A DNA stretch of 40,303 nt. Source: Phycisphaerales bacterium. Lineage in GTDB: Bacteria; Planctomycetota; Phycisphaerae; Phycisphaerales; SM1A02. Position numbers and translations under genes: made by a program. Of this stretch, positions 1-40,303 are shown in pieces. Numbering within the stretch: position 1 is the stretch's first letter; the number at the start of each line of letters is the position of its first letter. The DNA lies in assembly GCA_009691915.1 (NCBI GenBank), contig SIAD01000017.1, positions 1 through 40,303 on the forward strand. Direction: 5' to 3'. The notes beneath the pieces are model-generated. The model made no database searches, was not told where the DNA came from, and saw only the letters and a program-made list of their open reading frames with translations.

Positions 1-11
1 ACCATCATCAC

Positions 12-482
12 ATGAATCCAACCATACCAGCCATCTCCGACGCACTCATTGGAGCCCTCTGTTGTGGCTTTCTGATTCTTGCCGCCTTCAAGATCATCGT
101 CTGCGTAACCTGCGCGAAGGCACTCAAGCGCGTTCCCGAACAACATCGAATGATGTCGCCCGCGCTCGTTTGGCTCTAGATAACTCCATTCATCGCCCTC
201 AATGTCCCGGGATCAATCCGCGCCGCGCTGGTCGCTCGGGGACGCAGCGACGAGGGCAGCTGCGGTCGCGGTGTCGGTCTCGCGTCGGCGATCTGCGGTG
301 CAGCGGCTGGCGTGTTCGGCGTGAAGAGCCAAGTGTCGCAGTTCGCCATAGTCGTTTCGGCCCAACCACCCGGTGGCAGCGTCGATCCGGTCGTAATCGC
401 CCTCACCTTCGGATGGATTGTTCTCGCCATCATCTTCCTGGTGATGATCTCGGCCCAGTCGAAACTGATCGAGTCGAAGTAG
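12..482 (+). pseudogene. Small membrane protein gene interrupted by in-frame TAG
   Basis: The frame opens with ATG at 12 and runs to TAG at 480-482, but a TAG at 177-179 (codon 56) cuts it. Reading stays in the same frame on both sides, so this is a nonsense change and not a frameshift. The first part (55 residues) has a hydrophobic segment near residues 10-33. The second part has Gly/Ser/Asp-rich residues around a CGRGVGL stretch and ends in a hydrophobic helix (FGWIVLAIIFLVMISA). From memory, planctomycete proteins of this type read WLLLIP followed by a conserved D-CGRG-GL block, so the stop falls where a Leu codon (TTG) would be expected. The 3' end faces the MFS gene 11 bp away. No function is known. 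It could be a recent pseudogene, a sequencing error or, less likely, readthrough. Confidence 0.6.
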
Positions 483-493
483 TCCGGAACTCC

Positions 494-1774
494 TCAGCGA
501 TCAAGCGCGGTGTCCGTCGTGTCCTTCATAGGAATGAGCACTGCGAGGCACAGCACTCCGAGCGCCCCCATCCAGATCTCAGGCGCCCACACGATCCCGT
601 GCCCCGTGACAAGCCACGAGTACAGCAACGGCGCCGTGCCACCGACCAGCGCGAGCGTCACGCTGTAACTGAAGCTCATGCTCATCACTCGGCTGGCCAC
701 GGGGAACAGCTCGACCACGAGCGCGCCCTGCAGGCCCAGATGCATCGCCAGCGGAATGCCCATCACCACGAGGCCGACAAAGAAGAGCGTCTGCGTGCCA
801 TCGGCGAAGGCGTAGTGGGCCGGTATGAGCGCCGCCAGCAGCGCAACGGTCACGACGAGTGCGGCCCTTTTCCTCCCCAGGAGATCGCTCAACCATCCGC
901 CGGCGACCTTGGAGCACGCGACAATGGCGAGCCCTGCAGTCGCGATGGCCTGAATCCCTGCAGCGTTGGCCAGATCGCGCGCCTTAGCCGCCTCCACCTG
1001 TGCCGTCACCGTGAAATAGAGCGCGGCATTCGAGACAGCGATGATTCCAAAGAGCCGGAGCATCGCCTTCCAATCTGTAGCGAACGCCTTTGAAAGCGTC
1101 GGCCTCAGTTGCGCGCTCAGTCGCGACTCTGCGGTTTCATGGGCGTTGCGCCTCACCCACCAGCCGAACGCGGCGAACACGACGCTCGCTCCCAGGGGAA
1201 CGCGCCAACCCCAGTCGTTCATCGTCTCGTGGCCGAGCGCGTAGGTGCTCAGCGCGACGGCTCCCGAGCCGAGCACGAATCCCAGACTAGTTCCGAACGC
1301 GGTGGAGCTCGAGATGAGTCCGCGGCGACCTCGCTTGGCCATCTCGGTCGTGTAGACGATGCTGCCGGTGAACTCGCCGCCGAGGGAGATTCCCTGCACA
1401 ATGCGCAGGAGGATCATCAGAATCGGAGCGGCGACGCCGATCGCTGCGGCGGTGGGCAAGAGTGCCATCGCCAAAGTAGAGGCCGCGATCAGCACGATCG
1501 AGAGCGTCAGCAGCGCGCGCCGTCCATGCAAGTCGCCGTAGCGCCCGAGCACCAGGCCTCCGATGGGTCGGGCGACAAATCCAACCGCGAAGGTTGCGAA
1601 CACCAGCATCTGCTGTGTCAGCGGGTCCTCGTTGGGGAAGAACTGTGCGCCGATGGGGATCGCGAGATACCCGTACACCGAGAAGTCGTACCACTCGAGC
1701 ATGTTGCCGACGAGACCTGCAGAGACCGTCCGCCACACCGGTTGCGGCGCAGTCGGTGTGGAAGTGTTCGACAT
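494..1774 (-). CDS. MHS-family MFS transporter (proton symporter type)
   Basis: This is a 426-residue inner-membrane permease with about 12 hydrophobic segments. The N-terminal block [16 protein letters not shown] and the loop [13 protein letters not shown] after the second membrane span are typical of the metabolite:H+ symporter branch (ProP, KgtP, ShiA), which imports osmolytes or organic acids with protons. The second cytoplasmic loop carries [10 protein letters not shown]. The substrate cannot be read from the sequence. The ATG at 1774 (MSNTST) was chosen because it starts just before the conserved region. In-frame ATGs also exist at 1792 and 1834, but the last would collide with the start codon of the divergent thioredoxin gene. 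No clear Shine-Dalgarno site precedes any of the three. The gene stands alone on its strand. Confidence 0.85.
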
Positions 1775-1832
1775 GGCTGTGGTGGCGTGCATTCGTTCAG
1801 AGTATGGGAGAGGCCGAAGTACGATCGCGCCC

Positions 1833-3200
1833 ATGCACCCGTCGCTTCATGCCGCGATCCTCGCTCTCCTCGCAACCCACGCCGCGGTCGCACAGAGTCC
1901 GCCGACCGTGCCTGTCAATGTCAATCCCGTTCCTGCAGTCCCCGGCGCATCACCTGCCAACCCAGAGGTGATCCCCGCCATCACGCCGCCGGACACGACC
2001 GACGAGAAGGCCATGAGGATTCATGCACGGGCCGTCGCCGCGGCGAAGGCGCTCACCTCTCTCGACGCCACCGTAACACTCACGCTCGCGGGCAGCGCGG
2101 GCAACATGTCCCCCGAACTCGAGGAGTCGCGTCACACGGTCATCGAATTCTCCGACTCCGAGGTGATGGCCATCAAGCGGCTTCGTATCGACCACTCAGT
2201 TGACGGCACGCTGCGCGAGAGCCTGATCTTCGACGGCACAGAGGCGATCCGCATCGAGTGGATGACGAAGTCCTATCGCATGGCATCGAGTTCTTTCTTC
2301 GCGATCGCGGGCAACCTCCTGGCCGGCCTCCCCACATGGATTCTCGATCAGCGCCCAAGAGACTCGCTGAGCGCCAAAGGGCGCGTCGTGGCGGCTGCGA
2401 TCATTGGCGACGAGACCCTCGACGGCGCGCCATGCGACATCGTGCGCGTCGTTCGCGAGCTCGATATGCCAGGTGCGCCCGAGGCGGGGGATGCGTCAGA
2501 CACGAACGCCACGCCCACTGTCAAACTCCGCCTCATCGAGACCATCGCCGTCGATCGCAATCACGGGACCGTCCGGCGCGCGTCCCAGAAGTTCGAGCTG
2601 CCGGGCATGCAGGATGATGGCGTCGTATCCACCGTAGGCCTGAGCAAGGTGACTCTGAACCCGATACTCGATAGCGCGACATTCAGGGTCGCTGTGCCAG
2701 AGGGGTTCACCAAGGCGGAGGCCGCGCCCGCTGACGCGGACTTCGCCGTCGATGGCCCGCCGCCGCTCGCGTTCAAGGCCGGCGACCGCGCGCCCGACTT
2801 TGCTCTCAAGGATCTCGCGGATCACGAGGTGACGCTGTCGTCGCTCGCGGGCAAGGTCGTGCTCCTCGACTTCTGGGCCACATGGTGCGGGCCGTGTCGC
2901 CAGGTGATGCCGGTTCTCGAGAATCTCCACAAGGAGTTCGCGGGCAAGCCGGTCGCCATCTACGGAGTCAACATGGGCGAGCGCAAGCCAGACGCGGGGA
3001 AAAAGTACATGCAGGACAAGGGGTACACCTACGGATGCCTGCTCGCGGGGGACAAGCTCGCCGAGGCCTACAAGCTGCCCGGCATCCCCACGCTCGTAGT
3101 GATCGGCAAGGATGGAGTCATCACGAGGATCACGGTGGGTGCCGACGCCGACGGTGGCGCGTCGCTGCGCGAGGCGATCAACGCGGCACTCGCGAAGTAG
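1833..3200 (+). CDS. Secreted TlpA-like thioredoxin with N-terminal DUF2092-like domain
   Basis: The protein has 455 residues. Residues 1-21 form a signal peptide ending in AVAQ. A Pro/Val/Asn-rich linker follows, then at about 45-290 a beta-rich domain resembling the DUF2092/LolA-like outer-membrane lipoprotein sorting fold. A TlpA/AhpC-type thioredoxin domain occupies about 310-455, with the active site WCGPC (Cys352 and Cys355) and the cis-Pro loop LPGIPT. Family members act in the periplasm as thiol:disulfide reductants. The fused lipid- or substrate-binding-like domain is common in planctomycetes, but its ligand is unknown. The ATG at 1833 gives the signal peptide, whereas upstream in-frame codons add unlikely sequence. 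fumC begins 9 bp after the stop and is probably co-transcribed. Confidence 0.85.
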
Positions 3201-3209
3201 GATCAGTTC

Positions 3210-4625
3210 ATGGCACCAACCGCCGTAGCGCCCCTCACACGCAAAGAGACCGATGCGATGGGGACCGTGATGGTTCCCGCCGCCCACTACTGGGGGGCGC
3301 AAACCGAACGGTCACTCCATCACTTTCCCTTTGGCGAAGCCATGCCGCTGGAAATCGTGCATGCCTTCGGTGTTCTCAAGGGAGCGTGCGCGCGAGTCAA
3401 CCATGAACTGGGGCTGCTTCCAAAGGAACTCTACGACCTCATCGCGGCTGCCTCGAAGGAAGTTGCGTCGGGAAAGCTCGATGCCGAGTTCCCGCTGAAT
3501 GTCTGGCAGACCGGCTCTGGTACCCAAACGAATATGAATGTCAACGAAGTCATCGCCAACCGTGCCATCGAGATGGCGGGGGGGACGATGGGAACTCAGA
3601 AGCCGGTCCATCCCAACGACCATGTGAACATGTCGCAGTCGAGCAACGACACATTTCCGACAGCCCTTCACATCGCGATTGCCACCGAGTTCGAGCGCAC
3701 ACTGCTTCAGGCGCTCAAGCAGCTCCGCGCCGCGCTGCAGATGAAGTCGCTCGAATTCGCCACCATCGTCAAAGTCGGACGAACGCACCTGCAGGACGCC
3801 GTCCCGCTGACCCTGGGTCAGGTGTTCTCGGGGTATGTCGCCCAGATCGATCAGTGCAAACAGGCGATTCGCGACGCGCTGCCCGGACTCAAGTCCCTTG
3901 CCATTGGTGGGACAGCCGTTGGCACCGGGCTCAACGCCCCAATTGGCTTCGGCGAACTGGTCGCCACGCAGCTCGCTGCAACAACAGGGATCGCCTTCAC
4001 CAGCGCGCCGAACAAGTTTCAGGCGCTCGCCGGTCATGAGGCCGCCGCGCAGGCGCATGGCGCGCTTGCGGTCCTCGCCGGAAGTCTCATGAAGATCGCC
4101 AACGACATCCGCTGGCTCTCGAGCGGCCCGCGCTGCGGCATCGGCGAGCTTTCGATTCCCGAGAACGAGCCCGGGTCGAGCATCATGCCAGGCAAAGTCA
4201 ATCCAACACAGAGCGAGTCGATGACCATGGTCTGTGTGCAGGTGTTCGGAAACAATGCCGCGGTCCAGTTCGCCGCCAGTCAGGGCAACTTCGAGCTCAA
4301 TGTCTTCAAGCCGATGATCGCCCGCAACCTCCTTCACTCCTGCGAGCTGCTCGCCGGCACATGTCACGCCTTCCGCGAGTTCTGCGTCGAGGGGATCGAA
4401 GCCAACCGCGAGCGCATCGACGAGCTCCTACAGCAGAGCCTGATGACGGTGACGGCCCTCGCGCCCACCATCGGCTACGACAAGGCGAGTTCGATCGCCA
4501 AGAAGGCGCACGCGGAGGGCACGACGCTCAAGGCCGCGGCCCTCGCGCTCGGACATGTCGACGAGGAAACTTTTGACCGGGTCGTGCGCCCCGAACACAT
4601 GATCGGCCCGCGTGCTGCAGGCTGA
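3210..4625 (+). CDS. fumC: Fumarate hydratase, class II
   Basis: This cytoplasmic TCA-cycle enzyme of 471 residues interconverts fumarate and malate without an Fe-S cluster. The family signature [11 protein letters not shown] lies at about residues 322-332 and carries the catalytic Ser. The substrate-site motifs [20 protein letters not shown] and [11 protein letters not shown] (catalytic His) are all intact. Length fits FumC (about 465). The ATG at 3210 has an AGGA 6-7 nt upstream, in and just after the stop codon of the upstream gene. Aspartase and argininosuccinate lyase share the superfold, but the HLQDA and TGSGTQTN motifs favour fumarase. The 3' end faces the ATP-grasp gene across 22 bp with no evident terminator hairpin. 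Confidence 0.95.
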
Positions 4626-4647
4626 GTCGCACGCCTCGCGCTGACGC

Positions 4648-5940
4648 TCACGCCTCGCGCAGATATCCCCAGGTGTGGAGCCGGTCGGCGTCCTCGTACC
4701 AGCGGTCCCCGATGTCATTGCGGTAGTACATGTCGGGGATCATGATGTTCCTGATGCGCGCGTACGCCTGAGCCTGCGCCATCTTCATCGTCGACCCGAG
4801 GCCGCAGACGACCAGGACGACTCCGGAGGTGCCCGCCACCAGCCACTGAGAGTCGATCTGCTTCACATCCTCGATGTGGACTTCTTCGGGGATCCCCTTC
4901 TTGAAGAGGATGGCGGCGTTCCGAGAGACCGACTGGAATGTCGCGTCGTCGTCGAAGGGAAACGGCGAGACAACAATGCGGACACCAATCTGGAACCCGC
5001 TCTTGACCTTGAATTTCGTCAGAGTCCCGGCCGCCAGTTGGTGGAGAAACTCACCGATCGGGGTAGTGATCCCCTCCTGTTGAATCATGATGGTCGGGTA
5101 GCCGAACCGGGCCGTGAACTCGAGCGGGTAGATCCCCTGACCATTGACGATGCAGTTGAGGTCGATGTACCCGACATACTTTTCGCGAGCGAGCACGCCT
5201 TCGAGCCGCTTGAGGGTCGAAGCGAACAGCCGGTTGGGCCCGCTCCAGAACATCGCCGTGCCCATCTCGCCTGTCGATGGCCCGACATTGCCGGGGAAGA
5301 GCTTCTTGTTTTCGAAGTTGACATTGATCGGCGAGATGAACTCGCGGCCGTTGAAGAACGCGCCAACGGCGACTTCCACGCCAGTCACGCGCCTCTGTAG
5401 CTGAAACTCCTTGATGACATCTGAAAACGACCGCTTGTAGACCTTGAGCACCCGGATCACATCGTCGCCATCGTCCTCCTCACCGACGAAGAGGCGGCGC
5501 TTGACATTGCCCGCCTCACCAGAGGGTTTGAGGACATACCGATCGGGATTGGTACGCACGAACTCGATCGCCTCATCGAAGTCATTGAACTGGCGGTAGG
5601 GGAGGATGTGAACCCCCGCCTCGTGGAGCGCTTCCTGGCCGAAGGCGCGGTCATCTTCGAGCCGGTCAGTGAAGGCCGTGCCGCCGACCACCAGCTTCCC
5701 CCGGGAACGCAATTCCTCGGCGAGCGCCCCGTGTCCAAGCGTGTCGTCGAACACCACGACATCGGCCCAGTTGATGTGTTCGCGCCAGTTGGCCACCTTC
5801 TCAACGAAGCCGTCGCCGATGTCCCGGTCCTTCTCCGAGTCGATGCAGTAGCGGACCGCGTTCCCCTCCTTGGCTACCTGCCAGGCGATGTCGGTGATGA
5901 GCGCCGCGTACGAGACGAATAGAAAGTTGCGTGGCTCCAC
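4648..5940 (-). CDS. PurD-like ATP-grasp ligase
   Basis: The 430-residue protein starts with GTG at 5940, with GGAGGA 5-6 nt upstream. It has an N-terminal Rossmann-like pre-ATP-grasp domain (about 1-105) and an ATP-grasp core with YVLKPSGEAGN (ATP Lys, Gly loop). Further on come GVEVAVGAFF and the metal-binding PLEFTARFGYPT, the counterpart of the E-x-N/R block. The nearest named relative by motif is phosphoribosylamine-glycine ligase (PurD), but the usual GDP-E-Q PurD ending and the N-terminal GARS signature are not recognisable. The stretch GNVGPSTGEMGTAMFW is characteristic of a PurD-like side family. The acyl acceptor is unknown. The gene lies 50 bp downstream of a flippase on the same strand, which may hint at an envelope or metabolite-tailoring role, though this is weak inference. 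Confidence 0.75.
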   Translation of the reverse strand: MEPRNFLFVSYAALITDIAWQVAKEGNAVRYCIDSEKDRDIGDGFVEKVANWREHINWADVVVFDDTLGHGALAEELRSRGKLVVGGTAFTDRLEDDRAFGQEALHEAGVHILPYRQFNDFDEAIEFVRTNPDRYVLKPSGEAGNVKRRLFVGEEDDGDDVIRVLKVYKRSFSDVIKEFQLQRRVTGVEVAVGAFFNGREFISPINVNFENKKLFPGNVGPSTGEMGTAMFWSGPNRLFASTLKRLEGVLAREKYVGYIDLNCIVNGQGIYPLEFTARFGYPTIMIQQEGITTPIGEFLHQLAAGTLTKFKVKSGFQIGVRIVVSPFPFDDDATFQSVSRNAAILFKKGIPEEVHIEDVKQIDSQWLVAGTSGVVLVVCGLGSTMKMAQAQAYARIRNIMIPDMYYRNDIGDRWYEDADRLHTWGYLREA

Positions 5941-5990
5941 TGGGGGTCCTCCGTCGCGGTGCTGCCGCGCCGCAGGATGCTATGCCCCCG

Positions 5991-7547
5991 CTAGTCGTGG
6001 ACCGCCTCCACAGCAGTCTCGGGGATCAGCATGATCCGGCAGAGTCGCGCCCGCACAGGGGCGGGAACAATCGCGAGCATCACTTTCAGCCTCGCGATGT
6101 AGGCGAAACGAAGCAGCGCGAGAGCAATCACCAGATAGATCACGGCACACAGGGCACACTCGATCGCCGCCGTCTGTCGGCCGTCGATTGACAGGAACGC
6201 GATGCTGTCCATCAGGCCCGACGCCAGTCCATGCGTCGCGATCACGGCCAACACCGAGTAGATCGTGGGCGAGTGGAGCTCGAAAGTCACCATCTCGCGA
6301 TCGATCCCGCAACGGCTGAGAAAAGAACGGATCTGAAAGAAGGCGACGACCGATCCGATGGCTCCCACGCCGATGGTGAGAGCGAGTGCGGTCGCTTCCG
6401 TCGGCAGAGCAAGTGCCCAGATCGCCACGAAACCACCGATGCACCCGACTGCCTTGCTCGCTGAGCGCCAACTGAGAATCGACATGTACTCCGTCCACAC
6501 TCGAAGGCCCATCACAGGTCCCTCAAGGAGCCCCTGAATCGTCGGGTACACAAGGAGCACCGTGCCAAGCGTGACCGGCCAGACGCTCGCGGCCCACTTG
6601 TCGCCCCATAGCATGCGGGAGAGCGAGGGATAGATCGTGGTGAGGAACATAAGTGCCAACGGGGCGAAGACGCTGCCAAATGCAAAGGCGGCCTCGATGT
6701 TTTCCCGTTCAAGTTTGGGGTTTCCCCGCGCCCGCGCCGCGTACGGGGCAAGGACGGTGCGCACTGCACCGATGAGCATCAGCACCGGCGCGACCGCGAT
6801 ATTTTTCGCAAAGTAGTAGACCCCAAGTGACGCCACCGGCGCGAAGAAACTCGCGAGGAAGGTGTCGATCTGCAGCGAAACTGTGGTCATGACACTGAGC
6901 ACAATGGGAAGTCTGAGCGTCAGTATCATCGGTCTGATCCAGCCCGGCTTGACCCTGAGGTCATTCCACCCGAGGTCTGCAATCACGAGGACGCCGACGA
7001 ACTGGATCGAATTCCCCACTAACTGGGCGATGCCTAGAGTCATCGGACCCCAGCCGTGGCTGGCGCACCAGTACGCAGCAACCAACTTGGCGACCGCCGT
7101 GGCGATCTCGATGACGGCAAGAGCGCGGAATTGAAGTGCAGCGCCCACCTTGGACCTCTGGTACGCGCCGATCTGGAACACAAACAACGCTGCCGCTAGC
7201 CACAAGAGTGTGGCTCCAAGCGTCGGCTGGTCGTAGTAGCGCATCGCCGGTACGGCGCAGGCCAGGGTGAGCACAATGCCAACAATTGCGAATGCAAGGG
7301 TCGTTCGCGGAAGCCCGCCGCCCATCTGCTTGAAATCGCCCGGCGCCATCGACTGGATGACGAGCTCCGAACCACCTCCGCGAAGAATCAGCGTAAAGGT
7401 CGTGATGCCAACCGCGATCGCAAAAACCCCCAACTGCTCCTCGGTCAGGAACCAGCCGACCACCACTAATGACGCAAGCCCACTCAGGCGCGAGATAATG
7501 CTCGCGGCAGCAGTCATAAAGAGGTTGCTGGACTTATTGTGAGGCAC
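5991..7547 (-). CDS. Polysaccharide / lipid-linked oligosaccharide flippase (MOP superfamily)
   Basis: The 518-residue protein has about 12-14 hydrophobic segments and the layout of Wzx/RfbX-type flippases, starting with the SIISRLSGLASLVVVGWFLTE region that marks the first helix. Such proteins translocate undecaprenyl-linked glycans across the inner membrane. The C-terminal tail (VMLAIVPAPVRARLC) is cationic and cytoplasmic. The GTG at 7547 gives the longest plausible form. An ATG at 7517 is an alternative, and neither has a strong Shine-Dalgarno site. It follows thrC by 56 bp and precedes the ATP-grasp gene by 50 bp, so it may belong to the thr transcript. No glycosyltransferase or polymerase genes are nearby, so the glycan is unknown. 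Confidence 0.8.
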   Translation of the reverse strand: MPHNKSSNLFMTAAASIISRLSGLASLVVVGWFLTEEQLGVFAIAVGITTFTLILRGGGSELVIQSMAPGDFKQMGGGLPRTTLAFAIVGIVLTLACAVPAMRYYDQPTLGATLLWLAAALFVFQIGAYQRSKVGAALQFRALAVIEIATAVAKLVAAYWCASHGWGPMTLGIAQLVGNSIQFVGVLVIADLGWNDLRVKPGWIRPMILTLRLPIVLSVMTTVSLQIDTFLASFFAPVASLGVYYFAKNIAVAPVLMLIGAVRTVLAPYAARARGNPKLERENIEAAFAFGSVFAPLALMFLTTIYPSLSRMLWGDKWAASVWPVTLGTVLLVYPTIQGLLEGPVMGLRVWTEYMSILSWRSASKAVGCIGGFVAIWALALPTEATALALTIGVGAIGSVVAFFQIRSFLSRCGIDREMVTFELHSPTIYSVLAVIATHGLASGLMDSIAFLSIDGRQTAAIECALCAVIYLVIALALLRFAYIARLKVMLAIVPAPVRARLCRIMLIPETAVEAVHD

Positions 7548-7603
7548 GAAGCAACGACTCCGAAACCCCAGAAGTGGATGATTTCACTATCGACGACTGG
7601 AGG

Positions 7604-8914
7604 TCACGAGACGGTGGGAACCGTGGGAAGAGTACCGTCGCCGAGGGAACCGATCACCCGCTCGATCTCCGAGAGGTCGGGGGAGATATCGATGGGGTCT
7701 GGGCCGCCCACGCCGCGGCCGGTCTCCTGGGGCATGGGGTCCTTGAGCAAGTGCCCGGTCAACACGGCCACTACTCGATGGCTCGAGTCGACAATTCCAC
7801 GCGCGACCAGCTCTCGCACACCGGCCACACTCGCCGCGCTCGCTGGTTCGCATCCGACACCGGCGGCATCGATCGAGCGCTTGGCGGCAAGGATGGCATC
7901 GTCGCCCACCGCGAGGACGACCCCGTCTGTTTCACGAATCGCGGCGACGGCTCGATCCCAGGAGGCGGGGTCACCGATGCGGATTGCAGAGGCGATAGTT
8001 TCGGCCTTCACGCGATGGCGGCGGACGAACCCCTCGTCGAAGGCGGCGGCGAAGGGCGCGGCACCGGCCGCCTGGACGCTGATGAGTCGTGGGAGGCGGT
8101 CGATCAGGCCGAACTCCCTTGCCTCTACGAGCGCCTTACCGAACGCCGAGGTATTCCCAAGATTTCCCGCGGGGACGGCGATCCAGTCAGGAGCGTTCCA
8201 CGCGCACTGCTGGAGCATCTCGAAGATGATCGTCTTCTGTCCTTCAATACGGAATGGATTGAGCGAGTTTGCAAGGTAGACACCGAGCTTGGCCGATGCC
8301 TCTCTCACAAGCCGCATGCAGTCATCGAAGTCCCCACGGACCAGGAGGACTCGCGCTCCATACGCGATCGTCTGTGCAAGTTTTCCCGGCGCGACCTTCC
8401 CGTGAGGCACGAGGACCAGCGAGGGGATTCCCGCGCGCGAGGCGTACGCCGCCAGCGAGGCGCTGGTGTTTCCCGTCGATGCACAGGCAACCGCCGTTGC
8501 CTTCACTCGGCGAGCCTGAGTGATCGCGACCGTCATGCCTCGATCCTTGAATGACCCCGTGGGGTTGAGACCTTCGTGTTTCAGTCGCAGCGCCGCGACA
8601 CCGGCGTACCGAGCCACCGCGTCAGAGGCAACCAGTGGTGTGTTACCTTCGGGAAAACTGACAACATCCGCCTCCGCGCCCGGGAGGACAAGTTCGCGGA
8701 ATCGCCAGACTCCCGAGGCCTCGTACGCGGTGGCGCGCAGCGAGTGCGCAGTTACACGACTGTCGAAGAGTTGCTTGAGAGCCTGACCGCGGGCCGGTGG
8801 TGATGCAGGAACGACAGCGAGAGCTCCGTTGCACTCCGGGCAGACCGCGATGGCAAGTCGGTCTCCAAACTCGCGCGAGCACTTAGCGCACTGGACCGTC
8901 AAGACGACACTCAT
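7604..8914 (-). CDS. thrC: Threonine synthase
   Basis: This PLP enzyme of 436 residues converts O-phosphohomoserine to threonine in the cytoplasm. Residues 1-35 form a small zinc-ribbon-like module (CAKC and CPEC pairs), as in many bacterial ThrC proteins of this type. The PLP lysine lies in GLNPTGSFKDRGM, and the phosphate-binding loop is PAGNLGNTSAFGKA. The substrate motif ACASTGNTSASLAAYA is also present. The start codon overlaps the thrB stop codon in an ATGA, which indicates translational coupling in a thrA-thrB-thrC order as in enterobacteria. The C-terminal 30 residues (rich in Pro/Asp/Gly) extend past the conserved fold. Confidence 0.95.
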   Translation of the reverse strand: MSVVLTVQCAKCSREFGDRLAIAVCPECNGALAVVPASPPARGQALKQLFDSRVTAHSLRATAYEASGVWRFRELVLPGAEADVVSFPEGNTPLVASDAVARYAGVAALRLKHEGLNPTGSFKDRGMTVAITQARRVKATAVACASTGNTSASLAAYASRAGIPSLVLVPHGKVAPGKLAQTIAYGARVLLVRGDFDDCMRLVREASAKLGVYLANSLNPFRIEGQKTIIFEMLQQCAWNAPDWIAVPAGNLGNTSAFGKALVEAREFGLIDRLPRLISVQAAGAAPFAAAFDEGFVRRHRVKAETIASAIRIGDPASWDRAVAAIRETDGVVLAVGDDAILAAKRSIDAAGVGCEPASAASVAGVRELVARGIVDSSHRVVAVLTGHLLKDPMPQETGRGVGGPDPIDISPDLSEIERVIGSLGDGTLPTVPTVS

Positions 8915-9864
8915 TCGCTCCTCACAGTCGCGCCGAGCTCATCGATTGAGGCGATCCGCGCCGTGCACTCGAGTCCGGCGCGCGCGTACGCGTCGCTCAT
9001 GGCCTCGCTGACTCGCGATGCCACGGCATGCGAGTCGACGAGCGCGAAGGCGGTCGGTCCCGCGCCGGAGATCGACGCTCCCAGCGCTCCGGCATCAAGT
9101 GCCGCCTGTTTCGCTTGGGCAAATCCCGGCAGGAGCCGTCCCCGCGCCGGTTCTGCGATCCGATCGTCGATCGACCGTCCGAGCAGCGCCAGATCTCCCG
9201 AGGCGCAGGCGGCGACGATCGCGCCAACCTGAGCCATCTGGTGGATTGCGATCGCCCGGGGGATGTCAATCGGCAGTGCGGCGCGTGCCTCCGCTGTCTT
9301 GAGCCGCTGACCCGGAGTTGCGAGAACGATGGTGAGTCCCACTGGGACCACCACTCGGACGAGATCGATCGGATCCAGTGAGCGCACGAGCACAATCCCT
9401 CCGAGAAGTGAAGGCGCAATGTTGTCGAGGTGTCGGCCGGCAACACGCTCTTCGGCTTCGAGCGCGCACGCGGCAAGATCGGTCATCGTGAGGGTTGATC
9501 CGGTGATCGCGTTGGCGGCGACGGCTCCGGCGACGGCGCTGGCGGCACTTCCGCCCAGACCGCCGCACAGCGGAAGGCCCTTGGTGACCCTGAGTGTCAC
9601 GCCGCGCGCTTCGACTCGCCCGGTCCGCGCGGCTACCAGCGCAAACACTGCGCGAGCGGCGATCGCAGCGGTGTTTCGCTCCGGATCGGACGGAAGCTCT
9701 CGATGGCCTGCGTCGGCAACCTCGATTCCAGGAGTGTCACGCCACTCGATGGTGACCTCGTCGAATCCGCCATCGATGGCGCATCCAAGGACATCAAGGC
9801 CTGGGCCGAAATTTCCGATGCTGCCTGGGGCGCGGGCGCAGACTCGTGACACGGGCGCGCTCAT
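8911..9864 (-). CDS. thrB: Homoserine kinase (GHMP family)
   Basis: This GHMP-superfamily kinase of 317 residues phosphorylates homoserine. The N-terminal APGSIGNFGPGLDVLG block and the ATP-binding loop LPLCGGLGGSAASAVAG (about residues 93-109) are classical. The C-terminal motif GASISGAGPTAFAL matches GHMP motif 3. Length is typical (about 310). Start and stop each overlap the neighbouring thr gene by 4 bp (ATGA), so ThrA, ThrB and ThrC are likely made in a coupled manner from one message. Confidence 0.95.
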   Translation of the reverse strand: MSAPVSRVCARAPGSIGNFGPGLDVLGCAIDGGFDEVTIEWRDTPGIEVADAGHRELPSDPERNTAAIAARAVFALVAARTGRVEARGVTLRVTKGLPLCGGLGGSAASAVAGAVAANAITGSTLTMTDLAACALEAEERVAGRHLDNIAPSLLGGIVLVRSLDPIDLVRVVVPVGLTIVLATPGQRLKTAEARAALPIDIPRAIAIHQMAQVGAIVAACASGDLALLGRSIDDRIAEPARGRLLPGFAQAKQAALDAGALGASISGAGPTAFALVDSHAVASRVSEAMSDAYARAGLECTARIASIDELGATVRSE

Positions 9865-12368
9865 GCCTCAACCACTCTCAGTATGTCGGAGAGAACACCC
9901 GCCGCCGTGACTTCCGGACCCGCGCCCGGACCGGAAACCACGAGCGCGTTGGTGCGGTATCGCGACGACGAGAACGCAAACAGGTTGTCTGTCCCGGAGA
10001 GAGAGGAGAGCGAGCTTCCAATCGGCGCGCCGACGAGCCCGACCTTGACCGATGCCCGCGTCACCTGGGCGCAGTAGCGGAGCACCTCGCCTCGTGATGC
10101 CGCCTCGTCGACCCGCGCGCGCCAGTCCAAATCGAGTTCGTGGGAGCGCGCGACGAACTTCGCGACGGGGATCTCGCGCATCGCCAGCGGAACGAGCGAC
10201 TCGACAGCAATGTCTTCGAGCTCCCCCTCGTATCCGATGAGACGCGCCAGAATGATTGCCTTCCGCGCGACATCGGCTCCGGAGAGATCCTCCCGTGGAT
10301 CCGGTTCGGTGTAGCCGAGTTTCATGGCCTTGCGAAGCGCGTCGGAGAAGGTCCGGCCTCGTCCGAGTTCGCTGAACAGGAATCCAAGGGTGCCGGATGG
10401 GCAGGCTAGGACGCTCGTCATCTTGTCGCCGGACGCAACGAGCTTGGCGATCGTGTCGATGACTGGCAGTCCCGCGCCGACCGTGGCCTCGTGAAGGACC
10501 CTGCGCCCATTAGCTCGCGCATCGCGCAGCAGTGAGCGCGCCGAGGCACCATCACAAGCGAGCGGGACCTTGTTCGCAAGGACGAGGTCCATCCCGTGCC
10601 CGATGGCCGAACTCAGTGTTTCGCGCGTGTCGCCGCTCGAGACATCCACCAGCACAGGCCGGGTTAGCGCATGAGTGGCGATGTGGCGAACCGCGTCAAG
10701 AGGCGTTCCTTCGTGGCCTCCGGAGATTGAGGCGACGGAACGACCCTTGCGCTTGCACGCGACGACCGCCGCCAGTCGCCGACGCGAGATCCCGCGGGAC
10801 TGGTACATCCACCCGGTGCGATCAATCACGGCCACAATTCTCACGCGGCGGCGATCGGAGGCGGGGAGAGCCTCGACCTGAGCGATTAGCTCTCGGCCGA
10901 TCTGACCGCACCCGAGCAGGATGATGTCGGCTCCTTCTGCGCGTGGCGCACGCCCTCCGCCGACTTTCGCCAGTCGGAAGGCGGAATGGATTGCCCGCAC
11001 CGCGCCCGGAACCGCGCTCGCCTCGATCACGAATGAGATGTTGCGTTCGGAGGATCCCTGGGCGATCGCGATGACATTGACCTTCGCCTCGGCGATCGCA
11101 CCGAGCACTCGCGCTGCGGTCCCTGGCGTGCGCGCCATGCCTGCGCCAACGACCGCAACCGTCGCGACCGCCAGCTGCACCTCGACCGCGTCGATCTCGC
11201 CGCGAGCGAGCTCACTGGCGAAGGCCGCGCGCAGGCTCGCCTGCGCGGTGGCCGCCGCGTGCTCGGGCACCGTGAAGCAGATCGAGTGCTCCGAAGACGC
11301 CTGGGAAATGAGCGACACAGAGATCCCCGCCCGCCCGAGCGCATCGAAGGTTCGTGCGGCGATCCCGGGAACTCCGAGCATTCCGTTTCCCGCAACGGTG
11401 ACAAGCGCCTGCGGGGAGATGGCGGAGATTGCGCGGACGGGAGATCCTCCCGCAGTTCGTCCGATGGCGATCGCGGTTCCCTCGGCGTCGGGCTGTGCGA
11501 ATGGTCGGATCCGCAGCACCGTCTGCGCCGTCAGTGGAGTGAGCGCCCGAGGATGGAGAACCTTCGCCCCGTAGTAGGCCAATTCCGATGCCTCGCGGGG
11601 ATCGAGCTGCGTGACGACCCGCGCGTCAGGTTCGATGCGTGGATCGGCCGTGAGAAACCCTGGCACATCTTTCCACAGCGTCACTTCGGCGGCGCCAAGG
11701 AGCCGCGCTAGCGTCGTCGCGGTGAGGTCGGACCCGCCGCGCCCAAGGGTCACCGTCGAGCCATCGGGCGCGACACCGATGAAGCCAGGGACGACGACCA
11801 GTTCACTGCGTGCGAATGCGGCCTCAAAGAGCGGTTTGGCAAGCGGTTCGCTGGAGACGAAGTCCGGGGCGGCATCGCCGTAGCGGCCGTCAGTCAGGAG
11901 AAACTCAGAAGGGTCGATGATGCTCGCGTCGGAGGCGAACCGAAGCAGTGTCGCGCCGACGATTCGCGCGCAAAGCCGCTCTCCGTGCGAGGCGATTGCG
12001 TCGGTGTCGCAGGGGCGAAGTTCCCGCGACGCGGCGACCGATCCAAGAAGTCCATCGAGCTGGGCGAATGAACTCTCGACCGAGCCCCGCGCCGCGGCAT
12101 CTTCCGGCGCAAGTTCGTCTATGGTGCGGAGGTGCCTCCGGCGCAGCGAGTCAGCCTCAGCGAGGGAGGCTGATAGGTCCCCGCCGCCGGCTAGGCGCGC
12201 ACAGGAGAGCAGCGCATCGGTGACCCCTTCGAGCGCGGACACCACGATCACACGCGCCCCGGACATTCCATCGATGAGGTCGACCGCACGGAGAATCGCG
12301 TGGGAGTCGGCGAGCGCTTTTCCGCCGAACTTGTGGATAGCGATCTGCGGTTGCGTAGCGCGCTTCAT
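9861..12368 (-). CDS. thrA: Bifunctional aspartate kinase / homoserine dehydrogenase
   Basis: The 835-residue fusion catalyses the first and third steps of the aspartate pathway. The kinase domain (about 1-290) includes TLGRGGSDLTATTLA. Two ACT repeats follow (about 310-465) and probably give feedback control by threonine. The dehydrogenase domain (about 475-835) begins with the nucleotide loop LLGCGQIGRE and holds the catalytic-region motifs DLVLANKVPLA and VGAGLPVIDTI. The length matches E. coli ThrA (about 820). One oddity is the first kinase motif, which reads KFGGKAL where most aspartate kinases have KFGGTS. The ATG at 12368 has GAGG 6 nt upstream. No Thr-rich leader peptide or attenuator was found upstream. 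Confidence 0.95.
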   Translation of the reverse strand: MKRATQPQIAIHKFGGKALADSHAILRAVDLIDGMSGARVIVVSALEGVTDALLSCARLAGGGDLSASLAEADSLRRRHLRTIDELAPEDAAARGSVESSFAQLDGLLGSVAASRELRPCDTDAIASHGERLCARIVGATLLRFASDASIIDPSEFLLTDGRYGDAAPDFVSSEPLAKPLFEAAFARSELVVVPGFIGVAPDGSTVTLGRGGSDLTATTLARLLGAAEVTLWKDVPGFLTADPRIEPDARVVTQLDPREASELAYYGAKVLHPRALTPLTAQTVLRIRPFAQPDAEGTAIAIGRTAGGSPVRAISAISPQALVTVAGNGMLGVPGIAARTFDALGRAGISVSLISQASSEHSICFTVPEHAAATAQASLRAAFASELARGEIDAVEVQLAVATVAVVGAGMARTPGTAARVLGAIAEAKVNVIAIAQGSSERNISFVIEASAVPGAVRAIHSAFRLAKVGGGRAPRAEGADIILLGCGQIGRELIAQVEALPASDRRRVRIVAVIDRTGWMYQSRGISRRRLAAVVACKRKGRSVASISGGHEGTPLDAVRHIATHALTRPVLVDVSSGDTRETLSSAIGHGMDLVLANKVPLACDGASARSLLRDARANGRRVLHEATVGAGLPVIDTIAKLVASGDKMTSVLACPSGTLGFLFSELGRGRTFSDALRKAMKLGYTEPDPREDLSGADVARKAIILARLIGYEGELEDIAVESLVPLAMREIPVAKFVARSHELDLDWRARVDEAASRGEVLRYCAQVTRASVKVGLVGAPIGSSLSSLSGTDNLFAFSSSRYRTNALVVSGPGAGPEVTAAGVLSDILRVVEA

Positions 12369-12400
12369 GCGTGCCTCGCTGTGCGTGTCGCCATGAGGCG

Positions 12401-12406
12401 ATCATA
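12401..12406 (-). promoter_or_regulatory. Candidate -10 box for thrABC
   Basis: On the minus strand the hexamer TATGAT (5 of 6 to consensus) sits about 33 nt upstream of the thrA ATG, which would place transcription start near 12394. No convincing -35 box lies 16-18 nt further upstream, so this is a weak prediction. Confidence 0.3.
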
Positions 12407-12433
12407 GAGTCCGGCACGGGCTAGACCCGGAGC

Positions 12434-12607
12434 ATGCGGCTATCACGCCTTGTCCTTGCAGTCACGTTCGCCTCGCTCTCCGCAGAGCGCGTGGAACTGC
12501 TCTTCAACAGGGAGGTGTTCATCCTTCTAAAGAGTGGCGGGATCATGGTGAGCCCCGATGCCCTTCGCTGGGCTGAGACTCAGGACGCCCTGCAAGCGAT
12601 CACTTGA
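12434..12607 (+). CDS. Small hypothetical protein (57 aa) with signal-like N terminus
   Basis: An ATG at 12434 with GGAG ending 2 nt upstream opens a 57-codon frame ending in TGA at 12605-12607. The product begins MRLSRLVLAVTFASLSAER, with two positive charges and a hydrophobic stretch like a short signal peptide or membrane anchor. It then has about 37 mixed residues ending QDALQAIT. It lies between divergent thrA and the convergent lipoprotein gene, overlapping the latter's 3' end by 8 bp. It is on the opposite strand to thrA, so it is not a thr leader. No family is recognised. Third codon positions are mostly G/C, like the neighbours, but the short length makes coding status uncertain. Confidence 0.4.
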   Translation: MRLSRLVLAVTFASLSAERVELLFNREVFILLKSGGIMVSPDALRWAETQDALQAIT

Positions 12608-13172
12608 TGTGATCGGCCAGCGGGTCGTTGGGATACCTGTAGATTCGCTCGGCTCGGATGAGGAAGACACCACCCTCTTGGCCCTGAACCGTCCCCTCGA
12701 CGGCGACGAGCATCAGCGGCTTCAGCGTGCCTTCGGTTGCAAGCGCGATCGGAAGCGGCTTCCCATCGGCACCGACAACTTCGACCGAGGCCATCGCATT
12801 CGCGAGCGCTGTCTTCTCTTCGCAACAGTAGTCCCACGGCCGCGGGCAGTGGTCGGCATCCCCCATCTCTACGCAGGACTGGAGTGTGGGATCGACAATC
12901 GTGAACACCGCCTTGTTGGAAACGAACGGCGCACGCTTACCGCCGATGCGTCCGATGACTGCCACACGGTCGCCCTCCTTGGGCGCGGCCTTGCGCGCGT
13001 CGAGGATCTTGAGGGCGCCTACCGGTTCGGTCGTGGCCATGAGCGCTGCGGGAAGCGCAGCAGTTGCTCCGCGCTGAGAGTCGGCCGCAGATTTCGTGTC
13101 GTCGCAGGCGGGGATCGCCAGCGCGAGAAGTGAACAGGCGGAAAGAACGCAGACACTGGAGAGATGCTTCAT
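12600..13172 (-). CDS. Lipoprotein with PWDYCC motif
   Basis: The 190-residue precursor carries a lipobox (LAIPAC, Cys at about residue 23), so it is probably lipid-anchored on the periplasmic side of a membrane. The mature part is beta-rich and OB-fold-like (GDRVAVIGRIGG near residues 67-78, and VAVEGTVQGQEGGVFLIRAERIYR near the end). Between them is a Cys cluster, LQSCVEM, DHCPRPWDYCCEE, with four Cys that could form disulfides or bind metal. I recall similar PWDYCCE proteins in planctomycetes beside ABC exporters, but no function is established to my knowledge. The ATG at 13172 has AAGGAG 6 nt upstream. It is the last gene of the efflux run, 45 bp after the second permease gene. Confidence 0.75.
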   Translation of the reverse strand: MKHLSSVCVLSACSLLALAIPACDDTKSAADSQRGATAALPAALMATTEPVGALKILDARKAAPKEGDRVAVIGRIGGKRAPFVSNKAVFTIVDPTLQSCVEMGDADHCPRPWDYCCEEKTALANAMASVEVVGADGKPLPIALATEGTLKPLMLVAVEGTVQGQEGGVFLIRAERIYRYPNDPLADHIK

Positions 13173-13217
13173 GATGACTCCTTGAAGAGTGATAGCAGAG
13201 CGGGATTCATTGGGAAC

Positions 13218-14435
13218 TCATGTGAGGTCGGCTTTGAGGGCAATGGGGATCGCGGTCCGCATGCAGCGGATGGCGGGGGGAAGGCTGCCGACCACTCCGA
13301 GGAGCAGTCCCGCGCCGAGCCCGCTGGCGACACAGGTGGCATCCACGGAGAGCGAGAAGACGCCCATCGAAAAGCGAACGCCCACGCCGTCGAGCGCGAG
13401 GCGCGCGATGAGCAGTGCGGGCAGCGCACCCGTTGCGACGGCGAGCACCGACTCCTGCACGAGGCTCAGGATGACCGCGCCCCGCGAAAACCCCAGCACC
13501 TGCAGCATGGCGATCTCTCGGCTGCGCGATGCGAAGGCCGCGTCGAGCGCGTTGAGACCGCCGAGCATCGCCCCCAGCGCGACGATCAGCGCGCTCACGC
13601 CGATGAGAATCTGCACGGGCCGGAAGAACTGGGCGAGCTGCGCGTAGTACGCAGGTTCGTCGATGGCGGCGATCTCAAGGTCACTCCGACGGGCGGCGAA
13701 AGCCTCAAGGTCGCCGATGTCCGCACCATCGAGCGAGACGACCGCCGCCGAAATCGTCTGACGCTTTGTCAGGACGAGGAGATCCGAGATTGGCATCCAC
13801 GCCTCGCCGTCGATGGCGACGCCGGGGGCGTCGATGATCCCGGTAACACGGTGCGGGCGCTCGTCGATGAGGACGACCGGGAGAGCCTCATTCGATGAAG
13901 CCACATCTGCGTCGCCAATCCGAAGCCGCGCCGCGAGCGCGCGGCCGACGACGATTTCATCCGCGCCGGCATCCGCGAGCCGTCCAGCAGCGAGTCGGGC
14001 CTGTGGATGTACAAGAAACGCCGCGGGTTCGACACCCCGTACGAGCGCAAGCGATCTCGAGTTGCCTTCAGGCGCAGGGTCTCCCTCGCGCCTCAGTGGA
14101 AGCGGCACATGAAGTTCGGGGGAGATGAACTGCGCTCCGCCTTCGTGGCGGATGCCCTCAATGCTCGCGGCGAGCACCCCCGGAGCGCTGGCGGGGATTT
14201 CGCTGCGCTCGACACTCTCTTCGCTACCAGCGCCGACAAGCATGACATTCCCTGGTGTGCCGCTGGCGCGTACACCACGGTCTAGGGCTCGGACCGAGGC
14301 CATCGATCCGACCACAAGAAACACAACGAGGGCGCCGCCTCCTGCCGTGAGCGCCAGCCGCAGAGGGCTGCGCCCGATGTTGCGCGCCGCGTAGAAGATC
14401 GGCAGCGGTGCGAAGCCTCGACGGGCATCGTTCAT
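13218..14435 (-). CDS. ABC transporter permease, FtsX/MacB type
   Basis: The 405-residue inner-membrane protein has one N-terminal transmembrane helix (about 20-45), a large periplasmic MacB-PCD-like domain, and three C-terminal helices containing the FtsX-domain motif SREIAMLQVLGFSRGAV. This is the mechanotransmission layout of MacB/LolCE permeases. The ATG at 14435 overlaps the stop of the preceding permease by 4 bp. Because the operon has a separate ATPase, this protein probably forms a heterodimer with that permease. Confidence 0.88.
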   Translation of the reverse strand: MNDARRGFAPLPIFYAARNIGRSPLRLALTAGGGALVVFLVVGSMASVRALDRGVRASGTPGNVMLVGAGSEESVERSEIPASAPGVLAASIEGIRHEGGAQFISPELHVPLPLRREGDPAPEGNSRSLALVRGVEPAAFLVHPQARLAAGRLADAGADEIVVGRALAARLRIGDADVASSNEALPVVLIDERPHRVTGIIDAPGVAIDGEAWMPISDLLVLTKRQTISAAVVSLDGADIGDLEAFAARRSDLEIAAIDEPAYYAQLAQFFRPVQILIGVSALIVALGAMLGGLNALDAAFASRSREIAMLQVLGFSRGAVILSLVQESVLAVATGALPALLIARLALDGVGVRFSMGVFSLSVDATCVASGLGAGLLLGVVGSLPPAIRCMRTAIPIALKADLT

Positions 14436-15592
14436 GATCTGAAACCTGCGACGATTGACTGCCGCGACGCGATGATGGCGGGAACGATCCCCGCCGCCAG
14501 GCTCAGTGCCATCGCGAGCCCGACGCCAAGAACTGCGATGAACGCGGAGGGCGGCACGGCGATTGAGACTCCCTCCATGGTCATCGCCGTGCGTACGAAG
14601 GCGATCGTAAAGTACGAGGCAAGCGCACCGATCACGCCTCCGATCCCACCGAGAAGCACCGCTTCGGTGACCACGAGCAGCGCCAGATGCAATCTGGTGA
14701 AACCGAGGGTCTGAAGGATCGAGACTTCGCGCTCGCGGCTTCGCATCGAAAGGACAATGGCGTTCGCTACGAGCGCAAAGACGGCCGCGAGCCCTGCGAG
14801 CCCGAGCAGTTCCGCGAATCCGACAAGCGCGATCACATCGGTTGCCGCCCGTGCCACATGCGCGGTCTCTGCGCGAGTCGTGGTGGGAGACTGATCGGCG
14901 GCGAAGTGCGCGTCGATCGCGGTGGCCACTTCCTCGAGCCGTGCAGGGTCGGTCACACGGACATCGAACTGGGTGACGACCGTCCCGGTGCCCCCGCGCT
15001 TGAGTTGCTCCTGCAGGAACGAAAGATGGACAAAGGCGCTCGACTGATCCTGCGGCGTGTCACTCTCGATGACCCCAGCGACGAAGGCATCGACTCCGGC
15101 GGCAGTGAACCGGTCGCCCCCGACGAGCCGCCTTCGAGCGGCCAGCTCGGGTCCGAGCAGTGCCGCGTCGGATCGGGAGAGCCACGCCTTCATCGCCTCG
15201 GGAGAGGTCTCTGTGGCGTGATCGCGCGCGAAGTCCTCTGCGGGCACCCCTCGGAAGGTGACGACATCGAGCGATGCGCGGCAATTGGAGACGACGATTT
15301 TGACGGGTGTCACCGTCGAGACGCCGGGAATATTGCGGATATCCTGTTCGTAGGACTGGGGCAACTGACTGGTGAATGGGCAGAATCGGTTCTGGCGGTA
15401 GACGACAAGCGCGGTCTCTCCCGCAGCTGCGCGCGTCGCTCGCTTTACCCCTGAACTCATGGCATCGACAGTGCACACCAGAAAAATCGCCACGGCGATA
15501 CCAGCAATCACCAGTCCGGTGCGTGTCGGGCGACGACGCAGTCCGCGCCATGCCAGTGTCACGATGCCCGATGCTTCGCGCGCGCCGATCAC
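14432..15592 (-). CDS. ABC transporter permease, FtsX/MacB type
   Basis: The 386-residue protein has one N-terminal and three C-terminal membrane helices around a periplasmic domain. The FtsX motif is SREREVSILQTLGFTRLHL. It resembles its downstream neighbour in layout and in that motif but not closely elsewhere, which suggests an old duplication and a heterodimeric transporter. The start overlaps the ATPase stop by 4 bp (ATGA). The periplasmic part has only a few Cys residues and no obvious ligand motif. Confidence 0.88.
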   Translation of the reverse strand: MIGAREASGIVTLAWRGLRRRPTRTGLVIAGIAVAIFLVCTVDAMSSGVKRATRAAAGETALVVYRQNRFCPFTSQLPQSYEQDIRNIPGVSTVTPVKIVVSNCRASLDVVTFRGVPAEDFARDHATETSPEAMKAWLSRSDAALLGPELAARRRLVGGDRFTAAGVDAFVAGVIESDTPQDQSSAFVHLSFLQEQLKRGGTGTVVTQFDVRVTDPARLEEVATAIDAHFAADQSPTTTRAETAHVARAATDVIALVGFAELLGLAGLAAVFALVANAIVLSMRSREREVSILQTLGFTRLHLALLVVTEAVLLGGIGGVIGALASYFTIAFVRTAMTMEGVSIAVPPSAFIAVLGVGLAMALSLAAGIVPAIIASRQSIVAGFRS

Positions 15593-16302
15593 GAGGCCAC
15601 CCCGTGTGGTTCGACCAGCCGGCCCTTGTCGAGATGCACCGTGCGTTGTGCGTGCACCGCGGTCGCGGGATCATGAGTGACCATCACAATGGTCTGCCCG
15701 TGCTCGCGGTGAAGCCGTCCGAGGAGTTCCATGATCCCCGCTGCTGACGCGCGGTCCAGATCCCCTGTCGGTTCGTCGGCCAGAAGCAGAGAGGGCTGGG
15801 TCACGATGGCGCGCGCGATCGCGACCCGCTGTTCCTGACCTCCGGAGAGTTGGCTCGGGTAGTGGGCGTGCCGGTCGGAGATCGAGACCGACTCAAGTGC
15901 CTCGCAAACGCGCCGATGGCGCTCACGGCGCGAGATGTTGTGCACATAGAGGGGGAGTTCGACATTCTCGTAGGCGGTCAGCACCGGCACGAGGTGATAA
16001 AGCTGGAAGATGTAGCCGACACTTCGCGCGCGCCAGTGGGCGAGCGCGGCGCGCGACAGTGTGGTGATGTCCTGACCATCGACGACCAATCCGCCAGCGG
16101 TGGGGCGGTCGATTCCCGCGAGCAGATTGAGAAGGGTCGTCTTCCCGGATCCGGACGGTCCCATCAGCGCGACAAACTGGCCGCGGGTGATCGTGAGGTC
16201 GAGCTTCTCAAGGACCCTCACCGTTTCACCGCCGCGCTCGTAGTGCTTTTCGAGGCTCGAACATCGAATGATCGGCTCAACGGTGGCCATCGTGCGTTCC
16301 AT
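15589..16302 (-). CDS. ABC transporter ATP-binding protein (MacB/LolD type)
   Basis: The 237-residue cytoplasmic ATPase has Walker [10 protein letters not shown], the signature [15 protein letters not shown], Walker [13 protein letters not shown] and the switch His in MVTHDP. The block [15 protein letters not shown] is typical of the LolD/MacB/FtsE branch that drives mechanotransmission permeases. The ATG at 16302 overlaps the adaptor gene by 26 bp. The in-frame ATG at 16290 has a GGA about 7 nt upstream and may be the true start. It would power the two FtsX-type permeases that follow. Confidence 0.93.
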
Positions 16303-17554
16303 TCTGGCTCTGATTCGCCTCCGCGATTCGCACCGACTGGCCCTCAGTGAGCGAGGGAGTCCCAGCCAGCACAGTCAGATCGCCTGGCCGCAGACCATCA
16401 CTGACGACGACCCATCCGCTGTCGTCCGACATCGTCGGTGCGACAACCTCCCGCGCTTCGACCGTGCCAACGCCGTCGCGAACTCCGACGACGACGAAGA
16501 CCAGTCCCGCGTAAGACCCTTGCGCATCGAGTGTGAGCGCTGTGAGGCTCTGGGAGCGTGCGAGCACCTCGGTTCGCTGAGATACGGGACTGGTCGCACC
16601 GGCGGCGTCATCCTGCGCGCCCGTCTGGATTCTGACCCGCGCCAGCATGTCGGGAACGAGTCCTTGCGGCGGGTTCTCGAGGAGCACCTTCACCTGCACG
16701 GTGTTCTTGGCGATGTCCGCTTGCTGCACGAGGCGAATGACCCGCCCCGCGATCGTCACGCCGGGGAGTGAATCGACCTGCACCGTGGCACTCTGCCCAG
16801 CGGCGAGCCGTCCCGCATCGCTCAGTGGAACATCGACGCGCACCTGAAGACTCTTGGGATCAAAGATCTGAACGACTGCCGCGTCTTCGCTGCTCATTCC
16901 CACGAGTGACCCGGGGGTTGCGAGGCGGGCCATCACCACTCCAGCACTGGGCGAGCGAACTTGAGTTCTCGAGAGTGCGAGCGCCGCTTCATCCCGCGAA
17001 ACTGTGGCTTGAACGATTGCAGCTGCGGCGCCCCGCGCCCGGATCCCCAACCGAGTGACCTCACCTTCGCTGACCACGCCGCTGGCGAACAGTTTGGTCT
17101 TGCGGTCAAACTCGTCGGCGAGCACGGCATGATCGGCCGACTTGATGTCCGCCTCCGCTTGGGCGCGACGCAGCGCAAGCGTCTCCTTGTCGTCGATGAG
17201 TACGGCAACCACCTGATTCGCAGTGATCACATCTCCCTCTAGGACGAGCATGTCGCGTACGACACCAGGGATGAGCGCCGAGACCATCGTGGGGAAGGGT
17301 GATGGTTCGATCCATCCCGGAGCCTGCACAATTGGCCCCCGTGTCGTCGTCGCCGACCGGGTTCCTGGCGTTTGCGCTGCGACTGGGCGAACGATGACAG
17401 GCGCGACGGTGACTGTCGTCAGCGGCGCCCATGCGCGCCAGCTCGTCCATGCAAAGATGGCGATGGCACCTACCACAATCGCTCCGGGAAGGGCGAGCCG
17501 TGTAGCGAGGCGCGATGAGGGCTCAGGAATTCCGTGGGATTGTGTGCCGCTCAC
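16277..17554 (-). CDS. HlyD/MacA-type periplasmic adaptor (membrane fusion protein)
   Basis: The 425-residue protein starts with GTG at 17554, which overlaps the TolC-like gene's stop in a GTGA. It has one N-terminal membrane helix (about 20-40), an alpha-helical hairpin (about 130-200) and split lipoyl half-motifs (GVVRDMLVLEGDVI and VRSPSAGVVMARLATPG). A beta-barrel region with LRPGDLTVLAG near the C terminus completes the fold. Such adaptors bridge an inner-membrane ABC permease and an outer-membrane channel. The frame stays open upstream to 18172, but that part is antisense-like shadow of the TolC gene. A near-perfect ribosome-binding site fixes this start. Confidence 0.9.
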   Translation of the reverse strand: MSGTQSHGIPEPSSRLATRLALPGAIVVGAIAIFAWTSWRAWAPLTTVTVAPVIVRPVAAQTPGTRSATTTRGPIVQAPGWIEPSPFPTMVSALIPGVVRDMLVLEGDVITANQVVAVLIDDKETLALRRAQAEADIKSADHAVLADEFDRKTKLFASGVVSEGEVTRLGIRARGAAAAIVQATVSRDEAALALSRTQVRSPSAGVVMARLATPGSLVGMSSEDAAVVQIFDPKSLQVRVDVPLSDAGRLAAGQSATVQVDSLPGVTIAGRVIRLVQQADIAKNTVQVKVLLENPPQGLVPDMLARVRIQTGAQDDAAGATSPVSQRTEVLARSQSLTALTLDAQGSYAGLVFVVVGVRDGVGTVEAREVVAPTMSDDSGWVVVSDGLRPGDLTVLAGTPSLTEGQSVRIAEANQSQNGTHDGHR

Positions 17555-18963
17555 TGGATCACCTCCGAGGGAAGAAATCCTGCCGCTTTCCACAGGGAGA
17601 GCCGCGCCGTGCGTCGTTCCCGTTCGAGATTGTTGAGATCCAGCGCGACCTTGTTGTACGAGTGTTGCGCGTCGATGACACTCTGGGCCGCGCCCTCCCC
17701 AGCGTCGAGCGCCGCTTGCGCACGCGCCACGAGTTTCCGCGATGGTTCGGCCGACCCAAGGCTCGCGGATTCGTGCTGACTCTCTGCCGAAGTCACGCGA
17801 GCAAGCGCGATGCGCAGCTCGATGACGGCATCCTGACGGGCGCGCTCGGCGGCGATCGAGGCTGCCTCGCACTCGGCCAGTGCCTTCGCGATCCGGTGCG
17901 AGCCGTCGTTGAGGAGCGGGATTTCGACGCTCGTCACCAGCCCGACTCCAGACGCGTCCTCCATGTCCCGTTCCCACCCAGATCCGAGTTGCAGCGATCC
18001 GATCCTGCTCGCCCGTGCCAGCGCGAGCGCATGTTCGGCCGCTCGGGCGCGGGCCTGCGCCGCGCGCACGTCGAGCCGCGCGTTGGCCATTTGGTCGAGG
18101 AGCTCCGATTCGTCGCCGATGCTTGCATGGATCGCCGTGTTCACCGCTGGATCGGCGGTGCCCATTTTCCACTGGGTTGAACCGTCGGCGCGACCAAGGA
18201 GAGCCATCAACGAGAGCCGCGCCTCTGTCAGCATCTGGAGTGCGCGCTGGGCGCGGCGGTGGACATCGACGAGTTCACTCTGTGCAGCCGTGACGGCATC
18301 AGGGTTGGCTTCGCCGACCGCAAGTCGTTCCCGCTCCCATGCCAGCAGTTTCTCCGTGAGCGCCTCATCGTGCTGGGCCAGCGCGAGTTCCGCCTCGCGC
18401 AGGGCGACCTCATGCCAGAGAGTGCGCGCCTCGGTGGCCAGCGCCACTACCTTCGCAGATAGCGCCAGGAGTACTGCTTCGTACGAGTCGCGCGCCACTT
18501 CGCTGCGAATCGGCTGCTTCCAGAGTTCATCGACCTGTCCCATCAGCATGATGAAGAACGGAACGACACTCATCGAGTCGAGCGGAACGGCCGTGGTGAA
18601 GTTGACAACCGGATTGATGGGTGATGCGCTCTCCAAGGCCTCGGCGCGAAGTGCCGCGGTCTCCGCGATCATGGTGGCAACTTCGGGACTCTGGTTGAGT
18701 GCGATCGCCACCGCCTCTCTTTCATCAAGGGGGCTAGGCAGCGGTGTGTTGGCGGCCGCGCGCAGCGACCGGGCATCGGGCGCGGCCTGGGGGTTGTCGC
18801 CAGTCCATGACGGAGCGACTCCGGCTCGTGAGGCAACATCCGCGCCGACGGAAGACGGAGGGGCAAGAGTGGGTGTGGCGCAGCCCGGAAGCAGGGCGAA
18901 GCCCAGAAGTGCGGCGCATGTCGCGGCGGACCCAGCCGATGTCAGTCGTAATGTTTTCAGCAT
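17551..18963 (-). CDS. TolC-family outer-membrane efflux lipoprotein
   Basis: The 470-residue protein has a lipoprotein signal ending LLPGC (Cys at about residue 27). It then shows long Ala/Glu/Arg-rich amphipathic helices in two repeated halves, as in outer-membrane factor trimeric channels (TolC/OprM/CusC). The ATG at 18963 has GAGGAG 7 nt upstream. It sits between a Cys-rich secreted protein gene and the adaptor gene, with which it shares a GTGA overlap. Together with the ATPase and permeases it would complete a cell-envelope-spanning exporter. The substrate cannot be told from sequence. Confidence 0.87.
   Translation of the reverse strand: MLKTLRLTSAGSAATCAALLGFALLPGCATPTLAPPSSVGADVASRAGVAPSWTGDNPQAAPDARSLRAAANTPLPSPLDEREAVAIALNQSPEVATMIAETAALRAEALESASPINPVVNFTTAVPLDSMSVVPFFIMLMGQVDELWKQPIRSEVARDSYEAVLLALSAKVVALATEARTLWHEVALREAELALAQHDEALTEKLLAWERERLAVGEANPDAVTAAQSELVDVHRRAQRALQMLTEARLSLMALLGRADGSTQWKMGTADPAVNTAIHASIGDESELLDQMANARLDVRAAQARARAAEHALALARASRIGSLQLGSGWERDMEDASGVGLVTSVEIPLLNDGSHRIAKALAECEAASIAAERARQDAVIELRIALARVTSAESQHESASLGSAEPSRKLVARAQAALDAGEGAAQSVIDAQHSYNKVALDLNNLERERRTARLSLWKAAGFLPSEVIQ
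17556..17566 (-). promoter_or_regulatory. Full-length Shine-Dalgarno for the adaptor gene
   Basis: The minus strand reads GGAGGTGATCC, eleven bases fully complementary to the conserved 3' tail of 16S rRNA. It ends 1 nt before the GTG at 17554, with the GGAGG core 7 nt away. It lies inside the 3' end of the TolC-like coding region. This supports the GTG start and suggests strong re-initiation. Confidence 0.75.
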
Positions 18964-18988
18964 GATGAACTCCTCAAGGACACGGAAC

Positions 18989-19015
18989 AAACGCGCGGAA
19001 CCGTTCCGCGCGTTT
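18989..19015. other. 13-bp perfect inverted repeat (hairpin) between Cys-rich and TolC genes
   Basis: AAACGCGCGGAAC and its exact reverse complement are separated by a single base, giving a GC-rich 27-bp hairpin in the 71-bp gap between the Cys-rich gene stop and the TolC-like start. On the minus (coding) strand it is followed by TTTGTTCC, not a real T run. It could be a partial terminator or attenuator, an mRNA processing or stability hairpin, or a protein site. Confidence 0.6.
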
Positions 19016-19034
19016 CGTCAAGCGTGAGAGGAGT

Positions 19035-19481
19035 TCAGATGAGCCAGAGAGAGAGCTGCGAGCAGCGCGTGTGCGCCGAGGGTGGGGGAGCAGGATCCTG
19101 TTCCCCCGGAGCACTGTCCCATCGACCGCGGATTTCATCTGGGTGGAGGATCGACGGATCGAACAGCATCGGTGCCGGGGCAACGCTGTAGTGGAGTTGC
19201 GCCAGAATGAAGAAGCCATCGAGGCTAATGGGCGAAGGCGGCGGACCCTTGTCGAGACAGCACCCGACGCAGCAGGTGCGGTTGTCGCTCGGGGACTCAT
19301 CAGACGCCGTCTCATCGACGCAGCAGCGTGAGTCGGTGACGGCGTCGTGAGGCACGCTGGTCGAGATCTTGCCCCCGCAGCAGCCCGTTTCGGGGGCGGC
19401 GAGAGCCATCACCTGGCAGCAGCACAGCGGCAGCCAGAAGGCAACGAGAACAACAGCGATGGTGCGGGCGAGTCCCAGCAT
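19035..19481 (-). CDS. Cys-rich secreted/membrane protein opening the efflux operon
   Basis: The 148-residue product starts with a hydrophobic signal (ARTIAVVLVAFWLPLCCC) and continues with Cys pairs: GCCGG, RCCVDE and RTCCVGCC. Further on there is a hydrophobic patch (LDGFFILAQLHYSVAPAP) and an Arg/Pro/Ser-rich tail. The Cys pattern suggests metal binding or disulfides outside the cytoplasm, but no family is recognised. The ATG at 19481 was chosen. TTG (19499) and GTG (19490) are possible upstream starts but would overlap the predicted promoter. It is the first gene of the run that continues with the TolC-like, adaptor and ABC genes. Confidence 0.6.
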   Translation of the reverse strand: MLGLARTIAVVLVAFWLPLCCCQVMALAAPETGCCGGKISTSVPHDAVTDSRCCVDETASDESPSDNRTCCVGCCLDKGPPPSPISLDGFFILAQLHYSVAPAPMLFDPSILHPDEIRGRWDSAPGEQDPAPPPSAHTRCSQLSLWLI

Positions 19482-19488
19482 CAATGAC

Positions 19489-19518
19489 ACAGTAGGCAAT
19501 GCAATCGATGATTGTCAA
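19489..19518 (-). promoter_or_regulatory. Candidate promoter of the Cys-rich/ABC efflux operon
   Basis: On the minus strand a perfect -35 TTGACA (19518-19513) is followed after 18 nt by TACTGT (19494-19489), a weak -10. The predicted transcription start (about 19482) falls almost at the ATG at 19481, so the message would be leaderless, consistent with the lack of a Shine-Dalgarno site. The spacer contains CAATC-ATC-GATTG (19502-19514), an inverted repeat with 5-bp arms that could be an operator. Confidence 0.45.
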
Positions 19519-19575
19519 GTGCGGTGGAGGCGAACGAGCGTCCATACACTCGCGTGTGTGCTGCCGTCATTCCAG

Positions 19576-22500
19576 ATGGACGCGATCCGAGCTCAGGAGT
19601 TCTGCGCGACTGTTCTCGAGCCTCTCGCCTATCCAACGCGGAGATTATTGAGCGTAGAGGTCGCGCAGTTCGCTCGCCGTGTCCCGTGCGAGACTGCCAG
19701 AAGGGCTCGCACTCGCCCCGTCGAAGTTGGCTACCGATGGGGACCGATTTGGTCGACGGCGTGGTTCCGACTACGGGGCTCAGTGAGCAAGGGGTTTGGC
19801 GGCGCCCGGACTCTTCTGCGCTTTTCGTCAGGGACCGAAGCCTGCCTGTGGCTTGACGGCGTGCCGTACGCGGGGCTTGATCCGTATCACGACACCGCGC
19901 CGATCTTCCCACGGGAATGGGGGAGCCGAAGTCGGGCTCGAGGCACTGAGTCGATCGATCTGTGGGTCGAAGCGGCGTGCAATCTGCCGCTGGGGGCGAC
20001 CACATTCTGGTGGGATCAGCCCGAACAACGCGCCCGCTGGAAGGAGTCGATGCCTGGCCGACTCGAGTGCGCGGAACTCGTCGCCATCGACGAGGAAGTC
20101 TGGCAATTCTGCGCTCGTTTCGACTGGCTCAGGCGGATGCTCTCCTGCGGAAACGCGGAGGATGCCCGCACCAATGACATCGCGCGGGGGCTCGCGTCCA
20201 TCATCCGCGCCATTCCTGCAGGGACAGCAAGTCGCCGCAGCGTCATCGCCCAGCGCGGTGCACTTGACCGCCTCCTCCGTGGACATTCGGGGAGCCAGAA
20301 TGGAGTGCAGTGCGTCGCGATCGGACACGCCCACATCGATACCGCGTGGCTCTGGCGCATCGACGAGACCAGACGCAAGTGCGTCCGCTCCTTCGCCACG
20401 GCACTGAGGAACATCGAGCGATTTCCTCACTTCCGATTTCTCTGCAGCCAGGCCCAGCAGTACCAGTTCGTGAAGGAGGAGAGTCCCGCACTGTTCGCGG
20501 AAATCGCCAAGGCGGTCCGGGCGCGACGGTGGGAGCCAGCTGGCGCGATGTGGGTCGAACCCGACTGCACCGCGCCCAGCGGCGAGAGTTTCATCCGCCA
20601 GATTGTTCATGGCACTTCGTGGTGGCGGCGCGAGTTCGGCGAAAGGGGACGACAGCGCATTCTCTTTCTGCCGGACACCTTCGGCTTCCCCGCATGCCTC
20701 CCCCAGATCATGGCCAAGGCCGGCCTCGACACCTTCATCACCAACAAGATCATCTGGTCCGACACGAATCGATTCCCGCATGTGACCTTTCAGTGGCGTG
20801 GCCTAGACGGGACCCAGGTCCTGGCCCACTTGACCCCGGGACACAACTACAACAGTGACTTCGTTCCAGAAGATCTTGCGCTTGCGCGGGCGAACATCGA
20901 AAGGCAGGACCGAGGGCGGACGCGCGTCTACCTGCAACCCTACGGGTGGGGGGACGGCGGGGGCGGACCGGACCCCGCGCAGATTGAGCGAACCATGAGC
21001 GCCGCCCAGTGTGAAGGAGTCCCGAGGACCACGCACACAACGGTGGCGGATTTCTGCACTCTCCTGCACACTGAGGCGCGCACGGCCGAGAGTCAGGGGG
21101 ACGCAATCCCGGTGTGGGATGGCGAACTCTATCTGGAAGCGCACCGGGGGACCTACACGACGCAGCGGTGGATCAAGCAGGCCAACCGCACAGCGGAGCA
21201 GTTGCTTCGTCAGGTCGAAGTCCTCGCGGTGATCGCGCCCGTTGCTCGAAGGGCGCACCGCGCGCTTCTCAAGGAACTCGACTCAATCTGGAAGGTCGTG
21301 CTCCTCCACCAGTTTCACGACATCCTGCCAGGGTCGAGCATTGGCGCGGTCTACCGTGACGCGCGCGAGGCGCTTGGGGGTGCGATTAGGGCGCTCACTT
21401 CGTTGCGCGACGACGGGATCGCGCGGGCGGCGCGGACCCTTCGAGGGCACCGCGGCACGGTCGCATTCAATCCGGCGAGTACGCCACAAGCCGGGCTCCC
21501 CGAGTGCAGCGTGGGGGTAGTTGCAACACGATCGCGCCGCGACGCACAGGCGGAGGCGGCCGAAGCGTCTGCGCGCACACTCACGCTTTCCAACGCCTTG
21601 ATGCGCGTCAAGCTCGACCGTCTCGGGCGCGTTGCCTCGCTGGAGACCGCCGACGGTCGCGCTCTCCCCAGACCAGGGCGGGCCTTCAACGAACTCGTTC
21701 TCTACGAGGATCGGCCGTGCCGATGGGAGGCCTGGGAAACCGACAAGGAGTACCTCGAGAAGCCGACCGCGGTGAAATCGAAGTGCTCATTCACCTCGCG
21801 GGTGACGGGCGGCGTTGCCACGATCACCGTGGAGCGAGTGCTCGGTCAGTCAAGCGCCATCCGCCAGACCTATGAACTTGGGCCTTGGAGCGACACGCTC
21901 GTTGTCCGTACGCGCCTCGACTGGCGCGAGGAGCGCACACTGCTGCGCGCGCTCTTTCCCACGCGGATCCGCGCACGCACCGCGCGGTTCGGGACGCAGT
22001 GCGGTCACATTGACCGGGATGCCCATCGCAACACCAGCTGGCAGGAGGCTCAGTTCGAAGTGCCGGGGCACGACTGGATGTGCATCAGCGACACCAGAGT
22101 CTCCTTCGCGATCATCGATGACGGCATCTTCGGTCGGAGCGCCCACGACGGGACGCTCGGCCTGAGTCTTGTCAAGAGTCCGAACTTTCCCGATCCCGAG
22201 GCGGATCGCGGCGTGCACGAGTTCGCCTATGGCCTTCGATATGGATCGGCAGCATCGATGCCGTGGGGCGCGGCGGACAGACTCAACAATTCGGTTGTGC
22301 GGGGGCGCACCAGTGTGTCGGCCCAACCCGCGCCTCACACTACGACAGAGTGCGCGTTCGTTCGACTTCACACCGACGCAGATGAGGCGGGGATTGAAAT
22401 CTCCGCGCTCAAGCCCGCCAGTGACGGAAGCCGCGATGTGATTCTGCGTCTTGTCGATCGCACCGGCGCGGCGCAACGATGCGTATTGGCGTGGTCGAGG

Positions 22501-22635
22501 CCGGTTCTGCGCGTGTCCGAATGCGATCTCTTTGAAGACCCCATCGGGCGCGGGAAGATCGCTCTGGCTGACGGCAAATCACTCGTCAATCTCAAACCGT
22601 TCGAGATCCTCTCGCTGCGCGTCCGAGTCCCTTAG
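19576..22635 (+). CDS. Alpha-mannosidase, glycoside hydrolase family 38
   Basis: The protein has about 1019 residues and the layout of Ams1-type GH38 enzymes: an N-terminal beta domain (about 1-240), the catalytic domain from about 245, and C-terminal beta-sandwich domains. The zinc-binding motif GHAHIDTAWLWRIDE is at about 249-263. The nucleophile Asp lies in LFLPDTFGFP at about 367. AGAMWVEPDC and LHQFHDILPGSSI are also diagnostic. It hydrolyses alpha-linked mannose. No signal peptide is visible, so it is probably cytoplasmic. The ATG at 19576 (MDAIRAQE) is the likely start. A GTG at 19558 is in frame, and the open frame further upstream would run into the divergent operon's promoter. No other glycoside hydrolase or sugar transporter is adjacent. 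Confidence 0.92.
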   Translation: MDAIRAQEFCATVLEPLAYPTRRLLSVEVAQFARRVPCETARRARTRPVEVGYRWGPIWSTAWFRLRGSVSKGFGGARTLLRFSSGTEACLWLDGVPYAGLDPYHDTAPIFPREWGSRSRARGTESIDLWVEAACNLPLGATTFWWDQPEQRARWKESMPGRLECAELVAIDEEVWQFCARFDWLRRMLSCGNAEDARTNDIARGLASIIRAIPAGTASRRSVIAQRGALDRLLRGHSGSQNGVQCVAIGHAHIDTAWLWRIDETRRKCVRSFATALRNIERFPHFRFLCSQAQQYQFVKEESPALFAEIAKAVRARRWEPAGAMWVEPDCTAPSGESFIRQIVHGTSWWRREFGERGRQRILFLPDTFGFPACLPQIMAKAGLDTFITNKIIWSDTNRFPHVTFQWRGLDGTQVLAHLTPGHNYNSDFVPEDLALARANIERQDRGRTRVYLQPYGWGDGGGGPDPAQIERTMSAAQCEGVPRTTHTTVADFCTLLHTEARTAESQGDAIPVWDGELYLEAHRGTYTTQRWIKQANRTAEQLLRQVEVLAVIAPVARRAHRALLKELDSIWKVVLLHQFHDILPGSSIGAVYRDAREALGGAIRALTSLRDDGIARAARTLRGHRGTVAFNPASTPQAGLPECSVGVVATRSRRDAQAEAAEASARTLTLSNALMRVKLDRLGRVASLETADGRALPRPGRAFNELVLYEDRPCRWEAWETDKEYLEKPTAVKSKCSFTSRVTGGVATITVERVLGQSSAIRQTYELGPWSDTLVVRTRLDWREERTLLRALFPTRIRARTARFGTQCGHIDRDAHRNTSWQEAQFEVPGHDWMCISDTRVSFAIIDDGIFGRSAHDGTLGLSLVKSPNFPDPEADRGVHEFAYGLRYGSAASMPWGAADRLNNSVVRGRTSVSAQPAPHTTTECAFVRLHTDADEAGIEISALKPASDGSRDVILRLVDRTGAAQRCVLAWSRPVLRVSECDLFEDPIGRGKIALADGKSLVNLKPFEILSLRVRVP

Positions 22636-22683
22636 GTGCGCCTACCCTAGTGGACCCCTCGGGGACTCGCCGGAGACACACAG

Positions 22684-24114
22684 ATGCTGTTTCGACAGAT
22701 TGCCGATGACCGCCTGGCCCAGTACGCCTATCTCGTCGGATGTCAGAAGACAAAGGAGGCAATCCTGTTCGATCCGGAACGGGACATCGACCGGTATCTC
22801 GCCATTGCTGAGCGCGAGGGAGTCCGGATTGTCGCGGTGGCCGAGACCCACATTCATGCGGACTTTCTGAGCGGCGCGCGCGAGTTTGCCGAGCGCACCG
22901 GCGCGCATGTCTATGTCAGTGCCGAGGGCGGATCCCAGTGGCAGTCCACCTGGGCCTCGCCGTACAAGCACACGCTCCTTCACGATGGCACCTCGCTGTC
23001 GGTCGGGGGGATCGAGTGTCGCGCGATGCACACCCCGGGCCACACTCCCGAGCACATGTGCTTCCTCGTGACCGATCGTGGCGCTGGCGCGACGATTCCG
23101 ATTGGAATCATCAGCGGAGACTTCGTGTTCGTCGGAGATCTCGGGCGTCCCGATCTTCTCAAGACCGCGGCTGGGGAAACAGGCTCGGCCGAGCCGAGCG
23201 CGAGGGCGCTCTTGGCGAGTGCCCGCACATTCTGCCAGCTCCCCGACGCGCTTCAGGTCTGGCCCGGCCACGGCGCGGGCAGCGTCTGCGGCAAGTCGCT
23301 GGGTGCCATCCCACAGTCGACGGTCGGGTACGAGAAAGCGACGAGTCCGATTCTCCAGCTCATTGGCGACCAGCGCGCGTTCGTCGACGACATCCTCAGC
23401 GGACAACCGGAGCCGCCCATGTACTTCGCGAGAATGAAATGTCTCAACCGCGATGGCGTTCCGCTGCTGGGCGAAGTTCCCCAGCCGCCCATCATCAGCG
23501 ACATTGCGGGCAATGCCTCGGCGTGGGAGCGCCCAGGCACGATCGTCATCGACACTCGACCGTGGGCCGCGTTCCGCGACGGCCACTTGCCAGGATCGCT
23601 GCATGCGCCCGCAAGCCGGATGTTCTCAATGGTCGTGGGGTCTTACCTGAGTCCCGACGATCGGATTGTCCTTGTCTGCGACCCCCAGCGCAGCGACGGG
23701 TTCATCCGCGAGATGGTCCGAATCGGTCTCGACAAGGTGATCGCCGTCGTGCCCGACGGAGCCATCGCCGCGTCGTCACGCACCGAGCGAACAGCCGAAG
23801 TTTCTGTGGGAGAAGCCGCGAACCAAAGTGGCCGATCATTCATCCTCGATGTCCGCGGTGCCGACGAAGTGGCGCGCGGATGCATCGCGGGATCCATCAA
23901 CATCGCCTACACACGGCTGTCGGCGCATCTTTCGCGCCTGCCGAGAGACCGTCGAATCCTCGTTCACTGTGCGCTTGGCGGCCGTTCTGCGGCAGCGACC
24001 GCGATGCTCTGTCGCCTCGGATTCGACGCCGCAAATGTCGCGGGCGGGTTTGAGGAGTGGAAGCGGCAGGGACTTCCGGTTCAGTCGATGACAGCGAACA
24101 CCTGCGCTACTTGA
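22684..24114 (+). CDS. Metallo-beta-lactamase fold hydrolase with two rhodanese domains
   Basis: The 476-residue cytoplasmic protein has a metallo-beta-lactamase domain (about 1-260) with metal motifs ETHIHADFLSG, HTPGHTPEHMC, GDFVFVGDLGRPD and WPGHGAGS. These resemble persulfide dioxygenase/BlhA-type proteins, which oxidise glutathione persulfide. Rhodanese domain 1 (about 280-365) has a single Cys in LVCDPQRSD and may be degenerate. Rhodanese domain 2 (about 385-470) has the active loop HCALGGRS. The architecture points to sulfide or persulfide metabolism. The ATG at 22684 has GGAG 8 nt upstream. The last 8 bp overlap convergently with the release factor 3 gene. Confidence 0.87.
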   Translation: MLFRQIADDRLAQYAYLVGCQKTKEAILFDPERDIDRYLAIAEREGVRIVAVAETHIHADFLSGAREFAERTGAHVYVSAEGGSQWQSTWASPYKHTLLHDGTSLSVGGIECRAMHTPGHTPEHMCFLVTDRGAGATIPIGIISGDFVFVGDLGRPDLLKTAAGETGSAEPSARALLASARTFCQLPDALQVWPGHGAGSVCGKSLGAIPQSTVGYEKATSPILQLIGDQRAFVDDILSGQPEPPMYFARMKCLNRDGVPLLGEVPQPPIISDIAGNASAWERPGTIVIDTRPWAAFRDGHLPGSLHAPASRMFSMVVGSYLSPDDRIVLVCDPQRSDGFIREMVRIGLDKVIAVVPDGAIAASSRTERTAEVSVGEAANQSGRSFILDVRGADEVARGCIAGSINIAYTRLSAHLSRLPRDRRILVHCALGGRSAAATAMLCRLGFDAANVAGGFEEWKRQGLPVQSMTANTCAT

Positions 24115-25690
24115 ATGGAATCGGAGAGAGCTCCACGCTCTCGTTGCGCTTCGCGAACTGGTTGAGCGCCCACTCGTCGGCGAAGAGAATCACGGCGTTG
24201 GCGTCGCGGTCCCGTGCGTGCGTGGCGTCGGACAAGAGGTCAGGCAGCCAATCTGAGTTGCCGCCGCCCTCGCGTTTGCGCCACCACCGTGCGATCTTCC
24301 AGCGCGATGGCTCCAGACGCGACTCGGCACCGTACTCCGCCTTGAGTCGGTATTGAACGACCTCGAACTGGAGGACACCAACCGCGGTAAGGAGCGGCCG
24401 TTGAGTCAGACCGGCACCGACCGTCATCATCTGGACGACCCCTTCCTGCAAGAGCTGCTCCAGCCCGAGCTGAAACTTCTTCGCGTTTCCCGGCTGGGGA
24501 TTCACGATGTAGGTGAACACTTCGGGGGGAAAGCGGGGAATCTCATCGAAGACGATCGTGCGATCCTCAGTCAGTGTGTCGCCGATTCGAAGTGCATCCT
24601 GGCCAACGATGCCGACGACATCCCCGGCACGCGCCTCGGCCACGGTCTCGCGCTCGCGGCCGAACAGCTTCTGCGCATTGCTCAGTCGAATGCGACGCCC
24701 CGTCTGGGCATGCACGACGCTCATTTCGCGGGTGAACGCACCCGAAACGATGCGCACGAAGGCGATGCGATCCCGATGCCGTGGATCCATGTTGGCCTGA
24801 ATCTTGAATACAAAGCCGCTGAAGGGCTCATCGTCGGGTTGCACGAGCCGGTCGCCGACGGGCCGCGGTCTCGGCGGTGTCGAATGTGCAAGAAACCCAT
24901 CCAGCAGGAGCTGCACTCCGAAGTTGTTCATGGCGCTGCCGAAGTAGACCGGAGTAACGCGCCCCGCCGTGACCCGTTCCTGATCGAAGACTTCGCCAGC
25001 ACCGTGGAGAAGCTCAATCTCTTCGCAGGCGCGCAGATAGTCGTCAGGCTCGAGCCGCTCCTTGACCGACGCGTCTTCAAGCCCGCTCACATCGACCGGT
25101 GCAGCGAACGCGCCCAGACGGGTTCGCTCGAAGAGGTGCACTTGGTGTAACAGTCGGTCGTAAACGCCGCGGAAAGTCGGCCCGGATCCGAGCGGCCAGT
25201 TCACTGGGAATACACCGATCCCGAGCGCCGTCTCCAACTCGTCGAGCAACTCAAGGGGATGGCGGATCGGCCGGTCGCACTTGTTCATGAAAGTGAAGAT
25301 CGGTACGCCGCGGCGTCGGCACACCTCGAAGAGCTTCCGGGTCTGCGCCTCGATTCCCTTGCCCGCGTCAATCACCATGATCGCCGCATCGACCGCCGTG
25401 AGGACCCGGTAGGTGTCCTCGGAAAAGTCGTTGTGGCCGGGCGTGTCCAGGAGGTTCACGCGGAATCCGTCGTAGTCGAACTGCAGCACCGTCGAGCTGA
25501 CGGATATGCCTCGCTGCCGCTCCATCTCCATCCAGTCGCTGGCGGTCGCGCGCTGATGCTTGCGCGCGGTGACCGATCCCGCCAGGTCCAACGCGCCACC
25601 ATAGAGCAGCAATTTCTCAGTCAGGGTTGTCTTGCCCGCGTCGGGATGCGAGATGATCGCAAAGGTTCGGCGTGGAAGATCAGCACTCAT
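24107..25690 (-). CDS. prfC: Peptide chain release factor 3
   Basis: This translational GTPase of 527 residues recycles RF1/RF2 after peptide release. G1 is SHPDAGKTT, G2 lies around MEMERQRGISV, G3 is DTPGHNDF and G4 is NKCD. EF-Tu-like domain II (about 300-380) and the RF3 C-terminal domain (FEVVQYRLKAEYG) follow. Length matches E. coli RF3 (529). It is 51 bp downstream of the nitroreductase gene on the same strand, so a shared transcript is possible. Confidence 0.95.
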   Translation of the reverse strand: MSADLPRRTFAIISHPDAGKTTLTEKLLLYGGALDLAGSVTARKHQRATASDWMEMERQRGISVSSTVLQFDYDGFRVNLLDTPGHNDFSEDTYRVLTAVDAAIMVIDAGKGIEAQTRKLFEVCRRRGVPIFTFMNKCDRPIRHPLELLDELETALGIGVFPVNWPLGSGPTFRGVYDRLLHQVHLFERTRLGAFAAPVDVSGLEDASVKERLEPDDYLRACEEIELLHGAGEVFDQERVTAGRVTPVYFGSAMNNFGVQLLLDGFLAHSTPPRPRPVGDRLVQPDDEPFSGFVFKIQANMDPRHRDRIAFVRIVSGAFTREMSVVHAQTGRRIRLSNAQKLFGRERETVAEARAGDVVGIVGQDALRIGDTLTEDRTIVFDEIPRFPPEVFTYIVNPQPGNAKKFQLGLEQLLQEGVVQMMTVGAGLTQRPLLTAVGVLQFEVVQYRLKAEYGAESRLEPSRWKIARWWRKREGGGNSDWLPDLLSDATHARDRDANAVILFADEWALNQFAKRNESVELSPIPFK

Positions 25691-25741
25691 GAGGTCGGCA
25701 TCCGCGTCGCGTGAGCAGGTCGTGGGCCGCCGCGGCCAGTG

Positions 25742-26329
25742 CTAGACGATGGTGCAAACTTCGTCGAACTCAAACCGCGGCGATCGTGGAAAGAGTTTGG
25801 ACGGGTCGCCGTATCCGAGGTTGCAGAGAAAGTTGGCGCGGTGGGAGGTCCCGGCGAAGAACTCGCGGTTGACGGCCTCCACATCGAACCCCGACATCGG
25901 ACCGCAATCAAGCCCTAGCGCCCGCGCAGCGAGGATGAAGTACCCGCCCTGCATCGAACTGTTGCGAAACGCAGTGGACTCGATCAGCGCGGCGTTCCCC
26001 GCAAACCAGGTCTTGGCGTCGGCATGGGGGAAGAGTTTCGGAAGCTTCTCATGAAACTCCAAGTCCTGCCCAAGTATCGCCGTGACCGGTGCGTTGCGGG
26101 TCTTCTCCGCATTCGATGGCATCACGCACCGAATCAACCGTTCCTTCGCCTCGGCGCTGCGCACAAACACGACTCGCAGCGGACTGCAATTGGCCGAAGT
26201 CGGCGCCCAGCGCGTCAGATGGTGGAGTTCGCGCAGCGACTCGTCCGAAACCGCTTGGTCGAGCCACGCGTTGTGCGATCGTGCATCGAAGAAGAGCTGG
26301 CGGAGCGCATCGTTGGAGAGTTGGGGCAT
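25742..26329 (-). CDS. Nitroreductase-family protein, RutE-like
   Basis: The 195-residue flavin enzyme has the same size and motifs as RutE (malonic semialdehyde reductase). These are LTRWAPTSANCSPLRVVFV near the N terminus for FMN phosphate and ribityl binding, and the C-terminal block ALGLDCGPMSGFD with CNLGYGDPS. RutE acts in pyrimidine degradation, but none of the other rut genes is here, so the substrate may differ. It is cytoplasmic and probably dimeric. The ATG at 26329 has AGGA about 10 nt upstream. Divergent from the PGPGW gene across about 90 bp. Confidence 0.85.
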   Translation of the reverse strand: MPQLSNDALRQLFFDARSHNAWLDQAVSDESLRELHHLTRWAPTSANCSPLRVVFVRSAEAKERLIRCVMPSNAEKTRNAPVTAILGQDLEFHEKLPKLFPHADAKTWFAGNAALIESTAFRNSSMQGGYFILAARALGLDCGPMSGFDVEAVNREFFAGTSHRANFLCNLGYGDPSKLFPRSPRFEFDEVCTIV

Positions 26330-26419
26330 GGGTCTGGTTCCTGTGTGGGATGGGGAATGTATCGCAAGTCGACTCGGATACGCTTCGAGAATGTCCGGTG
26401 ACGCGGCGGAAGCGCATTG

Positions 26420-26638
26420 ATGCGTAAGGCATTCATCTTCGTGGTAGGGGGGACAGTCCTTCTCATCGGAGTTGCGCTGCTCGTCCTGCCTGGTCCTGCA
26501 TTCATTGTCATTCCGGCTGGGCTGGCGATCCTCGCCATTGAGTTCGCGTGGGCCCGTCGCTGGCTCGACAAACTGAAGGGATGGGTGGAAACGGCGGCCG
26601 CAAGAGCAAAGGCGAAACTGCGCGGTAGCCGCGGATGA
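26420..26638 (+). CDS. PGPGW-family small membrane protein
   Basis: The 72-residue protein has two hydrophobic stretches (about 5-22 and 28-42) joined by LPGPAFIVIPAGLAILAIEF, the hallmark of the PGPGW family of putative inner-membrane proteins. The C terminus is cationic (Lys/Arg/Ala-rich helix). The ATG at 26420 was preferred over TTG at 26417. Its stop overlaps the next gene's start by 4 bp (ATGA), so it is coupled to the AmpG-like permease. Function unknown. Confidence 0.8.
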   Translation: MRKAFIFVVGGTVLLIGVALLVLPGPAFIVIPAGLAILAIEFAWARRWLDKLKGWVETAAARAKAKLRGSRG

Positions 26639-27966
26639 ACCGGACTCCCGGCGCCAGAAGCTCGCTCGGTCGGCTCTATGGGAGCCGGACCATGATCGTG
26701 CTGCTTGCGCTTGGCGTTTCGGGAGGAATCCCTAATCTCCTCGCCACAAGCATCGTCCCCGCCTGGGCCACGCTCGAAGGATGGAGTCTCGAAGCGATCG
26801 GCCTGCTCTGGCTCCTCCAGTTGCCGTACGCCCTGAAGTTTCTCTGGGCGCCGCTGGCAGATCGGATCTCGCTTCCCATGCGCGCTCTGCTCGGCCAGCG
26901 TCGCTCGTGGATCCTGTGGAGTCAGATTCTGGTTGTCGTGGCGGTAGCGGCGGTCGCGCTGTGGCAGCCCGGGGCGTGGACGGATGGGCCATCGATACAC
27001 GCTCTCGTGTTCATGGCGCTTCTCTTTGTGTGCGTGATCTTCAGCGCGACCCATGACATCGTCGCCGACGCGTATCGCGCGGAAGTACTCGCACCCGATG
27101 AGCTCGGCGCGGGCGCAGGCGTCTTCGTGAGCGGGTATCGCGTGGCCTTCGTCGCCATCGGGGCTGGGGCTCTGGCGCTTGTCCCCAGCGTGGGCTGGCC
27201 GATGGCAGTCGGTGGACTGGGCCTCGTGGCTCTCGCAATGACCTCCGGCACACTCAGGGCCGCTGAACCCGAGTGGCGCGGTGCGCCTAACCATGGGCTG
27301 GCATCCGCTGTGACCGCGCCCGTCACGACCCTCTGGCAGCAGTGGGGCTACCGCATCGTCGTGCTCGGCGCGTTCGTCCTGATGTTCCGGCTGCCCGACC
27401 AGCTGGGGAACGCGATGACCACGCCGCTCCTTCTCAAAGGGCTTGGCTACACACTCGAACACCTGGGCTGGGCGAGGCAGGCCTTCGGGTCCACCTTGAC
27501 GATCGTCGGTGCTCTCGTCGGTGGATGGATGGTCGCGAGATTCGGAATCCTGCGATGCCTCCTCGTGTTCGGCATTCTCCAGGCCTCGAGCAACGGCGGG
27601 TTTCTTGCGCTGGCCGAGTGGTACGCGGCCACGACCGCGCATGCCGCCGTAGTCCCCGCACCTATCGGCTCCCTCCTCGGCGTGATCGCGTTCGAGAACT
27701 TCACGGGCGGGCTCGTCTCCGCCGGTTTCGTCGCCTTTCTGATGTCTGTCTGTGATCGCAGTCAGGTCGCGACCCAGTACGCGATACTCACCGCTCTGAT
27801 GGCCCTCAGCGGTGTGATCGGCGGGGCAATGAGCGGCGTTCTCGCGCGGCATCTCGACTACCCCGCGTTTTTCGGCTTCACGATGATTGTCGGCATCCCT
27901 GGGATCCTGCTCATTCCATTCTTGCGGTTGCCGGGGGCCGCGACTCAATCCATCAGGGGCCGCTAG
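26635..27966 (+). CDS. AmpG-like MFS permease (PAT family)
   Basis: The 443-residue protein has about 12 membrane segments. The LPYALKFLWAPLADR motif in the first third and the DIVADAYRAEVL motif in the fourth helix are characteristic of the peptide-acetyl-CoA transporter/AmpG group. AmpG imports anhydromuropeptides for cell-wall recycling. NagZ, which acts on such muropeptides, lies 2 kb downstream, which supports this role, but AmpG-like proteins are varied and the substrate is not certain. Confidence 0.8.
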   Translation: MNRTPGARSSLGRLYGSRTMIVLLALGVSGGIPNLLATSIVPAWATLEGWSLEAIGLLWLLQLPYALKFLWAPLADRISLPMRALLGQRRSWILWSQILVVVAVAAVALWQPGAWTDGPSIHALVFMALLFVCVIFSATHDIVADAYRAEVLAPDELGAGAGVFVSGYRVAFVAIGAGALALVPSVGWPMAVGGLGLVALAMTSGTLRAAEPEWRGAPNHGLASAVTAPVTTLWQQWGYRIVVLGAFVLMFRLPDQLGNAMTTPLLLKGLGYTLEHLGWARQAFGSTLTIVGALVGGWMVARFGILRCLLVFGILQASSNGGFLALAEWYAATTAHAAVVPAPIGSLLGVIAFENFTGGLVSAGFVAFLMSVCDRSQVATQYAILTALMALSGVIGGAMSGVLARHLDYPAFFGFTMIVGIPGILLIPFLRLPGAATQSIRGR

Positions 27967-27978
27967 GATTTCCGAACT

Positions 27979-28248
27979 ATGACTCCAGACACCTCGGTCG
28001 CATTCAAGCAACTCCACCAAGCAAGCCTCAAGGCTGGCGCTCTCGACTCCAAGACCAAGGAACTCATTGCGCTGGCGATCGGCGTCTCGCGCCTTTGTGA
28101 GGGATGCATCGTCCATCACACCAAGGCAGCGAAGGCCGCAGGAGCGTCACTGCAAGAGGTTCACGAAATGCTGGATGTCTGCACGCTCATGGGGGGTGGC
28201 CCAGCAACCGTCTACGGGAAGAAGGCGGTCGACGCGTACGGTGCGTGA
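27979..28248 (+). CDS. AhpD-like carboxymuconolactone decarboxylase family protein
   Basis: The 89-residue single-domain protein contains the AhpD-type redox motif CEGCIVHH (about 36-43) within the helical CMD fold (KTKELIALAIGVSRLC before it). Such proteins are peroxidase-linked disulfide reductants or related small enzymes, usually as trimers or hexamers. It starts 12 bp after the permease stop and is probably co-transcribed. Confidence 0.85.
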   Translation: MTPDTSVAFKQLHQASLKAGALDSKTKELIALAIGVSRLCEGCIVHHTKAAKAAGASLQEVHEMLDVCTLMGGGPATVYGKKAVDAYGA

Positions 28249-28386
28249 CCCACAGCGCGGGCGGCACAGCCCCCTAGGGCATCTGCAACAGCACACTCGC
28301 AATAAACTTGAAATGGGCGAGGCTGGCCCCCGTTGCGTGCGAATAATGACGAACTCGCGGGTCCCCCCACCCACCGCAAGGAAACC

Positions 28387-28671
28387 ATGAACCCCATCTG
28401 TATCCGCAAGTACCCCAATCGGCGCCTCTATGACACCAGCCGCTCGTCGTTTATTACGAGCGGGCAGCTCCATGACATCGTCCGTCATGGAACCACTATC
28501 CAGGTGATAGAAACGGCGACTGGCCGCGACATCACCAACATCGTGCTGATGCAGTTGGTGATCGAGCGCGAGCCGAGCCGCATCCTCAACCTTCCCAGCG
28601 ACAAGATTCACAATCTCGTCCGCGGCATCGAGTGCGGCAATGGCAACTGCAACACAGCGGCTGCCAGCTGA
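28387..28671 (+). CDS. PhaR-type DNA-binding domain protein (short)
   Basis: The 94-residue protein opens with IRKYPNRRLYDTSRSSFIT, the signature of the polyhydroxyalkanoate synthesis regulator DNA-binding domain (PHB_acc_N). It continues with LHDIVRHGTTIQVIETATGRDIT. PhaR proteins normally also have a C-terminal PHB-accumulation domain of about 100 residues, which is absent here. No PHA synthase or phasin gene is nearby, so a general DNA-binding role is as likely as PHA control. The ATG at 28387 has AAGGAA 2 nt upstream. The 138 bp before it contain no convincing promoter. Confidence 0.8.
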   Translation: MNPICIRKYPNRRLYDTSRSSFITSGQLHDIVRHGTTIQVIETATGRDITNIVLMQLVIEREPSRILNLPSDKIHNLVRGIECGNGNCNTAAAS

Positions 28672-28692
28672 GTCCTAGCTCCCGGCCCCGTC

Positions 28693-29937
28693 CTACGCAC
28701 TTGGTGGCTCTGGCTCCTCGGACACGAGGTGCTTCAGTTGACGGATCTCGGGAAACCTCCACGCGACCAGTCCGACGACTACGAGGGTTCCGAAGCCTCC
28801 AGTCACAACGCTGGCGACTGGACTCCACAGTCGGGCCACCAGCCCGCTCTCGAATGCACCCAGCTCGTTGCTGCACTCAATGAAGAGTGAGTTCACCGCG
28901 CTGACGCGCCCGCGCAAATGGTTCGGCGTGCGAGTCTGAACGAGCGTGTGTCGGATGATCACACTGACATTGTCAACCGCCCCCGAGATAAAGAGCATCA
29001 CGAGGCTGAGCCAGATCCACTGGGACAGGCCAAAGAGGATGAGGGCCACGCCAAACGCCGCGACCGAGAAGAGCAGCGACGCACCCGCACGGCGCATACG
29101 CGGTCGCGCGGCGAGCCAGACCGCCATCACAAACGCCCCGAGATAGGGGGCGGCCTTCAGCCATCCGAGCACGATGGGCCCCCCTCCGAGAATCTCGTCG
29201 GCGTAGATCGGCAGCAGTGCGGTGGCGCCACCAAGGAGCACGCCGAAGAGATCCAGCAGCAGCGTCGCCAGGATGGTGCGCTCGCGCCGGATGTGGCCCA
29301 TGCCGGCGAGCATCGAACGAATCGTCATCGCGCCGGCAGTCCGCGCATCATCGCGCGGTCTGAGGCGAGGCGCGAGAATGGCGAGGATCAGTATCAATCC
29401 CGCACTGATGACGAGCACACCCCAACTCGGCACTCCCGCATTGAGCAGCGCGCCTGCGGCGATCGGACCCGCGACCGCCGAGGCCTGGAAGATCCCGCTA
29501 TTCCAGGTGACGGCACTCTCGAAGTTCTCCGGTTTCACCAGGAGTGGGATCAGCGAATTCCGACTTGGCCCGTTGAAGCTGCGGATGCATCCCGAGAGAA
29601 CGAGCAGCGCGTACCAGGTCCACTCGGATACCCCGAGATAACTCGCCAGAGCAAACGCCAGAGCGATGACCACGAATCCTGCCTGCGTCAAAGTTAGAAT
29701 GAGCTTGCGACTGTGACGGTCTGCGGCATGCCCGGCGACCAGCGCCAGCGCGATCACCGGAAGCGCCCGCACGAGGCCGGCGATTCCGAGAACAAGTGCA
29801 TCGTGGGTCGCGAGCCAGAGGTCCCACAAGACGATAGTCGTGAGCATCTGCAATCCCATCCCCGAACAGAGAAAACCCACCGCGAAGATCGCGTAATTGC
29901 GCTCGCGGATGACTCGGGTCAGGTGCGATGCAGCCAT
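28693..29937 (-). CDS. EntS-like MFS exporter
   Basis: The 414-residue protein has about 12 membrane segments and the layout of the MFS_3/EntS branch (enterobactin exporter, about 416 residues). The motif AGHAADRHSRKLIL follows the second helix, and RSFNGPSRNSLIPLLV lies in the first half. It probably exports a small molecule or siderophore-like compound. No siderophore genes are present. The ATG at 29937 (MAASHLTRVI) begins just before the first helix. Sequence further upstream is open but has no membrane-protein character. Divergent from nagZ across 70 bp. Confidence 0.8.
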   Translation of the reverse strand: MAASHLTRVIRERNYAIFAVGFLCSGMGLQMLTTIVLWDLWLATHDALVLGIAGLVRALPVIALALVAGHAADRHSRKLILTLTQAGFVVIALAFALASYLGVSEWTWYALLVLSGCIRSFNGPSRNSLIPLLVKPENFESAVTWNSGIFQASAVAGPIAAGALLNAGVPSWGVLVISAGLILILAILAPRLRPRDDARTAGAMTIRSMLAGMGHIRRERTILATLLLDLFGVLLGGATALLPIYADEILGGGPIVLGWLKAAPYLGAFVMAVWLAARPRMRRAGASLLFSVAAFGVALILFGLSQWIWLSLVMLFISGAVDNVSVIIRHTLVQTRTPNHLRGRVSAVNSLFIECSNELGAFESGLVARLWSPVASVVTGGFGTLVVVGLVAWRFPEIRQLKHLVSEEPEPPSA

Positions 29938-30007
29938 CGACCTATCTCTACAGGAAACAGCCGTCCGAGGGGCGGTAGGCCATGTGCCGTGGACTACCTT
30001 GCGCTCA

Positions 30008-31006
30008 ATGACCATCGCCACCACGCGCTCCCTCGCGGCGCGCCTTCTCTGTGTCGGGTTTCCTGGCCCGACCCTCGACGACGGGCTTAGGGAGATGCTC
30101 GCGGCCGGTGTCGGGGGAGTCATCCTCTTCGCGAGGAACGCGACCAGCGCCGACGGGGCATCGGAGGTCGTCCGTCAGATCAAACGCGAGAGCGCACGAC
30201 TGGGGAATCCAAGGGTCTTTGCCTCCATCGACCATGAAGGCGGACGGGTGGTCCGGTTGTCCAGCGGCATGACGGTCGTGCCTCCGATGCGCGAAGTTGG
30301 CGCTGGGGGCCCCGAGGAGGCCCGCCGCGTCGGCGCGCTCTTCGCGCGCGAACTCCGCGCCGTGGGGATCGACCTCGACTTCGCCCCGGTCGTCGATGTC
30401 GACAGCAATCCGGCAAATCCAGTGATCGGAGCGCGTGCGTTCGGGAGCGATGCTGACGGCGTCGCCTCCTGCGCCGAGGCGTTCATCGGGGCGATGCAGG
30501 GGGGAGGGGTGGCTGCGTGCGCCAAGCACTTCCCAGGACACGGCGACACCGATCTCGACAGTCACTTCCACCTTCCTCGAGTCTCGCACCCGATCGAGCG
30601 GCTGCGCGAGGTCGAGCTCGCGCCCTTTGCCGCGGCCGTGCGATCGGGGGTGGCCTCGATCATGACGGCGCATGTGGTCTTTGACGCGCTCGACGCGGGA
30701 GTACCGGCGACCATGAGCCACCGGATCATCGATGGGATTCTTCGCCGCGAGATGGGCTACCACGGGGTCATCTTCAGCGACGACCTCGAGATGGCCGCGA
30801 TCGCCGAGCGTGTGGGGATCGGCGAGGCCGCGGTCAGGTCGATCGCCGCCGGAGTCGATTGCATTCTCGTCTGCCACCGAGTCGACCGTCAACAGGAGGC
30901 GATCGAGGCGATCACCAAGGCTGTGATCGATGGCGTGCTTCCCGCCGCTCGCGTCGAGCAGGCCGCAGTGCGGATCGACCTCTTGCGCAGTCGTTACGCG
31001 CGCTGA
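30008..31006 (+). CDS. nagZ: Beta-N-acetylhexosaminidase
   Basis: This GH3 enzyme of 332 residues removes N-acetylglucosamine from anhydromuropeptides in the cytoplasm. The motifs VGGVILFARN, SIDHEGGRVVRL, DLDFAPVVDV, CAKHFPGHGDTDLDSH (catalytic His/Asp dyad) and GVIFSDDLEM (nucleophile Asp) are all present. It is shorter than other GH3 members because it has only the TIM barrel, as expected for NagZ. The last 13 bp overlap convergently with mntR. Confidence 0.93.
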   Translation: MTIATTRSLAARLLCVGFPGPTLDDGLREMLAAGVGGVILFARNATSADGASEVVRQIKRESARLGNPRVFASIDHEGGRVVRLSSGMTVVPPMREVGAGGPEEARRVGALFARELRAVGIDLDFAPVVDVDSNPANPVIGARAFGSDADGVASCAEAFIGAMQGGGVAACAKHFPGHGDTDLDSHFHLPRVSHPIERLREVELAPFAAAVRSGVASIMTAHVVFDALDAGVPATMSHRIIDGILRREMGYHGVIFSDDLEMAAIAERVGIGEAAVRSIAAGVDCILVCHRVDRQQEAIEAITKAVIDGVLPAARVEQAAVRIDLLRSRYAR

Positions 31007-31437
31007 CGGGCGAGATGCCTGCGCATGGCCGCCAGCGTGCGCGGCCCCGCATGATGTTCGATCCCCTCGGCATCGCGAGCGGCATCGACGGCCGGAACTC
31101 CGAGGGACCTGAGAAACTCGAGGACCGTTGCGTGCCGCTCGCGTGACGCACGAGCCATGCGGGTTCCACTCAGAGTCAATGCGATTGGCCCGTGCCGTTC
31201 CTTGGTAGCGAGCCCAGCCCTGGTGACCCGTCTCACGATGCGGACAACCGTCACATGAGAGACACGCATACACACAGCAAGATCACGCACCCGGCAGGCA
31301 CCGGTGCGGGCACTGATCTCCTCTACCGCCTCGACATAATCCTCGAATGTCTCCTTTGCGTGGTCGGTTCGGGTCTTTACGAACGCCTCACGGGCAGCGG
31401 CGGGGAGGATCTTGAGGGGGGTTGCCATCGTGGACAT
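30994..31437 (-). CDS. mntR: Manganese-responsive transcriptional regulator, DtxR family
   Basis: The 147-residue protein has a winged helix-turn-helix (about 40-100; RVRDLAVCMRVSHVTVVRIV) followed by a dimerisation and metal-binding helix pair without an SH3 domain, the size of E. coli MntR (155). Motifs ETFEDYVEAVEEI, ASRERHATVLEFLRSLGV and ARDAEGIEHH match the MntR metal-site helices. With Mn(II) bound it would repress uptake genes. The ATG at 31437 was used. An ATG at 31428 is also in frame. It is divergent from the uptake operon across 24 bp and convergently overlaps nagZ by 13 bp. Confidence 0.9.
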   Translation of the reverse strand: MSTMATPLKILPAAAREAFVKTRTDHAKETFEDYVEAVEEISARTGACRVRDLAVCMRVSHVTVVRIVRRVTRAGLATKERHGPIALTLSGTRMARASRERHATVLEFLRSLGVPAVDAARDAEGIEHHAGPRTLAAMRRHLARQRA

Positions 31438-31450
31438 TGAATCCTATGAT
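31422..31450 (+). promoter_or_regulatory. Sigma70-like promoter of the metal-uptake operon
   Basis: TTGCCA (31422-31427), a 17-nt spacer and TATGAT (31445-31450) make a good sigma70-type promoter. The -35 box lies inside the first codons of the divergent mntR. The expected transcription start (about 31457) is only about 5 nt before the ATG at 31462, so the message should be almost leaderless. On the other strand TATCAT (31451-31446) may be the mntR -10, overlapping this one, but it lacks a clear -35. Confidence 0.6.
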
Positions 31451-31454
31451 ACAA

Positions 31455-31470
31455 TGTAGCCATGGCTACA
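31455..31470. promoter_or_regulatory. Perfect 16-bp palindrome, candidate MntR operator
   Basis: TGTAGCCATGGCTACA is fully self-complementary and centred on the start codon of the substrate-binding protein gene (ATG at 31462). It lies just downstream of the -10 box. The core TAGC-N4-GCTA matches the E. coli MntR box as I remember it (AACATAGCAAAGGCTATGTT). A dimer bound here would block initiation of the uptake operon and cover the upstream side of mntR transcription. Confidence 0.6.
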
Positions 31471-32385
31471 AATCTATCACTTGGCCTGCTCCTGGCCGTG
31501 TGTGCGCAGAGTCCAGTCTCCGCGCCCGAAATCGTGTGCACGACAGGCATGGTCGGAGAGATGGTCCGGGAAATCGTCGGCGACACAGCGTCCGTGACGA
31601 CACTCATGGGGGAGGGGGTCGATCCACACCTCTACAAGCCGACTGTTTCCGATGTCCGTGCGCTCGCAAAGGCGGACATCGTCGTCGCCAACGGACTCAT
31701 GCTCGAGGGGCGCATGCAGGATGTCTTTCCAAAGCTGAGGGAGAAGGGGGCACTGGTCATCGAGGTCGGCGCGGGGCTCGATCCCTCCACGCTCCTCAGA
31801 CCCGAGGGGTCGCACGGACATCCCGATCCCCATGTCTGGATGGATCCGACGATGTGGGCGAAGGCCGCGCTACATGTCGCGAAAGTGCTCGGAGAACGGG
31901 ACTCCGCCAACGCCACGATCTACCAAGAGCGAGCCACGGCGCTCGGCGAGCGATGGCTGGCCGCGGACCGGCGGATCGCGGAGGCGATCGCCACCGTTGA
32001 TTCTTCGAGGCGCGTCCTCGTCACTGCGCACGACGCATTCAGTTATTTCGGGCGACACTACGGGGTCCTCGTGATGGGAATCCAGGGCGTGTCAACCGAG
32101 AGCGAGTCGGGGCTTGCGGACATCCGGCGGATCATCGACATGCTCGTCGAGCGGAAGGTCCCCGCGGTGTTCGTCGAGACGAGCGTCTCGGACAAGAATG
32201 TGCGGGCTCTCGTCGAAGGGGCGAGGGCGCGTAGCCGCGAGGTCATCATCGGCGGATCCCTCTATTCCGACGCGATGGGGAAGCCCGGGACCTTTGATGG
32301 CACCTATGTCGGGATGGTCACCACCAATGCGGCGACCATCGTGAAGGCACTCGGTGGCACTCCGCCGCCGATGGAGACTCCGTGA
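31462..32385 (+). CDS. Metal ABC transporter substrate-binding protein, TroA-like
   Basis: The 307-residue cluster A-I binding protein captures Mn(II), Zn(II) or Fe(II) outside the inner membrane. Ligand motifs are GVDPHLYKPT, PDPHVWMDP, VTAHDAFSYF and LYSDAMG, the same set as in Treponema TroA. QGVSTESESG is the typical loop. There is no long His-rich loop as in ZnuA, which slightly favours Mn/Fe. The N terminus (NLSLGLLLAVCAQSPVSA) acts as a signal but lacks positive charges, and LAVC is a poor lipobox. No earlier start is possible because a TGA lies at 31447-31449. The stop overlaps the ATPase gene in a GTGA. Confidence 0.92.
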   Translation: MATNLSLGLLLAVCAQSPVSAPEIVCTTGMVGEMVREIVGDTASVTTLMGEGVDPHLYKPTVSDVRALAKADIVVANGLMLEGRMQDVFPKLREKGALVIEVGAGLDPSTLLRPEGSHGHPDPHVWMDPTMWAKAALHVAKVLGERDSANATIYQERATALGERWLAADRRIAEAIATVDSSRRVLVTAHDAFSYFGRHYGVLVMGIQGVSTESESGLADIRRIIDMLVERKVPAVFVETSVSDKNVRALVEGARARSREVIIGGSLYSDAMGKPGTFDGTYVGMVTTNAATIVKALGGTPPPMETP

Positions 32386-33158
32386 GGGAGCATTCGAAGT
32401 CGAGCCCACTGGGAATCCATGCGCTCACCGTCGCGTATCACCGCAAGCCTGTCCTGTGGGACATCGACCTCGACATCCCTGCGGGATCGATCGTGGGGAT
32501 CATCGGACCAAATGGTGCGGGCAAGAGCACACTCCTGAAGGCGTGTCTCGGGCTCGTTCCTGCGGCGTCGGGGCGGGTGACGGTGTTCGGAAAACCCTAT
32601 GAAACGCAGCGCGCGCTCGTCGGCTATGTCCCGCAGCGCGAAAGCGTCGACTGGGACTTTCCCGTCAGCGTGTTCGATGTCGTGATGATGGGGACCTACG
32701 GGAGACTCGGCTGGCTTCGTCGCGCCGGAAGTGCGGAGCGCGAACGCGCCCATGCTGCGCTTGAGTCGGTGGGGATCTCGGAGTACGCCCACCGCCAGAT
32801 CGGGCAACTTTCGGGCGGGCAGCAGCAGCGGGTCTTTCTCGCGCGCGCGCTGGCGCAGGAGGCCAGGCTCTATCTAATGGACGAGCCATTTGCCTCCGTC
32901 GATGCCGCCACCGAGCAGGCGATCGTCGGTGTCCTCCGAAAGATGCGCGGCGAGGGGCGCACCGCGCTCGTCGTTCACCACGACCTTGAGAGCGCGTCGG
33001 CCTACTTTGACTGGGTCGTGCTGCTCAACACGCGCGTGATCGCCGCCGGGCCGACGCACGAAGTCATGACGCACGCGCATCTACGCGAGACCTACGGCGG
33101 TCGCCTGACACTCCTTGATGAGGCGGGGGAGCGGCTGCAGGGGGCGCAGCGCGGCTGA
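32382..33158 (+). CDS. Metal ABC transporter ATP-binding protein
   Basis: The 258-residue cytoplasmic ATPase starts with GTG at 32382 inside the upstream stop (GTGA). Walker A is GPNGAGKST, the signature is QLSGGQQQRVFLARA, Walker B is LYLMDEPFASVD and the switch His is in LVVHHD. The sequence VPQRESVDWDFPVSVFDVVMMG is diagnostic for the Mn/Zn/Fe (TroB/MntA/SitB) group. It drives the two following permeases. Confidence 0.95.
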   Translation: MREHSKSSPLGIHALTVAYHRKPVLWDIDLDIPAGSIVGIIGPNGAGKSTLLKACLGLVPAASGRVTVFGKPYETQRALVGYVPQRESVDWDFPVSVFDVVMMGTYGRLGWLRRAGSAERERAHAALESVGISEYAHRQIGQLSGGQQQRVFLARALAQEARLYLMDEPFASVDAATEQAIVGVLRKMRGEGRTALVVHHDLESASAYFDWVVLLNTRVIAAGPTHEVMTHAHLRETYGGRLTLLDEAGERLQGAQRG

Positions 33159-33162
33159 ACGG

Positions 33163-34035
33163 ATGATCGGACTCGACTACAACACCCTCGTTGTTGCGGG
33201 AGCATCGGCACTGCTCGGAACAGCGGGAGGTCTCGCGGGCACGCTGATGCTCCTGCGCAAGCGTGCGCTCATGGGCGATGCGCTTGGTCACGCGACTCTG
33301 CCCGGCATCGCGGTCGCGTATCTCGCGTCGCTCGCGCTTGGTGGTTCCGGCAAGGAAGTGTGGGCATTGATGCTCGGCGCGGGGGCGGGAGGTCTCGCAG
33401 GAGTCGTCGGCGTAGCGGCGATCCGTCGCATTGCGCGCGTCAGCGAGGACACGGCGATGGCGATCGTCCTCGGGTCATTCTTCGGGCTGGGCGCGGCGCT
33501 GCTCACAGTCATCCAGGCTTCCCCCCAAGGAAACCAGGCAGGACTCTCCACATTTGTGACCGGTCACGCCGCGTCGATGGTGCGGAGCGATCTCGACCTT
33601 GCGATGGCCGTCGCCTTGGTGTGCATCCTCGTCGTCCTTGCCCTCTCCAAGGAACTCCGGCTCCTTTGTTTCGATGAGCCCTTCGCCAAGGCGATCGGTC
33701 GTTCGACAAAGTGCCTCGATGCCCTCGTGCTCCTCGTGGTGACGGGAGTCGTCATCGCGGGACTGCAGGCGGTCGGGCTGATCCTGATCCTTGCGCTCCT
33801 TGTGATCCCCGCAGCGACGGCGCGACTTCTCACCGATCGCTTCGGCGCCATGCTCGTCATCGCCGCGGCGCTCGGTGCAGCGAGCGGAATCGGCGGAACG
33901 ATCGCCAGCAGCCTCGGGCCTAGCCTTCCGACTGGTCCGTGCATCGTCGTTGTGGCGGCAGCGATCTTTGCAGCTGCCCTGCTCGTGGCTCCGCGCAATG
34001 GACTCATCGCCCGCGCGGCAGGGGGGCGGCTGTGA
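33163..34035 (+). CDS. Metal ABC transporter permease (TroC-like)
   Basis: The 290-residue ABC-3 family permease has about 8-9 membrane helices. LLRKRALMGDALGHATLPGIAVAYL and ALQAVGLILILALLVIPAATARLLTDR, each broken here across family motifs, mark the N-terminal and coupling-region blocks. The ATG at 33163 has no strong ribosome site but follows the ATPase stop by 4 bp. Its TGA overlaps the GTG of the second permease, so the two are coupled. Confidence 0.92.
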   Translation: MIGLDYNTLVVAGASALLGTAGGLAGTLMLLRKRALMGDALGHATLPGIAVAYLASLALGGSGKEVWALMLGAGAGGLAGVVGVAAIRRIARVSEDTAMAIVLGSFFGLGAALLTVIQASPQGNQAGLSTFVTGHAASMVRSDLDLAMAVALVCILVVLALSKELRLLCFDEPFAKAIGRSTKCLDALVLLVVTGVVIAGLQAVGLILILALLVIPAATARLLTDRFGAMLVIAAALGAASGIGGTIASSLGPSLPTGPCIVVVAAAIFAAALLVAPRNGLIARAAGGRL

Positions 34036-35390
34036 CCAGCTGGACCTGGGCCGTTGATGGATGGATCGTCGCCATCAGCGCGCTCTGCGCCGTCGCCTGT
34101 GCCGTGCCGGGGGCATTCTTGGTCGTGCGACGGAACGCGATGCTCGCCGATGCGGTCTCGCACGCAGTACTGCCTGGAATCGCGCTCGGATTTCTCGTCT
34201 CGGGCACGAGGGATCCGCTCTGGATGTTCCTCGGCGCAGCACTCGCGGGAGTTGTCGTTGCCGTCGGGTCGGGCGCGCTGGCGCGGCTGGGACGAATCGA
34301 TCCGGGCGCCGCAATGGGAATCACCTTCACGACGATGTTCGCCATCGGACTCATTGTGATCGTCCAGGTTGCGGACAAAGTCGATCTTGATCCATCGTGC
34401 GTCCTCTACGGGGCGGTCGAACTAGCACCGCTCGACACCGTGTCGCTCATGGGTGCCAGCATTCCGAGGGCCGCCGTCGTCCTGGGGTCAGTCTGCGCCG
34501 CGAACATTCTCGTCGCGATCCTGCTCTGGAAGGAGATTCTCGTGACGGCGTTCGACCCCGCGCTTGCAGGCACGCTCGGAATGCGACCGAAATGGATCGA
34601 GGGGATCGTCCTAGGAATGGCCGCGGCAACATGCGTCGCGGCGTTCGAGTCGGTCGGAAGCATTCTCGTTGTTGCGATGATGATCATTCCCGCGGCCTCG
34701 GCGCGCCTCTTCAGCGATCGACTCGGAGGCGTGGTCGCGTGCGCCATGGCGACAGGCATCGTGGCGGCGTTTGCGGGTCACTGGCTAGCGTCGTCCGTGG
34801 CCCCGATGGTCGTCGCCGGTGGACGGGACGCATCGACCGCCGGGTCCGTCGCGGCCTCACTGGGTGCGATCTTCGTGGCGTGCCTCATGGTCGCACCGCG
34901 GCGAGGGATCCTCAGGCGTGGCGTGGATCGCGCCCGTCTCGCCCTGCGGATTGCCCGCGAAGACGCACTGGGTCTCTTGTGGCGGCTCGACGAAGATGGG
35001 CGACGGGTGGGAGTGCGGGAACTACGCGACCTGCTCATCGGCGGCGCGCAGACGCGTCCGTGGATCGCACGCATTGCGGTTCGCGCTCTCTCGCACGATG
35101 GGCTCGTCGAAGGCGGGAGTTCGGCAGGGCGTAGGGACGCGATCGCCCTCTCCGACCGTGGCCGACGAGAGGGAGCAGCACTGGTTCGATCGCATCGACT
35201 GTGGGAGCTCTACCTGACTCGGAAGCTTGCCCTGGCGCCCGACCATGTGCACGACACGGCGATGAAACTCGAGCATGTGACCGACGCCGCCATGCGCGAG
35301 CGCCTCGTGCGCGAAGGAGAGATCGACCTATCCCGTCAGCGCGAAGCGTCCGACCCCCACGGCCGCAGGATTCCCGACGACGCGCCCTGA
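34032..35390 (+). CDS. Metal ABC permease fused to a DtxR/MntR-type sensor domain
   Basis: The 452-residue protein starts with GTG at 34032 (GTGA overlap). Residues 1-290 form an ABC-3 permease (VVRRNAMLADAVSHAVLPG and SILVVAMMIIPAASARL). Residues about 295-452 are not membrane protein: a winged-helix-like part (VRELRDLLIGGAQTRPWIAR, HDGLVEG, IALSDRGRREG) leads to a DtxR dimerisation/metal domain. This has SHRLWELYL, DHVHDTAMKLEHV and the end DPHGRRIP. By alignment from memory the anchor ligands His, Glu, His, Glu and His are kept, and the DtxR Cys102 position is Met. The N-terminal DtxR ligand helix is missing. The last 55 bp overlap the convergent M28 gene. The tail may sense metal at the membrane. 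Confidence 0.88.
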   Translation: MTSWTWAVDGWIVAISALCAVACAVPGAFLVVRRNAMLADAVSHAVLPGIALGFLVSGTRDPLWMFLGAALAGVVVAVGSGALARLGRIDPGAAMGITFTTMFAIGLIVIVQVADKVDLDPSCVLYGAVELAPLDTVSLMGASIPRAAVVLGSVCAANILVAILLWKEILVTAFDPALAGTLGMRPKWIEGIVLGMAAATCVAAFESVGSILVVAMMIIPAASARLFSDRLGGVVACAMATGIVAAFAGHWLASSVAPMVVAGGRDASTAGSVAASLGAIFVACLMVAPRRGILRRGVDRARLALRIAREDALGLLWRLDEDGRRVGVRELRDLLIGGAQTRPWIARIAVRALSHDGLVEGGSSAGRRDAIALSDRGRREGAALVRSHRLWELYLTRKLALAPDHVHDTAMKLEHVTDAAMRERLVREGEIDLSRQREASDPHGRRIPDDAP

Positions 35391-36394
35391 GGTGGAGCGA
35401 CGGATGGCGCCGGCACGCTTGCGGGGCGCACTTCGGTCGGTGCCTCCCGTGGCGTGAACGGCTCCCGCGACATCTCGATCACAGCGAGAGCGACGAGCTG
35501 CGCGACCGCGGCCGCCAAGGGCGCGTCGATCTTTGCGACCTCATCGCTCACTCGGTGGTAGTCCTCGTGATCCTCGACCGAGAAGAGCACAGCGGGAACT
35601 TTCTTCTGAAGGAACGGCCCCTGATCGCTTCGGTTGAGCCACTCCGGGTGCTCGTCGACGCGAAGAGACAGCCCCACCTGCTCATTCGCCTTCTTGAGTG
35701 TCGCGATGACGCTCGCCCCCACCGGGCCCGCGTCGAGGAAGATCTCGCGTGGTTTTCCCCGGCTGATCATGTCCATGTTGAAGACGCCGCGGATCTCATG
35801 AAGCGGCACCGGCGGGTTCTTGACGAAGGCGCGCGATCCAACCATTCCCGCTTCCTCGCCGTTGAAGGCGACGAACAGAACCATGCACCTCGCCTCGTGT
35901 TCACTCCCGGCGCACGCCCGCAGCGCGCGGGCAACACCGAGCAACCCGGCGACGCCCGAGGCGTTGTCGTCGGCTCCGTTGTGGATCTTGTCTTCACCTG
36001 AGCGTCTCGGACGCAGGTGGTCGTAGTGCGCGGTGACGAGGATGTAGCCCGGCGTCGCGCCAGAGGTCGGCGCGGGCATGGAGGCAACGAGGTTCGGCCC
36101 CGTCTCAGGATTCGAGTCGATTGCCGTGCGCGTGGGAGTTAGTCCTGCACTCTCAAGCCGTGCGCTGATCCACAAGGCAGCCTTCTCCGCGAACGGACTC
36201 CGAAAGAACCGTCCGCCCATCTCGTCACTGGCAAGTTCCGTCACTTCGGTGCGCAGCTGCTCAGCGGTGATCGTCTTCTTGATCACTTCGATCGCGGTTG
36301 GCACGGTCTTGCTCGCGGTGCTCTCCTGCGCCACCGCGGCGCTTGCCGACGAGAGCGAGAGCATGACAAGAACGGCCAGTCGTCGAGTGGTCAT
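35336..36394 (-). CDS. Secreted M28-family zinc aminopeptidase
   Basis: The 352-residue precursor has a signal peptide (residues 1-22, ending AVAQ) and one M28 di-zinc peptidase domain. Motifs are VTAHYDHL (His ligand), NGADDNASGVAGLL (bridging Asp), FNGEEAGMVGS (catalytic Glu pair), NMDMIS (Asp) and EDHEDYH (His). It probably trims amino-terminal residues from peptides in the periplasm. The C-terminal 40 residues are Pro/Ser-rich and partly antisense to the end of the permease-sensor gene. The ATG at 36394 overlaps the stop of the P-type ATPase by 4 bp, so it is expressed with that exporter. Confidence 0.9.
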   Translation of the reverse strand: MTTRRLAVLVMLSLSSASAAVAQESTASKTVPTAIEVIKKTITAEQLRTEVTELASDEMGGRFFRSPFAEKAALWISARLESAGLTPTRTAIDSNPETGPNLVASMPAPTSGATPGYILVTAHYDHLRPRRSGEDKIHNGADDNASGVAGLLGVARALRACAGSEHEARCMVLFVAFNGEEAGMVGSRAFVKNPPVPLHEIRGVFNMDMISRGKPREIFLDAGPVGASVIATLKKANEQVGLSLRVDEHPEWLNRSDQGPFLQKKVPAVLFSVEDHEDYHRVSDEVAKIDAPLAAAVAQLVALAVIEMSREPFTPREAPTEVRPASVPAPSVAPPQGASSGILRPWGSDASR

Positions 36395-38319
36395 GGCCTG
36401 TCCTTGTACCCGAGAAGTCTCAGCGCGTTGAATGCGACGATCACCGTGCTCCCCTCATGCGCCACAACGGCGAACCCGAGCGGCACAATCCCCAGAGCCG
36501 CGAAGGGAATGAGCAGCGCCACGACACCCAGCGAAATCAGGACATTCTGCATGATCGTCCTGCGGGCTGCGCGGCTCAGACCGACGGCGAAGGCGAGCTT
36601 CGCGAGGTCATCAGCCATCAGCGCAACATCGGCCGCCTCGAGCGCGACATCGGTGCCCGTCGCGCCCATCGCAATCCCGACCGTGGCTGTCGCGAGGGCG
36701 GGCGCGTCGTTGACGCCGTCCCCGATCATTGCGGTCGGTCCCCACTTGGCCATCAACTGTTTCACTTCTTCGATCTTGGTCTCGGGGAGAAGCCCGGCCT
36801 TGAACTCGTCGACGCCAAGCGGTAGGGCGACCGCCCGTGCGACGAACGCGTTGTCCCCAGTGAGCATCACGACGCGCTTGATTCCGAGCCCCCTGAGTCG
36901 GGCGATGATGGCCGCGCCAGCTGGCCGCACTCGGTCGGCGATCCCGAACGCTCCGACCACGCGATCGCCGAGCGCGACCACCGATACGGTCTTCGCCTCG
37001 GATTCGATGGCGGCGACTCTCGCCGCGAGCATCGGAGGAATCGCAGGAATACCCTCGCGACCGAACGACTTTGGTCCGGCGATGAGGGCGCGCTGACCGA
37101 GGACGATCCCCTCCATCCCCCGCCCCGGGATGGCGCGGAGTTCGCGTACTTCCGGAGAAGCAACACCATCCGCGTTTGCTCGGCGCATTACCGCCCGCGC
37201 CAGAGGGTGCGACGAGTCTCGGTCGAGCGCTGCGGCGATCGACAGTGTCTCCGACTCGGTCGACCCTTCGGCCGCGACGATGTCTGTGATCTCGGGCCGA
37301 CCCTCTGTCAGCGTCCCCGTCTTGTCGAATGCGATCGCCCGCACGGTCCCAAGCGACTCGAGGTGCACGCCGCCCTTGATGAGCACGCCGTTGCGCGCCG
37401 CCTGAGCAATCCCCGCGAGCACCGCGCTTGGCGTTGATATCACGAGAGCGCACGGCGACGCCCCGACAAGCACCGCCATCGCCCGCAGGAACGCATCCTC
37501 AAACGGCATCGCGGCGAAGACCATCAACCCGCCCACGAGCGCGGGCACCGCCACCAGCACGATGGGTGTGTAGATGCGCGTGAACTTCTCCGACATCCTC
37601 TGGGTCCGTCCCTTGTTCGCCTGGCTCTCCTCGACGAGCCGGATCATCCGGGCCATCGTTGACTCGCTCGCCAGCTTGGTCGAGGCCACCAGCAGCAGTC
37701 CGTCCCCGTTGACCGTTCCGGCGAAGACCTGTCCGCCTGGCTCCTTTCGCACCGGCACACTCTCGCCGGTGATCGGGCTCTGATCGACCGCGGAGCTTCC
37801 TTCGCGCACCGCCCCATCGACCGGGATCCGCTCTCCTGGCTTCACGCGCACAAGATCGCCAACCTCGATCTGCTCGATGGGAAGTTCGAGCTCGCCGCCA
37901 TTGCGCACGACGCGCGCAACCTTTGGAGTCAGATTCCCGAGCGCGCGAATCGCATTGCGCGCCCGTTCGGTGGCGAGCCCCTCGAGGCCGTGCCCCAGCG
38001 AGAAGAGAAATAGCAGGATCGCCGATTCATCGATCTGTCCAACGGCACCAGCACCGATCGCGGCCACGAGCATCAGGAGATCGACATCAAGTTGGCGTTT
38101 CAGCACCTGCTGGATCGATCGGACCGTCACATGCCAGCCACCGGCGAGGCAAGACCCCAGCAGCAGGCAGAGAACGAGTGTCTCGCTACCGCTGAAGCGT
38201 GGTGCCACGAGGCCTCCGCCAAGCAGCAGCCCACACACGAGGGCCGACATGAGATCCGGGTCTCGAAAGAGCGAACACGGTCCTCCACTCGACGCTGGAT
38301 GGCGCTCATTGCAACTCAT
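36391..38319 (-). CDS. P1B-4 type metal-exporting P-type ATPase
   Basis: The 642-residue inner-membrane pump has the phosphorylation site DKTGT, TGES in the actuator domain, SHPLARAV in the nucleotide domain and GDGVNDAPAL. The membrane motif is SPC (GASPCALV), and the last helix carries AHEGSTVIV. The SPC plus HEGST pair defines the P1B-4 subgroup, whose members export Co(II), Fe(II) or Zn(II) (CoaT, PfeT, CtpD). There is no N-terminal HMA domain, as usual for this subgroup. It is the middle gene of a minus-strand set, 36 bp after the DUF2892-like gene, and overlaps the M28 gene by 4 bp. Confidence 0.92.
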   Translation of the reverse strand: MSCNERHPASSGGPCSLFRDPDLMSALVCGLLLGGGLVAPRFSGSETLVLCLLLGSCLAGGWHVTVRSIQQVLKRQLDVDLLMLVAAIGAGAVGQIDESAILLFLFSLGHGLEGLATERARNAIRALGNLTPKVARVVRNGGELELPIEQIEVGDLVRVKPGERIPVDGAVREGSSAVDQSPITGESVPVRKEPGGQVFAGTVNGDGLLLVASTKLASESTMARMIRLVEESQANKGRTQRMSEKFTRIYTPIVLVAVPALVGGLMVFAAMPFEDAFLRAMAVLVGASPCALVISTPSAVLAGIAQAARNGVLIKGGVHLESLGTVRAIAFDKTGTLTEGRPEITDIVAAEGSTESETLSIAAALDRDSSHPLARAVMRRANADGVASPEVRELRAIPGRGMEGIVLGQRALIAGPKSFGREGIPAIPPMLAARVAAIESEAKTVSVVALGDRVVGAFGIADRVRPAGAAIIARLRGLGIKRVVMLTGDNAFVARAVALPLGVDEFKAGLLPETKIEEVKQLMAKWGPTAMIGDGVNDAPALATATVGIAMGATGTDVALEAADVALMADDLAKLAFAVGLSRAARRTIMQNVLISLGVVALLIPFAALGIVPLGFAVVAHEGSTVIVAFNALRLLGYKDRP

Positions 38320-38355
38320 CGTCTCAGCTGCGCGTTGCGCACAGGTCGGGACGCC

Positions 38356-38601
38356 TCAATCCTGGTTCCCCATTGCGATGGCGCGAAGCGCGCACCAGCC
38401 CAGCGCTCCCTGCAGCACAAGAACCAGCCCGAGGAAAGCTAAGAACCCTCCGACAAACCAAGCCCAATCGCCCGTCACGATCCCGGTAAAGCGGAGCACG
38501 ATGAGGAGCCAGCCCGGGCCCCCAATCAGCGCGCCGGCGAGGACACGGAGCAGCCGCCCACGCTGGTCAATGTTGCACTGGAGACCCATCGGACGAATCA
38601 C
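38356..38601 (-). CDS. DUF2892/YgaP-like small membrane protein
   Basis: The 81-residue protein has an N-terminal short polar part with CNIDQRGRLLRVLAG, which resembles the NIGxxDRxxR start of DUF2892/YgaP transmembrane domains. Two hydrophobic segments follow (about 22-37 and 46-65), then GWCALRAIAMG. YgaP-type domains accompany sulfur or metal proteins, but no function is assigned here. An alternative ATG lies four codons in. Its start overlaps the stop of the Lys-rich protein by 4 bp. Confidence 0.75.
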   Translation of the reverse strand: MIRPMGLQCNIDQRGRLLRVLAGALIGGPGWLLIVLRFTGIVTGDWAWFVGGFLAFLGLVLVLQGALGWCALRAIAMGNQD

Positions 38602-39200
38602 TCCAGCGGATGCAGTCGCATCTGCTCCTGAACGATCCAGTCCATCGCCGCATACTCGTCCTGGGTGAAGGTCTTGCCGGTCACGAAGCCGTCCATTCGT
38701 TCGCTGACCTTGCCGATCGCCCCTTGGATCGATGCCAGCTCCTCGCGCTGCGCGTCCGTAGTCTCGGTCCCCCGCATCGTCATGCGCAGTGTCGAACTCC
38801 GCTGGAAGAGTTTCTGCCGTTCAGCGGCCAGTGCAACATACTCCTTGAACTTCCCGCCAGCCGCGATCTTCGCGTACTTCTGCAGTTCGGGTGGGACATC
38901 GCTCGCGGGGGCCGTCTCTGGGGGCGGTGTTTCAACGGCCTTTTTCGCGGCGTCCTCGTCCGTTTTCTCCTTGGCCTTCTCCTTGGCTTTCTCCTTGCTC
39001 TTCGCGGTCTCCTTCGCAGGCTTCTTTGCCTCGGGCTTCTTTGCCTCGGGGGGCTTTGCGCTCTTGTCGTCGGAGGTCGCCGGCGGGGGCGTCTTGGGTT
39101 GGTCGGCGGGAGGGGTCTGAGCGAGCGCCGCGCTCGACATCATCGCCGCTGCGAGCGCCGCAACAATCGCGAATGCTGCATGCGTGGAAGTATTCTTCAT
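38598..39200 (-). CDS. Secreted Lys/Ala/Pro/Glu-rich protein
   Basis: The 200-residue precursor has a signal peptide (residues 1-28, ending ALAQ). A low-complexity Lys/Ala/Glu/Pro region follows (about 29-105; PEAKKPEAKK, KEKAKEKAKEK), then a predicted helical C-terminal part with no recognised domain (VPPELQKYAKIAAGGKFKEY to the end). The charged region probably forms a disordered or coiled spacer in the periplasm. The ATG at 39200 is chosen because it yields the signal peptide. The open frame upstream is antisense to the pilin-like gene. It is coupled to the DUF2892-like gene and is the first gene of this minus-strand set. Confidence 0.8.
   Translation of the reverse strand: MKNTSTHAAFAIVAALAAAMMSSAALAQTPPADQPKTPPPATSDDKSAKPPEAKKPEAKKPAKETAKSKEKAKEKAKEKTDEDAAKKAVETPPPETAPASDVPPELQKYAKIAAGGKFKEYVALAAERQKLFQRSSTLRMTMRGTETTDAQREELASIQGAIGKVSERMDGFVTGKTFTQDEYAAMDWIVQEQMRLHPLE
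38965..39000. repeat. Three near-identical 12-bp tandem units
   Basis: The unit TTCTCCTTGGCC occurs three times with small changes and encodes the KEKAKEKAKEK stretch of the Lys-rich protein on the minus strand. In-frame 12-bp units can change copy number without frameshift. Confidence 0.75.
39020..39049. repeat. Two exact 15-bp tandem units
   Basis: GCTTCTTTGCCTCGG is repeated twice exactly, with a decayed third copy after it. On the minus strand it encodes the repeated PEAKK peptide of the Lys-rich secreted protein. Confidence 0.8.
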
Positions 39201-39305
39201 GCGGACGAGAGTACCGCACAGCAGCTCGCGCTTGCTGGCATTCGGATGATGACCTGCCATCCGCGACCCATCAGTTGCGTATGTATCACTGTTACCCTGT
39301 GACAC

Positions 39306-40303
39306 ATGAGGAGCCTCAGTCCAGTATCGACCGCTGCGCCCGAGAGCCCTCTGCGGGGCTTCACGGTGGTCGAACTCCTCGTGGTCGTGGCCATCATCGG
39401 GCTCTTGGTGGCGATCCTCGTCGTCGGACTCGAGAAGGCGCGGTTTCTGTCGCAGACTGCCCGATGCCTCAACAATCAGCGGACCCTCGCGCTGGCGCAG
39501 GTGTCGTATGCAACCGATAACGGCGGCGCCTATGCGAGCAGTCAGACAAAGATCTGGCCTGGGTTTGACTTCGACTTCCCACTGAACAACGCGTGCGGTG
39601 CGTTTCACATCGTGATCAACAAGGGGAACATGACTCAGACGGCCTATCACGGATGGGTCGCGTCGTACGCCCCGAACATGACCGTCATTGCGGGAGTGGA
39701 GTACGAGGCGCCGGCGGCGCTTGAGAAGGGAAGGCTCTTCGCATACATCGGGAGTCCCCACGCGTACAGATCGCCGCTCGAACCGACGACTGATCGCATT
39801 CGCTCGTACTCGTTCAACGGTTTTGTCGGCACGACGATTCCGGAGGATGGCATAGACAGGGCGACCGCCTGGCACACTTGGTTCTGCGCCAAGGGAGTCA
39901 ACCCGAACCAGTGGAAGTCCACGCACGCGGCGTTCATCAAACATCCATCGCAGATGCTGTGCGCAATCGTCGAGGACGACCGCCGCGCAAATCAACTCGC
40001 CTACAACGCTGGAGGATGGCTGTTCGATCCACGGACACCTGCGGGGACCCCCGACGCGAATCCTGTTCCTGCAACCGGGTGGCAGGGGTGGATCGACTGG
40101 CCTGCGTTCTGGCATCCTGAAGCGATCACCCACTCCTATATGGATGGATCGACAGCGACCTATTCGGTGCAGAGCCGGATTCTCCCGTCGCAGATTGAAG
40201 GGCCGCCGGGCTTTGGGTACGGACATGGATTCCCCGAGCCTGCCATTGCCGGATTCCGACGCGACTGGCACTACTTCCGCGAACGGTTGTTCCCGGGCAT
40301 CAT
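39306..40303 (+). CDS. Type II secretion/pseudopilin-like protein, 3' end beyond window
   Basis: The frame opens at ATG 39306 and is still open at the window edge (332 codons). Residues about 18-42 form a prepilin signature: RG then FTVVELLVVVAIIGLL, with cleavage expected after the Gly and Glu at +5. A helix, LEKARFLSQTARCLNNQRTLALAQ, leads into a large soluble domain containing SYSFNGFV and SYMDGST. This resembles planctomycete H-X9-DG-type pilin-like proteins, though the canonical DG motif is modified. These are secreted surface or secretion-system proteins and planctomycete genomes often carry many copies. No Shine-Dalgarno site is seen. The gene is divergent from the Lys-rich protein across about 105 bp. 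Confidence 0.85.
   Translation, partial: MRSLSPVSTAAPESPLRGFTVVELLVVVAIIGLLVAILVVGLEKARFLSQTARCLNNQRTLALAQVSYATDNGGAYASSQTKIWPGFDFDFPLNNACGAFHIVINKGNMTQTAYHGWVASYAPNMTVIAGVEYEAPAALEKGRLFAYIGSPHAYRSPLEPTTDRIRSYSFNGFVGTTIPEDGIDRATAWHTWFCAKGVNPNQWKSTHAAFIKHPSQMLCAIVEDDRRANQLAYNAGGWLFDPRTPAGTPDANPVPATGWQGWIDWPAFWHPEAITHSYMDGSTATYSVQSRILPSQIEGPPGFGYGHGFPEPAIAGFRRDWHYFRERLFPGI

Follow-up and report, generated by a model that had tools for sequence, protein, structure and literature searches.

The window, a stretch of 40,303 nucleotides from a Phycisphaerales bacterium, contains an operon for an ABC-type metal importer that encodes a solute-binding protein, an ATPase and two permeases, with the gene for a stand-alone MntR-type regulator, P0003, divergent from it (Table 1). 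The separate soluble MntR that the earlier note placed at this locus is real: apart from the PF02742 match, the best NCBIfam model for P0003 is PRK11050 (MntR), at 131.7 bits and below that model's cut-off of 153, and P0003 and the second permease, P0001, are the sole PF02742 matches in the genome. The best NCBIfam models for the solute-binding protein are a mixture of Zn and Mn types, all below their cut-offs, and Pfam reported no extra domain in the 258-residue ATPase. Judging by the regulator and the ATPase, the substrate of the importer is probably of the Mn2+ type.

The importer is adjoined by a heavy-metal P-type ATPase (36391-38319, minus strand; TIGR01525, 599 bits, above cut-off), which holds the stretches SPC and HEGST, as is characteristic of Fe/Co-type exporters in the P1B-4 group. 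The window also encodes an AhpD-core protein (27979-28248), an MFS transporter (28693-30123), a beta-N-acetylhexosaminidase (29897-31006) and, at 39306-40303, an open reading frame with a type IV prepilin-like beginning.

Table 1. Features of the importer locus, in window coordinates
Feature	Position	Strand	Basis or remark
Stand-alone MntR-type regulator (P0003), divergent from operon	30994..31437	-	PF02742 E 2.1e-8, above cut-off
Promoter-like site TTGCCA-17-TATGAT for operon	31422..31450	+	consensus scan, 10/12 matches
24-bp imperfect palindrome ACATTGAATCCTATGATACAATGT	31434..31457		genome's sole site within 3 mismatches
Box A, a perfect operator-like palindrome, TGTAGCCATGGCTACA, spanning the start codon of the solute-binding gene	31455..31470
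ZnuA-family metal-binding (solute-binding) protein	31462..32385	+	PF01297 E 3.7e-74
ABC ATPase, 258 aa	32382..33158	+	NCBIfam: best matches to Mn/Fe importer ATPases, none reaching its cut-off
First permease, tail-less (P0002)	33163..34035	+	PF00950 E 2.4e-51; within tailed clade of permease tree
Second permease fused to DtxR/MntR-type tail (P0001, 452 aa)	34032..35390	+	ORF, Pfam, AlphaFold2, PDB matches
Continuous predicted helix, residues 293-321, running from last membrane helix into the equivalent of DtxR helix 1	34908..34994	+	DSSP on AlphaFold2 model
D311, equivalent to DtxR Met10	34962..34964	+	DtxR ligand position 10
Helix corresponding to the DNA-recognition helix (residues 343-355)	35058..35096	+	AlphaFold2 model; unconserved in family
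Metal-binding and dimerisation helices (PF02742)	35154..35375	+	Pfam
Codons of H388, E392, H407, M411, E414, H415	35193..35276	+	equivalent to DtxR H79, E83, H98, C102, E105, H106

The fusion of a permease with a DtxR/MntR-type tail, the central claim of the earlier note, is borne out by the open frame, Pfam, the structure model and matches in the PDB. P0001 is encoded by one uninterrupted gene that begins with a GTG codon overlapping the stop codon of the first permease and has no internal stops. The ABC-3 family (PF00950) matches residues 14-285 (E 4.8e-39) and Fe_dep_repr_C (PF02742) residues 375-448 (E 8.1e-14), both above cut-off; the N-terminal Fe_dep_repress model gave no match to P0001 at E<=1. 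Its membrane domain and its operon, with a solute-binding protein, an ATPase and another permease, make P0001 an ABC-3 metal permease, and the DtxR/MntR-type domain extends over residues 303-452 or thereabouts. A match over the whole or nearly the whole length of P0001, free of internal stops, is present in 8 of 18 genomes of the same genus (the match in one of these, G017, stops at a contig edge), so that the fused frame cannot be put down to a missed stop or frameshift in a single assembly, and the possibility that the tail is a separate gene can be ruled out.

The AlphaFold2 model of P0001, built with 62 sequences, is confident (mean pLDDT 92.6, pTM 0.87). In structural comparisons with VIA-align, its permease part matches the PsaBC Mn importer (7kyp; Z 32.3, 27% identity), whose aligned chains are permease only and end at model residue 296. 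The comparison of the tail with DtxR/MntR structures that the earlier note had called for gave a clear match of residues 304-452 to DtxR (2qq9; Z 17.3, rmsd 2.1 A over 135 residues, 27% identity), which together with the confident model rules out an artefact of fold assignment. In the model, the membrane domain is followed by the continuous helix 293-321, helices 328-337 and 343-355, a short wing strand, and the last helices at 375-399, 403-414 and 419-428. The winged helix that had been read from the sequence thus stands as a predicted fold; the recognition helix within it lacks conservation across the family.

Plausible ligands occupy all seven DtxR positions in the tail, with D311 carried by the continuous helix of the model and the others being H388, E392, H407, M411, E414 and H415. 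The earlier statement that the second-site ligands are mostly retained can therefore be extended: ligands are present for both DtxR metal sites, at positions 10, 102, 105 and 106 and at positions 79, 83 and 98, with Asp in place of Met10 and Met in place of Cys102. Published accounts give Met10, Cys102, Glu105 and His106 as ligands in DtxR, and Asp8, Glu99, Glu102 and His103 in Bacillus subtilis MntR (PMC4805248, PMC6860424). The tail accordingly shares with the DtxR, IdeR and MntR metalloregulators the fold, including the winged helix and the metal-binding and dimerisation helices, and all ligand positions; it differs from them in the two substituted ligands, in being tethered to the membrane and in lacking an SH3/FeoA domain.

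We compared 121 loci, namely the window, 40 stretches of relatives and 80 named loci (the best 80 of 581 pattern matches), or 119 after the duplicates L080 (of L045) and L115 (of L057) were left out; most of the records are metagenome assemblies. Because the patterns include RxHRLWEx[YF]L and hence are biased towards tails that have H79 and E83, the 57 tails of the other set, found by whole-protein similarity, were counted apart. How widely the fusion occurs, a question raised in the earlier note, has a partial answer: besides the 8 of 18 congeners, it was found, among the best 80 of 581, in named records of Planctomycetota, Verrucomicrobiota, Latescibacterota, Omnitrophota, Sumerlaeota and Bacteroidota. 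Across the phylum, 289 of 392 genomes have a match, a number that includes permease-only matches and is no count of fusions. Both permeases are tailed at 45 of the 119 loci, the first only at 27 and the second only at 13, that is, one tail per permease pair at 40 loci, the window's genus among them; a single tailed permease is present at 19 loci (some at contig ends), no permease of the pair is tailed at 12, and 3 have a single untailed permease. These counts are no frequencies in nature, since the loci were picked by similarity to the fusion, and tails that have decayed badly may be missing from them, since a tail call requires a tail-profile score.

The comparison of 149 tails, 72 on first permeases (T1), 58 on second permeases (T2) and 19 on single permeases (TS), revealed a nearly invariant core: H79, E83, E105 and H106 are kept in 145 of them and in all 57 of the subset found without the tail motif. 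Each kind of tail has its own ligand sets, H-H-E-D-D-E-H (46/72) and N-H-E-H-E-E-H (12/72) in T1, and D-H-E-H-E-E-H (31/58) and D-H-E-H-M-E-H (16/58) in T2, and TS tails mostly have D-H-E-H-E-E-H (15/19). The T1 and T2 sets each persist where the partner permease is untailed. The four tails in which the core is partly lost (L082, L087, L088 and L149) are all T1, and at the first three of these loci the partner tail keeps its ligand set; such cases possibly represent one dead sensor within a pair.

The permease tree consists of two clades that correspond to the two permeases, with the single tailed permeases branching at the base of the first. The untailed first permease of the window's genus nests among tailed ones, which points to loss of its tail. 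Fitch counts of 8 and 9 changes of tail state imply frequent loss or gain and hence that tails are dispensable. In the tail tree, from which the ligand-less T1 tails of L087, L088 and L149 were left out, 69 T1 tails and one single form one group (support 0.985), 58 T2 tails and two singles form another (0.909), and T1, T2 and most singles come together with support 0.943; independent capture of the T1 and T2 tails is thus less likely. A single fusion at the origin of all tails is only suggested by these sequences, because the node that parts all tails from ten stand-alone regulators, of which those named are all Bacteroidota, has support 0.0. These ten regulators of the HRLWE type, by grouping with the tails, hint at the source of the fusion.

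Several further features of these proteins were observed. A Trp at DtxR position 82 is present in 147 of 149 tails, 9 of 32 DtxR-type regulators and none of 26 MntR-type regulators, and the HRLWE form occurs in the stand-alone regulators of L116, L120, L128, L129, L130, L132, L134, L135 and L140. Nine tails (L122, L125, L130, L131, L133, L137, L139, L141 and L148), all on single fused permeases and mostly from Saprospiraceae records, run about 70 residues past DPHGSPIP, an extension that is possibly an FeoA/SH3-like domain.

The recognition helix is where tails and stand-alone regulators part. Its mean information is 1.51 bits in T1, 1.48 in T2 and 1.71 in TS tails, compared to 2.90 in DtxR-type and 3.19 in MntR-type regulators, whereas the values for the metal helix are 3.02, 2.97 and 3.07 compared to 3.49 and 3.36, respectively. 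The same holds in the subset found without the tail motif, where T1 and T2 have 1.99 and 1.82 bits in the recognition helix (3.46 and 3.48 in stand-alone regulators) and 3.62 and 3.25 in the metal helix (3.73 and 3.54). When tails and regulators were compared over the same loci, the recognition helices of T2 tails were 20% identical and those of their MntR neighbours 64% (23 loci, 253 pairs), against 64% and 69% for the metal helix at these 23 loci. The corresponding recognition-helix values were 23% for T2 and 53% for DtxR-type neighbours (10 loci, 45 pairs), 23% for T1 and 58% for MntR neighbours (18 loci), and 25% for T1 and 48% for DtxR-type neighbours (22 loci). The divergence is apparent even within the window's genus, with identities of 41% among nine tails and 89% among six MntRs in the recognition helix, and of 84% and 82% in the metal helix.

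Length varies along with sequence. The distance from ligand 10 to H79 is 56-102 residues in T1 and 53-81 in T2, compared to 67-71 in MntR-type and 57-71 in DtxR-type regulators, and that from H79 to H106 is constant in tails at 25-27 residues. In the first permease of L103, a single six-residue helix is predicted where helices 2 and 3 are expected, although with low local confidence (pLDDT about 56), and the tail keeps the ligand set H-H-E-D-D-E-H; these lengths and this model indicate a recognition helix that is shortened or absent in some homologous tails. Because the tails lack the conserved DNA-recognition helix of DtxR/MntR regulators, we classify the tail as a DtxR-derived domain only, outside the transcription regulators. 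Two observations qualify this picture. Over the winged-helix region, tails (net charge +2.4 to +3.6) are no less positive than regulators (+2.3 and +2.6), so that the tail may still make some contact with DNA, and an R-x-W-[STPA] motif near the recognition helix, found in 39 of 72 T1 tails (e.g. those of L034, L038 and L041) and 3 of 58 T2 tails, implies that this region is not merely decaying; the motif hints at some other conserved contact.

The operator-like boxes bear on the question of which protein regulates the operon. Box A, TGTAGCNNNGGCTACA, is located upstream of the solute-binding gene at MntR-type loci; in the window, it falls just past the promoter-like site (one found compared to 0.3 expected in shuffles), it recurs without mismatches at five loci of the same genus (L065, L066, L067, L068 and L070), and no second copy within one mismatch was found elsewhere in the window's genome. 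The 24-bp palindrome was not seen in the upstream regions of the same five congeners and was set aside as a family operator for that reason. DtxR-type loci (e.g. L039, L042, L057 and L119) have instead an upstream palindrome, box B, TTTGANNNNTCAAA, a candidate operator of the DtxR-type group. Among 58 operons with one typed neighbouring regulator, 20 of the MntR type have box A only, 14 of the DtxR type have box B only, and 24 (6 MntR-type and 18 DtxR-type) have neither box; there is no discordant case. Given that the boxes were defined on the same loci as counted and that related loci are not independent, the P value of 7e-10 overstates the association; what counts is that not one operon disagrees with its regulator. 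Twin-tailed operons behave alike (12 with A, 5 with B, none discordant, 9 with neither), and untailed operons carry the same boxes (1 with A, 3 with B, 1 with neither). The operator type therefore tracks the stand-alone regulator, not the tail, and bears only indirectly on whether the tail itself binds an operator. A stand-alone PF02742 protein is also encoded in 32 of 35 tailed genomes and was not found in the other three, G015 and G022, with contig ends near, and G025.

The fusion itself is already known. As described in the literature, Chlamydia trachomatis YtgCR (CT069) is likewise an ABC-3-type permease with a C-terminal DtxR-like domain, encoded in a metal-importer operon with two permeases; its tail is cleaved off during infection, binds DNA and represses transcription in an iron-dependent manner, and full-length YtgCR might act too (PMC5599777, PMC6504234, PMC7755916). 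Orthologous fusions have been reported in 11 phyla (PMC5599777), and YtgR has been called the one iron-dependent regulator that Chlamydia has (PMC6504234). P0001 belongs with YtgCR by architecture and differs in that a stand-alone MntR and box A are present at the locus, in that the recognition helix of the tail is unconserved and in that both permeases are tailed in many relatives. The principle of a cytoplasmic domain that senses the imported substrate and slows the pump is, in turn, familiar from MetNI and ModABC, as described in a review of transporter regulation (PMC10710835); in those importers, the domain (C2 in MetNI, that of ModC in ModABC) has an unrelated fold and is part of the ATPase, in contrast to the DtxR fold on the permease here, and the review makes no mention of DtxR. 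Among the papers listed by searches of open-licence full texts, none dealt with DtxR-type tails that gate transport. What appears new with respect to this literature is the comparison of 121 loci, the twin tails, the lost conservation of the recognition helix and the operator evidence.

Of the two mechanisms that the earlier note put forward without preference, gating of transport by cytoplasmic metal and operator binding at the membrane, we favour the first, with middling confidence: the tail would sense metal in the cytoplasm and act back on transport. We lean to this reading because the recognition helix is the least conserved part of the tail and in some homologues is shortened or lost, because the metal helices are among the best conserved parts, and because the operator tracks the stand-alone regulator. 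The nearly invariant ligand core, the stand-alone PF02742 proteins of most tailed genomes and the predicted helix that extends from the membrane into the metal site also fit this reading. P0001 would be one of the two membrane subunits of an importer of presumed Mn2+ type; its tail would lie in the cytoplasm, and the predicted continuous helix, which bears D311, would connect it to the last membrane helix. When cytoplasmic metal rises, the tail would bind it between helix 1 and helices 4-5, and the ensuing shift, relayed through the continuous helix to the membrane domain or the ATPase, would slow import (trans-inhibition); transcription of the operon would be left to MntR. The metal, its binding, the movement and the inhibition are all postulates of this model. 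Where both permeases are tailed, with a fixed ligand set for each, or where a single permease is tailed, one pump would carry two sensors, which speaks for such a brake. The loci with one tail per permease pair imply that a pump can do without two tails pairing inside it; in such cases, tails of separate pumps might pair, or the tail might touch the ATPase. Several observations weigh against the model: winged helices charged like those of regulators, the R-x-W motif in T1 tails, the frequent loss or gain of tails, the 24 of 58 operons in which neither box was found, and the position of the known trans-inhibition domains, those of MetNI and ModABC, on the ATPase.

Other readings of the same tail deserve consideration. 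By analogy with YtgCR, whose cleaved tail represses its own operon with iron according to the published descriptions, the tail could act on DNA as a metal-dependent repressor, once freed from the permease by cleavage or produced separately by translation from an internal start (candidate in-frame GTG/ATG codons are present at residues 282, 286 and 298). The shared architecture, the predicted winged helix with its wing and regulator-like charge, and the three tailed genomes in which a stand-alone PF02742 protein was not found are consistent with this scenario, but a recognition helix that is unconserved even inside a genus and the 34 to 0 concordance of operators with stand-alone regulators are not what it predicts, and the parallel is weakened by the soluble MntR, given that YtgR is described as the sole iron-dependent regulator of Chlamydia. 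We consider this scenario quite unlikely. It seems to us highly improbable that an uncut tail, still anchored in the membrane, binds an operator, which might lie at another place in the genome, and so links transport with transcription: the fold and the positive charge are kept, and every tail could have diverged towards a DNA site of its own, but the genome has no second box A-like site within one mismatch, the recognition helix varies inside the genus, and any target would be hypothetical.

A reading that dispenses with both DNA and inhibition would have the tail serve as a metal-dependent module that receives or buffers metal leaving the pump, or that joins transporters to one another through tail dimers. 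The metal and dimerisation helices are indeed the conserved part of the tails; the single tail of a heterodimer such as that of the window would need a mate on another transporter or some different partner; and the R-x-W motif peculiar to T1 is as expected of an interface. Nevertheless, this reading depends on a hypothetical partner and leaves the continuous helix that bears D311 unexplained, so that we regard an assembly or hand-over function as improbable, although credible.

Through the case of Chlamydia, permease-DtxR fusions have so far been viewed as membrane-born repressors. If the tails of other phyla are transport brakes, a repurposed transcription factor would sense metal at the pump itself, providing a second layer of control beside MntR and an example of an ABC importer with its feedback domain on the membrane subunit. 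It would follow that the fusions split into those that are the only DtxR-type regulator of their genome and those that act beside a stand-alone one. In its most general form, a proposal that we put forward tentatively and with somewhat less than even confidence, importers in Planctomycetota and other phyla may have converted a DtxR repressor into an allosteric brake that is part of the pump, with two distinct metal-sensing tails per pump (H-H-E-D-D-E-H and D-H-E-H-E/M-E-H), which would have given up DNA recognition and left the control of transcription to a separate MntR or DtxR.
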